Shown here: in pieces, positions 1-64,000 of the stretch | Layout: every line of letters starts with the position of its first letter | How positions within the stretch are numbered: position 1 is the first letter of the stretch | Source: a virus | DNA: 64,000 bases | Direction: 5' to 3' (one strand) | IMG/VR virus record: IMGVR_UViG_3300021136_000003 | Span: 1-64,000 of that record | Notes under the pieces: model-generated | Seen by the model: only the letters and a program-made list of their open reading frames with translations | Database searches by the model: none | What the model was told of the DNA's origin: nothing | Made by a program: the position numbers and the translations under genes

Positions 1-80
1 CATGTTTCCGGATGTAATTTAAGTGATTCCAACACCCTATCGACATGTTTGGCATTAGGAAGATGTGACCATTCACTCAT
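1..80 (-). CDS. partial small phage protein (N-terminus only)
   Basis: The reading frame starts at an ATG at position 80 and runs off the left edge of the window, giving 26 residues beginning MSEWSHLPNAKHVDRV. Its ATG overlaps the TGA of the upstream gene (ATGA), like its neighbours, so it belongs to the same operon. I do not recognise a function. Confidence 0.6.
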   Translation of the reverse strand, partial: MSEWSHLPNAKHVDRVLESLKLHPET

Positions 81-304
81 CATTCAACTCCGAAGTGTTT
101 TTTAATCATAAACTTCATAAAATCTAGGTCACTGTCTTTGGCATATGAAAGACATTCTCGGATAATCAACTCGGCGAACTTTTCCAAGTCACGATTAGCA
201 CTCACAGGAAAGTCAATTGGGTTATTGGTATTGGTATAATGTGGAGGTTGTGCTTTCCACTTTAATCCAGCCTCAAAAGCAAGTTCTTTAATTCGTTCAT
301 TCAT
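80..304 (-). CDS. small phage protein, FAELI-REC/HFGVE paralogue family, copy 1
   Basis: A 74-residue protein starting MNERIKEL, with a central EKFAELIIREC segment and a C-terminal KKHFGVE. The same architecture recurs in the next two genes and in the gene at 31.9-32.2 kb, so this is a paralogous family within the phage. It overlaps its neighbours by ATGA junctions and is probably translationally coupled. No enzymatic motif is visible and the function is unknown. Confidence 0.75.
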   Translation of the reverse strand: MNERIKELAFEAGLKWKAQPPHYTNTNNPIDFPVSANRDLEKFAELIIRECLSYAKDSDLDFMKFMIKKHFGVE

Positions 305-507
305 TCTTCAACTCCGAAATGTTCACAGATCAGCCGATCACACGGTCCGGCGATCAAAAATGTATCTTCAGTGTTGATTGCCGCACGACAATCTCGGATG
401 ATCAACTTGGCGAACTTTTCCTTGTCAAATTCCTCACGGGAAGTCCAAGTAGAACCTTCAGATTGCGAGGTGCATTGCTTGATCAATTCCTTGATACGCT
501 CATTCAT
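301..507 (-). CDS. small phage protein, FAELI-REC/HFGVE paralogue family, copy 2
   Basis: A 68-residue protein with the same pattern as its neighbours: MNERIKEL at the N-terminus, KFAKLIIRDC in the middle and EHFGVEE at the end. The start and stop overlap the flanking genes by 4 nt. The middle between the two conserved blocks differs, so only the ends appear to be constrained. Function unknown. Confidence 0.75.
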   Translation of the reverse strand: MNERIKELIKQCTSQSEGSTWTSREEFDKEKFAKLIIRDCRAAINTEDTFLIAGPCDRLICEHFGVEE

Positions 508-752
508 TCTTCAACTCCGAAATGTTCTCTAATATTGTCACGTATGCTATAGGCAATATCCCTACCATCTTTATCCTGATATCCAGCAAGATGCACCCCG
601 AGATCATCAGCGACCCAAGCACATTCCCGAACAATCAACTCGGCGAACTTGTCGCGCAATCGCATCAACTGAACCGGGTTCAGTGTAGTCCATGTCTCGG
701 AAACAGCCGCATCAAGCGCCTGTTCAAATAAGTTTTCAATTCGTTTGTTCAT
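504..752 (-). CDS. small phage protein, FAELI-REC/HFGVE paralogue family, copy 3
   Basis: An 82-residue protein with MNKRIENL, KFAELIVREC and EHFGVEE. It is the first gene of the tandem array and lies just downstream of a consensus sigma70 promoter (777-805), so the array is probably an early-transcribed unit. Function unknown. Confidence 0.75.
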   Translation of the reverse strand: MNKRIENLFEQALDAAVSETWTTLNPVQLMRLRDKFAELIVRECAWVADDLGVHLAGYQDKDGRDIAYSIRDNIREHFGVEE

Positions 753-776
753 ACGTTGCTATCTGAGTAAGTATGT

Positions 777-805
777 ATTATAGCAGATTTTGGTATTATT
801 GTCAA
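777..805 (-). promoter_or_regulatory. consensus sigma70 promoter
   Basis: On the minus strand the sequence has TTGACA (800-805), a 17-nt spacer and TATAAT (777-782), a perfect match to consensus. The -35 box overlaps the stop codon of the gene at 802. It drives the three tandem paralogues. Confidence 0.85.
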
Positions 806-1038
806 TAGCACCCAAAACGACGATTTAGCACCTTGCTGTCCTCGTCGCCCCTGCTATCCATTTTGAGCGAGGTGCTCTTTCCATAGCACACATATTTGTT
901 GTCCTGAATGTAGCAGAATCCGGCACCAAGTACCGTTCCGCCGATTGCGCGGGCAACGTCATTGTGATTCAGTGTTTCAGAGAAAACGATGGGTTCAGGG
1001 AACCCTAGATCAGTGACGATATATTTGCATTGGGGCAT
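802..1038 (-). CDS. small phage protein of unknown function
   Basis: A 78-residue protein starting MPQCKYIVTDLG. It contains a short glycine-rich hydrophobic stretch (AIGGTVLGAGFCYI) in the middle and a polar C-terminus. It directly follows the gene at 1040 (1-nt gap) and probably shares its promoter at 1281-1309. I do not recognise a family. Confidence 0.65.
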   Translation of the reverse strand: MPQCKYIVTDLGFPEPIVFSETLNHNDVARAIGGTVLGAGFCYIQDNKYVCYGKSTSLKMDSRGDEDSKVLNRRFGCY

Positions 1039-1039
1039 A

Positions 1040-1249
1040 TTAAGCTGCCAGCCGATCTGCGAGTTGTTTGTGGTTAATGTTCATTTCCTCGTTGGAAATG
1101 TAGAAGTCAGAGCGAGGATCGTAATAGCGGCCTTCTTTGTTGTCATAATACAACACACGACCAGAGAACGAGAACGGGCCCTCAAGACCTTTGCGCGGCC
1201 CGTAGTTGTCGCGCATGTTATCCATGACGCTCAAAACTTTATAACCCAT
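1040..1249 (-). CDS. small phage protein of unknown function
   Basis: A 69-residue protein rich in aromatic and charged residues (MGYKVLSVMDNMRDNYGPRK). A GGAG ribosome site precedes the ATG and a consensus promoter lies about 30 nt upstream. No recognised domain. Confidence 0.65.
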   Translation of the reverse strand: MGYKVLSVMDNMRDNYGPRKGLEGPFSFSGRVLYYDNKEGRYYDPRSDFYISNEEMNINHKQLADRLAA

Positions 1250-1280
1250 TTATTGCTCCGTGTTGCGAGTTGATAAGTGT

Positions 1281-1309
1281 ATTATATACCCAAACTGATT
1301 TATTGTCAA
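1281..1309 (-). promoter_or_regulatory. consensus sigma70 promoter
   Basis: TTGACA (1304-1309), 17-nt spacer, TATAAT (1281-1286) on the minus strand. The AATAAAT-like spacer start recurs in several promoters of this genome. It drives the genes at 1040 and 802. Confidence 0.85.
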
Positions 1310-1315
1310 CCGTAT

Positions 1316-2086
1316 TTAGATGGCGCTCGTTGAACTGTTGGTCAGGTAATCTTCGATTTTAATGTTATGTCTAATCAGGCACTCTTTTTTATCAACCGTT
1401 GATATCTCGTCCCATTGTCTCATTTTTGTATTAAAATATTTATGGGGGTCGGGCACATCGTCAATACAATTTGGTCTTGTTATAGCCGCCCATGCCCAAG
1501 AAAGATTACATGCATTAATTCCTTCTGATTCGCATATTTGTTGTAATTCAACATGCGGACCGAATTCTGCAAGTAATATATATCGTTGACTTATTATATC
1601 ATGCACCTCGTTGGTCATCATAAAAAAGTGATCACCTAACCCTATGTGAAATTCGCTACTAAGGTCATATAGCATTTTTCGTTGGTTGTTAAAGTTAGTG
1701 GTATATAATGATCTGGGTTCCGGAGGTATTACCTCAAATCTTGCGTATGGTAAAATATCTGGACGAGTGTCGAACACTGCATCATACTTGATGTTGGCTT
1801 GTTTTTCTCTTTGTTTTTTATATGGAATAAGCAGATAATTGAAAAGGCCGGGCCCTATCCATCCGTTGTAATTAGTTTCGGTAACCGGCAATGTTAACAT
1901 TTTAATAAGATTTCGCCCGTTGAAATCTTGCACCACTGATTGTATAACGCCGGGGTTATAAGTGGCCCAGGTTGCAAAGTAATAATCTACATTATCTGCA
2001 ATTGAATCAAAAAAATCAAATGTTACCTGTTTAGTGAAGTTCCAAGTTCGAAGGTGACCTCTGATAATAACAGCGATGTGTCTCAT
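1316..2086 (-). CDS. putative glycosyltransferase-like protein
   Basis: A 256-residue protein that starts MRHIAVIIRGHLRTW, a beta-strand/loop opening seen in uncharacterised glycosyltransferase-like viral proteins. A DTRPD motif near residue 107 could be a DxD-like metal site. It is the last gene of a sugar-metabolism operon (5064 to 1316) and overlaps the SGNH-like gene by 4 nt. The assignment rests mainly on context. It could instead be another sugar-modifying enzyme. Confidence 0.45.
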   Translation of the reverse strand: MRHIAVIIRGHLRTWNFTKQVTFDFFDSIADNVDYYFATWATYNPGVIQSVVQDFNGRNLIKMLTLPVTETNYNGWIGPGLFNYLLIPYKKQREKQANIKYDAVFDTRPDILPYARFEVIPPEPRSLYTTNFNNQRKMLYDLSSEFHIGLGDHFFMMTNEVHDIISQRYILLAEFGPHVELQQICESEGINACNLSWAWAAITRPNCIDDVPDPHKYFNTKMRQWDEISTVDKKECLIRHNIKIEDYLTNSSTSAI

Positions 2087-2931
2087 AGTAATTTATTTTC
2101 CAGACAATACTTACCCATATATTCTCCCCAAATCGCATGGCCATGGGCATTGGGATGCCATGAGCCTATTACCGAGAGTGTGTTTCCGCCTGCGGCGGCC
2201 ACCATGAAGTTATGTGATGTTCCTATTTTTGATTGTGTCGCTTCCATAAATCGTATTGGATCAATACTCTGTAATAAGATTTTATCGCCGGGTGTTATCT
2301 CATTAATATAATCAGAGGTATATTTATTGTCATCCCACTGATGCGGATAATATCCGGAATAACTGTGATCATAAAACGCCTGATGCATAACATATTTTAT
2401 ATTAAATTTTTTCAATAACATTTCTGTTTGATAAATTTGAAATAGCCACTTATGAATAAACCCACCGGTGTTCAAAAAATACTTAAAGTATAATTTCATA
2501 AACTTGCTTACTTCACTGTTCTCATAAACCGCGGCGTTTGTAGACCAAGACCCAAATGGTAACCATGCCCCATCTACTCCTCCATACTCTTTGTTATAAA
2601 ACTCCACTCGCTCCGGAGAAGTCCATCCTATACTTACGAACAAGTCAGATGTGTCCCTGCCCGTAGTATATCCCTCCACTAGTAGCCATTCAGTAAGTCT
2701 GCGGATTATTGCTTCATTTGATATGCTGCACTGACTTAAATCTACTATTTCATCTGCTTGCACCATGTCAGCAAATACTTGGATATATTTATGCTTTAAA
2801 CGATAATGTTCGTGGAACGGGACGAAGTGTAGATGATGATTATCGGCGCCCTCTGTCCAAAAGGGCTCTTTTTTAGGATCTATTAATTCGGCTCCCCAGC
2901 ACCAACTATCTCCGCATGCTACTATTTTCAT
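2083..2931 (-). CDS. SGNH/GDSL-like hydrolase
   Basis: A 282-residue protein. The N-terminus has a GDSWCWG block (residues 7-13) matching block I of SGNH hydrolases with the nucleophile serine. Near the C-terminus HPNAHGH matches the block V histidine region. Such enzymes often remove or transfer O-acyl groups on glycans. It sits in the sugar operon, overlaps the GDPD-like gene upstream by 26 nt and has its own AAAGGAA ribosome site. The target glycan is not known. Confidence 0.6.
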   Translation of the reverse strand: MKIVACGDSWCWGAELIDPKKEPFWTEGADNHHLHFVPFHEHYRLKHKYIQVFADMVQADEIVDLSQCSISNEAIIRRLTEWLLVEGYTTGRDTSDLFVSIGWTSPERVEFYNKEYGGVDGAWLPFGSWSTNAAVYENSEVSKFMKLYFKYFLNTGGFIHKWLFQIYQTEMLLKKFNIKYVMHQAFYDHSYSGYYPHQWDDNKYTSDYINEITPGDKILLQSIDPIRFMEATQSKIGTSHNFMVAAAGGNTLSVIGSWHPNAHGHAIWGEYMGKYCLENKLL

Positions 2932-3370
2932 TTCTTTCCTTTATTTTGTTTATAAAGTCACTGCATATTGCATAGCACTTTACACTGCGTATATTTTCTA
3001 GTGTATGATCAGAATATTCAGGCATTACCATAATACTGCGGGGAGTTAATTCCTGCCCGGGATATGTCCAAATATATCCGTTACTAGTAAGAGTAAACCG
3101 ATCATTCTCATGCCAGAAAAAAGTATGGTTTGTAGAAGTTAACCACATAAGAGCTTCGATATTCTTTGCATGGATCCATAATTTATCATTGAGCCAAGAT
3201 TCATCAATACTATACTGAGCGCGATCATGCCCTAATTTAAGGCCGTGGTCTACCCATAGATCAACTTCACATTCATATCCGAGAGTGATAGCCTCTTCGA
3301 TTTGTCTAGGGTTGTTTTCTAATGATGAATCCGGCCCATCGAATAGCCCGCGGTGTGCTATGTATTTCAT
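2906..3370 (-). CDS. short GDPD-like phosphodiesterase
   Basis: A 154-residue protein whose first half matches the glycerophosphodiester phosphodiesterase signature: AHRG at residues 5-8, SLEN, then a CEVDLWVD strand and LGHD. GDPD enzymes are usually about 240 residues, so this is a minimal or truncated barrel. It lies between the HAD phosphatase and SGNH genes with overlapping ends, which suggests a role in polysaccharide or lipid-linked sugar modification. Activity is uncertain because of the short length. Confidence 0.6.
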   Translation of the reverse strand: MKYIAHRGLFDGPDSSLENNPRQIEEAITLGYECEVDLWVDHGLKLGHDRAQYSIDESWLNDKLWIHAKNIEALMWLTSTNHTFFWHENDRFTLTSNGYIWTYPGQELTPRSIMVMPEYSDHTLENIRSVKCYAICSDFINKIKERNENSSMRR

Positions 3371-4071
3371 AGTAATCTAAGAATGTTCCAGGTATCTTGA
3401 AACCCGTTAACCTCATATACCTTGTCCTGACCAAAACTACATGCACTTGCCAGAGGCTGATCGATCTGACCTTCTCCGCATTTGTCCCCGAAAAAGTATA
3501 CTGATTCTGGCCCGGGGTATGGAATTAAACCGCGGCATTGTCCTTTATTCGCACCACGCAAGCATATATCGATGCTAGTATTACCTCCTATATATGCGTC
3601 AAATCGAGGAAACTTATTAAGAAATTCCAGACGAATTTGCTCACGCTCTTGGTGAATATCATCCCATTGTTTATATTCTGCTCGTTGCTCTATCGAGGCA
3701 TTCCTACCCAATGTTGAAAAGTTTATGCTGCCGGGTCGTAGATCGAGGTGAAATCCCGTCTTGGCCGACCATGCACTATTTCGTAGGACGTTATCTAACC
3801 AATCTCGTTCATCCGAGTGTAGAGCTATTTGATTTATCCGCGTCTCTTTACCATACATCCAAATACTATTACCCAGACAATTAAAGCTTACGCAGGCCAT
3901 GTCAACAATTTCTTGACCTATTTGCTGGATTGTTTTTGCTCGTTGGCTGCCGGTAGCAAGGTATATTATTTTGCCCTGGCCCCATTCAATAAACCATTCT
4001 TTAAACTCCGGAGTGATGCTGCATCCTGTATCGCACAAAACTCCATCAACATCGAACATCCAACCTATCAT
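3367..4071 (-). CDS. HAD-superfamily phosphomannomutase-like enzyme
   Basis: A 234-residue protein. FDVDGV near residues 6-11 is the HAD catalytic DxD motif. ATGSQR is motif II. GSINFSTLGRNAS resembles the eukaryotic-type phosphomannomutase signature, and FFGDKCGEG is the acidic motif IV. This family interconverts mannose-6- and mannose-1-phosphate, which fits the adjacent sugar nucleotidyltransferase and cupin genes. A plain sugar phosphatase is an alternative. Confidence 0.7.
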   Translation of the reverse strand: MIGWMFDVDGVLCDTGCSITPEFKEWFIEWGQGKIIYLATGSQRAKTIQQIGQEIVDMACVSFNCLGNSIWMYGKETRINQIALHSDERDWLDNVLRNSAWSAKTGFHLDLRPGSINFSTLGRNASIEQRAEYKQWDDIHQEREQIRLEFLNKFPRFDAYIGGNTSIDICLRGANKGQCRGLIPYPGPESVYFFGDKCGEGQIDQPLASACSFGQDKVYEVNGFQDTWNILRLL

Positions 4072-4394
4072 GATTCAACCAAGTATTTGTCACCGGAAAT
4101 TCCGGGCACTTTGACGCACAGAATGGTGCAATCTTCGTGGAAAGCAGGTTCAGCAATTTCGCCGGGTGCAATGATGAAGGTGTCACCGGCCACCAATTCT
4201 TCCCCGCATACATTCATGCTACCTGATATCAGCAAATTGTATTCGGTGGCCACGCGGTGATAATGCGCCGGCCATATCTGCCCCTTTGGATGATGTAATA
4301 CAGCAACCTCAAACAATTCAGTTTTCAAAAGCGAAGGTTCAAAGTTTCCCATCATCCATCCGCGGGTCATTTCTGAAATCTTACCTACTTTCAT
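4068..4394 (-). CDS. cupin-domain sugar-metabolism protein
   Basis: A 108-residue single-cupin protein. HYHRVATEYNLLISGSM is cupin motif 1, with histidines and a glutamate as likely metal ligands, and GDTFIIAPGE leads to motif 2. I chose the ATG at 4394 (MKVGK) because GGAGG lies 5 nt upstream; the frame remains open to 4409. It overlaps the nucleotidyltransferase gene. By context it is a sugar isomerase/epimerase or sensor. Confidence 0.65.
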   Translation of the reverse strand: MKVGKISEMTRGWMMGNFEPSLLKTELFEVAVLHHPKGQIWPAHYHRVATEYNLLISGSMNVCGEELVAGDTFIIAPGEIAEPAFHEDCTILCVKVPGISGDKYLVES

Positions 4395-5064
4395 ATGCCT
4401 CCAGGTCACCCGGTGTGCCGATCGGGTAATATTCTTTGTCAGCGACCATGTATATTCCTATTCGTTTCTTCATATAGTTATAAGTGGGTGCAATGTAGAA
4501 TTCGTTTCTTGTTCGATTGTTTTCCGCAATCATCTGATCAGCAGATAAAATAAAATCTTGACCGTTTCCCCAATAATGGATTCCGGTTAATGCCGTGTTA
4601 CTGATTACTTTCTTTTCAGCGAACTCCTCTGCAAGTCCTTCCCCGTTTACTCTGACATAACTATGTTTCGGATCACTGCTATTTATTGTTACAACAGCAC
4701 CATCATATTTACGCATCTCAGTCAGCGCCTTTTCACTGTCCCAATTCATGATTTGGTCACAGTTAGCAATGATAAGTTCATCGTCATTGATATGTTCTCG
4801 TAGCAATAATGCAGACGATGCCGGGCCGGCAGTGAGGTGATCAATTTTTACTATTATCGGATCGACACATTGTTCAATCGCCCATGTTGTCTGCGCCAGA
4901 TATTCATCGTCCCTAACAACAAAATGATATACTCCGTCGAAGCCTAAACTTTCAACCGCTCGTTGTATCATCAATCGGCCGTCGACTGGTATTAGAGGCT
5001 TTGGCATTGAATGAGTTTTACTGAATCTGCTGCCGGCACCTGCCAATGGTATTATGATGTTCAT
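4381..5064 (-). CDS. sugar-phosphate nucleotidyltransferase
   Basis: A 227-residue GT-A fold nucleotidyltransferase. PLAGAGSRF (residues 6-14) is the GXGTR-type nucleotide-binding loop, MPKPLIPVDG carries the signature lysine region, and ANCDQI is the metal-binding Asp region. It probably activates a sugar-1-phosphate, plausibly mannose given the phosphomannomutase-like gene downstream. The start at 5064 is preferred to the upstream in-frame ATG at 5127. It follows directly after a late-promoter motif (GATAAATACTTGATG), leaving no room for a ribosome site. Confidence 0.75.
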   Translation of the reverse strand: MNIIIPLAGAGSRFSKTHSMPKPLIPVDGRLMIQRAVESLGFDGVYHFVVRDDEYLAQTTWAIEQCVDPIIVKIDHLTAGPASSALLLREHINDDELIIANCDQIMNWDSEKALTEMRKYDGAVVTINSSDPKHSYVRVNGEGLAEEFAEKKVISNTALTGIHYWGNGQDFILSADQMIAENNRTRNEFYIAPTYNYMKKRIGIYMVADKEYYPIGTPGDLEAYESR

Positions 5065-5068
5065 CAAG

Positions 5069-5076
5069 TATTTATC
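5069..5076 (-). promoter_or_regulatory. T4-type late promoter motif abutting a start codon
   Basis: GATAAATA on the minus strand, with the ATG of the nucleotidyltransferase 4 nt further on. In T4 the start point lies about 6 nt after this box, which would place it at the start codon. Confidence 0.55.
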
Positions 5077-5098
5077 TAGGGTAGGATTTAGCCGCGGA

Positions 5099-5120
5099 AA
5101 AAGGCTCCGAAGAGCCTTTT
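5099..5120 (-). terminator. intrinsic terminator after rIIB
   Basis: The minus strand reads GGCTC-TTCG-GAGCC followed by a run of T, flanked by complementary A/T runs, so it can act in both directions. It lies 14 nt past the rIIB stop and separates the rII operon from the sugar operon. Confidence 0.85.
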
Positions 5121-5133
5121 CGTTCAATTCGAC

Positions 5134-6198
5134 TTACTTAGTCGGGAAGGGCCACGCGCTTTGTGGAGTCAGCTTCACTGCCGGGGCAGCGTTGCCAAAA
5201 CGATAGCGTTCATCAGCACCGTTTTGCGAATCATCTGCGCCCTTATCAAAGCCTTCGTTGTATGCATCGCGCTCTTGCCAAGACAAGCCCGGCGCATTAA
5301 ACTCATCACCGGCGAATCCATCAGTGTAACCACGATAGAAAGCAGACGAACCCAACTTCGGACCTACCGGAGTCACAACATACGCCTGACGCGCTGCTGC
5401 CATAATCGCCTCGTTTGTACGGGTCCGACGATCCTGTTCACTGACCTCAGCGTCAGCACGATCATTGCTCATGCCTTGAACCGCGTCAGTGAATGCCTTG
5501 TCAGGGTCCACGTTCAGTTCGCCGATCACCTCGTAGCGACAAGTGCGACCCTTCGCATCATTGTAGTCGGATGGGATCGAAACCACATCACGCGGGTTGA
5601 TCTTCACGATCACCGTGCGCTCACCGCCGAAATGATTCAGGTAGCTCATAGAACAGAAGTGCAGACCGGTAGAACAAGTTTGATCCTTGTTGTCGTCCAC
5701 TTCGTTGCGTTCCATTTCCAGAACTTGACCGACAGAGTTATCCATCGTGCCACTGTGACAATCTAGATAGTTGTCGCGTACCTTCTTGTAAGCCAAGAAA
5801 TGACCATCGGGCGTGATCGGCAGATTGCTCTTTTCCAGAAAGCCGTATAGCTCCTGGACACTCCGCTTGCTTGGGTTGCTCATGAGATTTTCCATAAACA
5901 GAACCATCGGCTCAATCGGGAAGCCCTCTTGAAGCATTTGGATCATGCGAATTGCCAGTCCGGTGTTCAGTTCCTTGCCCTTCCAGAACAGGGTTTCACC
6001 TTCGATGCTGACGTTGCCCTTGCCGTAGCTGAGGACGACCTTCTTGGGTTCGATTGTATCGCGGACTGCATCCCAATCACCAGCCTTGATAGCGTCCAGA
6101 ACCTTTTGATAGGTGATGTGCGTTCGGCTGATGGTGTGCGACTTGTTGCCAATTACGACAACAACGTTTGCGCCTTGGATTAGATACGGGTGGCTCAT
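5134..6198 (-). CDS. rIIB: rIIB-like protein
   Basis: A 354-residue protein resembling T4-family rIIB. It has a helical N-terminal region on IEGETLFWKGKEL and a C-terminal half containing LAYKKVRDNYLDCHSG, DDNKDQTCSTGLHFCS and a domain shared by rIIB-like phage proteins. The start at 6198 (MSHPYLIQG) overlaps the rIIA stop by 4 nt and replaces a longer frame beginning at 6312. rIIB works with rIIA in membrane-associated exclusion phenotypes in T4; the biochemical role is not settled. A strong terminator follows. Confidence 0.85.
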   Translation of the reverse strand: MSHPYLIQGANVVVVIGNKSHTISRTHITYQKVLDAIKAGDWDAVRDTIEPKKVVLSYGKGNVSIEGETLFWKGKELNTGLAIRMIQMLQEGFPIEPMVLFMENLMSNPSKRSVQELYGFLEKSNLPITPDGHFLAYKKVRDNYLDCHSGTMDNSVGQVLEMERNEVDDNKDQTCSTGLHFCSMSYLNHFGGERTVIVKINPRDVVSIPSDYNDAKGRTCRYEVIGELNVDPDKAFTDAVQGMSNDRADAEVSEQDRRTRTNEAIMAAARQAYVVTPVGPKLGSSAFYRGYTDGFAGDEFNAPGLSWQERDAYNEGFDKGADDSQNGADERYRFGNAAPAVKLTPQSAWPFPTK

Positions 6199-8381
6199 TT
6201 GATTTCCTTTTTCGATGCGTTGATTAAATTGATGTATTCCGCTACACCTGCGTTGTTTTGTCCATACGACAAATTCTTGAAAAGAGGGTACGAATCGTAC
6301 ACCACTTGACATTCTTTCACTGTCGCTGCCTTGAGTGCCTGTGTGCTAATTTTAGCATTCGGGGCAAACTTTTGGCAGAGCCTGTTCAGATTGTATTCTG
6401 AATATGAAACCTCTTTCACATCCTTAAATTTCAGTGCAAACTTCACATATGGACTTTCTTTATCAGTGATTTCTTTTTCTAAAGATACATTATAACGTAC
6501 CATGTCGAACCTGTCAAGCTCCGACATGACCAAACCCATCAAAAACGAGTCATCAATTTTGGCGAGTTTACCCACAATGAACGTTTCGATGTTGATCCAG
6601 TTCTTTTGAGTCTTGATAAACTCAATGTCACCCTTACGAACACCGTACACAACCACATCCGCGATGCCCGGGACGCCTGACTTGGACATGTCTTCATGCA
6701 ATGTCTTTGCGTCTTGGTAACCGACAGTGCTTTCCATAGTGTAGCCGCTCAGAGGCATGTAGTAATACGTTGTCTTTTTGTCAAACGCATCGGCTTTGCC
6801 TGCATCACGCCACACCATGTCCTCGCCACCGTAGCGACGACGATAGCTGCGGGCATTGTCCTTGCGCTCCATACGCATGATGGTCACGTTCTTTGCGCGG
6901 TCAGTCACTGCCCGTTCTTTCTGGAGCATAGTAGATGCCAACATCGAACGATTTGCAGGAGGACTTGCGATAGCCTTCAGAAAAGCCGCGATATTCATCG
7001 CCATTTTCTTGTCAGCCTTTTCCATAACATGCACTTCTTCCGAGTATGCCTGAGAACGGGTGCTGTGCTTCCAGTGATACTTTGCACGAACCAGTGCGCC
7101 GACCTTTGTATCATTCTCAATAAAGAACGTATTCTCACCGACACTGAAACTCCACACAGGGGTAACAGTCTCTTTGCCGGCTGCATCACGACCATATTCA
7201 TTATGCGGCTTGCGATTTGACGCCGCCGAATAACTACGGTGCTTGGTGAACGCCCGCATGTTGATGTTGTACTTTGATGCCATGTCCTTTTCAGAGATGA
7301 CAAAATTCTTCAGGCGCAGCCGACCACCATCCATCACCATCAACGGGAATTTCGTGTCAGTCACATACTTGGTGACAGCAGCAGACCACAGTGATGAATC
7401 CTTTTTAGTGTTCAGGAAGAGTGCGCGATCCCACAGATTTGCGATCTTGTCAGCGTCAACTGCCAGACGAATCGGCAGCGCACCAGTAAGCACTTCCAAC
7501 TTTTTCCTGATCGCCACAACAGTTTCGGGAATGTAGCTCAGACCTTCCCGGCTTGCTTGAAAGTCAAGCTCACCGATATCGAAGTGCATTTCCAGACCGC
7601 AGTTGAGCATATTGCGGTACTCGCCAATATTTGTGTCACTAGAAGGAATGTCAATCGGGTAAGCAATGTTGCCCATGATTGCGATTGAGCGGTTATTGCC
7701 ACCGGTCGAGTGAACACCGGGAACGATGTCCTTGTCAGAGTATTTCAGATCAACAAATTGAAAACCAGACGAACCAGACACCACAGGGCGCAGCTTGAAA
7801 TAAGTGTACACTGTGCGGGCTTCCGACTTGAACTTGTCAAAGTCATACCGATCATTCACAGAGAACTTGACCTCGACACCAGACGGATCAGTAGATTCCT
7901 CTTCCATCATCAGAGCGATGCTCGGCACACCTTGCTCATTGATGAAAGCAGAGTAGATGCCGCGATGACCATTCTTGATTGCGGTCACAGTGAAGTTGTC
8001 AGTGTACGAGAACGGAGACTTGGAGCCGAGACCCAGAGCACCAATGAAAGCATTGGAGTCGGTTTTTGTACTCTCAAAATAAGTTGTGTAGATATTGGTG
8101 ACCTGCTCATGCGTCAGTCCAGTACCATAGTCACGGATGCTGAACCAAGGTTCCAGTGAGTTGGGTAGGTGAATGTCGAATGGAGTCTTGTCGTTGCCGG
8201 CGTCGATGTGACTGTCAACTGCATTTGTCGATAGCTCCCTAATGATGGCACGAATTTTATTCGCGTATAACCCACTTGACAAGATGTTGAAGGCTTTTGC
8301 TGAATTGCGAATACGAAATTCGCCAACAGCACTTACATTAGACAAAATGGCTTCATTTGAAGGAGCAGAATTTATGATCAT
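6195..8381 (-). CDS. rIIA: rIIA-like protein, GHKL ATPase domain
   Basis: A 728-residue protein close to the length of T4 rIIA (about 725). The N-terminal 200 residues form a GHKL (Hsp90/MutL-type) ATPase: E49/N53/D56 in the N box, DYGTG at 84-88 as G1, and GALGLGSKSPF as G2. The start has a GAGG ribosome site and the promoter at 8414-8442. It is co-transcribed with rIIB by an ATGA overlap. In T4 the pair blocks growth in some lambda lysogens; in this host the role is inferred. Confidence 0.9.
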   Translation of the reverse strand: MIINSAPSNEAILSNVSAVGEFRIRNSAKAFNILSSGLYANKIRAIIRELSTNAVDSHIDAGNDKTPFDIHLPNSLEPWFSIRDYGTGLTHEQVTNIYTTYFESTKTDSNAFIGALGLGSKSPFSYTDNFTVTAIKNGHRGIYSAFINEQGVPSIALMMEEESTDPSGVEVKFSVNDRYDFDKFKSEARTVYTYFKLRPVVSGSSGFQFVDLKYSDKDIVPGVHSTGGNNRSIAIMGNIAYPIDIPSSDTNIGEYRNMLNCGLEMHFDIGELDFQASREGLSYIPETVVAIRKKLEVLTGALPIRLAVDADKIANLWDRALFLNTKKDSSLWSAAVTKYVTDTKFPLMVMDGGRLRLKNFVISEKDMASKYNINMRAFTKHRSYSAASNRKPHNEYGRDAAGKETVTPVWSFSVGENTFFIENDTKVGALVRAKYHWKHSTRSQAYSEEVHVMEKADKKMAMNIAAFLKAIASPPANRSMLASTMLQKERAVTDRAKNVTIMRMERKDNARSYRRRYGGEDMVWRDAGKADAFDKKTTYYYMPLSGYTMESTVGYQDAKTLHEDMSKSGVPGIADVVVYGVRKGDIEFIKTQKNWINIETFIVGKLAKIDDSFLMGLVMSELDRFDMVRYNVSLEKEITDKESPYVKFALKFKDVKEVSYSEYNLNRLCQKFAPNAKISTQALKAATVKECQVVYDSYPLFKNLSYGQNNAGVAEYINLINASKKEIK

Positions 8382-8413
8382 TTAAACCTCTTAGTCATTG
8401 TTGAATAAATAGC

Positions 8414-8442
8414 ATTATAACATATTTCTGAATTAAAGTCAA
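8414..8442 (-). promoter_or_regulatory. sigma70 promoter of the rII operon
   Basis: TTGACT (8437-8442), 17-nt spacer, TATAAT (8414-8419) on the minus strand. The start codon of the plus-strand GIY-YIG gene begins at 8443, directly against the -35 box. Confidence 0.8.
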
Positions 8443-9153
8443 ATGCCGCAACCTTACGTCTATTTAATAACAAATTTCCTTACCGGTGAATTCTACTATG
8501 GATTGAGAGCCAAAAATGTTCAATTGGCAAGAACCCCTGAGGAAGATTTTTGGATTCACTATGAAACGTCATCAAAAAGAGTAAAGCAACTAATTCACCA
8601 ATATGGAAAGGATTCCTTTGACTTTGAAATCGTATTCCGGAATGATTCGTTCGACGCATGTTACCAAAAAGAACAGGAACTTATAGGGGCACATCTCAGT
8701 GATGAAAAATGCCTAAATATGTATTGTAGAGAAACCGGCAAATTCTCTACATATGGCAACAAACAATCTGATGCCACAAAAGAGAAAATCCGAGCCAAGG
8801 CTCTTGGCAGAGTTGTGTCACCTGATACGATAGCCAAAATAAAGCTATCGACAACTGGTGTTAAGAAGTCTTCCGAGTGGGTTTCTAACGCGGCGGCAGG
8901 GCGTACTGGCAAAAAGAATAAAAACCCTGCATGGAATAAAGGTCTCACTGGCCAACCAGGCCACCCGAACGCCCTTAAGGGCACCACTGGATTACGCCCA
9001 CACACTGAACAGTCAAGATCAGCCATTGGCAACGCTCTTCGGGGAATGAAACATGAGATTGTTACTTGTCCACATTGTGGCCAAACTGGTGGAAAACCCG
9101 CAATGCGTCAATGGCATTTTGATCATTGTAAATTCAAGAATTCCCAAAGGTGA
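8443..9153 (+). CDS. GIY-YIG homing endonuclease with NUMOD3-like repeats
   Basis: A 236-residue protein. The N-terminus has the GIY-YIG variant YVYLITN...FYYGLR, with a downstream GKDSFDFEIV segment. The middle carries repeats of the type SDATKEKIRAKALGR and SPDTIAKI that match NUMOD3 DNA-binding modules. The C-terminus ends in a CPHCGQ...HFDHC zinc finger. It sits on the strand opposite to rIIA, as a free-standing intergenic homing gene. It is AT-rich compared with flanking genes. The end overlaps the minus-strand gene at 9134. Confidence 0.85.
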   Translation: MPQPYVYLITNFLTGEFYYGLRAKNVQLARTPEEDFWIHYETSSKRVKQLIHQYGKDSFDFEIVFRNDSFDACYQKEQELIGAHLSDEKCLNMYCRETGKFSTYGNKQSDATKEKIRAKALGRVVSPDTIAKIKLSTTGVKKSSEWVSNAAAGRTGKKNKNPAWNKGLTGQPGHPNALKGTTGLRPHTEQSRSAIGNALRGMKHEIVTCPHCGQTGGKPAMRQWHFDHCKFKNSQR

Positions 9154-9334
9154 ACTCACGGACCCATTCAAACATCGTGGTCGCCGGAACCCATTTTACA
9201 TGTTGTTGGCGACGTTTCATTTGTTCAAAATCAGTGCAAACACAGACCCACCCGCGCACATCCGAGAAGCCAACTCGGTCGGCATATCGGACGATTTCAA
9301 CGATTTTCCCGTTCATCTTTCCTACTACCATCAT
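9134..9334 (-). CDS. small phage protein of unknown function
   Basis: A 66-residue protein (MMVVGKMNGKIVEIVRYADR) preceded by an AAGGAG ribosome site and a consensus promoter. Its 3' end overlaps the tail of the GIY-YIG gene on the other strand by 20 nt. No recognised domain. Confidence 0.6.
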   Translation of the reverse strand: MMVVGKMNGKIVEIVRYADRVGFSDVRGWVCVCTDFEQMKRRQQHVKWVPATTMFEWVREFTFGNS

Positions 9335-9362
9335 TGCTGACTCCTTACCTTATTGAAGTCAT

Positions 9363-9391
9363 ATTATAGCAGATTTCGGGTTTATTGTCAA
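9363..9391 (-). promoter_or_regulatory. consensus sigma70 promoter
   Basis: TTGACA (9386-9391), 17-nt spacer, TATAAT (9363-9368). The sequence around the -10 box (CTGCTATAATA) matches that of the promoter at 777-805. It overlaps the end of the gene at 9388 and drives the gene at 9134. Confidence 0.85.
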
Positions 9392-9732
9392 TGAAAAGTT
9401 TGATTGTGCAAAGTTTGGGCAGCAGATTTTTGTTTGCGAGGGTTGGGCAGCCTGCTAGTGCCCAGTTCAGCGTGGGAGTAGAACCCGTATAGTTTAAATA
9501 CCCTAGGATTTGAACCACTTAAAGTATAAACAAGACTGATATCCTGCGTCATCTTAGCATGACAGTATCCGCGAAAATGTCCTTCATTGGAAAAGGGATA
9601 GTCGCTATTACCAAATTTGGCCAGTGGATTTTCTAGTTTGCTTTTTCTGAATTCTTTAAGGATGGCGCCGCATTCGGGATGGTTTCCTAATGTTGTTTTG
9701 AATCCACTTCCCTCTAAGAAAACGGCATTCAT
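9388..9732 (-). CDS. putative RelE/YafQ-like toxin-fold protein
   Basis: A 114-residue protein. The central region (HFRGYCHAKMTQDISLVYTL...FKLYGFYSHAELG) resembles the end of RelE/ParE/YafQ-type ribonuclease toxins, where a conserved histidine/tyrosine strand pair is followed by a GSHxEL motif. It overlaps the upstream 63-residue gene by 4 nt, a toxin-antitoxin-like arrangement. However, the upstream partner carries a capsid-targeting-like N-terminus, so an ordinary TA pair is not assured. Confidence 0.45.
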   Translation of the reverse strand: MNAVFLEGSGFKTTLGNHPECGAILKEFRKSKLENPLAKFGNSDYPFSNEGHFRGYCHAKMTQDISLVYTLSGSNPRVFKLYGFYSHAELGTSRLPNPRKQKSAAQTLHNQTFH

Positions 9733-9920
9733 TGGGAATTAGTGATGGAATCGATGTACGCATTGAATGCGTCAGTATCATCTGGCATTTTCTTCCAGTG
9801 CCCTTGATCAGCGCGGACAATCTCGACTAGGTCCTCAGTGAGGAATCCAGTATCGTTGTCCTTGTCCAGCCTCTCGAAAAGGGCTTTAGAAGATTCGGTG
9901 AGTATTTCTTTGATTTGCAT
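9729..9920 (-). CDS. small protein with capsid-targeting-like N-terminus
   Basis: A 63-residue protein beginning MQIKEILTES, which matches the (I/L)-x-E cleavage pattern of T4 head-targeted internal proteins. The rest is acidic (DKDNDTGFLTEDLVEIVRADQG). It is coupled to the toxin-fold gene at 9388. The start codon is 4 nt after a GATAAATA late motif, and a sigma70 promoter lies further upstream. Antitoxin or virion protein are both possible. Confidence 0.5.
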   Translation of the reverse strand: MQIKEILTESSKALFERLDKDNDTGFLTEDLVEIVRADQGHWKKMPDDTDAFNAYIDSITNSQ

Positions 9921-9924
9921 GATG

Positions 9925-9932
9925 TATTTATC
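9925..9932 (-). promoter_or_regulatory. T4-type late promoter motif abutting a start codon
   Basis: GATAAATA on the minus strand followed by CATC and the ATG of the gene ending at 9729. Transcription from it would give an mRNA beginning at or next to the start codon. Confidence 0.55.
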
Positions 9933-9944
9933 TCAATTAAAAGC

Positions 9945-9973
9945 ATTATACACCCGAATCCATTTATTGTCAA
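9945..9973 (-). promoter_or_regulatory. consensus sigma70 promoter
   Basis: TTGACA (9968-9973), 17-nt spacer, TATAAT (9945-9950). It lies directly after the clpP stop and drives the two genes at 9729 and 9388. Confidence 0.8.
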
Positions 9974-9974
9974 C

Positions 9975-10562
9975 CTAGCGTTTGGTCATCACCTTGTCAG
10001 CCAGACCGTATTCCACGGCTTTCGCAGCAGACATAAAGTTGTCTCGCTCCATATCAGCGGCGAGTTCCTCGAAGCTCTTTCCGGCAGAATTGTGATCAAC
10101 ATAGATTTGGGTCAGAACCTTCTTCATCTCCAGAATCTCGTTGACTTGAATCAGCATATCAGTTGCCTTACCTTGTGCGCCACCACTGGGTTGGTGAATC
10201 ATATGACGGGCATTGGGCAGAATGAATCGCTTACCCTTCGCTCCTGCTTGAGCCAGAAGCGAACCCATTGAACATGCCTGACCCATAACGATTGTGGATA
10301 CATCTGGGCCGATAAACTGTATGGCATCGTAGATTGCCATACCGGCAGTGACAGAACCGCCGGGCGAGTTAATGTAAACAGAGATATCCTTTTTGTCATC
10401 TTCGGACTCAAGGAATAGAAGTTGGGCAACGACAAGGTTAGCCATTTGGTCGTGGACTTCACCCTCAAGGAGAATGACCCTATCTTTGAGGAGCCTACTA
10501 TAAATATCCAGGACCCGCTCTCCGCGACTCGACTGTTCTAATACCATTGGAACTAAATTCAT
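9975..10562 (-). CDS. clpP: ATP-dependent Clp protease proteolytic subunit ClpP
   Basis: A 195-residue ClpP. The triad is in place: Ser98 in GQACSMGS, His123 in MIHQPSGG and Asp174 in MERDNF. The length and the [13 protein letters not shown] strand fit bacterial ClpP, but no propeptide is evident. The start at 10562 ([10 protein letters not shown]) corresponds to the mature start of bacterial ClpP and follows an AAGAAAG ribosome site. clpS, hsp20 and clpX lie in the next 7 kb, so the phage may assemble its own ClpXP or feed subunits into the host protease. Confidence 0.92.
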
Positions 10563-10592
10563 AATACTCGCTTTCTTAATGTTAGTGTTGTA

Positions 10593-10600
10593 GATAAATA
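10593..10600 (+). promoter_or_regulatory. T4-type late promoter motif for homing gene
   Basis: GATAAATA on the plus strand, followed 14 nt later by an AAGGAG ribosome site and the ATG at 10623. Confidence 0.6.
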
Positions 10601-10622
10601 AGTATAACATAAGGAGAATACT

Positions 10623-11402
10623 ATGTCAAATGTTTCCGGAGTATATCAGATAACTTTAATTGAAGATGGGCGAATCTATATCGGCAGTGCGGCCAATATT
10701 ACTCATCGATGGAAATGGCATCGAAATAGTCAGGTACAATTAATAGGCAAAATGATTAAGAAATATGGTAAGGAAGCGTTCTCCTTCAAAGTATTGGAGG
10801 AAGTAGAGCCCATTAAAGAACGACTAGAAGAAAGAGAACAATACTATTTGGATATGTTGCAACCGTTTCCCTGGAATAATAACAGAGGGTTCAATCTTGC
10901 GCCCGTTGCATATACTCCTCTGGGCATAAAACGGTCAGAAGAAACTAGACAAAAAATGAGGGACAGTTGGCATAAAAATCGTGGGGAAGCGTATTACAAA
11001 CAATTAAGTGAGCGATCTACCGGCGATACTAATCCTGCCAAGAGGCCCGAGGTTAGGGAGAAGATATCAAAGGCCAGGACCGGTCAGACCTGGAAAGAAG
11101 ATGCTGACAGAGTTATTCGTCATAAAGAAGCTCGGCTAGGAAAATCTTTTTCCGCTGCGGCAAAGTTAAATATGTCAGTGGCACAGCAGAAGAACAATAC
11201 TCGCTCACCAGAAGCCAAAGAAGCATTTTATTTGGCGCAGCGAAAGTTATATGAAATTACTGCACCTGATGGAGAGGTATTTCAAATATATAGTAGAGAA
11301 TTAAAGTTATTCTGCAAGGAAAAGAAGCTAACCTATTCAAATTTAATTAGCTCCAACGGAAAACCGTATAAAGGTGGATGGTTAGCGCGAAAAATCGGTT
11401 AA
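10623..11402 (+). CDS. GIY-YIG homing endonuclease with NUMOD3-like repeats
   Basis: A 259-residue protein. The N-terminus reads [18 protein letters not shown], a clear GIY-YIG pair, followed by HRWKWHR and a KYGKEAFSF segment with the catalytic Glu in VLEEVE. The middle has NUMOD3-like repeats ([12 protein letters not shown]). The C-terminal [24 protein letters not shown] is a NUMOD1-like DNA-binding segment. It lies between clpP and the 518-residue gene on the opposite strand with a strong AAGGAG site. Confidence 0.88.
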
Positions 11403-11403
11403 G

Positions 11404-12960
11404 TCACCGTTTACGCATCGACCTGCCGACGCCCGCAGTCGGTTCAGCCGTGGCCTGCCGCGTGGCTGGTTTAGCTTTGCGAGGTGCGCTACCTGTTGCA
11501 ATTTCTTCAGCGCCAGCTGCGAAATCTTCTTCAGATTCTACATCATCTACCTCAGCAACCCCTGGATCACTGCTGACACTTCCGTCTGTCCGACCAAGTT
11601 TGAAGCACAATCCTCCCGCTTTAGGATCAACTGCACTGCACTTATTCTCACATGAAATATGTCCATCTAACTTAGCCGGCCATTGTGTTGCGAAATATAA
11701 TACTCCTCCCTTATAATCAGTGTATTGTTGGATGAAGTTCATTTCCAGAATCTCCAGAACTGCTTCTTGGAAACCGGGGATGGCTTCATTTTCATTAATT
11801 GCATTCGCCACATCCTTCTTGACAAGATAGACTAGCTTCCCGCCGTCGCTTGCATCCTTGCTGGAGATTTCACTGACCAGACTTTGAAATACTTTAGGCA
11901 ACGCAGATGGAAATCCGCCCTTCTTATTGCTGATGCTGTCATCACACATCTTTGCTATGTCAGGATAGTTGTCTGCCCACGGTAGAAATTTCAGATACTT
12001 CTTCGGCAGCACGGTTGGTTGGTTCTGAAATATCAGGTCCATAGCCTCGAATCCTTGTACGATTGTACCTGGCACGCCGCCCTTCGGTTTTGGCTTCTTA
12101 CAAATATCAATGAACTCAACGATCACTTCGTATTCGGGATCTGTCAACATCCTGTCAGGAACCTTCAAACCTGATATAGCGGGCGCAGCGCCGCCGCCGG
12201 TACCCTTGCTGGAGATATTTAATGTATGGTTGGTTGTTCCGTTAGTGATACTTGCGTAACTGTCTGCAATATTGTTGTTTGATCCTTCGGGGAAATTGAT
12301 AACTAATTCACCAATATCAGCACCTAGCCATTCAGTAAATTTTGCTTTGGCAGGAAACCGAGTCTGATTGTACAACAAGGCCAACACTCCGAGATACTCC
12401 CCGGCGTAGTCAACGATAGCTTTGCGTACTTTTTCTTTCTTCTGATACTCTTCCGGAAGCATAACAATTTCGCCGGCCCTGATGTATTCAGCTAGCTGGA
12501 TAACTACTTTGCCATATTCTGTGCTGTTCAACACAGGGTTGCTGACAATTTCATCATATAGTTCATGTGCTGCAATATTTCGGTTAACAATCTGAATATC
12601 TTTGGGCTTAACTACAAGTGCTTCTTTGCCGGCAGTGTCGGCTCCAGCGCCTGCTGTTATTGCACTGCCGCCGAAGTCAGAAGTCTTTGCAAACTTACTA
12701 AGCGGAATTTCAAGATCATCAGTTGTTCTGGCAGCAAGATTACCCTTGAAGTTGTTTGCAATTTTAAGATCCGTGAAGCGTTTAGCCTCGCGAGGATCGA
12801 TGGTAACTTCTCCGCCATCTAGCAGTGTAAAGGGTTGACGAGCCTTGATCTTTTCGATGAACTTTTCAAAGCGGCCCGGGCGACTATTGATTTCGCCGGC
12901 TGACAGTTTTCCCGGGGCTTCCGTGAGGGTTTGTATTAGATTGAGTAAATTTCGCATCAT
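11404..12960 (-). CDS. large phage protein of unknown function, tag-like N-terminus
   Basis: A 518-residue protein starting MMRNLLNLIQTLTEA. The LTE|A pattern resembles a prohead-protease site. The C-terminal third has a cysteine cluster (HISCENKC...GGLCFKLG), a GVAEVDD motif like those in the 700-residue protein at 59651, and a basic Ala/Pro tail ending RSMRKR. The start follows a late-promoter motif (GATAAATACATGATG). Large size and late motif suggest a virion protein, but I do not recognise the family. Confidence 0.6.
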   Translation of the reverse strand: MMRNLLNLIQTLTEAPGKLSAGEINSRPGRFEKFIEKIKARQPFTLLDGGEVTIDPREAKRFTDLKIANNFKGNLAARTTDDLEIPLSKFAKTSDFGGSAITAGAGADTAGKEALVVKPKDIQIVNRNIAAHELYDEIVSNPVLNSTEYGKVVIQLAEYIRAGEIVMLPEEYQKKEKVRKAIVDYAGEYLGVLALLYNQTRFPAKAKFTEWLGADIGELVINFPEGSNNNIADSYASITNGTTNHTLNISSKGTGGGAAPAISGLKVPDRMLTDPEYEVIVEFIDICKKPKPKGGVPGTIVQGFEAMDLIFQNQPTVLPKKYLKFLPWADNYPDIAKMCDDSISNKKGGFPSALPKVFQSLVSEISSKDASDGGKLVYLVKKDVANAINENEAIPGFQEAVLEILEMNFIQQYTDYKGGVLYFATQWPAKLDGHISCENKCSAVDPKAGGLCFKLGRTDGSVSSDPGVAEVDDVESEEDFAAGAEEIATGSAPRKAKPATRQATAEPTAGVGRSMRKR

Positions 12961-12961
12961 G

Positions 12962-12969
12962 TATTTATC
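12962..12969 (-). promoter_or_regulatory. T4-type late promoter motif abutting a start codon
   Basis: GATAAATA on the minus strand; the two possible ATG codons of the 518-residue gene follow within 1-4 nt. There is no space for a leader with a ribosome site. Confidence 0.55.
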
Positions 12970-13450
12970 TGAAACTCTGTGTTCTGAACCATTTATTCCT
13001 TCGATGCCACTTCTTCAACGAGATACCGTGTTCCGCTAGCTTATCTCTGTACTCAAAGAAGGACGGTCCATGTGTCATGATCCGGTCTTTACCTTGTTCC
13101 AGTCGTTTGACTCCGTCTAAATCCCATTGTGCTTGGTGGCACATTTCATGGGCAAGTATTGTGATGAACCACTGTTTACAATAGAACTTGTCCATCAGTT
13201 CAATCCAGCATAGAGTTTTGCGATACTTGATCTTCTCATGCTCACCGTGACACATTCCCCAATACTTACGACGATGTGACTTTACTATTATCTCTGGAAG
13301 AGACAGAGCATTGTCGAAAACTTCTTCATTGATTATTTTGAATATCTTTATTGCTTCGGATTTAGTAGTTCTGTATGCAAGTCTTTTCTGATGTGATAAC
13401 GGGGGCAGCGGTTCCTGCATCAAATTCCAAAGTTTAGATTCGTTCATCAT
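12965..13450 (-). CDS. SprT-like zinc metallopeptidase
   Basis: A 161-residue protein. LAHEMCHQAQWD contains the HExxH zinc site and THGPSFFEY supplies the third histidine in the SprT/Spartan arrangement. SHRRKYWGMCHG is the strand preceding the active site. SprT-family proteins act on DNA-protein crosslinks or as small DNA-associated proteases. The start follows CTAAATAGATGATG, a variant late motif with no ribosome site. The N-terminus (WNLMQEP) has an LMQ-E pattern like a head-protease site. Confidence 0.8.
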   Translation of the reverse strand: MMNESKLWNLMQEPLPPLSHQKRLAYRTTKSEAIKIFKIINEEVFDNALSLPEIIVKSHRRKYWGMCHGEHEKIKYRKTLCWIELMDKFYCKQWFITILAHEMCHQAQWDLDGVKRLEQGKDRIMTHGPSFFEYRDKLAEHGISLKKWHRRNKWFRTQSFR

Positions 13451-13483
13451 CTATTTAGTAAAAAGTTTTTAGATTGTTCCGAC

Positions 13484-13491
13484 GATAAATA
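13484..13491 (+). promoter_or_regulatory. T4-type late promoter motif
   Basis: GATAAATA on the plus strand, followed by AGGAGA and the ATG at 13512. It drives the two plus-strand phage genes at 13512 and 13839. Confidence 0.55.
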
Positions 13492-13511
13492 TAGTATTAG
13501 GAGACATTAAT

Positions 13512-13835
13512 ATGTGGGATTTTTTAAAACGTTTTATAGGTTATCCAACCCAAGCTCAACCAGTTGCACCGTACAAGGTTGAGGCAACCGTCGTTGAGGC
13601 AACCAAGTGTGGTTGCGGCCGCAGCCCTTCGGGTTACTGCACCGGACTGCACAAGTTAAGCGATGCAGAGTGGGAAGCAAAGCAGACTGCCGATAACCCA
13701 ATGACGCGCCTTGCGCCTGAAGTTGAAGCAAGAGTAATCGCGGCCGCAGGTCCTGCTCCTAAGGTCAAGAAGGTCGTTAAGGCTAAGCCAGCAGCAATGA
13801 AAGTTGCGAAACCAAAAGCACCAAAAGCTAAGTAA
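13512..13835 (+). CDS. CDGSH-like metal-binding protein with basic tail
   Basis: A 107-residue protein. Residues 33-47 read CGCGRSPSGYCTGLH, a C-x-C...C...H pattern like the CDGSH iron-sulfur motif but one residue shorter between cysteines. The C-terminal 30 residues are a Lys/Ala/Pro-rich, histone-H1-like tail. It has its own AGGAGA ribosome site. It is one of only two or three plus-strand genes in the window that are not homing endonucleases. Cofactor binding is inferred. Confidence 0.6.
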   Translation: MWDFLKRFIGYPTQAQPVAPYKVEATVVEATKCGCGRSPSGYCTGLHKLSDAEWEAKQTADNPMTRLAPEVEARVIAAAGPAPKVKKVVKAKPAAMKVAKPKAPKAK

Positions 13836-13838
13836 GTT

Positions 13839-14522
13839 ATGGAGGGAATCGGATTCGATGTAATAAGTGATCTTCACCTTACACCGACCGATCCATTTAG
13901 CTGGGAAGGCAAAGCAACCAGTCTGTATTGCATTGTGGCAGGCAACATCGGCAGCGATATACGAACTATATATCAGGTGCTGGATATATTGTCACATTTC
14001 TACCAAGGGGTATTCTATGTTCCCGGTTCTGCCGAGTACAAAGATGCGCCGAACATAGCATTACGCACACAGGAAATCACCGCGATATGTAAGCGTATCC
14101 GCAACGTGGCCCTGCTTCACAACAACGTTGTTATCATCGACGGAGTCGCAATCATGGGAGCGAATGGTTGGTATGGTCAACCTTTACCTGACAGTGAATT
14201 AAATGCAGTCAGACAGTTTGAAGATATTTCGTATCTTGGACAGAGTCTGGAGAAACTTCAATTGCACCAGGATGTGAAGAAGATTGTCATAGTGACTAAT
14301 TCCGTGCCAGACCCCGGGCTATACTTCGGTGAAGAAGATGATGAGATATACAATCAGTTGCCACCGAGTATCTGTCTTAGCAACGACACAGAGAAAAAAG
14401 TATCACACTGGGTGTTCGGCCATTATGGAAAAGTAGTTGACACCATGATAAATGATATCAACTACATTAACAATTCCTACTATAATCGCAACCCTTATTG
14501 GGCAAAGCGTATTTCTGTTTAG
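13839..14522 (+). CDS. metallophosphoesterase-fold protein with degraded active site
   Basis: A 227-residue protein. The first motif DVISDLHL (D-x-H) is intact. Motif II is AGNIGSD where GDxxD is normal, motif III is VPGSAEYKD where GNHE is normal, and the two histidine motifs are NSVPDPG and FGHYG. Several metal ligands are therefore replaced, so hydrolysis is doubtful. It follows the CDGSH-like gene by 3 nt on the plus strand. It may be a binding or regulatory protein with a calcineurin-like fold. Confidence 0.65.
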   Translation: MEGIGFDVISDLHLTPTDPFSWEGKATSLYCIVAGNIGSDIRTIYQVLDILSHFYQGVFYVPGSAEYKDAPNIALRTQEITAICKRIRNVALLHNNVVIIDGVAIMGANGWYGQPLPDSELNAVRQFEDISYLGQSLEKLQLHQDVKKIVIVTNSVPDPGLYFGEEDDEIYNQLPPSICLSNDTEKKVSHWVFGHYGKVVDTMINDINYINNSYYNRNPYWAKRISV

Positions 14523-14524
14523 GG

Positions 14525-14532
14525 GATAAATA
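14525..14532 (+). promoter_or_regulatory. T4-type late promoter motif
   Basis: GATAAATA directly after the stop of the metallophosphoesterase-like gene, upstream of a 31-codon frame at 14545. Confidence 0.4.
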
Positions 14533-14544
14533 GTAGGGTCAACA

Positions 14545-14640
14545 ATGGAGAAAGGAATGGTAGAATCAATAAAGAAACTACAATTCCAATCGGATGGGTG
14601 CCTGGCAGAATTAAACGTCAGCCTCTACCCTAACTTGTAG
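14545..14640 (+). CDS. possible 31-residue peptide
   Basis: A short plus-strand frame (MEKGMVESIKKLQFQ...) behind a late-promoter motif. An internal ATG has an AGAAAGGA ribosome site. The end overlaps the 3' end of clpS on the other strand by 30 nt. It may be a real small gene or a relic; length is too short to judge. Confidence 0.25.
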   Translation: MEKGMVESIKKLQFQSDGCLAELNVSLYPNL

Positions 14641-14916
14641 TGGGAAACTTTGTGCCCGCGCTGAAATAGTAACTTCAATACCACGCTGTTCTGCGATTTC
14701 ATACGGCAGAATAGCAACTACAGCACTGCCAGTTTCGTGAATACTCTTGGTAATCCCTGCGGCAGTGTCTTCGTTGTAGTTGAAGTAATCAATTAATGTT
14801 TCAACCACGAAGTTCATGGTCGTGACTTCATCATTAACGTAGATAACTTTGAACAGAGGCGGTTCAGCCAATGCCAGATTAGGTTTGATTTTTGTTTTGA
14901 TTTCTGTTTTAGCCAT
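14611..14916 (-). CDS. clpS: ClpS-like N-degron adaptor
   Basis: A 101-residue ClpS. The body LFKVIYVNDEVTTMNFVVETL matches the adaptor core. N28/D29/E30, M34 and H60 correspond in spacing to the N-degron pocket residues Asn34/Asp35/Asp36, Met40 and His66 of E. coli ClpS. The N-terminal extension (about 19 residues) is the part that engages the AAA+ partner. Bacterial ClpS delivers N-degron substrates to ClpA. No clpA is seen here, only clpX, so it may act on host ClpAP or redirect host ClpS function. Confidence 0.88.
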   Translation of the reverse strand: MAKTEIKTKIKPNLALAEPPLFKVIYVNDEVTTMNFVVETLIDYFNYNEDTAAGITKSIHETGSAVVAILPYEIAEQRGIEVTISARAQSFPLQVRVEADV

Positions 14917-14931
14917 GATGTTTCCTTAGTT

Positions 14932-14962
14932 AAAAATGTGAGCGACAGTGTTGCCGCTCACA
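14932..14962 (-). terminator. intrinsic terminator between hsp20 and clpS
   Basis: On the minus strand TGTGAGCG pairs with CGCTCACA over a 10-nt loop, followed by TTTTT. It lies just after the hsp20 stop and before clpS. Confidence 0.8.
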
Positions 14963-14970
14963 TCATTATA

Positions 14971-15426
14971 CTATTTAGTGTAGGTAATAGCAATACTCTT
15001 GGGCTTACTCTCTTCCGGAATCACACGTTCAAGACTGATTGTGAGAATACCGGCTTCGGTTGCAGCACCGCTGACTGAAACATGTTCAGCAAGAGTGAAT
15101 GTACGCTCAAACGAACGGGAACTGATTCCGTGAACTAAGTACACTGTTTCAGAATCTAAATCGCTGATTGTTTTTGCTTTGTTACCCTTAACGGATAGTT
15201 GATTTTTCTCAAGCACTACTTCGATATCGCCTTCTTTGAATCCGGCCACAGCCAATTCAATGCTAAAACTATTCTCGTTGTGTTTGACCACGTTGTATGG
15301 TGGATAAGAAGTGTTAGATTGAAGATCGTGTGATCGCATTAATTCATCGAACATGGAATCGAAACCGATACCGAATTTGTGAATTGAGGGAATGTCGAGG
15401 GACCTGAGGGATAAAGTGCGTGTCAT
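14971..15426 (-). CDS. small heat-shock protein (Hsp20/alpha-crystallin)
   Basis: A 151-residue IbpA-like chaperone. YPPYNVVKHNENSFSIELAVAGFKE starts the alpha-crystallin domain, LSVKGNK and FERTFTLAE continue it, and GILTISLERVIPE contains the I-x-L-like strand. The start at 15426 has AGGAGA 8 nt upstream; a longer frame begins at 15447. A terminator follows. Hsp20 genes occur in T4-like phages of cyanobacteria. Here it is grouped with clpP, clpS and clpX. Confidence 0.88.
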   Translation of the reverse strand: MTRTLSLRSLDIPSIHKFGIGFDSMFDELMRSHDLQSNTSYPPYNVVKHNENSFSIELAVAGFKEGDIEVVLEKNQLSVKGNKAKTISDLDSETVYLVHGISSRSFERTFTLAEHVSVSGAATEAGILTISLERVIPEESKPKSIAITYTK

Positions 15427-15538
15427 GTTATTTCTCCTATTAAGCAAGTTATGACTTGAGCAACCCGACTATCGGCATTGCTCATAAGTATTTATTATAA
15501 CAGAACCGTCTAAAATATTCTACTATTTAGGGCAAATA

Positions 15539-15546
15539 GATAAATA
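15539..15546 (+). promoter_or_regulatory. T4-type late promoter motif for homing gene
   Basis: GATAAATA on the plus strand, 5 nt upstream of the leader hairpin of the GIY-YIG gene at 15607. Confidence 0.6.
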
Positions 15547-15551
15547 AAAGT

Positions 15552-15583
15552 GAGAGCCACGGAAGTGAGATTCCCGCCCTCTC
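15552..15583 (+). promoter_or_regulatory. leader hairpin of homing gene (copy A)
   Basis: GAGAG (15552-15556) pairs with CTCTC (15579-15583), with an inner GGAA/TTCC stem. It is followed by CACAGGAGTATCAGC and the ATG. Related leaders with different stem sequences precede three other GIY-YIG genes. Confidence 0.6.
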
Positions 15584-15606
15584 TAATACTACACAGGAGT
15601 ATCAGC

Positions 15607-16104
15607 ATGATTATTTATCTATACAAAAAGACCCACTCTATTACTGGGCTAAGTTATTTGGGGAAAACAACTCGGGACCCAATGAAGTACAAAGGATCAG
15701 GTACTTATTGGTTACGACATTTAAAAACCCACGGTAATACCGTAACTACCGAGATACTGAGAGAATGTTCCACTACAGACGAGGTTACTAAATGGGGAAT
15801 TTATTATAGTAATCTGTGGGAAGTAGTATCCTCAAGTAGTTGGGCAAACCTAAAACCAGAGTCCGGTGATGGTGGTAGTGCTGGTGGTGTTAACAAAAAA
15901 ATAGAAACAAAACGTAAAATCTCTAAGTCTATGTTAGGTCGCACTGCCCATAACAAAGGAGAGAAACAGCCACATCGCCCTCACTCACCGCGCAGTGACC
16001 GCGGGGTATGTCGTGGTCCTAAACCAGTAAAACAATGCCCACATTGTGGCCGAATTATTGATGTTGCGAACTATTCTCGTTATCACGGAGATAAGTGTAA
16101 ATAG
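15607..16104 (+). CDS. GIY-YIG homing endonuclease
   Basis: A 165-residue SegA-like protein. IYLYKKTHSITGLSYLGKT is the GIY-YIG pair, followed by KYKGSGTYWLRH. The middle has one NUMOD3-like unit (KKIETKRKISKSMLGR) and the end is a CPHCGR...HGDKC zinc finger. I take the ATG at 15607 rather than 15550 because AGGAG lies 10 nt upstream and the upstream stretch is the leader hairpin. It is inserted between hsp20 and clpX on the opposite strand. Confidence 0.85.
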   Translation: MIIYLYKKTHSITGLSYLGKTTRDPMKYKGSGTYWLRHLKTHGNTVTTEILRECSTTDEVTKWGIYYSNLWEVVSSSSWANLKPESGDGGSAGGVNKKIETKRKISKSMLGRTAHNKGEKQPHRPHSPRSDRGVCRGPKPVKQCPHCGRIIDVANYSRYHGDKCK

Positions 16105-16112
16105 TAGACTAC

Positions 16113-17312
16113 TTAGGGTAAACCAACCACTTTAGGATTCAACACCTGATCACGATTGATGTTTAGTTCGGTGACATTGTTGTCCCGATATTTCTTTGTG
16201 TGATACATATGGGTCATCAGCACCTTCTCAATCTCAGTGTGAAGACCTCGGGCACCTGTGTTCAGCTTGATTGTGTTGTCAGCAAGTTGTTCAATCGCAT
16301 CTGGAGTGAATGTCAGTGCAATGTTATCAACGCCTAGCAGGTATGTGTATTGCTCAATGTAGTTGTTCTTGACCTTTGTCAGAACTTCAATCAATTCTTC
16401 TTTGTTCAGGTTAGATACACTTGTTGTTGTGGTGAATCGTCCGATGAACTCTGGAATCATTCCGAACTTTGTCAGATCGTCAGGGGTCACCTGGGTAAGA
16501 TCACCTTCTTTATGTTTGTCTTTGATCATAGCACCGAATCCGATGCTGGTGCCGTTCAATCTGCTGTCAACAATCTCCTTGAGTCCGACAAAAGCGCCGC
16601 CGCCGATAAAGAGAATGTTCTTTGTGTTGACTTCAACCATGTCACCGCCGGGATGCTTACGACCCCCCGTAGCTGGTACACGACACACTGTTCCTTCGAC
16701 AAGTTTCAACAGTGCTTGCTGAACGCCTTCACCTGATACATCGCGGGTGATGCTTGAACTTTCACTCTTACGTGCAATCTTATCGATTTCGTCAACGAAG
16801 ACAATGCCGCGTTCAGCTAGGGCTTTGTCACCACCTGCTGCGTTCAACAACATGCTGATCATCGATTCAACATCATCACCGACATAACCTGCTTCGGTCA
16901 ATGACGTAGCATCAGTGACAACGAATGGAACCTTCAGATATTTTGCAACTGTCTTGGCCAGTAGAGTCTTGCCAGAACCAGTAGGGCCGATCAGCAGCAC
17001 ATTACCTTTGGTGATATCAAGATGCTTCGGTGGGTGATTCACTCGCTTGTAGTGATTAGCAATCGCCACGCTTAGAACCATCTTGGCGTTGTCTTGCCCG
17101 ATGATGTGATCGTCAAGAAACGACTTGATCGATTCCGGATCGTATCGGACCTCTTCTTTGTCTGTAGATTCGACTGAGGTGTCGTCCAGGATAAGAGAAT
17201 CGCATAGTTCGACACAATCGCTACAGATAGCGACGGACTCACCTACGATTAATTTTTTAACGGAATCTTTATGATTGCCGCAGAATGAACAATGACTGAT
17301 TTTGTCTGACAT
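16113..17312 (-). CDS. clpX: ClpX AAA+ unfoldase
   Basis: A 399-residue ClpX, close to bacterial length (about 420). Zinc-binding cysteines C8/C11/C30/C33 form the N-terminal domain. GPTGSGKT (109-116) is Walker A, VFVDEIDK (171-178) is Walker B, GYVG (142-145) is the pore loop and IGF (257-259) is the ClpP-docking tripeptide. The sensor-2 region has GARGL. All parts needed to unfold substrates and dock ClpP are present. It has a sigma70-like promoter at 17346-17374 but no strong ribosome site. Confidence 0.95.
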
Positions 17313-17345
17313 GATATTACTTATCTCGGTTATTGTGCTGTTTAT

Positions 17346-17374
17346 ATTTTAACATAACTTCGATTTAATATCAA
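17346..17374 (-). promoter_or_regulatory. sigma70-like promoter of clpX
   Basis: TTGATA (17369-17374), 17-nt spacer, TAAAAT (17346-17351) on the minus strand. It overlaps the stop of the upstream membrane-protein gene. Confidence 0.65.
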
Positions 17375-18891
17375 GTGTTTTGGTTCGTCAGATATTCTTC
17401 TATTTGTTGCTTTTCATTTGCTGAAAGCAGTTGGACATCGTATTCGCCTTGATCGATTTTTGCGACGAGGTACTTGATGTATTCCTGATCGTAAAGATAA
17501 GTCGTAGTCTGATCCTTGTTCACCATGATCCACTTGTCACCGTTGAACTTGTACACGCGATTAGGCAGCACATCAACACGGACAAATACATCACCTGGAC
17601 GAGCGACTTCGGGGAAGTGTGTGCCGAAGTTAGTGGAACTCTTTCTGTCGCCGTCAACTTGCAGGAATAAGTCTGGTCTAAGGTCTCGCAGCACATCTCT
17701 GTTCATTTGTTTGCCATGATACGATACATACCCGCTAGACAGTTCTTTATACTCAGCTTCCTTAGTGACACCTTCAGTTTCGATAGGATGATCATCTAAT
17801 ACAACAAGCTCGGGTAACGGTTCGATTTCTGCCGGTTTCTCTACTTCAATTAACTCTAATTCCGGTTCAGGTTCAGGAGCCGGCCGGTGATAGACTTGAG
17901 GTGGCACCGTGCTGGTAGCAGTGCGGTCAGGAACCACATTTAAATACGGGTGAAGTTCAGCAAGTGTTTTCTGAAAAGCTTCCTCTTCGGGATCGGGCCT
18001 GTATAGCTCCATTGGAATAACAGATTCCTTGATTTGCTCAACTTGATCATCGGTGAGCGGGCCGTCATCTGGCTCGTATACTGTGCGTTCAATAGGTCCG
18101 GGTTCATCGGACTCAGGTTGTTCCAGGTCCCAATCCTTACTCTGATTAGCAGCAAGGATCAATGCGATAGCCAGAGGATCAAACACCAGAACCAGTAGAA
18201 TGATAACCCAGCGCACAGCTTTTTCCAGAATGTTCTGATCAGGATTGTCACCATAGATCATTGCAGCGATATACTTAATCGGGCCCACTTCCGCTTCAAC
18301 TTTACGCAACTGACTGGCAATCGGTGCCCGTTCTTCGTTCAGCTTACCTATGTTCGTGTTAGCCGCTTCGATTTCTTTTTGAAGCTTGCCGCGTTCTGAT
18401 GCCTGTTGGCGCCTGATTTGGACACTTCGTGCAGCACTCGTTTCTGTGTCACCCTTGATCATCACATTGTTAACTTGGAGATCCATTTGCGCCAGGGCTT
18501 CTCTGGACGACTTGATATTCTCTCGTTGCGTTTTTACCTTTTCGTCAATAAGCGCAACCTTAGCAGAAACATCACCGGTGCCAATGCCTTGATCCAAGTG
18601 ACTCTTACTAAGGAACCCGAAGATACCCATGCTAGTAATAAGTGCCAGAATGATAACGGACGGAACCAGATAGGATTTCATCAACAGACTACATCGTGCC
18701 CAGTATGTGCGAAGCCAGACAGTTGTGGTGATCTTTGAAATCTCCAGAATGATACCCATCACGACGATTGGGATCACTGCACCAGCAAAGATAGCGGTCA
18801 GCCCGATGATACTATAATAGGCAGCAACGGCGGATAGCGCCAAGGCAACTATCAGTGTAAGATTGGGGAGAGAAAGGAATTTAGGGCGCAT
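17371..18891 (-). CDS. multi-pass membrane protein with coiled coil
   Basis: A 506-residue protein. Two hydrophobic segments lie in residues 10-50, a third at about 72-95 and a fourth at about 224-246. Between the third and fourth lies a long charged coiled coil (residues about 105-205). The C-terminal 250 residues are hydrophilic, first acidic and proline-rich and then a folded-looking stretch (GDVFVRVDVLPNRVYKFNGDKW). The start follows CTAAATACTAGATG with no ribosome site. It may act at the host membrane; I do not recognise a named family. Confidence 0.65.
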   Translation of the reverse strand: MRPKFLSLPNLTLIVALALSAVAAYYSIIGLTAIFAGAVIPIVVMGIILEISKITTTVWLRTYWARCSLLMKSYLVPSVIILALITSMGIFGFLSKSHLDQGIGTGDVSAKVALIDEKVKTQRENIKSSREALAQMDLQVNNVMIKGDTETSAARSVQIRRQQASERGKLQKEIEAANTNIGKLNEERAPIASQLRKVEAEVGPIKYIAAMIYGDNPDQNILEKAVRWVIILLVLVFDPLAIALILAANQSKDWDLEQPESDEPGPIERTVYEPDDGPLTDDQVEQIKESVIPMELYRPDPEEEAFQKTLAELHPYLNVVPDRTATSTVPPQVYHRPAPEPEPELELIEVEKPAEIEPLPELVVLDDHPIETEGVTKEAEYKELSSGYVSYHGKQMNRDVLRDLRPDLFLQVDGDRKSSTNFGTHFPEVARPGDVFVRVDVLPNRVYKFNGDKWIMVNKDQTTTYLYDQEYIKYLVAKIDQGEYDVQLLSANEKQQIEEYLTNQNT

Positions 18892-18898
18892 CTAGTAT

Positions 18899-19132
18899 TT
18901 AGTCTTTTTCCTTCTTGGGTCTGAATAAATGTCCGAATGTGGACACAAACTCAACCATGGTCATGACTAACTTACGCGGAATACCCGGCCCTTGTTGTAC
19001 ATGATAGGTGACGAGTTGTTCACCCTCGTCCCTATCTTTGATCTGCATGACAGCTATTGAACTGCCATCTTCAAATACATGAATCTTGCCTACGAGGTTA
19101 TCCATATGCACCTGACATGTCGTAAACTTCAT
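18899..19132 (-). CDS. small phage protein of unknown function
   Basis: A 77-residue protein (MKFTTCQVHMDNLVGK) with mixed beta pattern and a basic C-terminus (FRPKKEKD). It lies 7 nt upstream of the membrane-protein gene, after the ligase. No recognised domain. Confidence 0.55.
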   Translation of the reverse strand: MKFTTCQVHMDNLVGKIHVFEDGSSIAVMQIKDRDEGEQLVTYHVQQGPGIPRKLVMTMVEFVSTFGHLFRPKKEKD

Positions 19133-19179
19133 TGATTTTCATATTGTTTCTCATTATTCTCATTTGTCAGAATGAGATA

Positions 19180-20499
19180 CTATTTATCGTCACGGAAGCG
19201 AACGAACCGCGGGAAACGCAGCGAGTACGAACCGTCTTCGGCTTGTGTCACAGCATCAGCCATCACCTCAGCAATTTGACCGATGACCTTCGTGCCGTTG
19301 ACCCAATAGTCATCCCGTTGTTCATCGCTCATACCAGAGCCACAGTTCACTCGGATGAACTTGCCATCGTCAGTGCCCTCGCAGACAAGCGCACCAGTGC
19401 GACCCAGATTGCGGCCGGTGCCTTCTTCAATGTCAACCACTTTCAGATCAAAAGTCTTTGTCGGCTTCCACTTCATCCAGAACAGAGTGCGCTTACATTC
19501 GTAAGGCGCATCATAATCCTTGATCATAATGCCTTCGAACTTTGCTTTGATCATGTCCTGAGCATATCGATCCATTTGATTGCGACCTGCAGCGGTGTCA
19601 AGATCAACGTCGAGGTGTGTAAGATATTCAACATTCGCCAGTTGATCAATGACGAAACGCAGCTTCTCCAGAAGAGCCAAACGCCTTGTCAGCTTCGCAT
19701 TCCAATGGCCTTCTTCAAACTCTGCCAGAGGGATAATGTCAAACACATTGAACACGGCATCCAGTGCATCAGCCTTCGTTTTACGACGAGCTTGTTTCAT
19801 CAGTTCTTGGAACGATGCGCTTGTCACTTCGCCGTCGAGAACGAACCCATCTTTCAATTCACTCATTGCCAGAAAGAAGCGGGCCTGTGCTGCGATTTGT
19901 TCTTCAATGTGACCGAAGTTTTCGTAAATCTTGCCGTTGCGACTAAACGCAATTGTCACTCCTTGAGCAGTGCAGACCAGCAACATTCGGACACCGTCAA
20001 GCTTTGGTTCCAGACGTTTCTTGCCCTTCATTTCAGGGCGTCCCTCGCTATTCGTGGCAAGCTGACAGGTGAACTTGGGAATCTGATAGACTGTCTTTTT
20101 ACAGACTTTGTTGATTGTTGTCTCGCTGAATCCAGCGCGAAGATCACGCCGCAGAACAGCGGCGCAGAATGTGTCCCATTCATCAGTGGTGAATCGCTTG
20201 CTCATGGCGATAATTTGATCACGCGCAGCATGACCTGAATACTTACGAGTGGAAAGATCCTCAAGCAGAGTGTTGAACTCTTGCCAAGGATTTTCTGCGG
20301 TGAGAATGTTGCCCGGAGAATGTGGAATCTGACGCACACCGAATGTCACATAAGGATTGTAACAGGCTTTCGCCAGACCCAAAAACATCTGTGCGTTGAT
20401 GCTGCCAAGAACGGCTGCTGCCAGGGCTTGCTTAACAACCTCCTCTTTATGGAGTTTGCTGTTCGATTCGTTTGCTTTATGAATCCAAGATGCGGTCAT
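19180..20499 (-). CDS. 30: ATP-dependent DNA ligase
   Basis: A 439-residue ligase, slightly shorter than T4 gp30 (487). EPKLDGVRM contains the adenylated lysine (motif I, K-x-D-G). FVLDGEV is motif III, DAVFNVFDI is motif IIIa, FEGIMIKDYD is motif IV, and FWMKWKPTKTFDLKVV is motif V. The OB-fold C-terminus is present. It seals nicks in replication and repair. A sigma70-like promoter lies at 20522-20550. Confidence 0.92.
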   Translation of the reverse strand: MTASWIHKANESNSKLHKEEVVKQALAAAVLGSINAQMFLGLAKACYNPYVTFGVRQIPHSPGNILTAENPWQEFNTLLEDLSTRKYSGHAARDQIIAMSKRFTTDEWDTFCAAVLRRDLRAGFSETTINKVCKKTVYQIPKFTCQLATNSEGRPEMKGKKRLEPKLDGVRMLLVCTAQGVTIAFSRNGKIYENFGHIEEQIAAQARFFLAMSELKDGFVLDGEVTSASFQELMKQARRKTKADALDAVFNVFDIIPLAEFEEGHWNAKLTRRLALLEKLRFVIDQLANVEYLTHLDVDLDTAAGRNQMDRYAQDMIKAKFEGIMIKDYDAPYECKRTLFWMKWKPTKTFDLKVVDIEEGTGRNLGRTGALVCEGTDDGKFIRVNCGSGMSDEQRDDYWVNGTKVIGQIAEVMADAVTQAEDGSYSLRFPRFVRFRDDK

Positions 20500-20521
20500 T
20501 TATTTCTTTCAGTAATTAGTT

Positions 20522-20550
20522 ATTTTAACACAGGTCTGAATAGTAATCAA
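20522..20550 (-). promoter_or_regulatory. sigma70-like promoter of DNA ligase
   Basis: TTGATT (20545-20550), 17-nt spacer, TAAAAT (20522-20527) on the minus strand. It lies at the end of the gene at 20547. Confidence 0.6.
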
Positions 20551-20891
20551 GCCTTAAGGGTTTTGATAATGTATTCTTTTTCCTTTTTGTCAGAGAACTG
20601 GGTCCGACGCTTTTCAACATCACGACACCAATTTTCAACAGCTTCATAACTGCCCCAGGATCCGTGTGGAGCCGAGTGTTGAATCCAATTTGCGATTCCC
20701 TGCATCCCCGGACCGTTTGCCTGATCACCGCTTGATGCAGCCCTGAATAGATCACCTGCTAACATCGCAGACATAAAGCCACCCGGGTGGTAACCAAACA
20801 TCAAATAGTTTTCAATGGATTCTTGGGCGTGTTCTGGAACGTGGTCTCGGCTGTATTCATAATCAGTGTCGAAGTCGATAAACTTACTCAT
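20547..20891 (-). CDS. conserved small phage protein
   Basis: A 114-residue protein with YHPGGFMSAMLAGDLFRAA, a pattern found in small uncharacterised phage proteins (HPGxFLxAVLxNDL, then a tryptophan-rich end WGSYEAVENW). The start at 20891 forms an ATGA overlap with the upstream gene, so the longer frame to 20933 is unlikely. Function unknown. Confidence 0.7.
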   Translation of the reverse strand: MSKFIDFDTDYEYSRDHVPEHAQESIENYLMFGYHPGGFMSAMLAGDLFRAASSGDQANGPGMQGIANWIQHSAPHGSWGSYEAVENWCRDVEKRRTQFSDKKEKEYIIKTLKA

Positions 20892-21133
20892 GTCAATAAT
20901 ACTTCCATCATATATTCTTTGCTGCTGATACATGGTCGCTTAGGTTCCGTAAACCCGTATTTCATGGTAGTCTGCGTCGATTGACGATTTGCCGCTTGAG
21001 CGCAAGGAAAGCAAACCCAACGACCTTCGGTCGTGTTGAAGTGAGTTGCCTTGGGCTTTAGTTTGCTGTACGAGCACCGAAGTGTGGTACACACTTCCTC
21101 ATACTTGCCAGCACCCGATGAGTGATGATACAT
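20888..21133 (-). CDS. small cysteine-containing phage protein
   Basis: An 81-residue protein with two cysteine pairs (CTTLRC and CFPC), possibly a zinc site. Its start overlaps the stop of the upstream gene at 21133. Not recognised. Confidence 0.55.
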   Translation of the reverse strand: MYHHSSGAGKYEEVCTTLRCSYSKLKPKATHFNTTEGRWVCFPCAQAANRQSTQTTMKYGFTEPKRPCISSKEYMMEVLLT

Positions 21134-21762
21134 CAGACCACCTTCACACGGTTGAGTTGCGTTTGATTGTCGCGGTGTGCTTTCACAGTGCCGAGAATGT
21201 CAACAGTGACATTATCAGCAGGCTTGTTTTTCATGGAGAAGAACAGGGCTTGATCGTCCGCGGTAATCGCAGTCACATAATAGACTGACCATTGCTGCGA
21301 GTAGAAGGAGCGAAGCACCTCGACTGTCAGCTTGACCTTGTCACCGATTTGACCGATGAATCCACCTGCGGCGAACTTCACGCGATTGTCAACGGTGTCA
21401 CGTGCCTTGCCGCGCAGAAAGCTTGACGGGAAACTGCACACCACTGCCAATTCATAGTTGGTGCTAAGTTCCTCACGATGGCTCAGGGACATAGCGTTAC
21501 TGTCAAATTCAGACAGAACCTTGCCGGACAGAACCTTGAAAGTCAGTGCTTGAAAGTAGCGACGAACCTCACGACCTTGTTCCAGATCGGCTTCGTCAAG
21601 TGGCGCACTGTCAGGAGACAGGAGTTGCGTCATCAGTTGACGATTGCTGGTCTTTGTCTCCGGAGTACGCACATCGGGCCACTGAACGCCTTTGACGTAT
21701 TCGCCATTGATACGTTGAGCAGCACAAGCAGCACCAAAAACCAGTTCAGCAGGGTAGTTCAT
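21133..21762 (-). CDS. phage protein of unknown function
   Basis: A 209-residue protein. It contains helical N-terminal segments (EADLEQGREVRRYFQALTFKVL) and a C-terminal beta-rich half (GDKVKLTVEVLRSFYSQQW). It heads an operon of three overlapping genes and has a consensus promoter 30 nt upstream. No family recognised. Confidence 0.65.
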   Translation of the reverse strand: MNYPAELVFGAACAAQRINGEYVKGVQWPDVRTPETKTSNRQLMTQLLSPDSAPLDEADLEQGREVRRYFQALTFKVLSGKVLSEFDSNAMSLSHREELSTNYELAVVCSFPSSFLRGKARDTVDNRVKFAAGGFIGQIGDKVKLTVEVLRSFYSQQWSVYYVTAITADDQALFFSMKNKPADNVTVDILGTVKAHRDNQTQLNRVKVV

Positions 21763-21791
21763 TCTTTATCCGTTTTGCGAGTTTATAGTGT

Positions 21792-21820
21792 ATTATATAC
21801 CCAAACCGATTTAATGTCAA
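21792..21820 (-). promoter_or_regulatory. consensus sigma70 promoter
   Basis: TTGACA (21815-21820), 17-nt spacer, TATAAT (21792-21797) on the minus strand. It drives the genes 21133, 20888 and 20547. Confidence 0.85.
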
Positions 21821-22029
21821 CCGACAAATAAACCAACCGCGTAGATGCCCAGAAGTACCCCATTAACAGCGACCAGATTCCACTCCTTAATCCGGAGCGC
21901 CCAGATCAAATAGAGAGCAGCACCCAGATTCAGGAACCAGATATTCATCGGATCAATCCGGAAACTGGTGAACAAAGCACCGGCGATAACAGACACCATT
22001 CCAGTCCATTTGAGTAATTTATTCAGCAT
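21817..22029 (-). CDS. small membrane protein
   Basis: A 70-residue protein with two or three hydrophobic segments (WTGMVSVIAGALFTSF, LGAALYLIWAL, VNGVLLGIYAVGLFV). The ATG at 22029 lies 7 nt after the TATAAT box of its promoter, so the mRNA should begin at the start codon. The longer frame to 22098 would run through the promoter and is unlikely. Confidence 0.7.
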   Translation of the reverse strand: MLNKLLKWTGMVSVIAGALFTSFRIDPMNIWFLNLGAALYLIWALRIKEWNLVAVNGVLLGIYAVGLFVG

Positions 22030-22035
22030 ACAAGT

Positions 22036-22064
22036 ATTATATACCCAAAGCGATTTAATGTCAA
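22036..22064 (-). promoter_or_regulatory. consensus sigma70 promoter, leaderless architecture
   Basis: TTGACA (22059-22064), 17-nt spacer, TATAAT (22036-22041), then ACTTGT and the ATG at 22029. Confidence 0.85.
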
Positions 22065-22381
22065 CCTTTGGGTTTGGTCGGCGCCTTGACGAGTCCAAGA
22101 ACCTTTCGTTCCTCGACAGTCAGACGTTCCCACGCAGCCATTTTGATCTGGTAGATGCGTTTCTTTTCTTCGAGGAGGTAGATTGCCTTTTGAGCAGTGG
22201 TGATCATCTTGTCCCACCATTTGGAAACAACATCGTCGCGCAACAGCAGAAAGTCGGCTCGTCCTGCTTTGACCAATTCAATCATCACTGTCTTGGCGAT
22301 CTTGTTGTCCACTGCGCCATATCCGTATGTGTTCTCACCCATTGAATGGGTCTCAATGTATTTTAGGATTTCTGGGTTCAT
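22061..22381 (-). CDS. phage protein with alpha-helical C-terminus
   Basis: A 106-residue protein, mainly helical and charged, ending ...LTVEERKVLGLVKAPTKPKG. It shares the shape of the next gene (a LT-EE-LGL-like end and WWDK/WWEE core), so the two may be distant paralogues. They overlap by 4 nt. Function unknown. Confidence 0.65.
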   Translation of the reverse strand: MNPEILKYIETHSMGENTYGYGAVDNKIAKTVMIELVKAGRADFLLLRDDVVSKWWDKMITTAQKAIYLLEEKKRIYQIKMAAWERLTVEERKVLGLVKAPTKPKG

Positions 22382-22716
22382 TTTTTGTTCCCGTTCTTGT
22401 GAAGACCAAACGCAGCGAGTTCCTCGTCAGTGAGTTTAGACGCGGCATCCTTTTTCGCTTTCGCCAGCGCCAACTTCTTTTCTTTGTCTTTTACGATCTT
22501 TAGAGCCTCTTTTGCGTCAGCCTTTTTGTGTTCCTCCCACCAATCAGCGACTTCCTTATCCTTAAGGAGTTCGGCAATCGGCATACCTGCTTCGTATGCT
22601 TTCATCACTGTACTAGCAATCCGGGCCAGACGATCTGCCTGACGTTTGAGAAGCATAGAAACGTCGGACGTTATTCTACCTGCGTAGTCATCGCTTTCAT
22701 AATCTCTACAGGGCAT
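22378..22716 (-). CDS. phage protein, possible distant paralogue of its neighbour
   Basis: A 112-residue helical protein (MPCRDYESDDYAGRI) with VADWWEEHKK and a lysine-rich helix, ending LTDEELAAFGLHKNGNKK. The start at 22716 has a GGAG site. A longer frame reaches 22797 but would overlap the next gene fully out of frame. Confidence 0.65.
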   Translation of the reverse strand: MPCRDYESDDYAGRITSDVSMLLKRQADRLARIASTVMKAYEAGMPIAELLKDKEVADWWEEHKKADAKEALKIVKDKEKKLALAKAKKDAASKLTDEELAAFGLHKNGNKK

Positions 22717-22727
22717 ATCAGGACTCC

Positions 22728-22994
22728 TTAACGACCGCGTTTCAACATCATCCCATGACGAGACAGACGACCAAGAAAGTCGCCACCGTCTGGGCACTTA
22801 CCATCAACCACAGCGTCAACACCCATCTTGCCGACATTCTCGACAGATTCAGATGCCATAGTGACGAAGCGCATTCCGTTGTTTCGCAGTTTATGCGCCA
22901 TAGACAGAGCCTCGTTCATATCCGAGAGCGGAGGGGAGGCGTGTGCCCCGCCGGGAACGTCTGTCCAATAGACGATGTATTCAGTTTTGTTCAT
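22728..22994 (-). CDS. small phage protein of unknown function
   Basis: An 88-residue protein (MNKTEYIVYWTDVPGGAHAS) with the pattern of a small alpha/beta domain in which a helix (MNEALSMAHKLRNNG) follows a strand. The ATG lies 7 nt after the TATAAT box of its promoter and has no ribosome site. Confidence 0.65.
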   Translation of the reverse strand: MNKTEYIVYWTDVPGGAHASPPLSDMNEALSMAHKLRNNGMRFVTMASESVENVGKMGVDAVVDGKCPDGGDFLGRLSRHGMMLKRGR

Positions 22995-23000
22995 ACAAGT

Positions 23001-23029
23001 ATTATATACCCATATGGATTAAATGTCAA
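23001..23029 (-). promoter_or_regulatory. consensus sigma70 promoter, leaderless architecture
   Basis: TTGACA (23024-23029), 17-nt spacer, TATAAT (23001-23006), then ACTTGT and the ATG at 22994, the same sequence as at 22036. Confidence 0.85.
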
Positions 23030-23048
23030 CCGAAGAGAGGGACAAGTA

Positions 23049-23453
23049 TTATTGCGGTAAAGGTCGGACCCAGCATACCGTTTCTGTGCTGGCCTTATCC
23101 GGATGCAGTTCATACTTGCCTGAGAGGTTGTCAAGGTCGCCGGACCATACTTTCAAGATGGCATAACCAAGCTTACGAGGTGATTCGGGAGTTTCTGGAA
23201 TTGGCTCATGCTGAACCGCCATCATCAGTTGATATTCACCTTGGTGAGAGGCAGTTTCCTTGATAAGCCTTTCCAGTCTATCTTCGTGATCAGCGTCAGT
23301 CATCAGCCGCAACCGTTCAGGGGAGCCAGGCTCCTGGGCATAGAATTTAGCATTGTCAATCCATTCTTGACGAGTTTTGCCACCCATAGAGAATTCACCT
23401 GTATGCGGAACCAGGCTTAATGCGGTTATTTGTTTAAGTAGTGTTTGTTTCAT
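23049..23453 (-). CDS. phage protein of unknown function
   Basis: A 134-residue protein (MKQTLLKQITALSLVPHTGEF) with a hydrophilic middle and a beta-rich end (KLGYAILKVWSGDL). The start codon lies 7 nt after a TATACT box. Not recognised. Confidence 0.6.
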   Translation of the reverse strand: MKQTLLKQITALSLVPHTGEFSMGGKTRQEWIDNAKFYAQEPGSPERLRLMTDADHEDRLERLIKETASHQGEYQLMMAVQHEPIPETPESPRKLGYAILKVWSGDLDNLSGKYELHPDKASTETVCWVRPLPQ

Positions 23454-23459
23454 TTTTTA

Positions 23460-23488
23460 AGTATATCAGCAATATAAGTCGGAGTCAA
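23460..23488 (-). promoter_or_regulatory. sigma70 promoter, leaderless architecture
   Basis: TTGACT (23483-23488), 17-nt spacer, TATACT (23460-23465), then the ATG at 23453. Confidence 0.65.
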
Positions 23489-23503
23489 TCTCTTTGGTTA
23501 ATG

Positions 23504-24982
23504 TCAACTAAAAAGAGGATTGGATATCGGTTCTTTAACGGGTTTTGTCTTTTTAACTTTAGGTACTTTGGGCGAGCCAAGACCAGTGAACCCTTGAGCC
23601 TGCCAGGCTAGTTCCTTATCGTCTATTACTTTAATGATCCGGTCCGACTGGTCATTATTATATCGATACTTGGTCCAATCTTGGTAGGTAATTTCATTTT
23701 TTATGAATTTTAAAAAATCAGACCATATTATGTTGTGTTTTAAACTACGAACATCAAGCCCGGTAAATTCGGACAACCGATCTAACATTTCTTCCACGTT
23801 ATCCTTCATATATTCGCAGATATATAGCTGATGTTGTAATATGTGGGCCCAGTCGTTCCGGCCGCAGTCCCTCATTTTACGCAATATAGACAATACTAAC
23901 TGGCCGTTTCCGGCCGCCGGCTCTAAAATTTTCATTGAAGGATCTGTGAAAATTTTAATATCCATTCTATCGATAAGTCTATCTGCTAATTCATCGCAAG
24001 TAAATATCTCAGCAGTTTGCCTGACTCTAGATTTGGACCTATCAGTTATCGTAACTAGAGTTTGTATGGTTTTTTTAGATTTTTTATTTGCCTTAAAATT
24101 TACCACATATGCGATCTCCTCGGCGGTCAATGAGAAATATTTAAAAATTTCGCTGTCAGTCATCCTTGTAAGTGGAATCACCGGTAAATTTTTAAAAACT
24201 AATTCATTACCGAACCCTGACCACTTCGCAGTATCAAAAATATACTTTATCAAAATTGAATTTAGATTGTGTGAAAGTGCCAAGCCTGATTGGTCGTCCG
24301 GTACCGACACATAATAACCCATATCAGTTGTACCATATACACCGTCATCATAGAAGGGTTTTGTATAGCCACTCCTGGTCCACATTACTTTTTTATCTCC
24401 GGCAAATGATTGTCTAATGCTGCTATACCAAATTTGGGGATTTGTATGGAAAATAGGAAATTGGTGCGCCGATGTCATAGTGCGCGAAATAGTAGAGTTA
24501 GCGTCCTTTAAAAGGACATTATGGCAGGTCACATAGTCGAACTTTACATTAAGTTTTGAGATATTAGGATTAAACATTACCTTTTTGTGTATGCTGGCAG
24601 CGATTGCACAAAAATCTGACGGCAGATAATAAATCGATTTATCTAGAAATAGCGAAGATAAACTTCCATCGCGCTCAATGAACGTGGTATTGATTCCGGA
24701 TTTTCCTTTTTTAATTACATAATCTGCAAACGTGCTATTAACGTTAAAAAACTTTTCCGTATCCAGTCCCAAATATTTTGTGTCATTATTTAATAGATAT
24801 GGCAATATTTTAGAGCTAGGGCTTAAAAAGCTATTGGGACTGATCTGACCCATTTCGCCGCCGACCTTTAACACCCGAAATATTTCGTGAGTAAAATCAA
24901 TCCACAATTTGTGAGGAGTTTTCTTTCTGTTTGTAATATCCTCAAAAGGAGGATTGGATATGCTTGCGTCGAACTCTATCAT
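23504..24982 (-). CDS. circularly permuted N6-adenine-type DNA methyltransferase
   Basis: A 492-residue protein. NPPF (residues 10-13) is catalytic motif IV. It is followed by LWIDFTHEIFRVLKVGGEMGQISPN, typical of Eco57I-type enzymes. The middle is probably the target-recognition region. FTCDELADRLIDRM is motif X and LEPAAGNGQLVLSI (about 353-366) is the AdoMet-binding motif I. The order IV-TRD-X-I means the chain is permuted, with the break between motifs III and IV. It overlaps the putative endonuclease gene by TAATG. The AT-rich composition is unlike the neighbouring ligase region. Confidence 0.82.
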   Translation of the reverse strand: MIEFDASISNPPFEDITNRKKTPHKLWIDFTHEIFRVLKVGGEMGQISPNSFLSPSSKILPYLLNNDTKYLGLDTEKFFNVNSTFADYVIKKGKSGINTTFIERDGSLSSLFLDKSIYYLPSDFCAIAASIHKKVMFNPNISKLNVKFDYVTCHNVLLKDANSTISRTMTSAHQFPIFHTNPQIWYSSIRQSFAGDKKVMWTRSGYTKPFYDDGVYGTTDMGYYVSVPDDQSGLALSHNLNSILIKYIFDTAKWSGFGNELVFKNLPVIPLTRMTDSEIFKYFSLTAEEIAYVVNFKANKKSKKTIQTLVTITDRSKSRVRQTAEIFTCDELADRLIDRMDIKIFTDPSMKILEPAAGNGQLVLSILRKMRDCGRNDWAHILQHQLYICEYMKDNVEEMLDRLSEFTGLDVRSLKHNIIWSDFLKFIKNEITYQDWTKYRYNNDQSDRIIKVIDDKELAWQAQGFTGLGSPKVPKVKKTKPVKEPISNPLFS

Positions 24983-26109
24983 TATTTAATTGCCTCTTTC
25001 AGGTATACATATGTGTTGATAGATGTATTTAGTTCTTTACATTTCTTGGGTCGCCGCTGATTATGCTGCACTATCATTTTATCTTTAGATTTATATTCCG
25101 GTGCGCCATCATGCCAGGCTCCGTTTTTATTTAAAGTGAATGGCACCATTACTTTTAAAATAATCCCTTCATCCTCAGCAGTCATACAAATACTTTTACC
25201 AGATGCTGAGAATTTAACCTGCATATTATCATTTTGTAATCGTTCGACCAGTTTTTTAAATTTCAAGTTTGTTATGCTATCAACAACCTGATCAGGGAAT
25301 AAACATAGCAATTCCCCTCCGTCAGAATCCATACCGGTCATTTTTAAAAAACGTTGTTTAATAACACTCGCCGGAAATGAACTCATCGCATCAATAGTGA
25401 GGGCAATCTGGTTATTACCATGGCTCTCGCAATCAGTTTTCCATTGATTTTCCACATCATCGGTGAACCACTCGGCGTAAGGTCCGACGGTGTATTTGAT
25501 TTTTACATCATCATTTATTTGTTTCGCCGATACAAACGCATTGACTAATTTAGTTTCGGAAATATTTTTATCTTTTGCCCACTCAGTGATGAACCTAATG
25601 CACTGGTCAGCTTTTTTAGTGCTGAATACCGTGCTGTTATATTCGCATTTACTGATGCTATGACTATCAAAGAGTAGATTTAATAAAAACGTTGTAAATG
25701 TGCCGGAACACACCTGTATATTTGCAAAGTCCTTGGAATAATTTTTCAACGAAATTTCTTTTTTACTGCCACCTGATAGTAAGAGTTCTATATCGCCCTT
25801 TTTTCGAGCAGCCCTACCCGCGACGGTCATATCGTATAAATCGAACGTTTGACCTGGATACTCCCTTGACCAACCCTCAATGATTGACTTGGCGTGTTTT
25901 TCCAGATTATTGTAATAAGGGCCGCTTTCCTTAAAGGTCTCGAAAGATGCAGGAATATTATTTAAATAGCGCAGAAAATCACTTTTTAAGATATTCGAAC
26001 GTCCTGTAGTTGTTGCTACATTTAGCTTTTCTGCTTCTTCCTGAAACCGATATGTTGCATATAGTTCGGCCGCAATTTGCGCCTTTTTTTGATTTAATTC
26101 TTTAGCCAT
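24982..26109 (-). CDS. putative restriction endonuclease (PD-(D/E)xK type)
   Basis: A 375-residue protein. KKGDIELLLSGG...KKEISLKNY carries D106, E118 and K122, a PD-(D/E)xK-like site with the variant S-L-K ending found in some type II enzymes. The rest has no recognised domain, as is usual for restriction enzymes. It is immediately upstream of, and coupled to, the methyltransferase. The start at 26109 lies downstream of the promoter at 26143-26171; the frame stays open to 26298. A conflicting role as an accessory or specificity protein cannot be excluded. Confidence 0.6.
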   Translation of the reverse strand: MAKELNQKKAQIAAELYATYRFQEEAEKLNVATTTGRSNILKSDFLRYLNNIPASFETFKESGPYYNNLEKHAKSIIEGWSREYPGQTFDLYDMTVAGRAARKKGDIELLLSGGSKKEISLKNYSKDFANIQVCSGTFTTFLLNLLFDSHSISKCEYNSTVFSTKKADQCIRFITEWAKDKNISETKLVNAFVSAKQINDDVKIKYTVGPYAEWFTDDVENQWKTDCESHGNNQIALTIDAMSSFPASVIKQRFLKMTGMDSDGGELLCLFPDQVVDSITNLKFKKLVERLQNDNMQVKFSASGKSICMTAEDEGIILKVMVPFTLNKNGAWHDGAPEYKSKDKMIVQHNQRRPKKCKELNTSINTYVYLKEAIK

Positions 26110-26142
26110 TACGCGCTTTTTAATGAGGTTAATAATTTGGTT

Positions 26143-26171
26143 AGTATAACACAATACGGATTTATTGTCAA
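26143..26171 (-). promoter_or_regulatory. sigma70 promoter of the RM-like operon
   Basis: TTGACA (26166-26171), 17-nt spacer, TATACT (26143-26148) on the minus strand, 34 nt before the endonuclease-like ATG. No stop or terminator separates it from the gene at 26178. Confidence 0.75.
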
Positions 26172-26177
26172 ATCCGA

Positions 26178-26348
26178 TTAGGCATCGTAATCGGCGCCGT
26201 CCATCTGGTCGTCCCAGAATTCCTGTGCTTCGGCTTCGTTGTCGAATGTTTCCAGAACGTTCATTCCGCCCAGAGGGTACGGGAACCAAACGAGCCATTC
26301 GTCACGATCCTCGTCGTAAGTACAAAATAGTTCAACTGGTTCGCTCAT
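26178..26348 (-). CDS. small acidic phage protein
   Basis: A 56-residue acidic protein (MSEPVELFCTYDEDRDEW, ending DDQMDGADYDA). It overlaps the upstream gene by an ATGA junction. An acidic, aromatic composition of this kind is common among DNA-mimic or inhibitor proteins of phages, but there is no direct evidence for that here. Confidence 0.6.
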   Translation of the reverse strand: MSEPVELFCTYDEDRDEWLVWFPYPLGGMNVLETFDNEAEAQEFWDDQMDGADYDA

Positions 26349-26692
26349 ACAGCCACCTTTGCCAGTTTTTCCCGGAGCGACTTGATATGGTCTTTGGCTT
26401 CGTGCAGCGCGTCTCCGATGCAGTCTTCCGCTGTGCCGTCAGTGAGTACCTCTTCGGCGTCCTCGTAGAGACAGCCGCCGAGATAGTGACTGCCCATTTC
26501 GTGACCGTCGAACATCACGCGCACTCGGAGCATGAACCAATCGTACTTGCACGATTCAATATCCGCGTACAGTTGTTTTTGGTCGTCAAAACATTCAGAA
26601 AGTTGGTACCACGGGTCACTGTCCTCGTAGGTCTTGTCAACGATGACCTGAAAGCCATCGCGCTCATATTGGGCAAGTTTTTCGTAATACAT
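26345..26692 (-). CDS. phage protein of unknown function
   Basis: A 115-residue protein (MYYEKLAQYERDGFQVIVDK) with mixed alpha/beta pattern and an acidic middle. It has an AAGGAC ribosome site and the promoter at 26719-26747. It is coupled to the 56-residue acidic gene. Confidence 0.6.
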   Translation of the reverse strand: MYYEKLAQYERDGFQVIVDKTYEDSDPWYQLSECFDDQKQLYADIESCKYDWFMLRVRVMFDGHEMGSHYLGGCLYEDAEEVLTDGTAEDCIGDALHEAKDHIKSLREKLAKVAV

Positions 26693-26718
26693 CCGAGTCC
26701 TTTTCGATTCAATACAGT

Positions 26719-26747
26719 ATTATAACACAATGACGATTTAATGTCAA
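26719..26747 (-). promoter_or_regulatory. consensus sigma70 promoter
   Basis: TTGACA (26742-26747), 17-nt spacer, TATAAT (26719-26724) on the minus strand. Confidence 0.85.
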
Positions 26748-26755
26748 CCGTAGGA

Positions 26756-26796
26756 AATCCGTCAAAAGACGGATTCGAATCCCCGATTAAGGGGCT
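26756..26796. terminator. pair of hairpins between operons
   Basis: AATCCGTC-AAAA-GACGGATT is a perfect 8-bp hairpin. CCCC-GATTAA-GGGG follows, then CTTTTGTTT on the plus strand. They lie past the end of the gene at 26802 and before the promoter at 26719. They probably separate two minus-strand transcripts, although the T-run favours plus-strand termination. Confidence 0.45.
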
Positions 26797-26801
26797 TTTG
26801 T

Positions 26802-27062
26802 TTACTTCTTGGAAGTCGATTGATTTACAAAAGCGTACATCTTTTCCGCAGTCTCAAGAATCTTTTCCAGACCTGGAAACTCGGGCATTGCTACAGTGGT
26901 AACAAGCTGTCCGTTTTTGTCTTTGGCAGCAGTCAATTCCCATCCTGCAAACTTTGCTTCAAAGTCTTTGGTAACGAGGCTCTTTGCCATGTCGAGGATT
27001 TCAGTGCGGATTTCGTATCCGTTTCGGTTGAATTTTACTTCTGGTAGTTTTGGTGTGTTCAT
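26802..27062 (-). CDS. conserved small T4-type phage protein
   Basis: An 86-residue protein. KLPEVKFNRNGYEIRTEILDMAK and a C-terminal EFPGLEKILETAEKMYAFVNQ form a pattern I associate with a conserved family of short phage proteins of unknown function. The ribosome site CACACAGGAAAATT before the ATG is repeated almost exactly before the gene at 27888. Confidence 0.65.
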   Translation of the reverse strand: MNTPKLPEVKFNRNGYEIRTEILDMAKSLVTKDFEAKFAGWELTAAKDKNGQLVTTVAMPEFPGLEKILETAEKMYAFVNQSTSKK

Positions 27063-27088
27063 AATTTTCCTGTGTGTGAATTGTACAT

Positions 27089-27667
27089 TTATTTCAAAAT
27101 GTTATCAAGCGTTTTGGACGCTAATGTCCAGGGCAGTTTTGCTCGTTTGCCCATGTAATCAAATGCCCCTAGGTTCTGTGACAGACTTTCATTAAAGTAA
27201 GTGTCGATACCAGGGGAGTCTAACTCAATGTCACCTAGTGTTTCGCCGTCTTCGGTGTGAATGTGTATCCCGTTCTTGATGCACAGACGCTTGATTGCTT
27301 TGTTATGAGCCAAGCAAACCATGCATCCTTTCAGAATCTTTCTGGTGCGACAATACTGAATACATCTTTTCATCAACTTGTTTCCGAGACCACGATGCTG
27401 ATATTCCTTCAGCACAGAGAACGCCAGTTCCATTTCATCACCTTTGGCAACATGGCCAATTGCAATGAAGTTTAACTCGTAATCCTCGATACAGAATAGA
27501 ACATGCTGCTTCGGGTTCTTTTCAAAACCTTCACATAGTCTAAGCAAAGTTTCATCTTTGACGTTGAAGCCGAATCGGAGATACCGGCTGTCTTCGTCAA
27601 GTGCAAGCAAGTGCTTGGTATACTTGGGATACTCGTTGGGCAGAACCCGACGAACTACGAATGTCAT
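27089..27667 (-). CDS. GNAT-family acetyltransferase
   Basis: A 192-residue protein. LAFSVLKEYQHRGLGNKLMKRCIQYC is the GNAT acetyl-CoA-binding motif A (RGLG-like loop). The N-terminal strand-helix (VRRVLPNEYPKYTKHL) begins the fold. It overlaps the downstream member of the operon by 4 nt. The acceptor is unknown; host proteins or polyamines are possible. Confidence 0.8.
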   Translation of the reverse strand: MTFVVRRVLPNEYPKYTKHLLALDEDSRYLRFGFNVKDETLLRLCEGFEKNPKQHVLFCIEDYELNFIAIGHVAKGDEMELAFSVLKEYQHRGLGNKLMKRCIQYCRTRKILKGCMVCLAHNKAIKRLCIKNGIHIHTEDGETLGDIELDSPGIDTYFNESLSQNLGAFDYMGKRAKLPWTLASKTLDNILK

Positions 27668-27888
27668 AACTGTGTAGGTTTGTACGTGCTAGGATTAACA
27701 AGTACCTCGGAGAATGAAGTGAGAGTGTCGATTGACAACGCCATTGCTGCTTTTGTATATTCAGCTTGGGTGTCAACAAATGTGTTCATAATCGTAGCGA
27801 TTGGTTCATTCTTGACGAATGTTGATACGAATTTCTTTTTGCCTTCTTGAACTTGGTCAATGGCGATGTTTGCGAATGTTTTAATCAT
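27664..27888 (-). CDS. small phasin-like helical protein
   Basis: A 74-residue protein (MIKTFANIAIDQVQEGKKKF, then AEYTKAAMALSIDTLTSFSEV), all helical and amphipathic, like a short phasin or helix-bundle segment. I chose the ATG at 27888 (AGGAAAA upstream), not the 166-residue frame to 28164. That longer frame would lie antisense-free but out of frame within the lipoprotein gene. Assignment as phasin-like is weak. Confidence 0.55.
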   Translation of the reverse strand: MIKTFANIAIDQVQEGKKKFVSTFVKNEPIATIMNTFVDTQAEYTKAAMALSIDTLTSFSEVLVNPSTYKPTQL

Positions 27889-27976
27889 AAATTTTCCTGT
27901 GTGTGTGATTTGAGGGTTTTGCAGTTCCCTCAACTGTTGTATATTTATCGCGACCGAAATCGGATAATAGTATACT

Positions 27977-28315
27977 TTACTGTCCGCCAGGTGTCGGGCA
28001 ACCGTCAGCCTTTGGATTTGCTTTGCAAGCAGCCAAGAAAGCAGCAAGTTCAGCACTGACTTCGGCGCGAGTTTTCGCAGTTCCGACAACCGGAAGCTTG
28101 TCGGCCGCATCGCTGCACCCCATAAGCTTAGGATCGGCCTTGCAAACAGCCTTGAACGCTGCAAGTTCGGCTAACACTTCGGCACGGGTTTTTGCAGGCC
28201 CATACGCGGTCACCGCTGGTACATCAGCTTCATTTTTTACGCCGGTGTTGTTGGCTTTATCGCCACATGCCGATAAAGCAACGATTGCTGCCACTACTAA
28301 TAGTAATTTTTTCAT
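27977..28315 (-). CDS. lipoprotein with two DUF4148-like repeats
   Basis: A 112-residue protein. Residues 1-16 are a signal peptide ending in the lipobox LSAC (MKKLLLVVAAIVALSACG). Two near-identical repeats of about 27 residues follow, each starting AKTRAEV-AELAAF and containing two cysteines. KTRAEVxAEL resembles the DUF4148 unit found in Burkholderiales periplasmic proteins. The start at 28315 has AAAGGAAA. It is likely exported to the host envelope, where the cysteines may pair. Confidence 0.7.
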   Translation of the reverse strand: MKKLLLVVAAIVALSACGDKANNTGVKNEADVPAVTAYGPAKTRAEVLAELAAFKAVCKADPKLMGCSDAADKLPVVGTAKTRAEVSAELAAFLAACKANPKADGCPTPGGQ

Positions 28316-28356
28316 ATATTTTCCTTTATTAATGCAGGGTGTCCTGCTAAATGTAT

Positions 28357-28521
28357 TTATCCCCATACTTCCGAATACTTATTTAAAGCGGCTAATCTAG
28401 CCATTTTCAATCGCATCTGTACGTAAGGAGATAATTGATGTTCTAGCTTGGGACGATTATATCCAACGTGAAAATCTGTGTCAACATCGTCAAATACATC
28501 GTCATCTGCCTCGAAATTACT
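28357..28521 (-). CDS. orphan reading frame without a visible start
   Basis: Residues from about 28521 to 28357 read SNFEADDDVFDDVDTDF, then HVGYNRPKLEHQLSPYVQM and a basic helix, ending KYSEVWG. The composition looks like a real protein C-terminus. No ATG, GTG or TTG lies in frame at its beginning. The frame continues upstream only through the Ala-rich protein gene in a different phase (+1). It may be reached by frameshifting from that gene, or start at an unusual codon. Confidence 0.35.
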   Translation of the reverse strand, partial: SNFEADDDVFDDVDTDFHVGYNRPKLEHQLSPYVQMRLKMARLAALNKYSEVWG

Positions 28522-28735
28522 TTGCCGGTGTTGCGACCGGAGCAGCAGGCGCTGCGACCTTGACATCAGCACTTTTGACAGGCTTAACTGCCTTAGCCTT
28601 CTTAGCAGCGGGAGCAGCTTCTGCCTTAGCAGGTGCAGCAACTACAGCAGCGGGTGCTGCAACTGGCTTAACTGTGTCGGCTGCGAAAGCGGAGACCATG
28701 CCGAGAGCGGCGATTAAAGAGAGAACTAGTTTCAT
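28517..28735 (-). CDS. small secreted Ala/Lys/Pro-rich protein
   Basis: A 72-residue protein. MKLVLSLIAALGMVSAFAAD is a signal peptide with a probable AFA|AD cleavage site. The remainder is a low-complexity chain of Ala, Pro, Lys and Val. The start at 28735 has AAGGAAAC upstream; a longer frame reaches 28816. It probably acts in the periplasm, but no function is visible. Confidence 0.6.
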   Translation of the reverse strand: MKLVLSLIAALGMVSAFAADTVKPVAAPAAVVAAPAKAEAAPAAKKAKAVKPVKSADVKVAAPAAPVATPAK

Positions 28736-28825
28736 TTGTGTTTCCTTATAAGTAAAAATGAATGACTTTTTAATGTCATATACTAATAACGCCGTAGCCA
28801 GTGTTTCCGTTGACATGTTTCGGGA

Positions 28826-29218
28826 CTATCGGCGTTTAACTGTGATTGATTCTAAATACTCTTGTAGATTGCCATATATGGTAAGCATCATGGCGATCTT
28901 ACTGTCGTAAATGCGAATGTAGGGTTCGCGCTTTTCTTCTTTAGTTGAGCCCAGATAATACGGGCATTTCATTTTTTTGTTTAACTCAATAAGAAAGTTA
29001 TACCAACTACCCGGCGGAAGCTTATCAGCAGGGCAGTTGAAGAACTCAATCTCTGCTAATCTAAATGCTGTGTCTCCCATTGCAGTAAGACGCAGACCAT
29101 CTTGGCGGCCGGTCATCCACCATTGGAAGATGATATCATCTACTGTAGAATCTTGCTCAGGCAGTTGGGCCAGCACCGCCTCAGTTATCAGTCGTTTAGC
29201 TGATTTTCGTTCAGGCAT
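28826..29218 (-). CDS. conserved phage protein of unknown function
   Basis: A 130-residue protein (MPERKSAKRLITEAVLAQ) with the pattern QWWMTGRQDGLRLTAMGDTAFRLAEI, then PPGSWYNFLIELNKKMKCPYYLG. This matches my memory of a conserved T4-type hypothetical protein. The start at 29218 overlaps the end of the upstream gene by 8 nt. A longer frame reaches 29284. Confidence 0.7.
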   Translation of the reverse strand: MPERKSAKRLITEAVLAQLPEQDSTVDDIIFQWWMTGRQDGLRLTAMGDTAFRLAEIEFFNCPADKLPPGSWYNFLIELNKKMKCPYYLGSTKEEKREPYIRIYDSKIAMMLTIYGNLQEYLESITVKRR

Positions 29219-29504
29219 CGGGATAGACTTGAGTTCCGCCGGACATGAAGACCACGGTGAACTTGTCTGTTTTAAACTGGACATTTAATTTCCTACAGAG
29301 GTTGCGGGCATGTCCTGGATTGGAGAAGCTGGTCTTCTTATATTTAGGTGTGTCCTCGGAGTCCAAGTAGTGTTGTGACTTCAGGTTGAAGGCAGCACCT
29401 TCATAGAACACTGCCCAGATACCCGAAGCTTCAACTATTTGATCACACTTATACGAAACTTTATCTACTATTTCAAGTAGAACTTTTGGTTGTGTCCTGC
29501 TCAA
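29211..29504 (-). CDS. phage protein of unknown function
   Basis: A 97-residue protein (MSRTQPKVLLEIVDKVSYKC) with a mixed pattern and a beta-rich end (FKTDKFTVVFMSGG). It overlaps both neighbours in the operon by 4-8 nt. No recognised domain. Confidence 0.6.
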   Translation of the reverse strand: MSRTQPKVLLEIVDKVSYKCDQIVEASGIWAVFYEGAAFNLKSQHYLDSEDTPKYKKTSFSNPGHARNLCRKLNVQFKTDKFTVVFMSGGTQVYPDA

Positions 29505-29710
29505 AATTTACCACCTATTATTTCAACCTGGATCGTTTGTTCTTGAGCCGGGGTGTTTAATTTACCTGACAACAGTTCATTATTATCTGCCAGCAACTTA
29601 CTCAATTCATCGCGGAGTCCGCGCGCCTCGGCGACCGGCAAAACAACGTCCTTCCCTTGCCGGCCCTCGATGTGTGACACCTTGTCGATGAATCGCTTAA
29701 TATGAATCAT
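29501..29710 (-). CDS. small phage protein of unknown function
   Basis: A 69-residue protein (MIHIKRFIDKVSHIEGRQGK), with a helix-rich middle (ARGLRDELSKLLADNNELL) that might be a coiled coil. Overlaps the next gene by 4 nt. Not recognised. Confidence 0.6.
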   Translation of the reverse strand: MIHIKRFIDKVSHIEGRQGKDVVLPVAEARGLRDELSKLLADNNELLSGKLNTPAQEQTIQVEIIGGKF

Positions 29711-29713
29711 CTG

Positions 29714-30157
29714 TTATTTATCGTGTGTTGCCTCAGCCTCTGTTTTATATGGGCCGGCGAAATCGTATCGTAGCACGAAAATATATTTGGGACAAAAGAT
29801 TGACTCAACTGTTGCTCCCTGCTTGATGTTAAACCATCCTGCTGCATAGAAGCATTTACTCTTCGCCGTCTTGGTGAACAGGTGTAGCTTACGCTTGATA
29901 TCAATCACAGAGTTGTGAACTTTGCCTGTAGTAGGGTACGCCACATACGGCAAGTCGATCTTGGCTCTTGTCTTCTTAACAGGCTGAAATTCAATTTGAA
30001 CTTGTCGTTTGATTTTACTGGTGTTCTCAAAGTGTGAGACGGCACCGTTAATCTTCACTTCATATCCGGATCCAGTCGCCATTACATTGCCGACCTTCTC
30101 TTTCCCATTCGTCACTACCCAATACTGATCTTTAATAATAGGTTTAGCTATTAGCAT
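29714..30157 (-). CDS. conserved T4-type phage protein
   Basis: A 147-residue protein from MLIAKPIIKDQYWVV, rich in beta strands and basic residues (VGNVMATGSGYEVKING). It ends FDVAGPY-like (YDFAGPYKTEAEATHDK). I chose 30157 because AAGGGAAA lies upstream; the frame is open to 30190. I associate it with a conserved hypothetical family in T4-like phages, function unknown. Confidence 0.65.
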   Translation of the reverse strand: MLIAKPIIKDQYWVVTNGKEKVGNVMATGSGYEVKINGAVSHFENTSKIKRQVQIEFQPVKKTRAKIDLPYVAYPTTGKVHNSVIDIKRKLHLFTKTAKSKCFYAAGWFNIKQGATVESIFCPKYIFVLRYDFAGPYKTEAEATHDK

Positions 30158-30220
30158 CGTGTTTCCCTTCATATTCTGCTCCATTAACATAGTATATTTA
30201 GCCCTACTTTTACCAGTGAT

Positions 30221-30412
30221 TTACCAACTGGCGTAATCTGATATATCAACGCGAACCTGTTCGCTATCAGAGTTGACATAATCTGCGTATAGATTGGGGC
30301 CGATGCCTGATTTGCTTTCTTTGTTCAGCATCACTTCTTCTACTTCTTTGTTATCTTTGAAGATTTTTCGAAGTTGCTTCATTTGGTTCCGGTTCAGCAG
30401 TATCATGTCCAC
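30221..30412 (-). CDS. small phage protein of unknown function
   Basis: A 63-residue protein (MDMILLNRNQMKQLRKIFKD) whose start overlaps the stop of the large upstream gene by 10 nt. N-terminal basic helix, acidic end. Not recognised. Confidence 0.6.
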   Translation of the reverse strand: MDMILLNRNQMKQLRKIFKDNKEVEEVMLNKESKSGIGPNLYADYVNSDSEQVRVDISDYASW

Positions 30413-31227
30413 ATTCCATTTCTGATTTTGACAAGACGGATCATCATGTCAGTATCTTCTTTGTCATACTCAGCTTCGATCTTGCCGACAAGTTTGAAAA
30501 GTCGGCTTGATTCTTTGCGTTCCGCTGCGGTGCGATCAGAGCGAAACAGTCTACGAGGTTTGTCACCGCGTTTAACATCTTGTGCATCGTTCCAGGCGCT
30601 CCACCCGCTAGCTTCGTACGGATCAGGACGAGCAGGACGAGTAATTTTCCACCAAGTGTAGATGTCCAGAATCTCTTGCGCGTGAATAGCTTGCCTAGTA
30701 GGTTTGCCGTAGTTTGGTGAATCTTTGTCAACTCCCATATCTTCGTCGCAGACAAGAGATGCAGTCCATTTAAGACGATCTACGCCTGCTTCGGGACAGC
30801 GCCATTCTTGCCACCAGAAACGACGAGTAGATTTGTACTTGGAATCATCCTCGCCCCAACCAACTTGCATCCATGCTTCTTCAATCTCAACATAGTCAAC
30901 TAGTGATTGGAATACACAATGCAGCAGGCGGTGTTCATATTCGTAATATTGGCCCTTTTTCAGTTTGCTGGTCAGGGCATGTGTCTTGCTGACATAACGG
31001 TTGGTGATGTAGTTTCGCATATCTCCGACTTTGCGTTTCGGCCAGGTCACAAAGTCTTGCACCTTGCCGAGTCCTTCTTCAACAATCCAATAACGGACAG
31101 GATGTGCGCCGGCGGCTTTTTCGTTCCACTCGTCCCATTCTTCTGATGTTCCGGATTTCAGTTTCGTTGTTCCGCGTATCCAATCTCCGAAAGGACTACA
31201 CGACCAATAATTGCGGTGCTGTGCTAT
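30403..31227 (-). CDS. conserved phage protein with probable AUA start codon
   Basis: A 274-residue protein if translation starts at ATA (31225-31227). The frame has no ATG before codon 72, and the first GTG is at codon 56 (31062), too late. Sense from the first codon reads AQHRNYWSCSPFGDWIRG, which looks like a real, conserved N-terminus. A GGAG site lies 7 nt upstream of ATA, and ATA overlaps the TAG stop of the previous gene in the way ATGA does elsewhere. The C-terminal half is Trp-rich. Function unknown. Confidence 0.6.
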   Translation of the reverse strand: MAQHRNYWSCSPFGDWIRGTTKLKSGTSEEWDEWNEKAAGAHPVRYWIVEEGLGKVQDFVTWPKRKVGDMRNYITNRYVSKTHALTSKLKKGQYYEYEHRLLHCVFQSLVDYVEIEEAWMQVGWGEDDSKYKSTRRFWWQEWRCPEAGVDRLKWTASLVCDEDMGVDKDSPNYGKPTRQAIHAQEILDIYTWWKITRPARPDPYEASGWSAWNDAQDVKRGDKPRRLFRSDRTAAERKESSRLFKLVGKIEAEYDKEDTDMMIRLVKIRNGMWT

Positions 31228-31400
31228 GATAGTTCTCCCTGTGCTTTTATTCCAAATTCCTCAAAGATATCTTTGGCTATTCTTCCATACCATTGAATGG
31301 CATCTTCCTCGTAGTCAAAGTGAGGACTGAGTTCAACATTTTCGTCATTGTCATCAACCCATACATATACACCATTCAGTTCATCGTTTAGCAATCTCAT
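31224..31400 (-). CDS. small acidic phage protein
   Basis: A 58-residue protein (MRLLNDELNGVYVWVDDNDE). The start at 31400 overlaps the stop of the previous gene (ATGA). The frame remains open to 31454. Function unknown. Confidence 0.6.
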   Translation of the reverse strand: MRLLNDELNGVYVWVDDNDENVELSPHFDYEEDAIQWYGRIAKDIFEEFGIKAQGELS

Positions 31401-31576
31401 TCTTTCACCATTTCTAGTTGTCCGTCGAACACATACCCGACGCCTCGCAGCCATTCTTCAAAGCGTGGCAGCAGTTCGACCCAGGTTTGTTCACCGGTGA
31501 TCGTATGCTCAATATGTCGAGCAGGTCCGTATTCGTTATTTTCATCGTCAATGGCGATAAACTTATATGTCATCAT
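31397..31576 (-). CDS. small phage protein
   Basis: A 59-residue protein (MMTYKFIAIDDENNEYGPAR, ending GQLEMVKE). An AAGGAAAA ribosome site precedes the start. The end overlaps the next ATG (ATGA). Function unknown. Confidence 0.6.
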   Translation of the reverse strand: MMTYKFIAIDDENNEYGPARHIEHTITGEQTWVELLPRFEEWLRGVGYVFDGQLEMVKE

Positions 31577-31721
31577 TTTCGTTTTCCTTTATTTCTGTCA
31601 CTGTAACAGAACTGGCACTAAAATTTAACTGCTCGTAAATAAACTCTTTGCAGGCAGCAGCCATTTCCTCTTCAGATTCATAACCGTCTAACCACAACTC
31701 AACTATGAATTTTGGCATCAT
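31563..31721 (-). CDS. small phage protein
   Basis: A 52-residue protein (MMPKFIVELWLDGYESEEEM), ending KENENDDI. It has AAAGGA upstream and overlaps both neighbours by 14-23 nt. The length and pattern (strand, acidic helix) suggest a small alpha/beta domain. Function unknown. Confidence 0.5.
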   Translation of the reverse strand: MMPKFIVELWLDGYESEEEMAAACKEFIYEQLNFSASSVTVTEIKENENDDI

Positions 31722-31911
31722 TTTGTATCCTTTGTAATATACAAATCAGTTGCGGAATTGCTTTGCGGTCCATATGAAACGCACTATTAAATGGCATCCC
31801 CAAGACTTGAAACTTTAATGTAGTATCCGATGCCCACACATCAGCATACCACGCCGGCTCAAACTTTCCCTGATGTGTGGTGTCATACTGAGTGATTGCG
31901 AATTTCATCAT
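31699..31911 (-). CDS. small phage protein of unknown function
   Basis: A 70-residue protein (MMKFAITQYDTTHQGKFEPA) with several aromatic residues. It overlaps the fourth member of the FAELI-REC family by 4 nt. Not recognised. Confidence 0.6.
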   Translation of the reverse strand: MMKFAITQYDTTHQGKFEPAWYADVWASDTTLKFQVLGMPFNSAFHMDRKAIPQLICILQRIQNDAKIHS

Positions 31912-32177
31912 TCAACTCCGAAATGTTCTTTAATTGTTTCTGATGCTTGAGATAGTCCGGCATCATACCCGTTGTCCCATTCATCGCGACCATGATCACC
32001 GGTGGTTACAGAATCAATCTCGTTGATACATTCCTTCACGATGAGTTCGGCAAAGCGTTTGTTATACAGTTGAAACCAAGTATGGTTGAATGTATACCAA
32101 TCTGCTACACCCTCTGAGGAAATAGCATTGATCGGTTCAAATGCTTGCAGGGCAAGTTTGTTAATAAGTTCGCTCAT
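31908..32177 (-). CDS. small phage protein, FAELI-REC/HFGVE paralogue family, copy 4
   Basis: An 89-residue protein from MSELINKLALQA with KRFAELIVKEC and IKEHFGVE, matching the three tandem genes at the left end. The middle is different and acidic. The start at 32177 overlaps the upstream stop. Function unknown. Confidence 0.72.
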   Translation of the reverse strand: MSELINKLALQAFEPINAISSEGVADWYTFNHTWFQLYNKRFAELIVKECINEIDSVTTGDHGRDEWDNGYDAGLSQASETIKEHFGVE

Positions 32178-32491
32178 TTTGTGTTCCACAGTTTAGCAAA
32201 TTTCAACACATTCGGGACCTGATCAGGTTCATACGGCAAGACAACAGCACATGCCTTGTCACCGTTCATTGTATGATTCTCATGCCCAAGATGCACATCA
32301 GGGAGTTGCTTAATTTTTTCAAACTCTTTCTTGTTAACCCGAAGGACACACTTGCGAAACGATTCGGTCAGCCACTTTTTATAACGGTCATTGTCGCAGA
32401 ATACCAAGTGAGCAGCCAATACTGAATGAGCCACTAGTGTGGGTGTCATGTAGTCTGGAAACTCGTCTAGCACAGCAATATACAGTTTCAT
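32174..32491 (-). CDS. PTH2-like small protein
   Basis: A 105-residue protein. The opening (MKLYIAVLDEFPDYMTPTLV, followed by AHSVLAAH) and the pattern NHTMNGDKACAVVLPY resemble the fold of peptidyl-tRNA hydrolase 2, where a strand is followed by a helix containing AH-A-A. Residue-level catalytic evidence is weak. It is coupled to the zinc-containing gene upstream. Confidence 0.45.
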   Translation of the reverse strand: MKLYIAVLDEFPDYMTPTLVAHSVLAAHLVFCDNDRYKKWLTESFRKCVLRVNKKEFEKIKQLPDVHLGHENHTMNGDKACAVVLPYEPDQVPNVLKFAKLWNTK

Positions 32492-33081
32492 GGTTCTACT
32501 GAGTTGTCCTCATCCTCTTCAAATGTGCCGCGTTCTTTCGCATGTTCCTCGCATAGAGTCCGTAGCCAACCGTTGTTATTAGTCCTACCTGGCTTGCCGC
32601 ATTCCTCGCAAGTCAGCCCAGACATGCTTTCAGCCATACGCACCATGCCATCAATCATTTCATCACCACCATGATAGTAGAATCTCAGTGTGCCAAACTT
32701 TTCCTTAACTTGATCGACCACTACTTGACAGACAGCATCGGGCACTTTGCGAAATTGTGGATTGGCAATTTCTTCTTCTATGCGCTTTAGCGTCCAGGGC
32801 GAAGGTCCATTTTCGCCGTAAGTGTTGTACCAGATCAACCCTGCTTTGTCACCGTTTATTGCCCTGCGCAAACAGCGGTTGTATTGAAGGGCTGAGGCTC
32901 GCTGTTTGCGAGACCAATCGATATGATGCTGGATGTTGGAGCACAGTGCCCTCAGAATATTACCCCATCCTGGACCGCAGGACAGCCCCCAACACATACA
33001 AGTTTGGGTCACTGGCGCGTGGCGATCCCGAAACAGTTTCGGAAACTTTTCGCATAGTTGTTTGTCAAGTTCTACTTTCAT
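32488..33081 (-). CDS. conserved phage protein with zinc-finger-like cysteines
   Basis: A 197-residue protein. CMCWGLSCGPGWGNIL lies near the N-terminus and VKEKFGTLRFYYHGGDE in the middle. CEECGKPGRTNNNGWLRTLCEEH is a C4-type zinc finger at the C-terminus. This arrangement is widespread among uncharacterised phage proteins. The gene overlaps the start of the previous one by 1 nt. Confidence 0.7.
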   Translation of the reverse strand: MKVELDKQLCEKFPKLFRDRHAPVTQTCMCWGLSCGPGWGNILRALCSNIQHHIDWSRKQRASALQYNRCLRRAINGDKAGLIWYNTYGENGPSPWTLKRIEEEIANPQFRKVPDAVCQVVVDQVKEKFGTLRFYYHGGDEMIDGMVRMAESMSGLTCEECGKPGRTNNNGWLRTLCEEHAKERGTFEEDEDNSVEP

Positions 33082-33305
33082 TATTCTTCTCCAAAGTGTT
33101 TGATAATCAAATTAAGTGCCTCTATTGCCCTAGTATTTTCGGCCACATCTTCCGGGTGCAACCAAATTCCATCTGGATTAGAATCTGTTTTCGGATTCTC
33201 TCTCCAAGTTTTAAGTTCTGCTTTGAGATACTTTCGATAATCCTTGAGATTTAGCAATGTAATTTTGTCTGCGGTCTCGCCATCCAATTCAATTTTCTTT
33301 GCCAT
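33081..33305 (-). CDS. small phage protein of unknown function
   Basis: A 74-residue protein (MAKKIELDGETADKITLLNL). It ends ALNLIIKHFGEE, faintly like the HFGVE tail of the paralogue family but without the FAELI-REC block. Probably helical. Function unknown. Confidence 0.6.
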   Translation of the reverse strand: MAKKIELDGETADKITLLNLKDYRKYLKAELKTWRENPKTDSNPDGIWLHPEDVAENTRAIEALNLIIKHFGEE

Positions 33306-33531
33306 TGTCTACCCCCATACCTAAAGTTTCCGGAGAGTGATCCAGGACCATTCGCCCATCTTCATGCTCATAAAAAGAAGCATCCTTGTCATCAATCTTC
33401 ACAAAAAGATCGGAATGATAAATGTCATAATCTTTGAATGACCCCTTGCCATACACACGAAAGTAAAACTTACCAGTGCCGTGTTCGTAAATCAAGCAAC
33501 CCTCTGTGCCGTTTGCGTTTTCAATCTTCAT
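33289..33531 (-). CDS. small phage protein of unknown function
   Basis: An 80-residue protein (MKIENANGTEGCLIYEHGTG) with a beta-rich pattern (KFYFRVYGKGSF). It overlaps both neighbours. Not recognised. Confidence 0.6.
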   Translation of the reverse strand: MKIENANGTEGCLIYEHGTGKFYFRVYGKGSFKDYDIYHSDLFVKIDDKDASFYEHEDGRMVLDHSPETLGMGVDNGKEN

Positions 33532-33721
33532 TTAATATCTCCCACATAAATTCATTTTCTTTCACATACGCAACTGGATTAAGCCAACCGCTTGCGATAC
33601 ATTCATTGATGATAAATTTGTATTCTTCTGGGCAACGACGATTAATCTCAAACCCTGCGCGTGGTGTTATCTTGATATTATCGTCACTGATAAACCATTT
33701 AGGATCACCTTTGCGTAGCAT
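33521..33721 (-). CDS. small phage protein of unknown function
   Basis: A 66-residue protein (MLRKGDPKWFISDDNIKITP). The start at 33721 overlaps the end of the exonuclease gene. Not recognised. Confidence 0.6.
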   Translation of the reverse strand: MLRKGDPKWFISDDNIKITPRAGFEINRRCPEEYKFIINECIASGWLNPVAYVKENEFMWEILNED

Positions 33722-33728
33722 TTTGATA

Positions 33729-34754
33729 CTACTTTTCTTCGCCAGGAATGCCACGCAATACCCCCTTGTATTCCTGATTTAACCATCTGACATACGTGTC
33801 GGCATATTCGGCAAGTTTTGTCAATTCGTATTTACTGGTAAATTTCAAAAAGTGCAGACCAACGTTCGGCACATGTGCTGTTCTGACACCTTCGATGATT
33901 GCTGCGTCAACAGCGTCCTTGATGTGCTGAGGCTGTGCTGTCAGGTCAACGAGAGTGACATTGCGCTGATAATCATCTTTGACACGATGTTCCACACCGT
34001 CGTGGTCTGACCAGCGTGCCAGCATCAAACAATTCCACGAAAATCCTTGCTTATCACGATCAGCATACGCCTCAGTCAGTCCCACTTTGTTCTTTGTGCC
34101 TTTCAGTCGCACACCCGGATACGCCGAGAATACATTGTCAGTGCCGTCGCCCCGCATACACTTCTGGAACAGAATGAATTGCGGATCTTCTAGTAGCTTC
34201 GGCTCTTTTGTTTTCTTGTCCACAATCAGATTATATTTGTGGTCGTGATAACCTTCAAGCGTAATGTACTGATCAGTGATTCCATTGTACTGGAACACAT
34301 TCGGCGCAATGCATTGTAGGTAGTCAGTGTCCGAAGAAATTATGTAGTGGGTGTCATCGGGATGCAGATGAATGAATCTGGCAATCAAGTCGTCCGCTTC
34401 GGCGTTCGGCTCACGCAAAACACTAGCGTTGGTCTTGTCTCTAAGGTAGGATACAAGCGACTCAAAAGTTTCCCAAAAGAGCCTCGATTCTTCGCGCTCG
34501 GATTCAGTAAGATCCTGATCATTTACTACTCGGTTCTTTTTGTAAGGTGCATAAAAATCTTTGCGCCAACTGCGCCCCTCCAAGAGGAACACCACGTGGA
34601 TGTCGGGTCCAAAACGTTTCGCGATCTTATTGACTGATGCAAAGACAAGATGCAGCGCGTAGCCGACCTTCTCCCAGCTGTCAGCGTTTTTAGATGCCAT
34701 ATGTCGCATCCGAAAGTAAAGATTAGCAGTGTCGATTAAGGCGTATTTATTCAT
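33729..34754 (-). CDS. rnh: 5'-3' exonuclease / RNase H (FEN-1 family)
   Basis: A 341-residue protein. YALIDTANLYFR starts the nuclease core and FLLEGRSWRKDFYAPYKKNR is the arch/gateway region. EPNAEADDLIARF, SSDTDYLQ and GDGTDNVFSAYPG carry the acidic metal ligands and the helix-hairpin region. It is a little longer than T4 RNase H (305). It removes RNA primers from lagging-strand fragments. It starts 12 nt after a consensus -10 box, so its mRNA has almost no leader. Confidence 0.85.
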   Translation of the reverse strand: MNKYALIDTANLYFRMRHMASKNADSWEKVGYALHLVFASVNKIAKRFGPDIHVVFLLEGRSWRKDFYAPYKKNRVVNDQDLTESEREESRLFWETFESLVSYLRDKTNASVLREPNAEADDLIARFIHLHPDDTHYIISSDTDYLQCIAPNVFQYNGITDQYITLEGYHDHKYNLIVDKKTKEPKLLEDPQFILFQKCMRGDGTDNVFSAYPGVRLKGTKNKVGLTEAYADRDKQGFSWNCLMLARWSDHDGVEHRVKDDYQRNVTLVDLTAQPQHIKDAVDAAIIEGVRTAHVPNVGLHFLKFTSKYELTKLAEYADTYVRWLNQEYKGVLRGIPGEEK

Positions 34755-34765
34755 AATATGCTACT

Positions 34766-34794
34766 ATTATAACACTGATCTACGTTGTTGTCAA
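34766..34794 (-). promoter_or_regulatory. consensus sigma70 promoter of exonuclease
   Basis: TTGACA (34789-34794), 17-nt spacer, TATAAT (34766-34771), with the ATG at 34754. Confidence 0.82.
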
Positions 34795-34810
34795 CGGGTG
34801 TTTACCCGTT
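34793..34810. terminator. hairpin between two genes
   Basis: AACGGGT (34793-34799) pairs with ACCCGTT (34804-34810) over a 4-nt loop, then TT on the plus strand. It sits at the end of the gene at 34811 and overlaps the -35 box of the next promoter. It is a weak terminator candidate on the minus strand because no T-run follows. Confidence 0.4.
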
Positions 34811-35302
34811 TTAACTTATTTCAGACCGGCCGTCGCCTAGTGGTTTACGATTGATCACCCGCTCGTCACCAGGTGTCAGTGGTTGCAGGTCGCGCTTCTC
34901 CGGATCTGCTTGCTCTTGCTCATACATTTCCATAACTACTCCGCGACAAACTTGCTGAAACCAACGGTCGACCATTTCAGCATCAGTGTCATCGTCTTTG
35001 ATTTTGTATCCAGACTTGATCAGATTGAGAATGAACTTGTCATTGTAGTCCAGTTCAAACGCACCGTTGTTAATATTGTTTGGGTCAATGTCGATTTTCA
35101 AAATAGCAACATATGGTTCTCCTGCTGAGGTTGCTTTCTCTTTATCAGTCAGAACAGTTTCCTTGACCTTCTTCGGGGCAGCGGGTACTCTCTTTGCACG
35201 AACTTTGGGCGCGACAACTTCAGGTACCTCAGGGATATTAGGAGCTACTTTCCAGTCAACTTCTGGTTTGGGTTTGAATAGATTTTTGAGTTTATTGAAC
35301 AT
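34811..35302 (-). CDS. conserved T4-type phage protein
   Basis: A 163-residue protein. The first 55 residues are a Pro/Val/Lys-rich linker (MFNKLKNLFKPKPEVDW). The second part contains AGEPYVAILKIDIDPNNINNG and FELDYNDKFILNLIKSGY, then VDRWFQQVCRGVV. This pattern is one I link with a conserved T4-like phage family of unknown role. The ATG lies 7 nt after TATAAT with no ribosome site. Confidence 0.7.
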   Translation of the reverse strand: MFNKLKNLFKPKPEVDWKVAPNIPEVPEVVAPKVRAKRVPAAPKKVKETVLTDKEKATSAGEPYVAILKIDIDPNNINNGAFELDYNDKFILNLIKSGYKIKDDDTDAEMVDRWFQQVCRGVVMEMYEQEQADPEKRDLQPLTPGDERVINRKPLGDGRSEIS

Positions 35303-35308
35303 AGGTTT

Positions 35309-35337
35309 ATTATAGCATACTATTTAGCACTTGTCAA
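35309..35337 (-). promoter_or_regulatory. consensus sigma70 promoter, leaderless architecture
   Basis: TTGACA (35332-35337), 17-nt spacer, TATAAT (35309-35314), then AAACCT and the ATG at 35302. Confidence 0.85.
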
Positions 35338-36160
35338 CCTTTAATAACTCTTCCATAGTGTAGAGCTTTTTCATATATAGTGACACCTCCTCAAGCACTG
35401 ACGAGGGCAGATCACCTGCTCTCCGCGGGCCATATTCAACATCAAAGTCAACGTCATTGACACGCTGAAACAGTCTGACCATCTCTGCTACAGTGTAACC
35501 TACCCCGTGTCCCAGACATTCAATCTGTCCGCTGGGTTTCTCTACCGCTGTACGAATCGCATTGCATATCTCCATGACATGGACATAGTCGCGCACACAG
35601 GTGCCGTCGTTACTACAGTCATAGTCGTTCCCGAAGATAGTGAACTCTCCTCGTTCCGGAGCCTTCATCAGATTGTACATCAGCCCATCGGGGTTAGTAG
35701 GCGCGATGCCATCTGAGCCTATCACATTATAGAATCGAAACATCGTGAATGGCATGCCACGCGATTCGCAGAACTCTCTGGTGCAATCTTCTGCTGCACG
35801 TTTACTGACACCATAGGGACTCGCACAACCATCTGCTGCTCCGGTGCTGGCCAGAATGAAGTTCTTTGTGCGGATATTTCGCAGCACATTCATGGTGCCA
35901 TTCAAGTTGGTGTCGTAATATTCATTAGGACGGAGAACACTTTCACCTACATTGACAAGAGCAGCCAGATGAATGACGGTGTCAAATTCTTCACCGTAGT
36001 AGGTAGGTGTCAATCGTCTGATATCCCAGCAGGTGTGATCATGGAGTTGAACCTGAGGTATCACAAGATCAATGCCATGTAGTTCATACTCATCCTTCAG
36101 CAACTTAGAAAGATGAGAGCCGATATATCCTGAGTTACCTGTTATCAATATTTTTTTCAT
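35324..36160 (-). CDS. NAD-dependent sugar-nucleotide epimerase (GalE-like SDR)
   Basis: A 278-residue extended short-chain dehydrogenase. GNSGYIGS (8-15) is the GxxGxxG cofactor loop and HLAALVNVGES follows the second strand. YGVSK carries the catalytic Tyr and Lys, with STG in front. It probably converts one UDP- or GDP-sugar into another. It is coupled to the glycosyltransferase gene upstream. Confidence 0.88.
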   Translation of the reverse strand: MKKILITGNSGYIGSHLSKLLKDEYELHGIDLVIPQVQLHDHTCWDIRRLTPTYYGEEFDTVIHLAALVNVGESVLRPNEYYDTNLNGTMNVLRNIRTKNFILASTGAADGCASPYGVSKRAAEDCTREFCESRGMPFTMFRFYNVIGSDGIAPTNPDGLMYNLMKAPERGEFTIFGNDYDCSNDGTCVRDYVHVMEICNAIRTAVEKPSGQIECLGHGVGYTVAEMVRLFQRVNDVDFDVEYGPRRAGDLPSSVLEEVSLYMKKLYTMEELLKVDKC

Positions 36161-37491
36161 AGTCCCTCGAATAATCCTGTTCCTGTGTTATTTTCTTCTG
36201 GCTCAAAGTCCGGATCTTTAGTCAGATAAGTATCCGTGTCCGTATAGATAATGCGGAACTTGTGCGCGTTAGTCAACACTGATTTAACATCATCAATACA
36301 AACGATTGAACGACCTAGCGCCTCGATGAAGTCACTATACTTCACCGTTTTCTCCAGACAAATCTTTGCGGTGTTGCTGTTAGATTGTTTACAGGTGAAT
36401 TCACTGAAACATTCATTCCATTTGCGAAACACCTTATTTTCTCGGGCCTGATGATATACCAGCGAACCGCCTTCATACCAAACCCACGCTTGAGTGGCAT
36501 GTTCATACCTATCCAGAATATCTTTAGCCATGTTCTTCTTGGTAGTGGTAAAGAAATACCCGTGATTGAAGTTTTGCGTCCAGCGTTGATTTTCTAAAGC
36601 ATAAGTCGGCATCTGAATCATCTGTTCCAGAAACGCAATTCCATAGCTTTCTACAGTGCTAGGATTGAACGCTACACGACAACTGGTGATGAAGTCAACT
36701 TTTTCTTGTCCGATGATACTGACAGCTATCTTGTAATCAGCACCCATCTTCTTCAGGCGTTCTTCAAACTTCTTTGCTCCGTTCGCATTAGTCATAACTC
36801 GCGCCGGCAACTTAGTCTGTTCAATCAAATCCAGATATAACTCGGGGTTCTTACCTTCTTCCCATCGTCCGATGAACAGCACACCCTCGCGAGGCGCGTG
36901 ATGTTCTTCTAGCAATCCCTTTTCCGGCAGCGGAATTGGCAGCACATACGCCTTGTCAATCTCCAGCGAGTTAAACTTACTCTGTGTGCCGATATAGATG
37001 TTGCTCATTTCCAGTTGCAGGCGCATCATTTCATTGACCCCGGGAAGAAACGGATTCTTTGTGTCTTTGAATATCTGACTTTCCAGATGAGTGTAGGCGA
37101 TGATCTGAATACAATCATCAAGTCCCATGGTTGATGCTACCTGAATGGTTTCGTATGTATTACATACTAGAGAGTCGTATATGTTCAGGCTAATCGCCTT
37201 GATAACTGAGTTGCGAAAGTTTGCCATCCGCTCGTAGCAAAAACTATCGCCGTACATGAAAATATTGCTATGTTCAGTATACGGCAACGATTCATCAGGA
37301 TATATAATAGTAGCATTTAATGATTTTACAAACTCGCTATCCTGTGGTTTCTTATCAGTTATGATATCGACCTTGATACCGTTAGCCGTCATCATTTCAA
37401 TAAAACTCTTGGCGAACTGTCCGATGCCACCGTGTGGCACCAGAGTCTGATAGCTTACCAGAAACCCAATCCGCTTAATGTATGTCCTCAT
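36157..37491 (-). CDS. GT-B fold glycosyltransferase (GT4-like)
   Basis: A 444-residue protein. The N-terminal domain has GFLVSYQTLVPHGGIGQFAK, a typical donor-side glycine loop. FIGRWEEGKNPELYLDLIEQ and FNPSTVESYGIAFLEQM (E-x7-E) form the nucleotide-sugar binding half. It probably transfers a sugar onto DNA, a glycan or a virion protein. It is coupled by overlap to the epimerase and QueE genes. Confidence 0.85.
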   Translation of the reverse strand: MRTYIKRIGFLVSYQTLVPHGGIGQFAKSFIEMMTANGIKVDIITDKKPQDSEFVKSLNATIIYPDESLPYTEHSNIFMYGDSFCYERMANFRNSVIKAISLNIYDSLVCNTYETIQVASTMGLDDCIQIIAYTHLESQIFKDTKNPFLPGVNEMMRLQLEMSNIYIGTQSKFNSLEIDKAYVLPIPLPEKGLLEEHHAPREGVLFIGRWEEGKNPELYLDLIEQTKLPARVMTNANGAKKFEERLKKMGADYKIAVSIIGQEKVDFITSCRVAFNPSTVESYGIAFLEQMIQMPTYALENQRWTQNFNHGYFFTTTKKNMAKDILDRYEHATQAWVWYEGGSLVYHQARENKVFRKWNECFSEFTCKQSNSNTAKICLEKTVKYSDFIEALGRSIVCIDDVKSVLTNAHKFRIIYTDTDTYLTKDPDFEPEENNTGTGLFEGL

Positions 37492-38396
37492 GCCATGCTC
37501 ACATATAAATGTTGTTGTAAGTTTAACTTAAATCCATGATTTAAGCAATAGTTTCCGGTATACTCATGGTTCGCTTGATTTTCAGCAAGATTGAGTAGAC
37601 CCGGTTCCCAGAATGAAACTTTTTCGTCAACGGTTGATCGTTCGGCCATGGTGATCTGACCCTTCTCGGCCCGTAATAGTTTGATCTTTTGTGGGAAGTC
37701 GTTATACACATTCATCGGCGAACAGTAGATTTCCTTGTTAGGATTATTCGCCTTCCATGTGTGTGCCCATTCAGGTACTGAACTATAAGGACTTTCCTTA
37801 TTGTTCGACATGACAAATTTCAGACAGTCTGCTCGTTCTAGAATGAACTTAGACGGTGCCAGATACTTGATAGCTTTCCCGTTCTTTTCTGAACACTTTG
37901 GAGAGCAAACAACTGTGACACCTGAGGATAGCGTTCGATCTATCGTTCCATTAGTCTCAACTTGCACTGCTTTGAAATGCGGAATCTGATTGTCCAGAAA
38001 CTTAGACAGATTAGATTGTAGCAGTGGCTCACCGCCTGTTACCACAAGAACAATGTTCGGGTATGGTCCTAGCCGGCCGGCCTCAACTGTACTAGGTAGA
38101 TTAGGAAGGGCCCAGCGCGGTACCATATCAAACGGGTTCTCCATGTTCCAGTGATTGCAAACAGTATGATACATACTTGATTCAATCTCGGTGTATGTCA
38201 TCCAATTACCATCATCAAAGAAGGTATCACAGAATGAACAGGCCAGATTGCACTTACCCAGTCTGATAAACATCGCTGGCATACCTGCATATGGTCCCTC
38301 ACCTTGTAGAGTGAAAAACATCGAGGTCACATACAGCGAATCTGCTGGCGCATCTTTAAAATACTTCTGACCGATTATTTCATTTGTTCCAAACAT
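37488..38396 (-). CDS. queE: QueE, 7-carboxy-7-deazaguanine synthase
   Basis: A 302-residue radical SAM enzyme. FFTLQGEGPYAG is the family opening. C49/C53/C56 (CNLACSFC) binds the 4Fe-4S cluster; GGEPLL follows, then VQVETNGT. It makes 7-carboxy-7-deazaguanine from carboxytetrahydropterin, step three of the preQ0 pathway. It is longer than many bacterial QueE (about 220), with an insert around residues 60-105 like other phage forms. Coupled to queD by TAATG overlap. Confidence 0.9.
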   Translation of the reverse strand: MFGTNEIIGQKYFKDAPADSLYVTSMFFTLQGEGPYAGMPAMFIRLGKCNLACSFCDTFFDDGNWMTYTEIESSMYHTVCNHWNMENPFDMVPRWALPNLPSTVEAGRLGPYPNIVLVVTGGEPLLQSNLSKFLDNQIPHFKAVQVETNGTIDRTLSSGVTVVCSPKCSEKNGKAIKYLAPSKFILERADCLKFVMSNNKESPYSSVPEWAHTWKANNPNKEIYCSPMNVYNDFPQKIKLLRAEKGQITMAERSTVDEKVSFWEPGLLNLAENQANHEYTGNYCLNHGFKLNLQQHLYVSMA

Positions 38397-38866
38397 TAAA
38401 ATTCCTTATCTTCACGGTGACCTTGACGCATTGCCATATTGCTAGGTGTCTCTCGTACTTCTACTTTGCAACACCAAACTCGTTCTGCTTCTGCTACGCC
38501 ACAGTTCGGCAAAAATTCATTGTTCACATACCAATATAAAAAGTCAGCAAGACCTTCGCATCCTGTCTTTTCAACTTCAGTGATCTTTGCCAGACCAAGT
38601 GTGCCAAGATTCTTGATGACCTCATAATGTGGGTCATCTTGCGCCAACAGCATACAGTGATCAAACTTATCCTCGAGGAAATCTTTCAGAGGTCGCAACC
38701 CGCCATAATCAAAACACCAGTTGCGGGCATCAAGTGTGTCACATTCAAATTCAAACTTGAAAGTAAGAGCATAACCGTGAATGAGGTTACAGTGAGAATC
38801 TGAGCGCCATTGACGGTACGCAATCGGGGCAAGATGTGAATATTCTTTTGTGCTTATATATTTCAT
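38396..38866 (-). CDS. queD: QueD, 6-carboxytetrahydropterin synthase
   Basis: A 156-residue protein of the PTPS/QueD family. SHCNLIHGYALTFKFEFE contains zinc histidines in the HGHxY-type motif. WCFDYGGLRPLKDFLEDKFDH provides the catalytic acid and a further metal histidine region. CEGLADFLYWYVN holds the substrate-binding glutamate. It converts dihydroneopterin triphosphate, the product of FolE, into carboxytetrahydropterin for QueE. Confidence 0.85.
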   Translation of the reverse strand: MKYISTKEYSHLAPIAYRQWRSDSHCNLIHGYALTFKFEFECDTLDARNWCFDYGGLRPLKDFLEDKFDHCMLLAQDDPHYEVIKNLGTLGLAKITEVEKTGCEGLADFLYWYVNNEFLPNCGVAEAERVWCCKVEVRETPSNMAMRQGHREDKEF

Positions 38867-38867
38867 A

Positions 38868-39269
38868 TTAGTCTTTGTATAGATGTGGTTTTTGACTGAT
38901 ACGCAGATTGATACGTTCCTGTACTAGGGCGTTATCGTCTGCTGAGGATTGCCAGTCGTTCCTGAACTCTGGATCAAAATTCCAAAATGCGGTACTACGA
39001 AGCACATCAGGTGAGTACCCTCTGCTTTTCATTTCCCTTACAAGGTTATGGAACCTGACGCGCAGAAACTCCTGCTTGTCATAGAAGAATCGCACATGTC
39101 CTGTTCCAAGAGTGAACTTTTCGGGAATGCTTGCTAGAATCGCGTCTTTAGTTTTAGTTCGCAGTGCCCGTTTCAGTGCAGCCGGAACCATAGTAATCTC
39201 TCGTAGTTCAGCAACCAGATGCCTACGATGTAGCGTAGCTGGATCGATATTGGCGTTAATGCGTGTCAT
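38868..39269 (-). CDS. denV: pyrimidine dimer DNA glycosylase (DenV/T4 endonuclease V)
   Basis: A 133-residue protein, near the 138 of T4 DenV. It starts MTRIN, supplying Thr2 as the nucleophile, and LVAELREI contains Glu24, aligned with T4 catalytic Glu23. TLGTGHVRFFYDKQEFLRVR matches the conserved core and RISQKPHLYKD the end. It cuts at UV-induced cyclobutane dimers. The ATG is 6 nt after TATAAT, so the mRNA should be leaderless. Confidence 0.9.
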   Translation of the reverse strand: MTRINANIDPATLHRRHLVAELREITMVPAALKRALRTKTKDAILASIPEKFTLGTGHVRFFYDKQEFLRVRFHNLVREMKSRGYSPDVLRSTAFWNFDPEFRNDWQSSADDNALVQERINLRISQKPHLYKD

Positions 39270-39274
39270 GCGCT

Positions 39275-39303
39275 ATTATAACATGAGTTGATGTTAAAGT
39301 CAA
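39275..39303 (-). promoter_or_regulatory. sigma70 promoter of denV, leaderless architecture
   Basis: TTGACT (39298-39303), 17-nt spacer, TATAAT (39275-39280), then AGCGC and the ATG at 39269. Confidence 0.8.
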
Positions 39304-39309
39304 CAGTTG

Positions 39310-39576
39310 TTATACCATTTCTTCAATGATACCCAAAATCTCTGCTACCGCAAAAAATATACCTGCTAGGAATAGGGTACCGAATGACAGATTATATGCT
39401 GCTATTATGCGTGGCCCGCTTTTGGCAAAGCTGATGTATTTGTGAAGTTTTGGGTCAGGATGTGCGGTTTTCAGCTGGACGTAGCCAACTCCGTCTTCCC
39501 ATTTCTTGCCTTCTACCGCATCTACTTTGTCCTTCAATGCTTTCATTATCTCTATTTGTTCTTCATATTCTTTCAT
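39310..39576 (-). CDS. small phage protein with one membrane segment
   Basis: An 88-residue protein. The N-terminal half is charged and helical (MKEYEEQIEIMKALKDKVDA). Near the C-terminus LSFGTLFLAGIFFAVAEIL is a likely membrane helix. It overlaps the cytidylyltransferase gene by 4 nt. Function unknown. Confidence 0.6.
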   Translation of the reverse strand: MKEYEEQIEIMKALKDKVDAVEGKKWEDGVGYVQLKTAHPDPKLHKYISFAKSGPRIIAAYNLSFGTLFLAGIFFAVAEILGIIEEMV

Positions 39577-40043
39577 TTGGTTTCCTTTGATAGTTCTGAT
39601 TGGTATACACGTTGGCGTAGATTACTGCTGCTGAAACTGTGGTCACGCCCATTAAAGACGATTTCGATGTTGCGGCGCATACAGATATCTCTTCCGGTAA
39701 ATGGAACGTCTTTATACTCTACACCCAAAATACGAACATCAACTGGCAGAATAAGAAGCAGGTCTTCGAGGTCCTTCTCAGTCTCATAGATAACAACTTC
39801 ATCCACATTACGATTCGTGCCCAGCTGTATCTGACGCTCAACAATGCTCTGCACCGGCTTGTTTTTAATACCCGGACGATCAATAGTCGGATCAGTTTGT
39901 AGTCCAGCGATTAGATAGTCACAGTGATTCTTTGCTTCAGCAAGCATTGCCACGTGACCTGCATGAAAAAGATCCCATGTACTGAAAGTTATTCCTATTA
40001 TTTTACCTTGCTTTTTTAATTTTTTCATTTCATTTAAAACCAT
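39573..40043 (-). CDS. cytidylyltransferase (TagD-like)
   Basis: A 156-residue protein. TFSTWDLFHAGHVAML holds the HxGH nucleotidyltransferase motif and RDHSFSSSNLRQRV is the ISTS-like end. It most resembles glycerol-3-phosphate cytidylyltransferase. I chose 40043 because GAGG lies 10 nt upstream; it overlaps the end of the homing gene by 10 nt. It would supply a CDP-activated unit for the glycan genes around it. Confidence 0.8.
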   Translation of the reverse strand: MVLNEMKKLKKQGKIIGITFSTWDLFHAGHVAMLAEAKNHCDYLIAGLQTDPTIDRPGIKNKPVQSIVERQIQLGTNRNVDEVVIYETEKDLEDLLLILPVDVRILGVEYKDVPFTGRDICMRRNIEIVFNGRDHSFSSSNLRQRVYQSELSKETK

Positions 40044-40750
40044 TTTTTTACCTCTTTGCTTAAACACTCTGATTTACCTGACATACATAACTTCGGTATA
40101 TATTTAAAATCCGTATTCATTTTTAAAATATTTTGTTCTCGTAGGAAACATTCATATAGAGATCCGTTGACTATCCAGCATACTTTACCACCATTATTTT
40201 TTATAAAATTATAATACCTGGACCGGAGATTTATCGTAATCCCCACTTTATAAAACTTAGTACCATCTATATCGTTTAGCTCCAGAAAATAAAGTACGGC
40301 CGGCTTACTTTTAAGTTCTGGTTGTTTGTCAAACACCTTATCACAATATTTTCCTGGGCCCGAACTGGCAGTACATATCTTACACCCTGCCCCATTTTTA
40401 TGAAGTTCTGGTTTTTGCCAAAACTCGCCATGCTTAGGACAAAACATCCTCATCTTTATACTGTTACGAATATAAGTTGCATCATCATAAAAATAGTATC
40501 CATTATGAGTTTGCAAAAACTGTTCCTTTATATTATCCCACTTACACGCAGCGTTGTCACCTTTGCATTTGGGACATCCGTGTCCTCCTAAATGATCTGA
40601 TGGCTTCTGTGAAAAATCACCATGTTCAGGGCAAGTTATATTTACCTTTTGTAACATTGCAATGTAAATAACATTTTCATATTCGTATTTTCCGGAATGA
40701 ATTTTAAAGGCTCGTTTAATAAATTCCTCTTTCGTTGTTCTTTTTGTCAC
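40034..40750 (-). CDS. homing endonuclease-like protein with zinc repeats and T5orf172 GIY-YIG domain
   Basis: A 238-residue protein with a GTG start. Two repeats with the pattern F...H-G-Y...CP-HG-F-QKP-HL-G-GC-KC (residues about 15-60 and 75-125) form zinc-binding DNA-recognition modules. The C-terminal region AVLYFLELNDIDGTKFYKVGITINL is a GIY-YIG-related domain. A late promoter and AAGGAG site precede it. It is strongly AT-rich and inserted in line with the cytidylyltransferase gene on the same strand. Confidence 0.8.
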   Translation of the reverse strand: MTKRTTKEEFIKRAFKIHSGKYEYENVIYIAMLQKVNITCPEHGDFSQKPSDHLGGHGCPKCKGDNAACKWDNIKEQFLQTHNGYYFYDDATYIRNSIKMRMFCPKHGEFWQKPELHKNGAGCKICTASSGPGKYCDKVFDKQPELKSKPAVLYFLELNDIDGTKFYKVGITINLRSRYYNFIKNNGGKVCWIVNGSLYECFLREQNILKMNTDFKYIPKLCMSGKSECLSKEVKKWF

Positions 40751-40768
40751 GGTGTTACTCCTTTTCAG

Positions 40769-40776
40769 TATTTATC
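40769..40776 (-). promoter_or_regulatory. T4-type late promoter motif for homing gene
   Basis: GATAAATA on the minus strand, then AAAAGGAG and the GTG start at 40750. Confidence 0.6.
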
Positions 40777-40806
40777 ACCGCCTGCGTGTTTTATGTCAAA
40801 AGTTCT

Positions 40807-41116
40807 TTACTCTTGTTGAATATCATCTATTATTTCCTCAATGATAGGTCGGTCTTCGATTCCCGAGGTGACGCTATATTTCTTCCCACATATCTGATAC
40901 TCGTCCGTCCAACTGTGTTGATTGTTACTTGAACTATCAGGTGTTGTCAACTCAAAAACAGTAGTAAGATGCTCATACTCGACACCCAGATATCTGGCGT
41001 CGCTCAGGCCCCATTATTGTACGAAGCCATGCACGACTTTGTTCTGGTGTCATCGCTGCATGTTTTTCTCTGATAGATTTCCAGTCAGCCTCATTGAGGT
41101 GTCGTGTGTTCATCAT
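40807..41116 (-). pseudogene. frameshifted small phage gene
   Basis: The first part (MMNTRHLNEADWKSIREKHA) runs from 41116 to a stop at 40973. The second part, in the +1 frame, reads LSDARYLGVEYEHLTTVFEL and continues to a stop at 40807. Joined across the GGGGCC run near 41008-41013 it would give one protein of about 102 residues. An extra G in the run (GGGG for GGG), or programmed +1 slippage, would explain it. The start has AAGGGGA upstream. Function unknown. Confidence 0.6.
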
Positions 41117-41261
41117 CTGTCCCCTTTTTGGTGCAGGTGCATCGGCGACCCTGGTCACAATCATGTGTACACGCAGACTCTCCGGCATACTTGTTTGCGT
41201 ACCATAGCAATCCCATTACGATAATATAAGACACACCAATGATACAAATTATTTCTGTCAT
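41091..41261 (-). CDS. small membrane-anchored cysteine-rich protein
   Basis: A 56-residue protein. MTEIICIIGVSYIIVMGLLW is a membrane helix. It is followed by a short Cys-rich tail (CTHDCDQGRRCTC). The start overlaps the folE stop (ATGA), and the end overlaps the frameshifted gene. It may be an envelope-associated peptide. Confidence 0.5.
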   Translation of the reverse strand: MTEIICIIGVSYIIVMGLLWYANKYAGESACTHDCDQGRRCTCTKKGTDDEHTTPQ

Positions 41262-41938
41262 ATACTACCTTGTCTGGCTATTTGATAGAACTCTGCCCGG
41301 GCAGCGGGATCAGTTTTGAATCCGCCACCAAGCTTGCTGGTCACTGTTGAACTACCGGTATCTTCAACACCGCGGGAAGCAACACATAGATGCTCTGCTT
41401 CAATCATAACCGCAATGTCATCTGTTTCCAAAATGAATTGCAGGGCATGATAAATCTGTTCAGTTAGTCGTTCCTGAATCTGAGGGCGCTTACTGAAATA
41501 TTCAACTACACGATTAATTTTACTCAGTCCAAGTACCTTTTCTTTAGGTACATACGCGACTGTCGCTTTTCCTACGATAGGAAGTATGTGGTGTTCGCAA
41601 GTAGAATACACAGCAACTCCGCGTTCGACGACCATTTCATCGTATTTCATTTTGTTCTGGACAGTGGTACATTTAGGGAATGCTTCAAAATCAAGCCCCC
41701 ATAGCACTTCGTTTACCGCCATTTTAGCCCAGCGCTTTGGAGTTTCGGCGAGGGAATCATCAGTGAGATCCATTCCGAGAACCATCATGATTTCAGTGAA
41801 GTATTTTTCAATAACATCAATCTTGTCTTTTCGATCAAACGGTGTTGGCAATGTGGGAGTTTCAACTCCACATTTGACCAGATGTTCGTGAACTTGTTGA
41901 CCCAATTCTGGATCCGTCTTCTGTTTATTGTATGACAT
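41258..41938 (-). CDS. folE: FolE, GTP cyclohydrolase I
   Basis: A 226-residue protein. STCEHHILPIVGKATVAYVP has the zinc Cys/His pair, GLSKINRVVEYFSKRPQIQERLT and EAEHLCVASRGVEDTGSSTVT complete the active site. It makes dihydroneopterin triphosphate from GTP, the first step of the preQ0 pathway. I chose the ATG at 41938 because AAGGAAGG lies just upstream; the frame is open to 41983. Confidence 0.92.
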   Translation of the reverse strand: MSYNKQKTDPELGQQVHEHLVKCGVETPTLPTPFDRKDKIDVIEKYFTEIMMVLGMDLTDDSLAETPKRWAKMAVNEVLWGLDFEAFPKCTTVQNKMKYDEMVVERGVAVYSTCEHHILPIVGKATVAYVPKEKVLGLSKINRVVEYFSKRPQIQERLTEQIYHALQFILETDDIAVMIEAEHLCVASRGVEDTGSSTVTSKLGGGFKTDPAARAEFYQIARQGSI

Positions 41939-42027
41939 ATGTACCTTCCTTTGTGATGGTATGTTTTTGATTTTTGAGACCATTGTGTCTCATACTTATT
42001 TATCTGTTGTATCGGCGTTTGTAATTT

Positions 42028-42264
42028 TTAGCAGTGTATTACTTCGCAGCAATAGTTGTTTAAGGCACACGCAGCCTTCGCCAGCCCTTCTACCTCTCCG
42101 ACTAATAACTCTGTCAGACAGGATATGTCCTTGTCAAAGTCTTTATCAACCGAAGAGATAACACCGATAACTGGTCGACCCGCTGAATGAAATGCTCTGG
42201 CCAGAACAAGACCAGAGTCACTTGTTACATTAACGAGAATGATTGGTTCAATACTTTGATTCAC
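42028..42264 (-). CDS. small phage protein of unknown function
   Basis: A 78-residue protein starting at GTG and overlapping the glycosyltransferase stop by 17 nt. The sequence IILVNVTSDSGLVLARAFHSAGR has an alternating strand/helix pattern like a nucleotide-binding alpha/beta start. No further motif. Confidence 0.5.
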   Translation of the reverse strand: MNQSIEPIILVNVTSDSGLVLARAFHSAGRPVIGVISSVDKDFDKDISCLTELLVGEVEGLAKAACALNNYCCEVIHC

Positions 42265-43420
42265 GGGTATACTTCCGATAATCTTTAGTCATTCGCAGGC
42301 CTGAGTTGTCGCCTTCAAAAATATCACAGATACGATCAATGGTTTTGTCATTGTAATCGCTGATCTTGCCCATGTTCTCATGCGGGTATGACAGCAGACC
42401 ATACAGCTTGTTCATCGCATCAGGGATGCTCCAGGGAACATATAGTCGTTCAAAGTCATTGGCGAATGTTTCTGGGAACGAACGATACGCAGGATACAGA
42501 ACGTTGCAGCCAAGAGTATCACCTTCACTTACGGTGTTGCTGACCCAATCTTGAAGCGCACAGTTGAATACTACGCGGGTATTGTTCAGCAGATCATAGT
42601 ATTGATTCTTTTCCAAGTCTTCGTATACAGTCAGCATACCACGCGCCTGCATGTCGCGGGTTCGTGCCATGTAAGATTCATTGTTAGACTTCAACTTGCC
42701 ACCGCTGAACACACAGAACTCAACTTTTGAGTTGGGCAACTCCTGATGCCATGCTTCGATCATGTCCATGTAGAAGTCAGGTTGCTTCTCCTGATCCCAT
42801 CGTGCTGAGAAAGCTACGCGAGGTAGACGTTCATCAAACGGGATAACTTCTTTCACTCGACTAAGCACTTCTGCCTTGCCGAATGCCAGACCACTGATAT
42901 TGTAGATAGGCGCTTCCCATCCCGCAATCTTCATATGGGCGACCATTTCTTCGTTGGTCGCAAGTACGCCATCTACAAACGAGTCCAACATCTTTTCATA
43001 ATGACCCATCCACTTAGACATACCCCATACATGAACAAAATCATCAGGATCAATGGACTGAGCAAGACAGCGAACATAAATCCGAGGGCGCTTTGATTGG
43101 TCGACCTGTTGAAGTATATAGGGTAAAGACTCCATGCCCGGTTGAAACATATCCTCAAAGTAGACCACATCATCGCTTGTCACCTCTCCTGCTTTCATCA
43201 GTTTGACCAGATTCATCAACTGACTCATGCCGAAATAACTACGACCATGCGCGTCCAGAACTTGTCCCGTTACAATAGCTTGATCGTTACTGAGAGTCTC
43301 CCCCGGCACCAGAATATAATCAATGTTACGACTCTTGAATACTGCTTCATTCCAGTCTTGGAGTTGAAAGGTGTATCTACTCTTATATTTTTCGAGTCCC
43401 ATATATATCAATTTTCGCAT
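42248..43420 (-). CDS. glycosyltransferase-like protein (GT-B type)
   Basis: A 390-residue protein. RVAFSARWDQEKQPDFYMDMIEAW is the hinge strand and donor-binding helix typical of GT4-like enzymes. Upstream VLATNEEMVAHMKIAG and downstream FNCALQDWVSNTVSEG complete the C-terminal Rossmann half. It overlaps the homing gene by 13 nt. By context it belongs with the epimerase and the other glycosyltransferase. Confidence 0.72.
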   Translation of the reverse strand: MRKLIYMGLEKYKSRYTFQLQDWNEAVFKSRNIDYILVPGETLSNDQAIVTGQVLDAHGRSYFGMSQLMNLVKLMKAGEVTSDDVVYFEDMFQPGMESLPYILQQVDQSKRPRIYVRCLAQSIDPDDFVHVWGMSKWMGHYEKMLDSFVDGVLATNEEMVAHMKIAGWEAPIYNISGLAFGKAEVLSRVKEVIPFDERLPRVAFSARWDQEKQPDFYMDMIEAWHQELPNSKVEFCVFSGGKLKSNNESYMARTRDMQARGMLTVYEDLEKNQYYDLLNNTRVVFNCALQDWVSNTVSEGDTLGCNVLYPAYRSFPETFANDFERLYVPWSIPDAMNKLYGLLSYPHENMGKISDYNDKTIDRICDIFEGDNSGLRMTKDYRKYTRESKY

Positions 43421-44190
43421 AGTTGTTCCTTAAATTCTTTAAACTTATTATACAGCATTTCTACTGTCATGTCACTCTTATTGGACTTCCTTCTATTGTC
43501 AATTCCATTAATAAGTCGCAGATTTATCACCGATCCTATAATCTCTGCGGGTATCTTATTCGCCCAGCCGTCAGTTATGGATACAATATGGTCCAAATGA
43601 ATGTCCTTGTTTCGTTGTTGACCGGCGAAATATTTATTAAAGCTTTGGTTTGTTTCTCGCCACACTGCTTTTCGGTATAACTCATGCTCACCTATCTCAC
43701 TGGGATCACGACATTGTCCATTCGCTATTTTAGTTAGCCAGGCCTTCTCGTATCCACATGTCCCGCATCCTGTTCCTGATAGTAAAGTGTTAGGTTTAAT
43801 CATAAATGGTCCATGATCCGGGCATACTACTTCTATTTTCGTATGAGCGTTTTTATATGGAGTTTTAAATTCATATTCAGGAAACAACTGGTGCATTTGT
43901 TCTAAAAATTCGTCGGGAGTCTTTTTGAGACTTCCGCCGCATTTGGGACATCCTCCACCCTTCATGTCATTTGGCCATTTAAAGAAATATCCATGCTCAC
44001 GGCAGCCAACTTCAATTTTAGTAGAACAGTTGACATATTGAACCCGATCCAACAAATACCTATCACCATGATAAGATTGTATTTCTGTGATTATCTGTTC
44101 AGTTGTTTTTCTAAATGGCGAAGGACCTTTTTTAACACCTCGGATTTTACTAATTCGTTTTTCAACATGATCCGGTGATTGTTTACTCAT
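43408..44190 (-). CDS. HNH homing endonuclease with zinc-binding repeats
   Basis: A 260-residue protein. Two repeats of CP-HG-F...GC-CG type (residues about 60-95 and 105-150) are DNA-recognition zinc modules. The C-terminal part DIHLDHIVSITDGWANK...NLRLINGIDNRRKSNKS is an HNH nuclease core. A late promoter and AGGAG site precede it. AT-rich; inserted in line with the glycosyltransferase genes. Confidence 0.82.
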   Translation of the reverse strand: MSKQSPDHVEKRISKIRGVKKGPSPFRKTTEQIITEIQSYHGDRYLLDRVQYVNCSTKIEVGCREHGYFFKWPNDMKGGGCPKCGGSLKKTPDEFLEQMHQLFPEYEFKTPYKNAHTKIEVVCPDHGPFMIKPNTLLSGTGCGTCGYEKAWLTKIANGQCRDPSEIGEHELYRKAVWRETNQSFNKYFAGQQRNKDIHLDHIVSITDGWANKIPAEIIGSVINLRLINGIDNRRKSNKSDMTVEMLYNKFKEFKEQLCEN

Positions 44191-44206
44191 ATATGCTCCT
44201 ATATAG

Positions 44207-44214
44207 TATTTATC
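44207..44214 (-). promoter_or_regulatory. T4-type late promoter motif for homing gene
   Basis: GATAAATA on the minus strand, then TATAGGAG and the ATG at 44190. Confidence 0.6.
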
Positions 44215-44279
44215 ACCGGTATTGTTTTTTATATAGTTCTAATACTAAGTAGGCCCCAGCCCCATGTAGAATAGTTTTC

Positions 44280-45041
44280 TCATTTTCTTTCTATGTCCTC
44301 TTCTATACATTCGGTGCCGTATTGAACTTCAAGGATATGAACATTAGTGTCAGTGTTATTCTGACCCTGATGCCATACTTCTTTGCCGATGTTGTAAGTT
44401 TCGTTTTCACGAATATTAATACGCTGGAACATATCTAAATATGTTGTACCAATGTCACATTCACCTTTAAGGATGTACCAATGTTCTTCACGCTTAAAGT
44501 GACGTTGCATCGACAACATCTTACCAGGTTCAATGACTAACTCTTTTACTTTGTATCCCGGTGCTTCATGTAGCACACGATAGTAACCCCATTGGCGGAA
44601 TGTTTTAGGGCTTTTCCATTCTTCAAGAATCCAGGACGAACTATTTATTTTGTTCTCACCGCCGATGCCAAACTTGAAGATGATATCCTTAATTCGCATT
44701 TCGGGAATGTTCACCGCTGTCCGGTCTCCGCCGTTTGCGAATATGATCGGAAAGCCGGGATAAAATGCTTTGACTTTTTCAAGCAAGTCACACGCCGACC
44801 CATCACTATCATCGAATGCCATTACTTCATCAACAGCTTTCATGTTGTTGACAATAGCAGAACGCTCGGACCAAGGCAAAAATGCTCTGCCCTTCTTACG
44901 CACCAGCCATTCATCGCTGTTGACTCCGACGATAAGATAGTTGCCGTAAGTCTTTGCAGAGTTAAGCAACAGAATATGTCCAGAGTGAACAGGATCGAAC
45001 CCCCCAGACACAACTACTATGCAGTCTTTATGGACGAGCAT
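44280..45041 (-). CDS. cytidylyltransferase-cupin fusion
   Basis: A 253-residue protein. GGFDPVHSGHILLL is the HxGH nucleotidyltransferase site, with VGVNSDEWLVRKKG and FANGGDRT as in HldE-type ADP-/CDP-sugar synthases. The C-terminal 110 residues begin FRQWGYYRVLHEAPGYKVKE. They continue with MQRHFKREEHWYILKGE, a mannose-6-phosphate isomerase/GMP-type cupin. The fusion couples sugar activation with isomerisation, probably for heptose- or mannose-type units. Confidence 0.85.
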   Translation of the reverse strand: MLVHKDCIVVVSGGFDPVHSGHILLLNSAKTYGNYLIVGVNSDEWLVRKKGRAFLPWSERSAIVNNMKAVDEVMAFDDSDGSACDLLEKVKAFYPGFPIIFANGGDRTAVNIPEMRIKDIIFKFGIGGENKINSSSWILEEWKSPKTFRQWGYYRVLHEAPGYKVKELVIEPGKMLSMQRHFKREEHWYILKGECDIGTTYLDMFQRINIRENETYNIGKEVWHQGQNNTDTNVHILEVQYGTECIEEDIERK

Positions 45042-45234
45042 TTTCTACCCAGCAGTCGCGCGGGAACTTGCCAGTCACCGCCTTCTGAAACTGACGATAC
45101 GCATAATCGCGCATATCATATAGGGTTGCCTCATCATACCGATACCCGAAGTCCTTACAGAACTCCAGATAGTTTTCCAAGTCCTCAAAGATTTGAGCGA
45201 CACGCGGGTTAGATTGATAAGCGATCTTTGCCAT
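45028..45234 (-). CDS. conserved small T4-type phage protein
   Basis: A 68-residue protein (MAKIAYQSNPRVAQIFEDLE) that is helical, with YCEFCKDFGYRYDE-like aromatic content. Similar small proteins are common in T4-like phages. It overlaps the cytidylyltransferase-cupin start by 14 nt. Confidence 0.65.
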   Translation of the reverse strand: MAKIAYQSNPRVAQIFEDLENYLEFCKDFGYRYDEATLYDMRDYAYRQFQKAVTGKFPRDCWVENARP

Positions 45235-45245
45235 TTTGTTTTCCT

Positions 45246-45683
45246 TTAAATAGCGAGTTGTTGAATAGGCCGAAACCTGTTATAAAAAATCGTGCTGCCG
45301 TTCTCGCCGTCTTCGGAGACTTCGATTTGAACATCACGGTCTGGGTAACGAATAGCGATTTGTTTATATAGATCATCGCTAATCATTTCACAGCTTTTGT
45401 AATCCAGTTCAAGTGCTTTTTCGCTGTAGAGCGATTCGCACCAACGTTTAAATTGGATGAATTCTATGTCCCTGTTGGAGTGTTCAACCTGAATGTCCAC
45501 ACGAAAATGAAAAATATGTCGATGTGGGGAGCCAAGAAAACTTACATCAGCAAGGTCGGGGTGAACCGCTGCTAACGGGTAGAAATGAATCCCCTCTTTC
45601 TGAAATGTCACAAAGATAGTGCGCGTTGCGGTGTCACTTACCTTGTTTATTTTGTCTACAAGTGCTTGAGTTCGCTGATCCAT
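45246..45683 (-). CDS. phage protein of unknown function
   Basis: A 145-residue protein from MDQRTQALVDKINKVSD, with a strand-rich core (HRHIFHFRVDIQVEHSNRDI, then FIQFKRW). I chose 45683 because AAGGAAT precedes it and the start forms a TAATG overlap with the upstream stop. I associate it loosely with a conserved T4-like family. Confidence 0.65.
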   Translation of the reverse strand: MDQRTQALVDKINKVSDTATRTIFVTFQKEGIHFYPLAAVHPDLADVSFLGSPHRHIFHFRVDIQVEHSNRDIEFIQFKRWCESLYSEKALELDYKSCEMISDDLYKQIAIRYPDRDVQIEVSEDGENGSTIFYNRFRPIQQLAI

Positions 45684-45883
45684 TAGTAATTCCTTGTTAG
45701 TGCAGCCCATGTGAGCCATTGATGGAAAGCATTATAAACATTCTCTGCTTCCCTCGCATCTTGTTCTACTCGGACGCCGCGAACATAAAACCCAGTTTTT
45801 GTCACGCGAAGCATCTCACCGGATGCTCCTGTAGTCATTGTTATCAGGTCCTCTTGATTGTCAATTTCCACTACATCGCCCAT
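45683..45883 (-). CDS. small conserved phage protein
   Basis: A 66-residue protein (MGDVVEIDNQEDLITMTTGA) ending in an aromatic helix (AFHQWLTWAALTRNY). It lies 1 nt after the DpdA stop and overlaps the next gene. Function unknown. Confidence 0.6.
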   Translation of the reverse strand: MGDVVEIDNQEDLITMTTGASGEMLRVTKTGFYVRGVRVEQDAREAENVYNAFHQWLTWAALTRNY

Positions 45884-45884
45884 G

Positions 45885-47429
45885 TTATTCTCCTAAAGCC
45901 TCTGTGATGGCATCATCAGCATCTTCAATAACTTCGTCAATTTCTGGTTCAGCTTCTTCGGTGAACAGAGCGTTGAATTGTGTCAGTGAGTTTACTGTCT
46001 TTTTACCGCTGAATCCTTGACCAGCTTTGAACTGCATCCAATACCTGGAATACTTCTCAACTAGATCAAGAGATTTTTGACGATCTTTCTGGGCAAAGAC
46101 TTCATCGATGATCTTCCCAATTTCAACGTGTTCGAAGGTGTTGTTCATCAACATACTTGGGATGACACCTGAATCATATTGACGATTTGCTTCTTGAACT
46201 GCGACCATATGCTGATAAACATTGTGACCCTGAATCAGCGTATAGCTGAGAGTGTCCCAAGATGTTTTTGTTTCTTTACCGTGTTGTCCTAGAAAGCCTT
46301 TGCCACGATAGCAAAGATCCTTAAGTAACATTTTATCAGTTATTGGACTGTCTGTAAAGGCTTTATGGATACCTTCAGCCAAAACAGCATCACGAAACTT
46401 CCGTGTATCTGTTGAGTAAGCCTTCTTCTCCGCGGTCTTTTCCATGGAGTAGGTCCATTTCTTGTCGTGCTTGAAAGAGTTATTGTTGTAAGCCAGACCC
46501 TTAGCAGCACCGAAGAACGGGCTGGCACAGTCGAAGCTGATAGTCAGATCAGGGTTGTGATACTTTCGGACAGCACGTTGAACATCACTGAATAACACAG
46601 CGTATTCTACTATGGATGTGCCCAGGCAGTGAATCCAGTCATGCTTACCTTGTTCTAACAATCCATCGTGGATAAAGTTAATCAGCCGGATAAGGAACAG
46701 ATGAATGTCAATCTTAGTCTGACCTCCCATAGCCCAACCGTTGAAGTGATTATCGGGATAGACCTTTGGGTCACAATACTTCTTCATCTCCTGATACCAT
46801 GACTCGCTTTGAGTGTGGTTCAGTCCCTGCATCACATTCAGAAACTTACACTTACCCGTTCTGTTTGCGATAAAGTATTCATTGTTGATGTGCGTGGCAG
46901 TGATAGCGTCTTGAATAGTCTTGATGCCATGTAGCGAGTTACCGTTCTTATCCTTCATCCCGTATGTGCGAAGCGATTGAGACGGAATATCAAGACACAT
47001 GCCGTAATCCGCAATATCTTCCATCCAGGCTAATACTTCCCGTCGTTTCTGCATGGCCTTAGGACAGTTAGGATCCTTCCAATCAGCCGGCCATTGCCCC
47101 TTAAGGATTTGAAACCCGCCGGAGTCAGCAAGAATAAAAGAACCCGGCTCTCGCTTAACGACAATACTCTCGGAAGGATTTGTTTTGTATGAAGTTAAAT
47201 CAGCATGGCCTGCACTATACAATGCCCATTTATATGGGAATAATGCCTGTTTACTATTGAGAAAGTTTAGAACTTCCGTATCCGGTATACCAATGGGAAG
47301 TCTTGCTTTCTCGAAATAGTTATTGCCCTCACGCTGTTTGCCTAATCCAGATATAAAAAATGAAGATAAGGCCGGCAAAAATAAGGCCCATTCTGGATTT
47401 TGTGTTGCGGTTAAGTTTACTTGAGTCAT
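45885..47429 (-). CDS. dpdA: DpdA, DNA transglycosylase for 7-deazaguanine modification
   Basis: A 514-residue member of the tRNA-guanine transglycosylase superfamily. FILADSGGFQILKG (about 98-111) is the TGT signature, and LDIPSQS and ISFDCASPFFGA supply active-site strands. It replaces guanine in DNA with preQ0 or a derivative. Length is much greater than bacterial TGT (about 375) and fits phage DpdA. Its start is 7 nt after the -10 box with no ribosome site. FolE, QueD and QueE in the same region make the base. Confidence 0.88.
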   Translation of the reverse strand: MTQVNLTATQNPEWALFLPALSSFFISGLGKQREGNNYFEKARLPIGIPDTEVLNFLNSKQALFPYKWALYSAGHADLTSYKTNPSESIVVKREPGSFILADSGGFQILKGQWPADWKDPNCPKAMQKRREVLAWMEDIADYGMCLDIPSQSLRTYGMKDKNGNSLHGIKTIQDAITATHINNEYFIANRTGKCKFLNVMQGLNHTQSESWYQEMKKYCDPKVYPDNHFNGWAMGGQTKIDIHLFLIRLINFIHDGLLEQGKHDWIHCLGTSIVEYAVLFSDVQRAVRKYHNPDLTISFDCASPFFGAAKGLAYNNNSFKHDKKWTYSMEKTAEKKAYSTDTRKFRDAVLAEGIHKAFTDSPITDKMLLKDLCYRGKGFLGQHGKETKTSWDTLSYTLIQGHNVYQHMVAVQEANRQYDSGVIPSMLMNNTFEHVEIGKIIDEVFAQKDRQKSLDLVEKYSRYWMQFKAGQGFSGKKTVNSLTQFNALFTEEAEPEIDEVIEDADDAITEALGE

Positions 47430-47435
47430 ATGAAT

Positions 47436-47464
47436 ATTATATAGGATTAATAGAAGATAGTCAA
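47436..47464 (-). promoter_or_regulatory. sigma70 promoter of dpdA, leaderless architecture
   Basis: TTGACT (47459-47464), 17-nt spacer, TATAAT (47436-47441), then ATTCAT and the ATG at 47429. Confidence 0.8.
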
Positions 47465-47478
47465 CATTATTAGCAAAG

Positions 47479-47565
47479 CCAACTATTATTTGCCCGCACT
47501 GCGGAAAAACAGGGAAAGGTAGCGGAATGATTGCCTATCATTTTGATAAGTGTAGATTCCGCTAA
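47479..47565 (+). pseudogene. fossil C-terminus of a homing endonuclease
   Basis: The plus strand reads PTIICPHCGKTGKGSGMIAY then HFDKCRFR and a stop. This matches the C-terminal zinc finger of the GIY-YIG genes at 8443 and 48839 (CPHC-K-G-GAM-WHFDKCKF). There is no start or nuclease domain upstream. It lies between the dpdA promoter and the gene at 47574, so it is probably the remnant of a deleted homing gene. Confidence 0.75.
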
Positions 47566-47573
47566 TCTCTCGA

Positions 47574-47939
47574 TCATACTTTTACTTCTGGTTTGACCAG
47601 TGCCACCACCATGTCTATTTTGTGTTTAATATCGTTTTGCTGATCAAGCAAGTATTTGACTGCGGGATATTCTTTAGACAATCCAAGAATATACGCCTCA
47701 TTTTCCATCTTCGTAATGGCCCATGTAATCGCTGCCTCAGCATCAGGACTTAATCCGATCATCGGGACGGCGCTGCTCTGTCCGCTCCAGCCAGCGCCGT
47801 CAAATACTTCGGTATTCTGATTGCTGGGATTAAACCGCACCATTCCTGTCATCGGATTATTGTTCATAGGGAAATACGGGTAACTAGGGTGCCCGCCGTT
47901 AACGATGATAGACCCGGTGCCGCATACAGCCTTGATCAT
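47574..47939 (-). CDS. conserved phage protein, possibly virion-associated
   Basis: A 121-residue protein. Short Gly/Pro/Asn-rich beta stretches (NGGHPSYPYFPMNNNPMTGM) are followed by helices (AEAAITWAITKMENEAYILG). It resembles proteins of T4-like phages with a fiber-like N-terminal segment. It overlaps the clamp gene by 4 nt. Function unknown. Confidence 0.55.
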   Translation of the reverse strand: MIKAVCGTGSIIVNGGHPSYPYFPMNNNPMTGMVRFNPSNQNTEVFDGAGWSGQSSAVPMIGLSPDAEAAITWAITKMENEAYILGLSKEYPAVKYLLDQQNDIKHKIDMVVALVKPEVKV

Positions 47940-48667
47940 TTTGCTTGTGCTGGTAGTAGATAAGTGTAAACTGCGACACCGCTGTCAACCGTGATTTTCA
48001 TTGCTCCAGCATCAGCGATATAGACCTTCTTGTCACCGACTAGGTCCATGATGCCAAGAAACTGCTTGACCGGCCACATCCAGGTGCGACTTAGTGATCC
48101 CTTAACAGTAGGCTGAAACACGAAGTTACCAGAGTGAGTGCTTGCGTCACCGAAGTAAATCTTCAGATCGCCATTCTCGACTTTGGTGACAAAGTTTGCT
48201 TCTTCTGAGTTAGCTGATGCTTGCTTTTTCAGACGCATGATACCAGCGATAGTTGGTTCAAACTCGACGTTCCAGGTTGCACCAGCAAAAGTGACTGCCT
48301 TGACCTTTTCGTCAACGATAGACTTCAACATCAGTCGATAATCGTTGATGAAGTCGCCGGTCTTCGTTTCAAAGTGAATACTACTTGGCACATCTGCTCC
48401 GTCTTTCTGTACACGGGTGACGTTAACGGTTGATGTATCATCGTAGTCATCAAAGCCCAAAATAGTTTTCAGCTTGCCCAGATTAGGCATGCCAAATACG
48501 CCGATAAAATCAGCGACTGGCTTGGCGAATGTTCCGCTGACGATAACAGACTTATCTTCTGCTACGGCGTTGATAGTTGTTTCCTTATCAGTTCCGGTAA
48601 CCTTGATAAGTTCTACGCAGCCCAGACCGTGCGTGTGTTCGATTAAATCTTTGAGGACATCCTTCAT
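47936..48667 (-). CDS. 45: gp45-like sliding clamp
   Basis: A 243-residue protein, near the 228 of T4 gp45. It begins MKDVLKDLIEHTHGLGCVEL and ends VAVYTYLLPAQAK. Repeated strand-helix units (DFIGVFGMPNLGKLKTIL; WPVKQFLGIMDLVGDKKVYI) fit the clamp topology. It tethers the polymerase to DNA and, in T4, activates late transcription. It sits next to the polymerase genes. An AAGGAAA site and a promoter lie upstream. Confidence 0.75.
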   Translation of the reverse strand: MKDVLKDLIEHTHGLGCVELIKVTGTDKETTINAVAEDKSVIVSGTFAKPVADFIGVFGMPNLGKLKTILGFDDYDDTSTVNVTRVQKDGADVPSSIHFETKTGDFINDYRLMLKSIVDEKVKAVTFAGATWNVEFEPTIAGIMRLKKQASANSEEANFVTKVENGDLKIYFGDASTHSGNFVFQPTVKGSLSRTWMWPVKQFLGIMDLVGDKKVYIADAGAMKITVDSGVAVYTYLLPAQAK

Positions 48668-48710
48668 ATTTTTTCCTTTATGTTAAACTATTTACATAGC
48701 GTTAACGTGT

Positions 48711-48739
48711 ATTATATAGGAATATTTTACACAAGTCAA
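48711..48739 (-). promoter_or_regulatory. sigma70 promoter of the clamp gene
   Basis: TTGACT (48734-48739), 17-nt spacer, TATAAT (48711-48716) on the minus strand, 44 nt before the ATG. Confidence 0.8.
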
Positions 48740-48768
48740 TGACTTAAATGCCCAAGTGATGATAAAGG

Positions 48769-48776
48769 GATAAATA
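48769..48776 (+). promoter_or_regulatory. T4-type late promoter motif for homing gene
   Basis: GATAAATA on the plus strand, 6 nt before the leader hairpin of the GIY-YIG gene at 48839. Confidence 0.6.
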
Positions 48777-48781
48777 AAAGT

Positions 48782-48814
48782 GAGAGCCACGGAACAACGA
48801 ATTCCTGCCCTCTC
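48782..48814 (+). promoter_or_regulatory. leader hairpin of homing gene (copy B)
   Basis: GAGAG (48782-48786) pairs with CTCTC (48810-48814), with an inner GGAA/TTCC stem. AAAGGAGCAATCAGC and the ATG follow. It has the same outer stem as copy A, but the loop between the inner strands differs. Confidence 0.6.
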
Positions 48815-48838
48815 TAACGCTACAAAGGAGCAATCAGC

Positions 48839-49564
48839 ATGACTATTTATTATCTCTATGTTAAGACCCATAAAATAACAGGTCTTAAATATCTCGGCTA
48901 CACAGGAAAAGCAGACCCATATAAATACCTCGGTTCCGGTGAGTATTGGAAAACACATCTCAAAAAACATGGAAAAGAAATCACGACGGAAATATTACAT
49001 GAATGCCAATCTAAAACAGAAATCAAAGATCGCGGGTTGTATTACAGCGAATTATGGAATGTAGTGGATGCCTGTGATGTCCTGGGCAAAAAGACTTGGG
49101 CCAACCTAAAACCTGAAGCCGGGGAAGGTGGTGATTGTGGTCCTAAAGGACGAGCGGAAATTTCACGCAAAGGTAAAGGACGGACACATTCTGATCTAAC
49201 TAAGCGTAAAATGAGCTATTCACATACTGGTACCATAATGTCTGGCATTACCAAGGAAAAGATAGGACTTAAAAACGCCGGCAAGAAACACACGGATGCC
49301 TTCTGTGATTTACATCGAGGGCCCAATAACAAGTTTTTTGGTACAGGCCCGTTTAACGGAAAAACTCACTCCATCGAGACTAAGGAGAAGATTAGTGCCA
49401 AAAATACAGGGAGAAAGCACACCGAGGAGGCCCGTCTAAACATAAGCAAAAAGATGGCCGGAATAAAAATGGCTGAAGTGACTTGTCCCCATTGCTCCAA
49501 AGTAGGAGCAGGAGGGGCAATGAAACAATGGCACTTTGATAAGTGTAAGTTTAACCGAAGGTGA
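48839..49564 (+). CDS. GIY-YIG homing endonuclease with NUMOD3-like repeats
   Basis: A 241-residue protein. IYYLYVKTHKITGLKYLGYT is the GIY-YIG pair, KYLGSGEYWKTHLKKHG follows. There are three NUMOD3-like repeats (SDLTKRKMSYSH, SIETKEKISAKN, TEEARLNISKKM). It ends in CPHCSK...HFDKC. It lies between the clamp and the polymerase C-terminal gene and shares its leader and C-terminus with three other homing genes. The stop region overlaps the polymerase gene by 14 nt. Confidence 0.87.
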   Translation: MTIYYLYVKTHKITGLKYLGYTGKADPYKYLGSGEYWKTHLKKHGKEITTEILHECQSKTEIKDRGLYYSELWNVVDACDVLGKKTWANLKPEAGEGGDCGPKGRAEISRKGKGRTHSDLTKRKMSYSHTGTIMSGITKEKIGLKNAGKKHTDAFCDLHRGPNNKFFGTGPFNGKTHSIETKEKISAKNTGRKHTEEARLNISKKMAGIKMAEVTCPHCSKVGAGGAMKQWHFDKCKFNRR

Positions 49565-50798
49565 ATAGAGAATCAACTGTAGAGTTGGTGTCTGTATTGG
49601 AACGTAAGTCCCAGTTCATAACACCGAGTAAGTTGTCGATCTTTTCATCAACTAACGTCTTTTCCATTAATAGATTGTCGAACGGAAGTTCTTTGAACCA
49701 TTCTGGCAATCTCATTTCATCAACTGGGTATGCAATGCTGGTGTAACCCAATGGGTTGTTTTTCAGCTTACATACCACAATCTTCATGCCATCCATGATC
49801 TTCATTGAGTAGTTGTCGTTATGGACTCGACGCAGCCAGTTCCAGTTGATAGCAGCCCGAACGTGACCAGGCATGTTTGCCCTGCCTGTTCGACTTTTCT
49901 CTTCCGCTTCACCATACATCGTCAGCTTGTTAACTGACTTAGGCGAACCCTTTGTCCATCCGTCTTGGTTGCCCAATTCAGTTTTGAACGTCTTGATAAC
50001 CTCAATGATATCCTGACGATCTTTACCATCAAGGACCATCTCCAACACTCGCATCAGGAACTCTTGAACATACTTAGGTGTGTCAGCGCGTTTCAGATCA
50101 AGACCCATAGCCTTGATTTGACCAATGCCGAATCTGACACCGTTCTTCTTAGCCTTGTCCATGTCATACTGATCCAGACGCTTGCCTTCTTTGTCGTAGA
50201 TGTTCAGAGCATACCGCTTCTTAGTGATAAACAACGACCGATCAGCAACCAGTTCTCGACCTGCTTTGATGATTTCGCCGTTCTTGCGTGGAGCATGAAA
50301 CGACTTCTCCATAAAGCCAGCGAACCCGTCATTGATCTGATCAGCGATATTGTCGTACAACTGAATAGCAACGTCTTTGCTCCAAGTCATTGTGCTAGCA
50401 GCAACTTCATCCTTCATCAGAGGCCATGCAGAGAAATAACAAGAGTCAGTGTCACCGTATACGATTGCTTGCCCGGTGTAGTCATACTCTCCGGTGACGA
50501 TTTCATTGATGTGTGCGCTCATGTGCTTCACAATCTGCCTGCCTGATAGAGTAACCGATTGACCGATACGCTTATCGTAGAAACGACAGTGTTCATTCAA
50601 CAGGGCACCGTAAGCTGAGTTCAACAAAATCTTTCTGACCAGTTGTCGCTTGTCCCAATAATCTGTAAATTCCTTTATTTTCTCCTGTGAAGCGACTATC
50701 TTCCCATTTTTAATCACAAGGTTATGCAACTTCATATATTGTCGCAATTCCGATACATTTCTGGTTTTTACCAAGTGTTTAATATGTTCTACATCCAT
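49551..50798 (-). CDS. 43: DNA polymerase gp43, C-terminal part
   Basis: A 415-residue fragment of a family B polymerase. KILLNSAYGALLNEH (about 56-70) is motif B with K56, N60, Y63 and G64. YGDTDSCYFS (about 112-121) is motif C with the two catalytic aspartates. The C-terminus ends SLFTFG, like the clamp-binding tail SLDFLFG of T4 gp43. It has no exonuclease domain or motif A; these are encoded at 51526-53217. The start MDVEHIKH has no good ribosome site. Confidence 0.9.
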   Translation of the reverse strand: MDVEHIKHLVKTRNVSELRQYMKLHNLVIKNGKIVASQEKIKEFTDYWDKRQLVRKILLNSAYGALLNEHCRFYDKRIGQSVTLSGRQIVKHMSAHINEIVTGEYDYTGQAIVYGDTDSCYFSAWPLMKDEVAASTMTWSKDVAIQLYDNIADQINDGFAGFMEKSFHAPRKNGEIIKAGRELVADRSLFITKKRYALNIYDKEGKRLDQYDMDKAKKNGVRFGIGQIKAMGLDLKRADTPKYVQEFLMRVLEMVLDGKDRQDIIEVIKTFKTELGNQDGWTKGSPKSVNKLTMYGEAEEKSRTGRANMPGHVRAAINWNWLRRVHNDNYSMKIMDGMKIVVCKLKNNPLGYTSIAYPVDEMRLPEWFKELPFDNLLMEKTLVDEKIDNLLGVMNWDLRSNTDTNSTVDSLFTFG

Positions 50799-50821
50799 TT
50801 TTGCATAATCTTTCTGTCAAT

Positions 50822-50829
50822 GATAAATA
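50822..50829 (+). promoter_or_regulatory. T4-type late promoter motif for homing gene
   Basis: GATAAATA on the plus strand, then TATTTATAGGAG and the ATG at 50848. Confidence 0.6.
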
Positions 50830-50847
50830 GTATTTATAGGAGATAAT

Positions 50848-51546
50848 ATGGGGTTAAATAAAAAATACAATGAAAGCACTTACTCTGCTGCCGTAAAAAA
50901 ACTCGGTTACACCGCGTTGGAACCTTATAATGGTATCACCTTTAAAATAAATCATATGTGTCATACCTGTAACAATATTTGGAATACGCAACCCAGGCAA
51001 GTCTTGAATGGAATAGGTTGTCGTCATTGTTTCCAGTTGAGAGTTCGCAAACCGATTGACTTGGTAAAGACGAGTTTATTGCCCGGTCAATGGGAAATAG
51101 TTGACGATAACGAATACAAAAACTCATATTTACCGCTGCATTTTAAACACCATTGTGGTCATATAGTAAAGTCTTCCCTCGAGGTAATATTACGCACTGA
51201 CGAACACCGCAAACGTTGTCCGGTTTGCACCCCACATAAAATAAGAGAAGGAACGTGGTCAAAACCAGTCGAACATGATGGCCGTAAATATTCATCAACC
51301 TTGGAGGCAACGTGCTGTGAATATCTTATTGGTAAGTTTGGATTATCGGATATCATATTACAAAAAGAATATTCGGTTGATGATAGAAGAACAGCGGATG
51401 CATATATTAAAAGTTTGGATACTTATGTAGAAGTTAGCAGTATAGGAAAAGAATGGTATTTAGAAAGGATTTACAGAAAACGGGATCTTGTAAAAAACTT
51501 CATCTTCGTGTCATCCCTTTCTCAACTACGGACTATGATTAAGTAA
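50848..51546 (+). CDS. putative homing endonuclease, VSR/PD-(D/E)xK-like
   Basis: A 232-residue protein. The N-terminal half has zinc-knuckle pairs (CHTCNNIW...GCRHC and CGH...CPVC). The C-terminal third has EYSVDDRRTADAYIKSLDTYVEVSS. Its D...E-V-S pattern resembles the core of very-short-patch-repair/PD-(D/E)xK nucleases, where Lys is replaced by Ser. AGGAG lies upstream. The gene occupies the interval that splits the DNA polymerase and lies on the opposite strand. The end overlaps the N-terminal polymerase gene by 21 nt. Confidence 0.7.
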   Translation: MGLNKKYNESTYSAAVKKLGYTALEPYNGITFKINHMCHTCNNIWNTQPRQVLNGIGCRHCFQLRVRKPIDLVKTSLLPGQWEIVDDNEYKNSYLPLHFKHHCGHIVKSSLEVILRTDEHRKRCPVCTPHKIREGTWSKPVEHDGRKYSSTLEATCCEYLIGKFGLSDIILQKEYSVDDRRTADAYIKSLDTYVEVSSIGKEWYLERIYRKRDLVKNFIFVSSLSQLRTMIK

Positions 51547-53217
51547 AGCTACCATTTCATCGTCTACATCTATCCCCGCGGCAAGTTCAGAACAGAGTTT
51601 CATTTTCCGTTGTTGAGCCTTACGATCACTGTACCACTTACCAAGTAGTCCCGGGATGATACCTTGATTAGCATACGAGAAGATCGTGCCGTTCGCACTG
51701 ATCATCCATGGATTGTGACTGTCAAAGATCATCTTCCAGATTTCAGCAGCACTTTTCTCCTCAGTGCGTCCATCTTCGTAGTCAATCGTCAGCAGAGTGC
51801 CGCGTTCTTGGTTCATGATCGAGGTGTATTCTAACGACCCGAACAAACCTTCCCAGAGGACACTTCCCGTCACATCATCGTCGCCATCTTTGTGGCGTTT
51901 CTTCTCACGTGCCAGTCTCATGCCCTTTTCGTGCATGAACTGATCTGTCAGTGTTTGTCTGACCTGAGCAATGATGGTTTCTGGCGCCATGTTAAGCGCC
52001 CGGATCGTTGAGGGATAGAGCGAGTTAATGTCAACTGCTCCGACCCATTCGTGAATTCCCTTTTTGGGAGTAGCAACATAGGCACCTGCCGCTTGTTGTT
52101 GGATATCATCATTTTCAACCCTTCGTTTTTTATCAGGAACTACCAGACCATGATCATGAGCTTCGTTCATGATCGCCATTTCAACCATTGCCACTGTACC
52201 CATGACAACCGGAATCAACACGGTGTTTTCGTGTGCCAGTTGATTTGCCAGTTCAAGAAAGTGAACTTTAGCATGGATCTTATATACCAACTTCGTATCT
52301 TGTCTGTTGTATTCAATGAACTTTTTGAAGTCTTTGTTATACAACTGATCCAGAGTACCCTCGTATGAAGTCTTGTTTTCGTGAACTTCTAACTCGCCAA
52401 TAGCATCTAGTTTGTAGCTGTGGCGACTCTCGTAGTTGTACTTTTTGTAGAGTTGAAGATAGTCAAGATGAATACGACCGATCAAGTCGTAAGTTGTTTC
52501 TTCTTTGCCGAAGCGTTCGTATGTGCGAGCCTTAGGTAGCTGACCTAGTAAACAGAACTTTCGTGTGTCGTTCTTGCTCATAACTCGGGTGACACGATTA
52601 ACCATGTAGGGTATGTCGTATCCTTCAGAGTTCCAACCAGTTAACACATCGGCATCGTCAATCAACTGAAAGAACACATCGAACATGTCCTTCTCACTGG
52701 TGAACAGCATGGTGTCCTCGAACGAATCGCAGATTTCTTGTGCTGTCTCCGGCGTCATGTGCTTAGGAGCAATGACAAGAGTGACAAGACGATCAAGCCA
52801 GTCAAGATACATTGAGATAGCAGTGATCTTGTTCATCGCTTCTGATGCAGGGGAGAAGCCTTTGTCAGGATCGAAGTCAGTTTCAATGTCGAAGAAGCAA
52901 GTGTGAAGTTTGGGAGCATCAATGTTGCGATAGTTCTCACTAAGGCATCTGCCCACAACGCCAATATCACTCTCAAACATTTTCTTGCCGGAGTTTATTC
53001 GTCGTTCTTTTTCAAACTCTGTTCGCTTTCGGCAGGAGAATCGACTGACCGGGAGTGCGGTGCCCGCACTCAGCCCGCGATACTTGCCTTTGGGATCCGC
53101 GTAGTAAAATGTATAGTTTGCCTGATACTCTTTATACTGACGCTTACCGTCCTTGTCCCGTTCTACAACAACGATCTGCTCAGAGTCTTTATTGTGGATT
53201 GCGTCAACAAATGACAT
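51526..53217 (-). CDS. 43: DNA polymerase gp43, N-terminal part
   Basis: A 563-residue fragment of a T4-type polymerase. FFDIETDFD (about 108-116) is exonuclease motif I, GWNSEGYDIPYM is Exo II and YNRQDTKL is Exo III. DINSLYPS is polymerase motif A. The chain stops after the helix KWYSDRKAQQRKMKL (fingers) and LLNHSP. Motifs B and C are on the downstream gene. Together the two parts give about 978 residues versus 898 in T4 gp43. They must associate in trans or be spliced. Confidence 0.92.
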   Translation of the reverse strand: MSFVDAIHNKDSEQIVVVERDKDGKRQYKEYQANYTFYYADPKGKYRGLSAGTALPVSRFSCRKRTEFEKERRINSGKKMFESDIGVVGRCLSENYRNIDAPKLHTCFFDIETDFDPDKGFSPASEAMNKITAISMYLDWLDRLVTLVIAPKHMTPETAQEICDSFEDTMLFTSEKDMFDVFFQLIDDADVLTGWNSEGYDIPYMVNRVTRVMSKNDTRKFCLLGQLPKARTYERFGKEETTYDLIGRIHLDYLQLYKKYNYESRHSYKLDAIGELEVHENKTSYEGTLDQLYNKDFKKFIEYNRQDTKLVYKIHAKVHFLELANQLAHENTVLIPVVMGTVAMVEMAIMNEAHDHGLVVPDKKRRVENDDIQQQAAGAYVATPKKGIHEWVGAVDINSLYPSTIRALNMAPETIIAQVRQTLTDQFMHEKGMRLAREKKRHKDGDDDVTGSVLWEGLFGSLEYTSIMNQERGTLLTIDYEDGRTEEKSAAEIWKMIFDSHNPWMISANGTIFSYANQGIIPGLLGKWYSDRKAQQRKMKLCSELAAGIDVDDEMVALLNHSP

Positions 53218-53474
53218 TAGAGAGTTTTCCCGACTGCTTCCAGTACGGTATTTAGCGCGTCATGGTCAACATTAGTCTGACCAAGTGAGGCTTTATGAGC
53301 GATTTTCATTGCCCGTTTTAATATACTGGGTTTGATTTCTAACTCCTCACCTACTGCTTTGATAGTATCAGTTAATCCCCCGCTGAGAGTTTCGATTTCG
53401 GTCATGACCGGAAGACACTCGTTAAAGAGCGCGTTTAACTTTAATTTTTGGTCGCCACTAAAAATTGTATCCAT
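53217..53474 (-). CDS. DsbA-like double-stranded DNA-binding protein
   Basis: An 85-residue helical protein (MDTIFSGDQKLKLNALF). The C-terminal half (IKAVGEELEIKPSILKRAMK, followed by IAHKASLG) resembles T4 DsbA (89 residues), which binds late promoters. It overlaps the polymerase start by 1 nt. I chose 53474 because AAAGGAA lies before it. Alternative: unrelated helical protein. Confidence 0.55.
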   Translation of the reverse strand: MDTIFSGDQKLKLNALFNECLPVMTEIETLSGGLTDTIKAVGEELEIKPSILKRAMKIAHKASLGQTNVDHDALNTVLEAVGKTL

Positions 53475-53495
53475 GATAAATTCCTTTAAAGATTC

Positions 53496-53524
53496 ATTAT
53501 ATAACGAATAAATCATAAAAGCAA
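53496..53524 (-). promoter_or_regulatory. sigma70-like promoter of the polymerase operon
   Basis: TTGCTT (53519-53524), 17-nt spacer, TATAAT (53496-53501) on the minus strand, before the DsbA-like gene. Confidence 0.6.
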
Positions 53525-53533
53525 GTAGTTTGG

Positions 53534-53541
53534 TATAAATA
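53534..53541 (+). promoter_or_regulatory. T4-type late promoter, exact TATAAATA
   Basis: TATAAATA on the plus strand, the exact T4 late consensus, 6 nt before the leader hairpin of the homing gene at 53604. Confidence 0.7.
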
Positions 53542-53547
53542 GATAGT

Positions 53548-53577
53548 GCGGTTCGCTGGTGATCAGACCCTAACCGC
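53548..53577 (+). promoter_or_regulatory. leader hairpin of homing gene (copy C)
   Basis: GCGGTT (53548-53553) pairs with AACCGC (53572-53577), flanked by UAG/CUA after one U-U mismatch. The stem sequence is unlike copies A and B, but pairing is kept. TTGAGGAGCAATCAGC and the ATG follow. Confidence 0.65.
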
Positions 53578-53603
53578 TCTAACGCTTTTGAGGAGCAATC
53601 AGC

Positions 53604-54251
53604 ATGACTATTTATTCATACAAAAATCCACCCGATGGATTTTATACATACGCATATTTGCGTGATGATAACACCCCGTATTACATTGGTAAGGGACAGG
53701 ACAAGCGAGCATGGAAACACGCAAAAACGGAAGTATTCAGAACACCCAAAGATCATTCCAGAATAATTATTTTAGAGGCCAACTTATCAGAGGTCGGCGC
53801 GCTTGCTTTAGAAAGATTTTATATTCGTTGGTACGGTCGCAAAAATGAAAACACCGGTATACTTCGCAATAAAACAGCGGGCGGTGAGGGAATTTCTGGT
53901 TTTAAACATTCCCAAGACACTAAGGATAAGATCAGAGAAAAACGCCTCGGCTCCATTCCATCATCAGAGGCGCGTCTTAAACAAAGTCGGGCATTGAAGG
54001 GTGTAAAGAGGGGACCACATTCCTTGGAACGCAGAGCGGCTATTAGCAAAAGTAGAAAGGGATATACATATTCTACAGATCGTAATGCTAAGGTAGCTGC
54101 CGCCCATACAGGAAAGAAGCGAGTTGAGCATGGAATAAATATGACCGGGGCTAATAATCCGTCATTTGGTAAACACTGGTTTAATAACGGGGAAGTTTCT
54201 ATTTTAACCTTTGATTGCCCCGAGGGGTTTGCACCTGGAATGCTGAGATAA
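53604..54251 (+). CDS. GIY-YIG homing endonuclease with NUMOD3-like repeats
   Basis: A 215-residue protein. FYTYAYLRDDNTPYYIGKGQ is the GIY-YIG pair. SQDTKDKIREKRLGS and SLERRAAISKSR are NUMOD3-like repeats, and the end (GKHWFNNGEVS) differs from the zinc-finger type. It lies between the DsbA-like gene and the tagged-protein cassette on the opposite strand. Confidence 0.87.
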   Translation: MTIYSYKNPPDGFYTYAYLRDDNTPYYIGKGQDKRAWKHAKTEVFRTPKDHSRIIILEANLSEVGALALERFYIRWYGRKNENTGILRNKTAGGEGISGFKHSQDTKDKIREKRLGSIPSSEARLKQSRALKGVKRGPHSLERRAAISKSRKGYTYSTDRNAKVAAAHTGKKRVEHGINMTGANNPSFGKHWFNNGEVSILTFDCPEGFAPGMLR

Positions 54252-54253
54252 CT

Positions 54254-54331
54254 TTATTTTAGCTTAGGTTTACCGAATACAGTTTCGCGGATAGTCTGTC
54301 CGGTCTGTAGTTTGCGCTCGTATAATCTCAT
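54254..54331 (-). CDS. 25-residue reading frame, possibly truncated gene
   Basis: A short frame (MRLYERKLQTGQTIRETVFG) whose ATG overlaps the stop of the upstream gene (ATGA). It ends 2 nt after the homing gene. It may be the start of a gene truncated when that element inserted, or a real micro-protein. Confidence 0.35.
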   Translation of the reverse strand: MRLYERKLQTGQTIRETVFGKPKLK

Positions 54332-55179
54332 TTTCCTGTCCAGACGGCGTATAGTCCGGAGTTATATTCACCACTATATACAGTGCTTAACTTAGTTTTT
54401 ACAGCGGCTTCTAATTCTTTCCCGGTGTCATTGGGCTGCACATCAAATGCAAAGTATAAGGAACCATACCCGCCCTTACCAATATACTGTCCGCCTAATT
54501 GTCCCATGATGATGTCAATCGTCTGATCAGCCTTTTTATTACGTTTTTCATCATACTGTTTATCGCCTCTCCGGGCGTAGGGATCTATTTTTATGGTAGT
54601 TAAATTATCATCATGGACAGACACATACCCTTTCATATCCACGCCCGGGATTCCTGATATGCTAACCCAGTTCTTGCGGCCGCCAGGTGTTTGACTTGTC
54701 CCGGCTAGTAATGGTAACTTCAATATAGTCAGCACAATGCCGTATAATGCTTTGGCCAGACCTATGCCACGATAGTCCTCGTCAACTGTGATTGTTCCAA
54801 CTTTAACAGCATTCTTCAGGGGAAAAGATTTTGCCTTATCCACAGTAAGTTCACCGATTAATTGACCCGGTGCTTTTAGTTTTTGTTGTTCTCGTTCCCA
54901 GTCGCGTACTCTACCATGGAATCGACGGCGTTGAATAACTGGCTTTGATTCTGCACCTCTTCGTTTAGCCTGAATAAAGTCTTCTCCGTTCGGATCCCAA
55001 ATTCTAATAGCGGTGCTTCCCCAGTTACCACTCCCTATACTGTACAAAAGACCGCTGCCACCTGGTAAGGCAGATACTTTCTTGCCGGAGTCTGTGCCAC
55101 CTAAATAGCCCTTACCACCTTCGTAATCGTCAGGTCGTAGTCGTTCAATCCCCTCATTGATAAATTCATTTGCTCTCAT
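54328..55179 (-). CDS. tagged GNAT-like acetyltransferase, candidate head-packaged protein
   Basis: A 283-residue protein. The N-terminus MRANEFINEG fits the pattern of T4 capsid-targeting peptides, with a predicted cut after INE. Residues about 150-190 (VGTITVDEDYRGIGLAKALY) form a GNAT acetyl-CoA loop. The rest is basic, with a Gly-rich section (GGQYIGKGGYGSLYFA). It overlaps the metallopeptidase gene upstream by 4 nt and has a CCGGAG ribosome site. The acceptor is unknown. Confidence 0.7.
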   Translation of the reverse strand: MRANEFINEGIERLRPDDYEGGKGYLGGTDSGKKVSALPGGSGLLYSIGSGNWGSTAIRIWDPNGEDFIQAKRRGAESKPVIQRRRFHGRVRDWEREQQKLKAPGQLIGELTVDKAKSFPLKNAVKVGTITVDEDYRGIGLAKALYGIVLTILKLPLLAGTSQTPGGRKNWVSISGIPGVDMKGYVSVHDDNLTTIKIDPYARRGDKQYDEKRNKKADQTIDIIMGQLGGQYIGKGGYGSLYFAFDVQPNDTGKELEAAVKTKLSTVYSGEYNSGLYAVWTGK

Positions 55180-55751
55180 TGGAATATCTCCGGATGTTCC
55201 TTGCCGTATATCTTGATATACTTTCCGGCCATGGCATCAGCCAGTACTTCGATGGGGCTGCCGGGATAACTGTCGCCGTCTTTGACCATGCCCATCTGAT
55301 ATTGTCTGGTATGGGTGAGTTCGTGGAAAACAGTACGGAGAATGTCAATAAGGTTTCTGTTCCCGACATAAATCCAGATCGTGTTGGCAGCAGGAGTGTT
55401 CAATCCAGTGTGGTGACCTTCTCTGGCTGCGTCTGAGTCTTTGCTTAGAGTGATCTTGGGATATGGTTGTTGAATATGCAGCACTTCTATAGCCCACTTG
55501 ATGAAGTCTCTGGTTTGTTCGTCTGAATTATCATCACCTTCTTCGTGTAGTTTGTCTTTGATCAGATCATGTGGCGACTTAAGGTGCTTTCGTTTGAACA
55601 TATCATGTAGTGCATCGTCTGTAAGATTATGTCTACGGGCAATTTTGTGCATAAGATTGTCAAGGGCACTGTGACCGTGAGTAAGGTGGCTTGGTAGTTG
55701 ACGCTCTAGGTCATTTAAAGCTGATTCTGTGATAAATTGATTGGCGCGCAT
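55176..55751 (-). CDS. tagged zinc metallopeptidase-like protein, candidate head-packaged protein
   Basis: A 191-residue protein. The tag is MRANQFITES. FHELTHTRQYQ contains HExxH, and about 20 residues later GSPIEVLADAMAG provides the glutamate ligand, as in gluzincin-type peptidases. A long His-rich helical stretch separates tag and catalytic part. The start lies 4 nt after a CATAAATA late motif. It is probably a protease delivered with or acting on the head. Confidence 0.72.
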   Translation of the reverse strand: MRANQFITESALNDLERQLPSHLTHGHSALDNLMHKIARRHNLTDDALHDMFKRKHLKSPHDLIKDKLHEEGDDNSDEQTRDFIKWAIEVLHIQQPYPKITLSKDSDAAREGHHTGLNTPAANTIWIYVGNRNLIDILRTVFHELTHTRQYQMGMVKDGDSYPGSPIEVLADAMAGKYIKIYGKEHPEIFQ

Positions 55752-55755
55752 AGTG

Positions 55756-55763
55756 TATTTATG
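55756..55763 (-). promoter_or_regulatory. late promoter motif (CATAAATA) near a start codon
   Basis: CATAAATA on the minus strand, then CACT and the ATG at 55751. It is a one-base variant of the GATAAATA box. Confidence 0.45.
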
Positions 55764-55872
55764 CTAGGGAGAATAAAGTGTCGCTCTTTAAATAAACCCG
55801 GGCACGACTCCATTGTTATTAGGGTGAGCGACGACCCCACACACGCAACTAAGTTGCGGTCCTAAGGTGTGT
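55764..55872. other. non-coding interval with inverted repeats
   Basis: No reading frame is evident. CGCAAC-TAA-GTTGCG (plus strand, about 55845-55859) is a perfect 6-bp hairpin. It is enclosed by ACACAC and GTGTGT on its two sides, giving a nested stem. The element lies directly after the stop of the 521-residue gene and could be a terminator-like or processed RNA structure. Confidence 0.45.
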
Positions 55873-57438
55873 TCAGGTAAAATACGGATCAACGATAACA
55901 ATGGTGCCGTCTCGCCGCATCATTGCATTCTCGGTATGAAGGTCCCAACCGAGTCCAGATTTGAGTCCAGCATGATACAACCTGGACATTGTCAAATATA
56001 ATATTCCGAATTGTTTGCTGACTACCGGGTCAGCGAATCTCTCAGCAATCAACTGAGGCATCTCCTGCCAACTAGGAGGCCAAGTACCCGGCTTCTTCAA
56101 CATGCTGACTACATTGCTCCAGGGCGCTCTGATCTTTGCTAGATCACTCAGCAACCACACTATGCGTTGCTCAAAGCTTTTGTCTGGAATCGGCAACAGT
56201 CGTTCCATTGCGATTTGTCTATACGGCGTCCCGTTAATTTCAAACACAGTAGTTCCTTGCCCACCAATATCAATAAATCGCGGCAGATTAGGTAACTCCG
56301 GATGCTTTTTACAGAATTCATAAAAGGTCATAAAGCCTTTTTCAGCATTGGTGACATCACTTGGCAAAGTGCGTCTGGGCATCAGAATCTTGATGACATG
56401 ATTATCATCCTTCGCCCACACTGTGGCGTCAGCACCGTGACCTAACTTCTTGTATCCGAGCCCTTCTAACTTGGAGAAGATTTGTCTGCTGTTGGGAGTA
56501 TCACGCTCGTATTCATCTAATTTATCCGGCATAAGTTTAACCACTCGAGGCTTGAACAACTGTATGTCACCTTTATTTGTCCGCAAGGTTGGCTGGTTAT
56601 GTTTGTCCTTACCGAAGCCTTTAATCTCAGCAGGACTGTTCTTAAATTTTCCCTTCAAAATTTTGTCACCGGTGTGTAGTGTTGGCGGACTATAGGAATC
56701 CTCAGCGACGAGATGTTTATCATCACCTGACTTTTGCCATGCGTCCCACATTCCTCTACCCGCTGTAGTTCGTTGAAAACTAGGTCTTATATCATTGCCC
56801 AACATCTTCGCATACGCATACATAGTGGATGCTACACCTTTATTTCTATATTTTGGATCAACTTCAGTGCCGCCACTTTCCATGTATCCATCGTTCGTAT
56901 CATCTTCCCAGTCAAATATTTGAAACAATATTTGACCTATTTCTTTATTACCATCATATGCTTTAATGTTCAACAATGGTTCATCCATAAATATCTCAAC
57001 TGACGCTTTGTAAGTATAATCACCAATCTCTTGAGTATGATTGAATTTTTTATTAAGAATATCAGGATTTATTGTTTCGTCTAACTTCTTTGACGCATAC
57101 GCCACGGGAACTGTCTTCATTCCGGCGAGCCAGAACGCAACCATACGATGGCGACCTTCCATGACGAATAGATCAGGATCGCCCTGCTCCACATACATTG
57201 GCATCGGAGTGGCACCTTGTTTCAACAGACGAAGAATCTTGTTTGTTCGCCGTTCGTCTTTGGGAAACTCATTGAAGGTTCCGTGCATCTCTTTGATCTG
57301 ACCCAGGAACTTGTCAATAGGTTCATGCTTGATATGAACTTCAATCTGATCAGGTTCGGCGTGTAGCCATTGAGCCACGCTGACCAGATCCTCTCTTGTA
57401 GGATCTATTGTTTCGTATAGAAATATATGGGCTCTCAT
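55873..57438 (-). CDS. tagged ParB-like/GNAT-like/kinase-like multidomain protein
   Basis: A 521-residue protein with tag MRAHIFLYET. Residues about 35-115 end in FVMEGRHRMVAFWLAGMKTV, a ParB/sulfiredoxin-like motif. Residues about 190-225 (KYRNKGVASTMYAYAKML) resemble a GNAT loop. Residues about 325-521 form a kinase-like domain. It has LGHGADATVWAKDDNHVIKIL as the Gly loop and lysine, GWDLHTENAMM as the catalytic loop and IVDPYF in place of DFG. It is probably injected to modify host proteins, but activity is untested. Confidence 0.7.
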   Translation of the reverse strand: MRAHIFLYETIDPTREDLVSVAQWLHAEPDQIEVHIKHEPIDKFLGQIKEMHGTFNEFPKDERRTNKILRLLKQGATPMPMYVEQGDPDLFVMEGRHRMVAFWLAGMKTVPVAYASKKLDETINPDILNKKFNHTQEIGDYTYKASVEIFMDEPLLNIKAYDGNKEIGQILFQIFDWEDDTNDGYMESGGTEVDPKYRNKGVASTMYAYAKMLGNDIRPSFQRTTAGRGMWDAWQKSGDDKHLVAEDSYSPPTLHTGDKILKGKFKNSPAEIKGFGKDKHNQPTLRTNKGDIQLFKPRVVKLMPDKLDEYERDTPNSRQIFSKLEGLGYKKLGHGADATVWAKDDNHVIKILMPRRTLPSDVTNAEKGFMTFYEFCKKHPELPNLPRFIDIGGQGTTVFEINGTPYRQIAMERLLPIPDKSFEQRIVWLLSDLAKIRAPWSNVVSMLKKPGTWPPSWQEMPQLIAERFADPVVSKQFGILYLTMSRLYHAGLKSGLGWDLHTENAMMRRDGTIVIVDPYFT

Positions 57439-57821
57439 TGTAGTTCTGATAGATCAATGTATTTAATCGAAGTGCCTTTATATGCTGCTGCCAACGCACG
57501 ATGATTGCCGTCGATGATCCTATGCTCAGATATCACAATAACTTTGTCAGCTAATGTTGGATCATTCATGTAGCGTTCAAGAATTTCTTTCTGATCCGGG
57601 GCCATCATGTCAACAATTTCATCAAGGTGCTCGACCCGGTATTGACCAAGCAACATGATTTCTATTTTGTATCGGGGCATCGTATGAATCATCAACGGCG
57701 TGTCAAGATCCATTGTTCCTATCTCATCCCATAGAGATTCATCGCGCCCCGGAAGATCACTGTCGTATAAATCATTCAGCGTTGTTTGCTGACTCTCGGA
57801 TAGAAACTCTGTGGCTCTCAT
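57435..57821 (-). CDS. tagged ParB-like protein
   Basis: A 128-residue protein with tag MRATEFLSES. The C-terminal part IIDGNHRALAAAYKGTSIKY is the DGNHR-type motif of ParB/sulfiredoxin-fold nucleases and NTPases. It overlaps the previous gene by 4 nt. The role is unknown; the same fold is repeated in the neighbouring 521- and 700-residue proteins. Confidence 0.72.
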   Translation of the reverse strand: MRATEFLSESQQTTLNDLYDSDLPGRDESLWDEIGTMDLDTPLMIHTMPRYKIEIMLLGQYRVEHLDEIVDMMAPDQKEILERYMNDPTLADKVIVISEHRIIDGNHRALAAAYKGTSIKYIDLSELQ

Positions 57822-57822
57822 A

Positions 57823-59646
57823 TTAGTCTGCCGGTTGAACGATGAGTTCCCGTCGTTGCTCCGGTGTTAGTCCCATTTGATTTACTATCTCAATCGCTCG
57901 GTCATATGCGCCGGCGTTTACGGCGCCCGGTGGCGCCATAAATGGTTCGCCAATGTGTTCACCGGTATTACGATTAACAAGCGCCCACGGGACCATACCA
58001 GGCGTAGTGCCGGGTTGAGTTGTTTCAGGTTCCCAATCTTGATTAGGAGTCAGATAACCGGAGCGTGTTCTGATGCTAGCAGCCGGCGCTGCTACTTCGG
58101 GGCCCTGTTTCTTAATATTTCTTTGTAGCTGTACCTGCTTGATGAAGCTTTTTAGGGCGGCTGCTGGCATATCACCGGCGACATACTTGGCGAAGATACC
58201 AATCGGATCGCCTTCACCCTTTGGGGCCAGGATCTTGTACAGCTTCTTCAGATATTCTTTGCGATACTTCTGTGGATCACTTGCGGCGTCAAGCGCAACT
58301 ACAGTTCTCAACAACGTATTTTCAATCTTGTCGAAGTTATCATCTAACCAATCGCCGCCGGGCGATCTGAACTCAATGTAGTCACCTTTGTTGTTGATGC
58401 TGATGTATTTGTCTGTGTTGCCACTGTGAATTGCTTTTGACGCAAACTTGTCAAGACCTGAACGCATCTTTTCCAGAACTGCTTTGGCATCTGCATCACG
58501 TGTCATTGCGTATTGCTTTACTTTGGCCAGTGCTGACTTACAGAATGTGTTTGCTTCACGCCCGAATTGTTCAAGTATGTAATCATCTCCGAGCAACAGA
58601 GCAAGTTTAACATAGTCTCTGTCGGCACCTTGAGGCACGCTGACATTGATGTGAAGACCGGTTGATTCGTTTGTGTAGCAACCGGTCTCATCTGCCCATG
58701 CTTTAACTTTCTTCAGATCAGCGATGATATCAGGGATAGACATCGGCGGACTGATGAATTCCAGACCACCATCTTCAGGTTCATTCGGTGAGTCAAGACT
58801 TCCGTCCGGTTCAAGTGAGTATGCAGTTGGAGAACGACCGGCACGATGATATCCACCGGTTATGACTTTCTTACCCATTGCTTTGCTGAACATCTCACCG
58901 ACTGAATCCATGTCAAGCTCACCGGCTTCAGGCGCGGTGCGATACGGCCATGTAATAGTGTAGTTATTTTCCACATCACTCATGCGACGGAGGTTGTTAT
59001 CACGTAGGAAGTCACGTTGATCAGGACATTCCCAATCATTTTCCCATTCTTCACGGGCCTTGTCATATAACCTGCCTTGAGAGTCCCATTCTTCTTCTAC
59101 TTTTTCATCAAATGCTTCTTCAGCAACGGTAACGGCTCGGACCCAGTTATGATACGCCGGCGTATCAGGTAACTCTTTACTTGTCTGTATGCCTTTTGCA
59201 GAGTCTCCACCGTCTTTGGCTTCGTCTTTTTCTTCTGCGGTGAATCCAAGATCATTCATTGCTTGATCGATTGCTTCGTCGGCGTCCCAATCATTTTCTT
59301 CCATGTATGTTTTCAGCAGTTCTTTACCTTCTTGGTGCCACTGTTCAGATTGTTGCTCCATGCCCCATTCAGAGTAAGCATCTTCAAGTTCGTCACGCAG
59401 CATTGCTAAATCTCTACGATCATTGTAGCCATCGCCGCCGTTAAAGAAGCGGATGATATAGTCTATATCATTGGCCTGCTCATCCATACTATAGTCAGGC
59501 ACAGATTCGTAGTCATTGTCTGGCCCACCTGCGTTCGGGACATACATCTCAAACTCCATGCCTGCCATGGCGTTGATCTTCTCGGCGTCCCTTCTCAGGG
59601 AGTTCGGATTCATTGCTATTTCGTTTAAAAACTCTAATGCTCTCAT
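57823..59646 (-). CDS. tagged amidoligase-like protein
   Basis: A 607-residue protein with tag MRALEFLNEI. GMEFEMYVPNAGG (about 29-41) and GLEFISPPMSIPDIIADLKK with STGLHINVSVP are the hallmarks of amidoligase/glutamine-synthetase-like enzymes. A long acidic coiled region lies between them. Such enzymes form amide bonds between amino groups and carboxylates. The start lies near an ACTAAATA motif (59652-59659). It is the largest enzyme of the tagged cassette. Confidence 0.7.
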   Translation of the reverse strand: MRALEFLNEIAMNPNSLRRDAEKINAMAGMEFEMYVPNAGGPDNDYESVPDYSMDEQANDIDYIIRFFNGGDGYNDRRDLAMLRDELEDAYSEWGMEQQSEQWHQEGKELLKTYMEENDWDADEAIDQAMNDLGFTAEEKDEAKDGGDSAKGIQTSKELPDTPAYHNWVRAVTVAEEAFDEKVEEEWDSQGRLYDKAREEWENDWECPDQRDFLRDNNLRRMSDVENNYTITWPYRTAPEAGELDMDSVGEMFSKAMGKKVITGGYHRAGRSPTAYSLEPDGSLDSPNEPEDGGLEFISPPMSIPDIIADLKKVKAWADETGCYTNESTGLHINVSVPQGADRDYVKLALLLGDDYILEQFGREANTFCKSALAKVKQYAMTRDADAKAVLEKMRSGLDKFASKAIHSGNTDKYISINNKGDYIEFRSPGGDWLDDNFDKIENTLLRTVVALDAASDPQKYRKEYLKKLYKILAPKGEGDPIGIFAKYVAGDMPAAALKSFIKQVQLQRNIKKQGPEVAAPAASIRTRSGYLTPNQDWEPETTQPGTTPGMVPWALVNRNTGEHIGEPFMAPPGAVNAGAYDRAIEIVNQMGLTPEQRRELIVQPAD

Positions 59647-59650
59647 ACGA

Positions 59651-61753
59651 TTATTTAGTCAGTGGTTTATTTGTCCCAGCTAACCTGCTAATCGCACGTT
59701 TCATACCAGAATTACGATCTTTCTTACCTGTGAGTGTATCAGTCATTGCTTTGCCAAGATAACTCTTTACTGCGGGATCACTGATTTCATCCATCTCTTG
59801 ATTGAACTTGCCTTCGAAGTCCTCCTGTTCATCTGGGCCAGGTGCTTCTGGTGTTGAAGGGACAAGACTATCATAGTCTTTCATTGTCAGAGTTCTGCCA
59901 CGTTGGCAACCTGCTACTAGCTTTTCAGCAAGATCATGTAGAGCCATATCGTCAGCCGCATCTTCCTTGGCAAACTCAAGCAGTCTGATCAGCAATGGAA
60001 CGTCAAGCTTCACCACATCAGCGGGGTTCATCGCCTGCTCTGGTTTAGATAGCAGTCCTGATTTAGGGCGACGACGGTCAGCAGATAGAACTACATCATC
60101 TTCTGTGATTTCACCTTCAGCAACGTTAGATGCTCCGGTTGCCGCCGGGTGCAGGTTATTAATGATACGTTTAAGGCCGGCTATTTCTTTCATCAGTTTG
60201 GCAATCTCTGCGTCGTGGCGCTTATCGTTCTTTTCAGTAATGTCTAGTCCTCGCTGCATCCACTTGTTCATGGCTTCATCAGGGCTTAGAGTAGCACCGT
60301 AGTGTCGCTGCGCCCACTCAGATTTGCGTCTTAATTCCGGGTCATTAGATTGTGCCACAGAAGGATTAGCACTAACATCTACGTGCTTGTTCTTATCAGG
60401 GCCCACCATGTTTATCGGGCCAGACTTCTTACCTGCTTGAGGTTGTGCTGCAACAGCCTGTCCTGCTGGTAGTGTATTTGCTTCCGCCACACCTTGCCTA
60501 GATTTAACGTGTCTATATCCAGTTTTATAATCTTCTGCATCCTGTTCGCTGTTGTGGATATTGTTATATGACTTTTTTCTGTGGGCATCTAATCTGCCTT
60601 GCTCATATGGGGTCGGGGTGCTACCAGAATGTTTTGTTTTGCGTGGTGCTGAATGGTCGTTAAATTTTGGAGATGTAGGATCCTTGTTCAACAAATCAGA
60701 TATGGAGCCTTCCGCCACACCTTGCTCTTTGTCGGCTGCGCCAGTATCTTTAGTAGTATGTCTCGTAGAGAAATACTTTTCAGTTTTTCCTAACTGTTTT
60801 GGTTTAGCATTTTGTTTTTGCCATTCTTTTTTATCGTCTGCTTCCGCCACACCTTGCTGACCTTTAATGCCAACATAGGCTTTAATAGTAGAGATCCCTA
60901 ATGCTTTTGCTACATTGGCTCTGTGATAGCCATCTAATATATTACCATCACTACCAACTACTATAGGGGGAGCCTTGCTAAAGTCCATCTTTTTGTATTG
61001 CTCTACTTTTGTTCTATCTAATCCTGACAATTCAGTTCTGATGGAATTTAGTGGGATATTTTTTAGCACAAACTTGCTGTTCGTATTAGTAAGATGATTT
61101 AGATAATCGGGGTGTAGATTCTCATCGTGGTGCTGTCTTAGATACGCAATCATATCTTCTGTAGACATATCATTAGAGAAGCCTTCCGCCACCTTCTTAT
61201 TCTTGTTATCAAGCATACCACGCTTGTTGGCGGTTGCCCAGGCGATATTTTCTGCTTCTTTCGAGGACTTGCCAAGTTTCTTCTCGCTTGATTTGACATG
61301 ACCGACCATGCGATCTACCTTGGCGCCTTCTTCGACTGACTCATACTGGTATGTACCAAACGCATTAGCATAATTGCGGCCATCTTCTGTGTCGGTATGC
61401 TCCTTATCACCGGTACCGTTGCAAGTTGGGCATATAACTTTAGTGGCACCTTTCTTATTGTCTGGGTATAGTTTGCCACCGAGTTTATACTGCACCTTGC
61501 GACCATGACAAGCAGTGCAGTTTGTATTCTGGTGTTTGATAGTTTGACCGGGCATGTGATCTACATCATGCGGGAAACCCTCGCCTTCGTGTAGGCTGTT
61601 AGCATACTTCGCTGAAGTTTTGATACCTTTGAGTAGATTGCTACCTTTAAGTTTCTTCTCCGGAGTGCGCTTTTGAACGGTTTCAAATGGTTGAGCGAAT
61701 GTTGCTACAGCGCCTGCAGTTGTTGAACATTCTTCGAGGTGTTTGATTTGCAT
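59651..61753 (-). CDS. modular 700-residue protein with repeated GVAE sites
   Basis: A 700-residue protein starting MQIKHLEECS, a tag-like end. VAEG/VAEA motifs recur about every 60-200 residues (NKKVAEGF, QGVAEADD, QGVAEGSI, QGVAEANT, SNVAEGEI). Between them lie unlike modules: two DnaJ-like CxxCxG sites (CTACHG and CPTCNGTG), a ParB-like ILDGYHRANVAKALG, and helical parts. At DNA level CTTCCGCCACACCTTGC repeats three times. This looks like a head-internal protein built from cassettes, perhaps cut at each VAE. Confidence 0.65.
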   Translation of the reverse strand: MQIKHLEECSTTAGAVATFAQPFETVQKRTPEKKLKGSNLLKGIKTSAKYANSLHEGEGFPHDVDHMPGQTIKHQNTNCTACHGRKVQYKLGGKLYPDNKKGATKVICPTCNGTGDKEHTDTEDGRNYANAFGTYQYESVEEGAKVDRMVGHVKSSEKKLGKSSKEAENIAWATANKRGMLDNKNKKVAEGFSNDMSTEDMIAYLRQHHDENLHPDYLNHLTNTNSKFVLKNIPLNSIRTELSGLDRTKVEQYKKMDFSKAPPIVVGSDGNILDGYHRANVAKALGISTIKAYVGIKGQQGVAEADDKKEWQKQNAKPKQLGKTEKYFSTRHTTKDTGAADKEQGVAEGSISDLLNKDPTSPKFNDHSAPRKTKHSGSTPTPYEQGRLDAHRKKSYNNIHNSEQDAEDYKTGYRHVKSRQGVAEANTLPAGQAVAAQPQAGKKSGPINMVGPDKNKHVDVSANPSVAQSNDPELRRKSEWAQRHYGATLSPDEAMNKWMQRGLDITEKNDKRHDAEIAKLMKEIAGLKRIINNLHPAATGASNVAEGEITEDDVVLSADRRRPKSGLLSKPEQAMNPADVVKLDVPLLIRLLEFAKEDAADDMALHDLAEKLVAGCQRGRTLTMKDYDSLVPSTPEAPGPDEQEDFEGKFNQEMDEISDPAVKSYLGKAMTDTLTGKKDRNSGMKRAISRLAGTNKPLTK
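60481..60497. repeat. direct repeat in the modular gene (copy 1)
   Basis: CTTCCGCCACACCTTGC, which on the minus strand encodes QGVAE. Identical copies lie at 60709-60725 and 60841-60857, with a shorter copy at 61183-61195. Confidence 0.85.
60709..60725. repeat. direct repeat in the modular gene (copy 2)
   Basis: Identical 17-nt unit CTTCCGCCACACCTTGC at a module boundary of the 700-residue protein. Confidence 0.85.
60841..60857. repeat. direct repeat in the modular gene (copy 3)
   Basis: Identical 17-nt unit CTTCCGCCACACCTTGC; spacing to copy 2 is 132 nt, an in-frame module of 44 residues. Confidence 0.85.
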
Positions 61754-61784
61754 AGTATATTTCCACTTATATACTATTTATCAA

Positions 61785-61792
61785 AATTGGTT
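61785..61792 (-). promoter_or_regulatory. T4-type late promoter motif
   Basis: GATAAATA on the minus strand, then TATATAAGTGG and the ATG at 61753. It is the likely late promoter for the modular protein and following genes. Confidence 0.6.
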
Positions 61793-61830
61793 TAAAGAGA
61801 GTTTATTTTCGAAGCAAGGGCGGATTATGG

Positions 61831-62502
61831 TTATGCTATCGTCCAGCCTTTGTGTATTCGTCTTTTATTACGGACAACTGAATTTAAATTTGGCTGACAT
61901 AGATCATATTTCCTAATTAGGTCGTATTGAGTTAACGTTTCTATAATCCCTGTAGTGTGGATGAAGGTGTAAATTGTATGATCGTATTTGTAACTATTTT
62001 TGCCACTCAACTTTTCTTTAACTTCGGGTCTATTTTGTACTTCTTTTTGAAGTACGCTATTCCGAGTGCGATAATCTATGGATTGGTGGGCATCTATTTG
62101 CTTTTTAATATATTCTTTATTTTTCCATAACATTTTGTGGGAATCTGAATTTTTAAGTTTTGTAGCCGGCCTATTTTGAATTTCAGTGGCTAGCGCCGAA
62201 GTCATACCTTCGCCCCCGCCGTTTTCTTTAATCCGGTTAGCCCATATTTTATTGCCGAAATCATCCTGGCCGGTTACTACCCTCCATAGGCTACTATAAT
62301 ACATTCCCCAATAGTACAGTTCCTGTCTGCTCTGACAGGCAATAATAATTTCAGTTGAATGTTCTTTTCCGTGACGCATGAGATGGATCAACCAATCTTT
62401 ACCGGATCCGAGATATTTGTGTGGGTCTTTGCGTTTTGTCTGACAAAGATATTTTAAACCGGTAATATTATGGGTCTTAACCATAAGATAATAAATAGTC
62501 AT
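61831..62502 (-). CDS. GIY-YIG homing endonuclease
   Basis: A 223-residue protein. IYYLMVKTHNITGLKYLCQT is the GIY-YIG region, with Cys replacing Gly in YLG. KYLGSGKDWLIHLMRHG follows, as in the gene at 48839. The end carries a NUMOD1-like segment (TQYDLIRKYDLCQPNLNSVV). It is inserted between the NTase-ART gene and the modular protein on the same strand, with the shared leader upstream. The missing glycine may weaken activity. Confidence 0.8.
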   Translation of the reverse strand: MTIYYLMVKTHNITGLKYLCQTKRKDPHKYLGSGKDWLIHLMRHGKEHSTEIIIACQSRQELYYWGMYYSSLWRVVTGQDDFGNKIWANRIKENGGGEGMTSALATEIQNRPATKLKNSDSHKMLWKNKEYIKKQIDAHQSIDYRTRNSVLQKEVQNRPEVKEKLSGKNSYKYDHTIYTFIHTTGIIETLTQYDLIRKYDLCQPNLNSVVRNKRRIHKGWTIA

Positions 62503-62526
62503 GCTGATTGCTCCTTGGGCATTAGA

Positions 62527-62556
62527 GTAGTTGGGAATTCCACTTCCGCGAACTAC
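62527..62556 (-). promoter_or_regulatory. leader hairpin of homing gene (copy D)
   Basis: On the minus strand GTAGTT (62551-62556) pairs with AACTAC (62527-62532), with UAG/CUA outside and GGAA/TTCC inside. The stem differs from copies A-C, but pairing is retained. AAGGAGCAATCAGC and the ATG follow. Confidence 0.65.
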
Positions 62557-62561
62557 ACTAC

Positions 62562-62569
62562 TATTTATC
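62562..62569 (-). promoter_or_regulatory. T4-type late promoter motif for homing gene
   Basis: GATAAATA on the minus strand, ahead of leader hairpin D. It overlaps the stop of the gene at 62565. Confidence 0.6.
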
Positions 62570-63824
62570 TTTTTGTTTTGCCATCGGCCCGGGCAAACTG
62601 AGGAATTCCTGATCTTTTTATTCCACCTAACCCTAATTTTTTAGCATTTACTTGGATCGTATCCGGCTTGATATCTACAGTTAACGCTGTTTTGTATCTT
62701 GGATCATTCTTTTGAGCGTTGCTTGGGATGTAACCTGATGCTGATTCAAACATCGCGTCTACATCTTTTGATGCGACACTTATATTACTGACTGGGACCG
62801 GAGAAGTAATCACAACTTCATATTCTGCACCAGGAGTATATTTACCTTGTAGTCCTGTCGAATCTATAGCCAGTAGTGCCAGAGTTTCATTCTCATCGAA
62901 CTGATCACCTAACCAATTCATCAGCGCATCTTCGACTGATACCTTATCGGGGAAACAGAATATACCAGATTGTTCGTTGTATATTTGTGCTGATCTACTT
63001 CCTACTTTCGGTATCAACCCTTTACTCATTATGCCAGGCAGATTCTTCGCCGGAGTCACATGATACAATACTTTAGGAAGAGTAGACGTTGATTCTTCCA
63101 ATTGAGAATACTGTCCCTCGATACTCAATCTTCTGGAATGAAGTTTATCTCGCAGAGCATACAGCTTAGTGATCTGGCCAGTTGTTCGTATTGCTTTGTA
63201 TGCAAGATTCTCTGGTCCGAACTCGCCGCCTTGGTCAAGCCCTGCTTGTCTGTAGCGATGTATTGTTTTGATCAGATGATTTATCTTATTCAGGTCAGAT
63301 GTTTTCAACGCTCTGTCTATCAACTTCGACAGTTTTTCATACTTCGCAGCCGTTGCTGTTTGATCGAAGTTTGCTCTACGCTTACTTGGGATTCTGATCC
63401 ACTCATCACGCAGAATACTATACTCACCGACGCTTGTAACCTGATGATTTGAATCCTGAATGTACAACTCAACTGGAATGTGTCTGATTGTTATGTCGTG
63501 TGTGTCGTTATAGATTGTCTTTTTCGCATCAAACAACTCCAGATACATTGCGTCATTATTTAACTTCGACATATCCACAAGTAGATGTAAATCTAGATCA
63601 GAGTGTTTCGTATAACTGTATGCTGCGTTTGAACCGGAGATTGTGATATCAACCACGTTAATATCAGACAGACCCATTTCTTCAATGAAATCTTCAGCGA
63701 TGATTTTCAGTTGCTTTTCAACTTCAGGATGTAGGTGACGACCTCTGAAAAGTTTAGGGTTCAGTTCCGTGTGAAAAGTCACTGCGTCTGCCAGTTTAAA
63801 TGAGTCGAGTTCTTTGAGATCCAT
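62565..63824 (-). CDS. nucleotidyltransferase - ADP-ribosyltransferase-like fusion
   Basis: A 419-residue protein from MDLKELDSFKLADAV. ISGSNAAYSYTKHSDLDLHLLVD has the GS...DxD site of MNT-type nucleotidyltransferases. About residue 255 onward, LYHVTPAKNLPGIMSKGLIPK resembles the opening of ADP-ribosyltransferase folds (H-x-T, then a helix ending in GL), with ASGYIP in the ART core. T4 Alt is an injected ART, so an effector role is attractive. The start follows GATAAATACTTG; a longer frame reaches 63857 through that motif. Confidence 0.6.
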   Translation of the reverse strand: MDLKELDSFKLADAVTFHTELNPKLFRGRHLHPEVEKQLKIIAEDFIEEMGLSDINVVDITISGSNAAYSYTKHSDLDLHLLVDMSKLNNDAMYLELFDAKKTIYNDTHDITIRHIPVELYIQDSNHQVTSVGEYSILRDEWIRIPSKRRANFDQTATAAKYEKLSKLIDRALKTSDLNKINHLIKTIHRYRQAGLDQGGEFGPENLAYKAIRTTGQITKLYALRDKLHSRRLSIEGQYSQLEESTSTLPKVLYHVTPAKNLPGIMSKGLIPKVGSRSAQIYNEQSGIFCFPDKVSVEDALMNWLGDQFDENETLALLAIDSTGLQGKYTPGAEYEVVITSPVPVSNISVASKDVDAMFESASGYIPSNAQKNDPRYKTALTVDIKPDTIQVNAKKLGLGGIKRSGIPQFARADGKTKR

Positions 63825-63828
63825 CAAG

Positions 63829-63836
63829 TATTTATC
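63829..63836 (-). promoter_or_regulatory. T4-type late promoter motif abutting a start codon
   Basis: GATAAATA on the minus strand, then CTTG and the ATG at 63824, identical to the arrangement at 5064. Confidence 0.55.
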
Positions 63837-64000
63837 GGATAGATTTACAATGGTCAAAGTGGTGCCTCTTCATAACTACGCACCCGCCGGATTTGCCACA
63901 ATGTGGACAAGTTATCACCTCTTGCTTTCGCCCTCTTAGTTGCGCTGATCGGTTTTCAATAACTTCAGGTCGTTGTTTTCTGCCAGTTACCGTAGCAGTT
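63832..64000 (-). CDS. partial homing endonuclease, C-terminus only
   Basis: The frame enters from the right edge. It ends with a NUMOD3-like stretch (RPEVIENRSAQLRGRK) and the zinc finger CPHCGKSGGCVVMKRHHFDHC. This matches the C-termini of the GIY-YIG genes at 8443 and 48839. Its stop codon lies inside the late motif of the next gene. The nuclease domain must lie beyond 64000. Confidence 0.75.
   Translation of the reverse strand, partial: TATVTGRKQRPEVIENRSAQLRGRKQEVITCPHCGKSGGCVVMKRHHFDHCKSIR

What the first reader, a model, noticed from the sequence alone, without database searches (positions are those of the whole stretch)
23504..26109. Phage-borne restriction-modification-like pair
A permuted adenine-type methyltransferase with NPPF and EPAAGNG motifs is coupled by a TAATG overlap to a protein with a D106/E118/K122 PD-(D/E)xK-like site, under its own sigma70 promoter. 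A complete restriction pair in a lytic phage is unusual. It could destroy competing phage DNA or host DNA while protecting its own.
Basis: partly seen in the sequence, partly recalled or inferred. Interest (0 to 1): 0.7.

Follow-up and report, generated by a model that had tools for sequence, protein, structure and literature searches.

The report
Phage-borne restriction–modification gene pair
A large bacteriophage carries an early-type two-gene module, predicted to be a DNA-cutting enzyme of a new sequence family paired with an unusually rearranged DNA-methylating enzyme; the same pair recurs in 36 other viral contigs and two bacterial genomes, so phages probably use it to cut unmarked host or rival DNA while sparing their own.

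Summary
R (window 26109-24985, 375 aa) matches no Pfam, NCBIfam or PADLOC family and no solved structure by sequence. Its AlphaFold model (pLDDT 84) matches the restriction enzymes HinP1I (Z 9.2) and MspI (Z 6.6) best. M (24982-23504, 492 aa) is a permuted N6-adenine-type methyltransferase: motif IV and the specificity region come first, the SAM-binding motif I last. In nearly all relatives M is split into two overlapping genes. Of 49 other viral loci that could be assessed, 36 have M within 1.3 kb downstream of R; two bacterial genomes also carry the pair, once in opposite orientation. R and M distances correlate (Mantel r 0.63, 0/5000). Thirteen cyanophage-type loci keep R under purifying selection without M. 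The module has its own near-consensus sigma-70 promoter. Best reading: a new family of Type II-like R-M system used by large phages against unmodified host or rival DNA. Recognition site, cleavage and methylation are untested.

The parts
26143..26171 (-). sigma-70-type promoter TTGACA-N17-TATACT
   Evidence: 11 of 12 consensus matches with a 17-nt spacer; 20 such sites in the window versus 0.98 expected, all on the minus strand.
24982..26109 (-). R gene: 375-aa predicted PD-(D/E)xK restriction endonuclease (HinP1I/MspI-like fold)
   Evidence: homologues in 52 viral contigs, two isolated cyanophages and two bacterial genomes; AlphaFold pLDDT 84; HinP1I Z 9.2; invariant E15, D106, K122, Q132.
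24980..24984 (-). TAATG stop/start overlap between R and M (probable translational coupling)
   Evidence: comparable TAATG or TGATG junctions in most of the 22 directly adjacent relatives.
23504..24982 (-). M gene: 492-aa permuted N6-adenine-type DNA methyltransferase, both halves fused
24085..24982 (-). M N-terminal half: motif IV (NPPF) plus conserved probable target-recognition region
   Evidence: NPPF in 14 of 14 homologues, 50-57% identity to the window protein even in bacterial members; Pfam Eco57I for the L009 homologue 1.6e-8.
23507..24085 (-). M C-terminal half: SAM-binding motif I (EPAAGNG); a separate overlapping gene in most relatives
   Evidence: profile matches M.BseCI at 4.5e-9; separate overlapping ORFs in most paired viral loci.
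23460..23488 (-). next promoter, for the downstream gene; marks the end of the two-gene unit
   Evidence: TTGACT-N17-TATACT.

Best explanation
The pair is a self-contained Type II-like restriction-modification operon. M methylates an adenine within a specific sequence on the phage's own replicating DNA. R, a PD-(D/E)xK endonuclease of the HinP1I/MspI kind, cuts unmethylated copies of the same site in host chromosome or competing phage and plasmid DNA early in infection, when the host RNA polymerase reads the sigma-70 promoter. Shown: gene arrangement, motifs, promoter, conserved linkage, predicted fold and invariant candidate active-site residues. Inferred: enzymatic activities, shared specificity of R and M, timing, and the benefit (host DNA degradation or superinfection exclusion).
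For: R model pLDDT 84, pTM 0.80; the PDB chains at about Z 5 or more are all PD-(D/E)xK nucleases: HinP1I 9.2 (220 of 247 residues, rmsd 4.6), HinP1I apo 8.0, MspI 6.6, ACE1 5.5 and 4.9. E15, D106, K122 and Q132 are invariant and S120 nearly so in 34-40 homologues. M has NPPF and (D/E)PxxGxG motifs, matches M.BseCI, and PADLOC Type II methyltransferase model PDLC03273 matches a relative's halves in swapped order. M lies within 1.3 kb of R in 36 of 49 assessable viral loci, 22 of them directly adjacent, and next to R in both bacterial genomes, one in opposite orientation. Mantel r 0.63, 0/5000. dN/dS of R 0.08-0.17 in divergent pairs. One bacterial copy sits near a Type III Res endonuclease domain. 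Own promoter.
Against: No biochemistry. R has no sequence-level link to any known restriction enzyme; Foldseek E-values are weak (0.07 at best), and Z 9.2 is only a little above the usual best Z (7-8) of models without a clear match. Thirteen viral loci of a cyanophage-type clade keep R without M. The site-avoidance test gave no clean recognition site. A second structure prediction did not finish.
Confidence: 0.8

Rival explanations
1. R is an active sequence-specific nuclease used mainly to degrade host or rival DNA, and M is only an optional shield; phages without M protect themselves by other base modification or by lacking the site.
For: Thirteen cyanophage-type loci keep R under purifying selection with the same active-site residues but no M; the two isolated cyanophages with R alone carry other annotated DNA methyltransferases elsewhere in the genome.
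Against: The paired form is the majority (36 of 49) and is also found in two bacterial genomes; it differs from the best explanation mainly in emphasis.
Confidence: 0.12
2. R is a non-restriction partner of the methyltransferase, for example a specificity or regulatory subunit, or a recombination nuclease such as a Holliday junction resolvase, and the pair is not restriction-modification.
For: Hjc appears among weaker structural matches (Z 3.6); R lacks a classical (D/E)xK acid, having SxK instead.
Against: HinP1I also lacks the classical acid (own knowledge: SDX18QXK) and scores far higher; linkage to a methyltransferase, including in bacteria, is typical of restriction rather than resolvase genes.
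Confidence: 0.06
3. M acts only as an anti-restriction methylase shielding the phage from host enzymes, and R is a decayed or unrelated neighbour.
For: Methyltransferases without a restriction enzyme are common in phages (PMC4190342 for lactococcal phages; PMC4081073); R diverges faster than M.
Against: R is intact in all complete loci, shows dN/dS about 0.1, co-diverges with M, and is retained even where M is lost.
Confidence: 0.02

Closest known systems
HinP1I (G^CGC) and MspI (C^CGG) Type IIP restriction endonucleases
   Same: Nearest solved folds to the R model (Z 9.2 and 6.6); a D then xK active site in which the usual acid of (D/E)xK is replaced (Q in HinP1I, from own knowledge; S here).
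   Different: No detectable sequence similarity; R is about 125 residues longer, with a conserved C-terminal KNGAW...RRP.K..E..TS.N block; the known partners of HinP1I and MspI are cytosine methyltransferases (own knowledge), here an N6-adenine-type one.
M.BseCI and gamma-type N6-adenine methyltransferases; Alw26I/Eco31I/Esp3I methyltransferases (TIGR02987); Eco57I domain
   Same: Motif I half matches M.BseCI (4.5e-9) and TIGR02987 (2e-6); motif IV half matches Pfam Eco57I.
   Different: Order of the halves is swapped (IV and specificity region first, I last) and they are usually two overlapping genes.
Permuted split methyltransferases of T4-like phages (PHROG 3689 plus 21201/4376/11371)
   Same: Same kind of two halves in the same swapped order, as neighbouring genes.
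   Different: There the first half is fused to a GIY-YIG domain (Klebsiella phage PKO111), a T5orf172-like domain (Aeromonas phage Ah1) or a helicase (Synechococcus phage MA01), not accompanied by a separate HinP1I-like R.
Virus-encoded restriction systems: chlorovirus CviAII and others, phage P1 EcoP1I, predicted Mom-REase fusions of jumbo phages
   Same: Same logic of cutting foreign DNA while protecting viral DNA (PMC4081073; PMC7824862; EcoP1I from own knowledge).
   Different: Unrelated enzymes and architectures; this one is a Type II-like pair in large tailed phages, where Type II enzymes are said to occur rarely (PMC4081073).

Membership tests
Type II restriction-modification system | endonuclease gene linked to a cognate DNA methyltransferase gene | tested here: met
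   Linkage in 36 of 49 assessable viral loci plus 2 of 2 bacterial loci; Mantel r 0.63. Cognate specificity itself not tested.
Type II restriction-modification system | separate endonuclease without ATP-dependent translocase domain | tested here: met
   R is a single 375-aa protein with no helicase family hits; one REase-fold match spans its length.
Type II restriction-modification system | site-specific cleavage blocked by the partner's methylation | not testable with these tools
   Needs biochemistry.
PD-(D/E)xK nuclease superfamily | REase fold with conserved D and (D/E/other)xK residues | tested here: met
   Predicted model Z 9.2 to HinP1I, 6.6 to MspI; D106 and K122 invariant.
HinP1I/MspI group | recognisable sequence similarity or shared specificity | tested here: inconclusive
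   No sequence match; specificity unknown; fold similarity only.
N6-adenine DNA methyltransferase | motif IV (D/N/S)PP(Y/F) and SAM motif I | tested here: met
   NPPF in 14 of 14 and (D/E)PxxGxG in 15 of 15 aligned sequences; M.BseCI match 4.5e-9.
N6-adenine DNA methyltransferase | methylates N6 of adenine | not testable with these tools
   Needs long-read methylation data or an assay.

The most novel reading that the evidence does not exclude
Large tailed phages share a family of offensive restriction systems built from one permuted, split methyltransferase chassis combined with interchangeable nucleases (HinP1I-like, GIY-YIG, T5orf172, helicase-type); some cyanophages have discarded the methyltransferase and keep the HinP1I-like nuclease as a stand-alone weapon against host or rival DNA.
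Probability: 0.35. Interest if true: 0.75.

Novelty: new variant of a known kind. Interest (0 to 1): 0.6.

Why it matters
A major review states that Type II restriction enzymes rarely occur on bacteriophages (PMC4081073), and a jumbo-phage survey predicts offensive restriction from other domain types (PMC7824862). Here is a recurrent, intact, two- to three-gene system in many environmental phages of at least two lineages, with a restriction-enzyme family absent from the family libraries searched and a methyltransferase of rearranged, usually split design. It gives a directly testable case of restriction used by viruses as a weapon, suggests a function for an uncharacterised gene of cyanophages P-RSM6 and S-SZBM1, and may supply enzymes with new specificities.

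Tried and rejected
Recognition site from site avoidance: the two R-only cyanophages lack CCGG, the MspI site, entirely, but so do related cyanophages in the stretches examined, so this was rejected as general avoidance. CGATCG was absent from both and present in all six controls, but one R-only contig (L028) contains it and R+M loci are intermediate; inconclusive. Identity of the ~360-375-aa gene between R and M in 14 loci (10 aligned): no useful Pfam, PHROG or PDB match; it looked ParB-like by eye, not supported. R in plasmids: none. Wider bacterial survey by the genome search: not available for a virus record. Second AlphaFold model (R of L009) for an independent fold search did not finish in time. 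Families missing from the structural hit list are not excluded. HinP1I paper PMC1074309 is not held, so its active-site motif is cited from own knowledge.

Full report
Observation. On the minus strand the window holds R (26109-24985, 375 aa) and M (24982-23504, 492 aa), joined by a TAATG stop/start overlap. A near-consensus sigma-70 promoter, TTGACA-N17-TATACT, lies at 26171-26143; the window has 20 such sites where about one is expected, all on the minus strand, and the next one (23488-23460) follows M, so the pair is probably one transcription unit. The window is part of a 121-kb virus record with rIIA, rIIB, DNA ligase and a split DNA polymerase whose nearest named relatives are mostly jumbo phages.

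R family. R has no Pfam, NCBIfam, PADLOC or sequence-level PDB match and only weak PHROG hits. Searches found it in isolated cyanophages S-SZBM1 and P-RSM6, in 52 IMG/VR contigs and in two bacterial genome assemblies, a Limnochordia MAG and Geodermatophilus sp. LHW52908. AlphaFold gives a confident model (pLDDT 84, pTM 0.80). Foldseek ranks HinP1I and MspI first with weak E-values (0.07-0.4), and VIA-align gives HinP1I Z 9.2 over 220 of 247 residues at rmsd 4.6, MspI Z 6.6, ACE1 5.5; Hjc, EcoRV, HincII, SwaI and I-Ssp6803I follow at Z 2.9-3.6 among unrelated chains. All four chains at Z 5 or more are PD-(D/E)xK nucleases. Z 9.2 alone is only modestly above background, so the fold assignment rests on that coherence plus the residue pattern D106-x13-S120-x-K122, which resembles the acid-less motif of HinP1I (own knowledge).

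M family. M is an N6-adenine-type methyltransferase with swapped halves. The first 300 residues carry NPPF and a strongly conserved, probably target-recognising region, 50-57% identical to homologues including bacterial ones. The last part carries (D/E)PxxGxG; its family profile matches M.BseCI (4.5e-9), and the window protein matches TIGR02987. A PADLOC Type II methyltransferase model matches the two halves of a relative in the opposite order, the motif I half only weakly. In the paired viral loci the halves are two overlapping ORFs, except in L051, where they are fused as in the window, and in L011, where the contig ends first.

Linkage. Of 49 other viral loci with enough downstream sequence, 36 have M after R: 22 directly adjacent, mostly with TAATG or TGATG overlaps, and 14 with about 1.1-1.25 kb between; in the 10 of these examined the gap holds a gene of unknown family. 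Thirteen, cyanophage-type where examined, have R alone. Several of the contigs are near-duplicates, so these counts are not all independent; 27 non-redundant paired loci remain after removing R sequences 97% identical or more and fragments. In the Limnochordia contig R, M_N and M_C are collinear and near a Type III Res endonuclease domain; in Geodermatophilus the M genes point the other way. Distances of R and M_N correlate across the 27 loci (r 0.63, 0 of 5000 permutations). Outside R and M the window shares almost nothing with these contigs, so the module appears to move as a unit. R is under purifying selection in both paired and solitary loci (dN/dS 0.08-0.17 in divergent pairs). Solitary R genes group with paired ones of cyanophage-like contigs, consistent with loss of M; P-RSM6 and S-SZBM1 carry other annotated DNA methyltransferases elsewhere, and neither has a match to the window's M.

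Context. Similar swapped methyltransferase halves occur in other large phages with different nucleases or helicases fused to the motif IV half: GIY-YIG in Klebsiella phage PKO111, T5orf172 (just below the family cut-off) in Aeromonas phage Ah1, a ResIII-like helicase in Synechococcus phage MA01. This suggests a methyltransferase chassis with exchangeable partners; it is an inference.

Specificity. Site counts did not reveal the target. Cyanophages avoid CCGG generally; CGATCG avoidance was suggestive but broken by one contig.

Interpretation. The best explanation is a Type II-like restriction-modification system carried by phages, R cutting unmodified host or rival DNA and M marking the phage's own. 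A review calls Type II enzymes rare on bacteriophages (PMC4081073), and offensive use of restriction by jumbo phages has been predicted for other domain combinations (PMC7824862). I therefore rate it a new variant of a known kind: known logic and fold, new R family, unusual M design, unexpected carriers. Activity, specificity and role are untested.

Noticed in passing
window 37488-42000 (-): QueE-like (37491-38396), QueD/PTPS-like (38429-38821) and GTP cyclohydrolase I (41261-41983) genes suggest a 7-deazaguanine pathway, possibly for DNA modification; no QueC or TGT found in the record.
   Followed up: partly
window, minus strand, 20 sites: Twenty near-perfect TTGACA-N17-TATAMT promoters, all on the minus strand, versus about one expected; a strong early promoter set.
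   Followed up: partly
window 49551-53217 (-): DNA polymerase split into two genes.
   Followed up: no
L012:9180-10256, L016:5805-6929 and similar loci: A ~360-375-aa gene of no known family sits between R and M in a subset of viral loci (10 aligned).
   Followed up: partly
L077:1521-3456, L078:1303-3480, L003:2619-6861: Permuted split methyltransferases whose first half is fused to GIY-YIG, T5orf172-like or helicase domains in Klebsiella, Aeromonas and Synechococcus phages.
   Followed up: partly
L060-L073 (cyanophage genomes): CCGG is essentially absent from all eight cyanomyovirus sequences examined (85-391 expected each); single phages also lack GTAC, TTAA, GCGC or CGCG.
   Followed up: partly
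BFVD A0A0E3I1W5, A0A8D9C8Y9, A0A3G5AE67: Uncharacterised proteins of Synechococcus phage ACG-2014c, a marine phage and Satyrvirus are Foldseek matches of the R model at probability 1.00.
   Followed up: no
window 35327-37491, 44283-45041 (-): Sugar-nucleotide epimerase, glycosyltransferase-like and cytidylyltransferase/cupin genes in the phage, perhaps for glycan or DNA decoration.
   Followed up: no

What the first reader, a model, noticed from the sequence alone, without database searches (positions are those of the whole stretch)
54328..61753. Cassette of unrelated enzymes sharing an N-terminal head-targeting-like tag
Genes at 54328, 55176, 55873, 57435 and 57823 start MRANEFINE, MRANQFITE, MRAHIFLYE, MRATEFLSE and MRALEFLNE, although their bodies are unrelated (GNAT, metallopeptidase, kinase-like, ParB-like, amidoligase). 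The 700-residue gene starts MQIKHLEE and the gene at 9729 starts MQIKEILTE. T4 internal head proteins carry an N-terminal capsid-targeting peptide that gp21 protease removes after (L/I)-x-E. I infer that these proteins are packaged in the head and injected into the host. The tag would make the cassette an exchangeable effector-delivery system.
Basis: partly seen in the sequence, partly recalled or inferred. Interest (0 to 1): 0.88.

Follow-up and report, generated by a model that had tools for sequence, protein, structure and literature searches.

The report
Capsid-targeting tags on phage cargo proteins
A large freshwater T4-like virus of bacteria puts the same nine-residue head-entry-and-cut tag on a set of otherwise unrelated proteins, which suggests that it packs several enzymes into its head, probably to deliver them into the host with its DNA.

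Summary
Five cassette genes plus two more in the same phage start M-R-A-x-[E/Q/I]-F-[I/L]-x-E; shuffles give 0.02-0.06. The same start occurs on unrelated bodies in at least 120 IMG/VR contigs, 119 of 121 at gene starts; a permuted control found none. Conservation stops sharply after Glu9. F6, I7 and E9 match the targeting and processing residues of T4's capsid-targeting sequence MKTYQEFIAE. Homologous modules inside longer phage proteins begin exactly after [LIVMF]-x-E (87 of 141 junctions; 2.8 expected), so the tag ends in a prohead-protease-type site that also separates modules of fused proteins, including the 700-residue gene. All 13 related records of 200 kb or more carry both a tag and a gp21-type S77 protease. 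The protease is not in the 184 kb held of this phage; a large relative has the full head set. In two cyanophages with published virion mass spectrometry, enzymes detected in virions carry the equivalent tag. Packaging and cleavage are strongly inferred; injection is inferred. It is a new, enzyme-rich, partly polyprotein variant of the T-even internal-protein system.

The parts
55153..55179 (-). tag MRANEFINE| of the 283-residue gene 54328-55179
   Evidence: regex, codons vary between copies
54328..55179 (-). tagged 283-residue protein; GNAT-like motif read by eye (YRGIGLAKALY), no Pfam match; homologues start MKIKDILAE and MKYSEIISE
55725..55751 (-). tag MRANQFITE| of the metallopeptidase-like gene; in 11 aligned relatives residues 2-8 vary while E9-S10-A11 are invariant
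55176..55751 (-). 191-residue zincin-like metallopeptidase candidate (HELTH at residue 143) with an N-terminal helical module that also occurs inside a cyanophage polyprotein after IGE|G
57412..57438 (-). tag MRAHIFLYE| (Ile at position 5, the weakest copy)
55873..57438 (-). 521-residue multidomain protein: GNAT about residues 125-240, APH/choline-kinase-like domain about 313-521
56701..56709 (-). internal VAE|D site (E246) at the start of a module that in L064 follows the tag MRAIEFINE
57795..57821 (-). tag MRATEFLSE|
57435..57821 (-). 128-residue protein with a ParB-like DGNHR motif read by eye; fused to longer proteins in L005 and L221
59620..59646 (-). tag MRALEFLNE|
57823..59646 (-). 607-residue amidoligase-like protein (PF12224 in 5 of 7 homologues); residues 1-12 without confident structure in the model
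59651..61753 (-). 700-residue modular protein: zinc-ribbon-like part, widely shared 46-residue module, ParB-like part and others, separated by VAE|[G/A]
61184..61192 (-). VAE|G site in the 700-residue protein (E190)
60842..60850 (-). VAE|A site (E304)
60710..60718 (-). VAE|G site (E348)
60482..60490 (-). VAE|A site (E424)
60116..60124 (-). VAE|G site (E546)
62565..63857 (-). 430-residue nucleotidyltransferase-like neighbour without the tag; homologue of S-CREM2 ORF156 (30% identity, E 9e-33), a protein detected in S-CREM2 virions

Best explanation
The nine-residue N-terminus is a capsid-targeting propeptide of the T4 internal-protein type, in a lineage-specific form (MRAxEF[I/L]xE). It binds the prohead scaffold core and carries its protein into the prohead. 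The gp21-type S77 prohead protease then cuts after Glu9 (P3 Ile/Leu, P1 Glu) and frees the mature protein inside the head. The same protease is expected to dice fused versions, such as the 700-residue gene, at internal VAE|[G/A] sites into separate small modules. The freed proteins would leave with the DNA and act in the host cell. Shown here: the tag, its boundary, the shared cut-type site at module junctions, and protease plus tag in every large relative. Shown by others: virion presence of equivalently tagged enzymes in two cyanophages. Inferred: cleavage, packaging and injection in this phage, and the actions of the individual enzymes.
For: Tag non-random and at gene starts. Entropy 0-0.9 bits at positions 2, 3, 5, 6, 7 and 9 and about 4 bits from position 10 on; synonymous codons vary (positions 2, 6, 7 and 9 were conditioned by the searches). 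T4 IPII/IPIII start MKTYQEFIAE, and T4 genetics place targeting at residues 4 and 7 and processing at 8 and 10 (PMC9026906). In 11 metallopeptidase relatives residues 2-8 vary while E9-S10 stay. 141 internal homologous junctions: Glu at P1 in 107 (9.8 expected), [LIVMF]xE in 87 (2.8 expected, maximum 8 in 1,000 draws), in 16 of 20 module families. S77 and tag in 13 of 13 records of 200 kb or more. Relative G039 has portal-like gene, acidic core protein, S77, scaffold and gp23 with LLSE|SSAG. S-CREM2 virion proteins: SAM hydrolase MKDFDSFLEE, APH-like kinase (V)KRFDAFLTE, cytidylyltransferase MKNFSSFLTE and others; F[LIVMF][STAN]E in the first 30 residues in 5 of 52 virion versus 0 of 134 other proteins, p 0.0015. 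S-SCSM1 virion NMNAT MKSFLQFLKE|A.
Against: No S77 protease and only a gp23-like C-terminal fragment in the 184 kb held for this phage. No virion proteomics for any MRA-tagged phage. The S-CREM2 regex was refined after seeing the data, and CsCl preparations can carry contaminants (the authors say so). The S-CREM2 kinase and this phage's kinase are not detectably homologous. No matched set of large phages without S77 was tested for tags. One copy (MRAHIFLYE) departs at position 5.
Confidence: 0.86

Rival explanations
1. The tag is a capsid-targeting and cleavage propeptide, but the proteins serve head assembly or DNA condensation and stay in the head rather than acting in the host.
For: T4 IPIII affects head assembly (PMC9026906). 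Many tagged bodies elsewhere are small, basic or glycine-rich, and a 125-residue tagged family lies near terminase.
Against: The window's bodies look like enzymes (amidoligase, zincin, GNAT plus kinase), and T4 IP proteins are injected and inhibit restriction enzymes (PMC12373910).
Confidence: 0.2
2. The shared N-termini mark a DNA element (start-region recombination or translation-initiation module) and have no protein function.
For: Several genes overlap their upstream neighbour, and the tag starts the genes.
Against: Codons vary while residues stay; DNA upstream of the tags is dissimilar; the Glu and P3 residues recur as internal VxE sites with a different DNA context.
Confidence: 0.03
3. 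The N-termini are a relic of gene duplication: bodies replaced, starts inherited, without selection.
For: Tags are clustered in one operon.
Against: Within one orthologous family residues 2-8 vary freely but E9 is invariant, the reverse of passive inheritance; tags occur in at least 120 contigs on unrelated bodies.
Confidence: 0.03
4. The peptide addresses proteins to another place (membrane, a phage compartment) and the Glu is cut by a different protease.
For: No MRA-tagged virion has been analysed; no protease found in the held part of this genome.
Against: Match to the T4 CTS, virion mass spectrometry of equivalently tagged cyanophage enzymes, S77 in all large tagged relatives.
Confidence: 0.05

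Closest known systems
T-even internal proteins IPI-IPIII with the capsid-targeting sequence (Mullaney and Black 1996; Repoila 1994; PMC9026906, PMC3012670, PMC12373910)
   Same: Unrelated bodies sharing only a short N-terminal leader; aromatic, Ile/Leu and terminal Glu at the equivalent places; exchangeable loci.
   Different: Tag is MRAxEF[I/L]xE, one residue shorter; bodies here include candidate enzymes up to 607 residues; fused modular versions exist; known from uncultured phages only.
Virion-associated enzymes of T4-like cyanophages (S-CREM2, S-SCSM1; PMC10665884, PMC9602691)
   Same: Kinase, nucleotidyl-/cytidylyltransferase and module proteins; N-termini MK-x-F-x-x-F-[L/M]-x-E; found in purified virions.
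   Different: No MRA motif. The S-CREM2 paper does not mention a targeting or cleavage sequence, so the tag reading is made here.
Polyvalent proteins of phages and conjugative elements (PMC5512222)
   Same: Many disparate domains in proteins predicted to enter the host with the DNA.
   Different: That work expects processing by zincin or assemblin-like domains of the polypeptide; here processing is predicted at prohead-protease sites in trans, and most modules are separate tagged genes.
SPN3US and phiKZ prohead-protease-processed ejection proteins (PMC5694885, PMC10052503)
   Same: A head maturation protease trims many ejected proteins.
   Different: Other phage lineage and cut motif; membership not tested here.

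Membership tests
T4-type capsid-targeted internal proteins | Short N-terminal propeptide with aromatic, Ile/Leu and terminal Glu at fixed spacing, shared by unrelated bodies | tested here: met
T4-type capsid-targeted internal proteins | Propeptide ends at a gp21-type site [LI]xE | tested here: met
   sequence only; cutting itself not tested
T4-type capsid-targeted internal proteins | Genome encodes gp21-type S77 protease and prohead core | tested here: inconclusive
   absent from 184 kb held; present in 13 of 13 tagged relatives of 200 kb or more and in G039 with the core set
T4-type capsid-targeted internal proteins | Protein present, processed, in the virion | not testable with these tools
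   only by analogy: S-CREM2 and S-SCSM1 virion proteomes
T4-type capsid-targeted internal proteins | Injected into the host with DNA | not testable with these tools
   inference from T4
T4-like myophage | Core T4 genes (rIIA, DNA polymerase, terminase, tail tube, gp23) | tested here: inconclusive
   rIIA, tail tube, terminase and replicative helicase met by PHROGs; only a gp23 C-terminal fragment
Polyvalent proteins | Several disparate effector-type domains in one polypeptide | tested here: met
   521-residue protein GNAT plus kinase fold; 700-residue protein modular
Polyvalent proteins | Own zincin or assemblin-like domain expected to process the polypeptide | tested here: inconclusive
   none recognised by Pfam or NCBIfam in the 700-residue protein; a separate tagged zincin candidate lies in the cassette

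The most novel reading that the evidence does not exclude
Large aquatic T4-like phages run a general head-loading system: one short propeptide plus one maturation protease handle an open-ended, rapidly reshuffled set of enzymes. Modules move freely between 'one gene, one tag' and protease-diced polyproteins, so the protease that matures the head also releases individual effectors from fused precursors before injection.
Probability: 0.6. Interest if true: 0.82.

Novelty: new variant of a known kind. Interest (0 to 1): 0.72.

Why it matters
T-even internal proteins were the textbook case of a shared head-loading tag, known for a few small anti-restriction proteins. If the same logic serves many uncharacterised proteins of freshwater and marine phages, the tag becomes a simple predictor of which phage proteins are packaged and delivered first. 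It gives a possible reason for unexplained enzymes in cyanophage virions, points to candidate anti-defence or host-takeover proteins, and makes the role of prohead-protease sites inside fused proteins directly testable.

Tried and rejected
S77 and gp23 profiles against all six frames of the 184 kb: only a gp23 C-terminal-like 99-residue ORF; in relative G039 the same fragment lies about 105 kb from the true gp23, so it is not this phage's capsid gene. The bare cut motif [LI]xE[GAS] near N-termini as predictor: not enriched (15 versus 15.7), so MQIKHLEE and MQIKEILTE were dropped as tag evidence. Homologues of the 700-residue and kinase proteins in cultured phages: none; amidoligase in three jumbo-phage records, two of them the same phage, Atu_ph07. 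Direct homology of the window kinase with the S-CREM2 virion kinase: not detected. Structure models gave moderate confidence only (mean pLDDT 65 and 67); fold matches are class-level hints. A library search for 'capsid targeting sequence' with cyanophages found only the T4 review, and with metagenomes nothing.
Full report
What was checked. The five quoted N-termini are present and lie on the minus strand. The window is part of a 121,109-base viral contig. A second IMG/VR contig overlaps it with 79,012 identical bases; joined they give 184,075 bases of one phage ('FULL', where FULL position = 184,076 minus window position, strand flipped). The phage is T4-like by rIIA, tail tube, large terminase and replicative helicase. 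FULL holds two more tagged genes, MRAHEFITE and MRASEFINE, about 1-2 kb before the large terminase.

Is it more than chance? M[RKQ]xxxF[LIVM]xE is found at 7 start-region Met codons and 0 of 893 internal Met codons of FULL; the automatic gene list holds 6 against shuffle means of 0.02 and 0.06 with a maximum of 2 in 2,000. In 75 related loci that were found through the 700-residue protein and not through the tag, the counts are 33 start-region and 1 internal. Of the viral matches 119 of 121 lie within 50 codons of an upstream in-frame stop (median 7); of the 58 matches in 257 Gb of bacterial and archaeal genomes only 10 of 48 do (median 211), so as a gene start the tag is a phage feature. In 27 records the pattern occurs 71 times in 24 records; the reversed control pattern occurs 0 times.

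Anatomy. Over 211 non-redundant tagged proteins the entropy is near zero at positions 1, 2, 6 and 9, low at 3, 5 and 7, and about 4 bits from position 10 onward. Positions 2, 6, 7 and 9 were conditioned by the searches; the sharp edge after Glu9 was not. Alanine, glutamate and isoleucine are each encoded by several codons, so the constraint is on the protein. Both structure models leave residues 1-12 without confident structure. In eleven relatives of the metallopeptidase the first nine residues read MRANQFITE, MLTEHIIIE, MISNNFIVE, MRFNEILSE, MIADDILTE and so on: residues 2-8 vary and Glu9-Ser10-Ala11 are invariant. That is what a protease site demands.

The same site lies between modules. 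Bodies of tagged proteins (residue 10 onward) were searched against all long open frames of all loci. At 141 non-redundant places a homologous module lies inside a longer protein with no tag. At 107 of them the residue just before the module is Glu (9.8 expected), and at 87 the preceding three residues read [LIVMF]xE (2.8 expected, maximum 8 in 1,000 random draws); 16 of 20 module families show it. Examples: MRAEEFITE|DLRKWFKEKWVRFG in one phage and ...EEQLEE|DLRKWFKEKWVRFG in another; the window's own MRANQFITE|SALNDL against KKKTAVAE|SAVSDL in L013. Within the cassette, the 521-residue protein has LVAE|D directly before a module that is tagged in L064. The 700-residue protein carries five VAE|[G/A] sites (0.11 expected) between small modules, one of which, 46 residues long, is shared with dozens of phage contigs, mostly at 70-90% identity. 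So the tag's last residues and the internal sites are the same kind of element.

Link to the T4 head. T4 IPII and IPIII start MKTYQEFIAE. By T4 genetics residues 4 and 7 direct targeting and 8 and 10 allow processing (PMC9026906); the tag's F6, I7 and E9 fall on residues 7, 8 and 10. All 13 related records of 200 kb or more have both a tag and the gp21-family protease S77 (PF03420); most were found through the tag or cassette genes, three through portal-like or gp23-like neighbours. The 184 kb of the window phage lack S77 and hold only a gp23-like C-terminal ORF. Its relative G039 (260 kb), which shares gene order around thymidylate synthase, epimerase, terminase and the tagged gene, has a portal-like gene, an acidic core-like protein, S77, scaffold-like protein and gp23 with the cut-like LLSE|SSAG, so the head block is probably missing from the assembly; this is inference.

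Link to virions. Cultured cyanophages carry homologous modules in proteins near the terminase genes. In S-CREM2, purified virions contained 52 phage proteins (PMC10665884). Virion-detected non-structural proteins start MKDFDSFLEE (SAM hydrolase), (V)KRFDAFLTE (APH-like kinase), MKNFSSFLTE (cytidylyltransferase), MKDLHSFLTE and MQTFSMFFSE, and the Cas9-annotated protein has RFASFMAE|A at residues 18-25. F[LIVMF][STAN]E within the first 30 residues: 5 of 52 virion, 0 of 134 other proteins, p 0.0015; a looser F[LIVMF]xE gives 7 of 52 versus 4 of 134, p 0.012 (the regex was chosen after inspection). ORF160, which shares cargo modules, and ORF156, homologous to the window gene 62565-63857 (E 9e-33), were also in the virion. 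In S-SCSM1 the virion NMNAT starts MKSFLQFLKE|A. The S-CREM2 paper does not discuss targeting or cleavage.

What the cargo is. Amidoligase: PF12224 in 5 of 7 homologues. Zincin: invariant HEL-x-H. The 521-residue protein: GNAT (PF00583, E 0.0012) and an aminoglycoside-phosphotransferase/choline-kinase-like fold (weak). The 128- and 283-residue proteins have no Pfam or NCBIfam match; ParB-like and GNAT are motif readings.

Interpretation. Shown: tag, boundary, shared cut-type sites, co-occurrence. Shown by others for cyanophages: presence in virions. Inferred: cutting, packaging and injection in this phage, and the host targets. The concept of a shared leader on exchangeable internal proteins is known from T-even phages (PMC3012670; PMC12373910), so this is a new variant of a known kind, not a new principle.

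Noticed in passing
L100:1218-1981 (FULL 20718-21481) and many of L109-L228: A tagged family of about 125 residues (..YRFGxAxAG..) sits shortly before the large terminase, often as two copies; no PHROG match; function unknown.
   Followed up: partly
window 59651-61753, residues 142-187: A 46-residue module (VDRMVGHVKSSEKKLGKSSKEAENIAWATANKRGMLDNKNKK) is shared by dozens of phage contigs, mostly at 70-90% identity, but gave no Pfam, NCBIfam or cultured-phage match.
   Followed up: partly
L099:17548-17847: Orphan 99-residue ORF resembling the C-terminus of gp23, conserved in about 14 other contigs; in G039 it lies about 105 kb from the true gp23 gene.
   Followed up: partly
window 49551-53217: DNA polymerase split into two ORFs around an opposite-strand endonuclease-like ORF (50848-51546).
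   Followed up: no
window 8443, 10623, 48839, 53604, 61831 and elsewhere: Many GIY-YIG-type homing-endonuclease-like ORFs are scattered through the genome.
   Followed up: no
L080:1507-3924 (just beyond the window end): 805-residue fusion of an adenylyltransferase-like domain with a RelA/SpoT-type hydrolase domain.
   Followed up: no
L099:5674-6552: ORF with a signal-peptide-like, porin-like start (..ASAQVTVYGMVREYVDN..) in the same phage, possibly hinting at a betaproteobacterial host.
   Followed up: no
L251:31627-31836 (S-SCSM1_93): Small protein annotated as a virion protein ends ..KRTFKEFLEYIE, resembling a capsid-targeting tag placed at the C-terminus.
   Followed up: no
T4 gene 61.1 (L229:18966-19130, minus strand): Starts MKTFKEFIKE, a CTS-like N-terminus on a T4 gene annotated as hypothetical.
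   Followed up: no

Follow-up and report, generated by a model that had tools for sequence, protein, structure and literature searches.

Does a phage protein that joins several enzyme-like domains behind one N-terminal tag act as a single chain, or does it carry separate proteins that are released from one another? The question is raised by a 521-residue protein encoded in the window, by which we mean the whole 64,000-nt stretch of viral DNA that was analysed. An original prediction, made from the sequence, had proposed a kinase-like domain fused to ParB-like and acetyltransferase-like parts behind a head tag, forming a multi-activity effector of host takeover. The window is part of a 121-kb viral record (G000), and an overlapping 142-kb record (G001) comes from the same phage. 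The source is an uncultured, T4-like phage, with homologues of T4-like DNA polymerase, head-closure, tail-sheath-stabiliser and terminase proteins in G000 or G001.

A run of tagged genes

The ORF listing contains the 521-aa ORF, with an ATG start, at 55873-57438 on the minus strand, and three further IMG/VR contigs encode an identical protein (Table 1). Its first nine residues, MRAHIFLYE, correspond to a T4 capsid-targeting sequence, a stretch of about 10 residues at the N-terminus whose last three are L/I-x-E. Starts of the form MRAxxF(L/I)xE were observed in five of the 147 ORFs of the record, against 0.0015 expected by shuffling. All five are consecutive (54328-59646), and the 521-aa ORF is the third gene of this run. 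The genes lie head to tail, with some start and stop codons overlapping, on the strand that carries most tail and structural genes. No T4 late-promoter word was found before the run; the window holds four, compared to 2.5 expected.

The tagged ParB-like neighbour is also found fused in two relatives, L004 and L007. The tagged HELTH zincin-like protein could itself be a cargo-processing enzyme, and the tagged amidoligase-like protein raises a question: is it a peptide- or wall-modifying cargo? Homologues of the latter adjoin the kinase in several relatives, and ORFs of 190-192 aa, the size of the zincin-like protein, recur beside the kinase in many.

Other features of the region were also recorded. 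GIY-YIG/NUMOD3-like homing-endonuclease ORFs are scattered through G000 (53604-54251 (+), 61831-62502 (-), 63832-64497 (-), 77252-77974 (-) and 95046-95609 (-)), one of them adjoining the tagged run. The DNA polymerase at 49551-53217 (-) is possibly split: the ORF at 51526-53217 (-) aligns with no more than the N-terminal portion of the PHROG profile, and it is separated from the next minus-strand ORF by one on the plus strand (50848-51546).

Table 1. Positions in the window of the 521-aa ORF, its parts and its neighbours (a slash marks a predicted cut)
Feature	Position	Strand	Evidence or remark
521-aa ORF	55873..57438	-	ORF listing; 3 identical contigs
Head-targeting tag MRAHIFLYE, residues 1-9; predicted cut after E9 (LYE/T)	57412..57438	-	
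ParB/sulfiredoxin-like module (probable), residues 10-121, motif EGRHRMVAFWLAG	57076..57411	-	weak PHROG matches; sulfiredoxin 6ky4
Joint 1, KLDE/TINPDI, residues 118-121	57076..57087	-	
GNAT module, residues 122-246, R-N-K-G-V-A acetyl-CoA loop	56701..57075	-	PF00583 E=0.0012
Joint 2, LVAE/DSYSPP, residues 243-246	56701..56712	-	inside model stretch with pLDDT below 50
Small beta-rich module, residues 247-309	56512..56700	-	shuffled: L053, L044, L004
Joint 3, KLDE/YERD, residues 306-309, kinase start	56512..56523	-	
gp0.7-like kinase domain, residues 310-521	55876..56511	-	phrog_15752, model, structure matches, hhalign
K350, ATP-binding lysine (VIK)	56389..56391	-	invariant
D499, catalytic-base equivalent in WDLHTEN	55942..55944	-	invariant
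D517, DFG-Asp equivalent in IVDPY	55888..55890	-	invariant
Tagged neighbour MRANEFINE/, GNAT-like, 283 aa	54328..55179	-	phrog_15502 3.5e-8; weak GNAT matches
Tagged neighbour MRANQFITE/, HELTH zincin-like metallopeptidase, 191 aa	55176..55751	-	weak
Tagged neighbour MRATEFLSE/, second ParB-like module (GNHRALAA), 128 aa	57435..57821	-	
Tagged neighbour MRALEFLNE/, amidoligase-like, 607 aa	57823..59646	-	phrog_33777 2.4e-11; phrog_2443 (amidoligase) 0.01
Next gene of run, 700-aa multi-module ORF, VxE linkers, 3 identical QGVAE DNA words	59651..61753	-	
16-17 bp word CAAGGTGTGGCGGAAGG	60481-60496, 60709-60724, 60841-60856	-	also L129; L132-L211

Four modules behind the tag

The motifs from which a kinase had been proposed, namely a Gly-rich loop (residues 333-335), VIK, WDLHTEN and IVDPY, were all present. 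We aligned 38 kinase-domain sequences drawn from the window and other viral contigs; the Gly-loop glycines, K350, D499, H501, N504, R508, D517 and P518 were invariant, and W-D-x-H-T-x-N was kept in every sequence. Because of this invariance, the motifs are not a product of chance. WDLHTEN holds D499 and N504, and the domain has the same D-to-N-to-D spacing (+5, +13) as ordinary protein kinases. The domain matched phrog_15752, the T7-type protein kinase (E=2.8e-5), and taken alone it yielded distant tblastn matches to Autographiviridae protein kinases, down to 2e-5. A profile-profile comparison, one of the checks originally suggested, gave an hhalign probability of 99.1% against a gp0.7 alignment.

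The kinase and N-terminal parts were modelled separately with AlphaFold. The structural matches listed for the kinase model (pLDDT 90.8) were kinase folds only, aligned from the N-lobe to the DFG region; PknB, for example, matched over 3-160, ending near the DFG region. The original prediction was to be given up if no kinase lobe arrangement surrounded the motifs; that arrangement was found, from the N-lobe to the DFG position. Kinase and GNAT homology, taken jointly, are in our view practically certain. The domain proved slightly longer than the C-terminal 200 residues first assigned to it, at about 212. Since the chain ends four residues after D517, there is no activation loop or segment and no helical lower lobe, and the domain is not of the canonical Hanks type, in which both follow the DFG position.

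The domain shares with the T7 gp0.7 family (PHROG 15752) a homologous core with the Gly loop (GxGxxA), the VIK lysine, the hinge, the D-x-H-x-x-N loop and D-P in place of DFG. In contrast to Autographiviridae proteins, in which a C-terminal extension of about 150 residues follows the kinase domain (as in the relative L119), the chain here ends at D-P, and the kinase stands behind a head tag or within a proposed polyprotein of T4-like phages. The extension is the host transcription shutoff region of gp0.7. Because it is absent, we classify the domain, by its sequence, as a relative of the gp0.7 kinase domain and not as gp0.7 itself. Of the two kinds of substrate originally allowed for, a small molecule appears the less likely, since the sequence relatives are phage T7 gp0.7 protein kinases.

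An alternative is that the domain is a pseudokinase, or a nucleotide-binding remnant without phosphotransfer. It has neither activation loop nor lower lobe past the DFG position, and among the 38 aligned sequences no glutamate of the helix-C region is invariant. However, all 38 keep the Lys, the catalytic Asp, the Asn and the DFG-type Asp, and the core is common to related gp0.7 proteins, of which the T7 kinase reportedly phosphorylates proteins of its host. We therefore consider an inactive remnant improbable. Relatives of the kinase occur in at least 94 uncultured-phage contigs. The kinase profile found no relative among about 85,000 genomes of bacteria and archaea; with the full 521-aa protein, a PDB sequence search gave no significant match and tblastn against GenBank phages no match at 1e-3.

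The acetyltransferase-like part was confirmed as a GNAT domain. Besides the Pfam match, it has the RxxGxA acetyl-CoA loop, as RNKGVA within residues 190-210, and most structure matches for the region are GNAT folds (Z up to 8.8). Residues 10-121 are probably ParB/sulfiredoxin-like. They contain the GxHRxxA motif with the ParB/Srx active-site Arg, and sulfiredoxin 6ky4 was among the Foldseek matches to the N-terminal model (prob 1.00, TMt 0.55, E=0.057). Our confidence in this call is moderate because the model there is only fair (pLDDT about 50-75), and the evidence for the ParB-like fold in particular is weaker because PF02195 (ParB_N) had no match across the whole record. A module 53% identical to these residues is present in L038. 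The fusion itself stood, and the number of domains was corrected from three to four, since the GNAT and the kinase are separated by a small beta-rich module. In the model, pLDDT falls below 50 for residues 242-252.

Shuffled modules and the motif at their joints

The same modules also exist as separate tagged genes, and many relatives encode the tag and kinase alone. Among the fused forms, L004 has a different ParB-like module followed by the same GNAT and small modules, with a GH19 glycoside hydrolase (9e-15) replacing the kinase. L007 has the order GNAT, ParB-like, GNAT, kinase; in L053 the small module precedes the GNAT, and L044 is without a GNAT. Two tagged proteins (L004:4832-5710 and L007:4142-4831) have a YHxxSxxxALxIL-like start that recalls ADP-ribosyltransferases; neither has a Pfam match, and both this identity and the resemblance of ART-like modules in relatives to T4 Alt are leads only.

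The tag and all three joints of the 521-aa protein end in hydrophobic-x-E: FLYE/TIDP (9), KLDE/TINP (121), LVAE/DSYS (246) and KLDE/YERD (309). T4 gp21, the prohead protease, cleaves after L/I-X-E (PMC9026906). The motif is short, and of its 11 sites in the protein seven lie inside domains, so that alone it proves nothing. We therefore considered its position. In stand-alone kinases, the tag Glu is mostly 24 residues before the Gly loop. Among 19 non-redundant fused kinases, 13 have hydrophobic-x-E at exactly this tag-end position, and in the remaining six it lies 1 to 6 residues closer to the Gly loop. Likewise, the GNAT module that follows joint 1 begins behind the head tag FINE/ in L007 and behind IDE/, VVE/ or MKE/ elsewhere.

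To extend this to other modules, we took the first post-tag residues of every tagged protein, located their homologues inside other proteins and read the projected joint. Hydrophobic-x-E was present at the exact position in 45 of 75 non-redundant joints, compared to about 2% at other offsets; the other 30 do not have it there. The queries were picked for the tag that they themselves carry, irrespective of the subject, so that this test is not circular.

Proposed processing of the chain, rival readings and known systems

We propose, with a probability of roughly 0.55, that the 521-aa protein is a cassette polyprotein, packaged as head cargo by a T4-like phage and cut in the prohead. The 9-residue tag would target the chain into the prohead core, and prohead protease would then cut after the tag Glu and at the joints at residues 121, 246 and 309. 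This would release a ParB/Srx-like protein, a GNAT acetyltransferase, the small beta-rich module and a minimal protein kinase of the gp0.7 type. Once freed, the modules would remain alongside the DNA inside the head until ejection delivers them to the host cell; there, in the early phase of infection, host proteins would be modified by the kinase and the acetyltransferase. We hold head targeting by the tag to be very likely and modification of host proteins by the cargo enzymes likely; cutting at the joints we favor by a smaller degree. By analogy with T7 gp0.7 and phiKMV Rac, RNA polymerase, RNases and translation factors would be candidate targets.

Five large relatives have a gene for an S77 prohead protease of the T4 type (PF03420, E down to 8e-44); in them, scaffold and capsid genes adjoin the protease gene and the capsid N-termini hold LxE-type sites. 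One of the five, G025, has the 53% identical N-terminal module behind QGVTE/. Pfam, single-protein and five-sequence-profile searches of G000 and G001 revealed neither a prohead protease nor a major capsid gene, and no head-assembly cassette was recognised in these two records. Most other large relatives, including the 354-kb G014, had no detectable S77 protease; these kinase-bearing records may encode a more divergent protease or be incomplete. The PF07230 profile had no match anywhere, controls included.

The original prediction is supported in part, in its head tag and its enzyme modules, and the protein could also be packaged as a single multi-domain effector chain in the style of polyvalent proteins, with only the tag removed and the modules acting together. 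GNAT, ParB-like and kinase polyvalent proteins have been predicted to be injected effectors (PMC5512222), T4 cargo is cut mostly near its termini, Alt being trimmed at both ends (PMC9026906), and the same phage encodes a further ORF with an ART-PolyVal domain. However, the motif is retained precisely at the joints while the adjoining linker sequence varies, and the existence of the modules as separate tagged genes argues that linkage is not needed for function. Because every joint of the 521-aa protein carries the prohead-protease motif of the tag end, we rate a single effector as possible and clearly behind the cassette polyprotein.

The motif at the joints might instead be an uncut fossil of a recent fusion of neighbouring tagged genes. 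The head-to-tail arrangement with overlapping codons would favor such fusions, and L089 and L097 retain nearly the whole tag internally (NEFITE, NEFTTE). In most joints, however, across many divergent fusions, the MRAxxF part is lost and hydrophobic-x-E is kept, which indicates retention of the cleavage part and not general decay; we find a fossil unlikely. T7 gp0.7 is an early protein, and it is conceivable that the 521-aa product is likewise made early in the host cell and not packaged, its N-terminal peptide having another role. The lack of a late-promoter word before the run is consistent with this, but the tag, which unrelated proteins have in common, agrees with T4 capsid-targeting sequences, and the five genes share the strand of most structural genes. 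We give this explanation little credence.

In its workings, the proposed polyprotein resembles the delivery of T4 internal head proteins, joined to the concept of polyvalent proteins (PMC5512222). As in T4 IPI, IPII, IPIII and Alt, unrelated cargo follows a short N-terminal peptide ending in L/I-x-E, and of IPIII the first 10 residues were the portion needed to act as a capsid-targeting sequence (PMC9026906). Unlike the T4 proteins, the chain here has several enzymes and a cleavage motif at each joint, and cargo modules are shuffled among proteins. Like polyvalent proteins, which are multi-domain injected effectors with GNAT, ParB-like, kinase, ART and metallopeptidase modules (PMC5512222), the 521-aa protein combines at least two effector-type domains, GNAT and kinase, with a probable ParB-like one in a single phage-encoded chain. 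Iyer et al. 2017 already likened polyvalent proteins to viral polyproteins whose units are released by embedded metallopeptidases (PMC5512222); in contrast, the 521-aa ORF has no embedded peptidase, and release would fall to the prohead protease. Its kinase is assigned to the gp0.7 type; the polyvalent kinases are described as having an insert between the catalytic His and Asp and special Glu and Gln residues (PMC5512222). phiKMV Rac, likened here by its description, is also a phage GNAT and candidate host-protein modifier; the portion of the source that we draw on has it acting on host RNA polymerase and does not describe it as head cargo (PMC7552054).

What sets the protein apart is the likely processing by an external head-assembly protease, a gp0.7-type kinase as proposed virion cargo and modules whose joints conserve the cleavage motif. 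In the literature searched, mostly open-access papers, we found no description of cargo polyproteins cut by a prohead protease. To our knowledge, no T4 cargo protein is cut into several active enzymes. If the proposal is correct, the T4 prohead protease would process an arsenal of injected polyproteins and not be a mere trimmer, which would explain how one targeting tag can serve many enzymes. With a gp0.7-type kinase among the virion cargo, host modification could start at ejection, before early expression. The joints can also serve to locate unknown phage effector modules, and to mark their limits, from sequence alone.

A second kind of joint is suggested outside the 521-aa ORF. The QGVAE linkers in the 700-aa ORF and in many relatives are coded by one DNA word, CAAGGTGTGGCGGAAG. 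At the loci selected by kinase, 28 of 36 QGVAE copies have the identical 15 bases. Codon bias was rejected as the cause, since WDLHT is coded in 29 ways in 61 copies. A search with the word found 80 further IMG/VR loci, where 103 of 103 copies read QGVAEG in the frame of a long, multi-module ORF. Of the two preceding bases, the first is A in 84% and the second G in 66%, and the following base is C in 81%; conservation drops just outside the word, with unrelated sequence on both sides. Exact 20-mers of the word occurred only three times in a bacterial genome collection, and the literature search found no paper containing the string QGVAEG. Compared to its homologue in L004, the 700-aa ORF has a common head and tail and unrelated middles containing QGVAE words, and in L038 a degenerate copy (QGVTE) precedes the homologue of the N-terminal module.

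These observations suggest that the word is a recombination joint for cassettes that also encodes a cleavage site. More tentatively, T4-like phages may keep a shuffled library of protease-released head cargo, partly joined via about 20 bp, AG-CAAGGTGTGGCGGAAGG-C, encoding QGVAEG. If so, the DNA sequence that joins the cassettes would bring its own cleavage site.

Three further ORFs were recorded. The ORF with the ART-PolyVal domain (4e-5) is an 805-aa multi-domain ORF (L028:2507-4924 (-), equal to G000 65507-67924) with a QGVTE linker and cytidylyltransferase-like, HD_4 (RelA/SpoT-like) and other domains. In L031, a phage ORF (5674-6552) reads like an outer-membrane porin with a signal peptide (MKKIVIAAALAAASIAASAQVTVYG). 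In L209, the QGVAEG word also occurs within a 661-aa ORF whose start resembles L032:4230-6092, a putative portal-like ORF.
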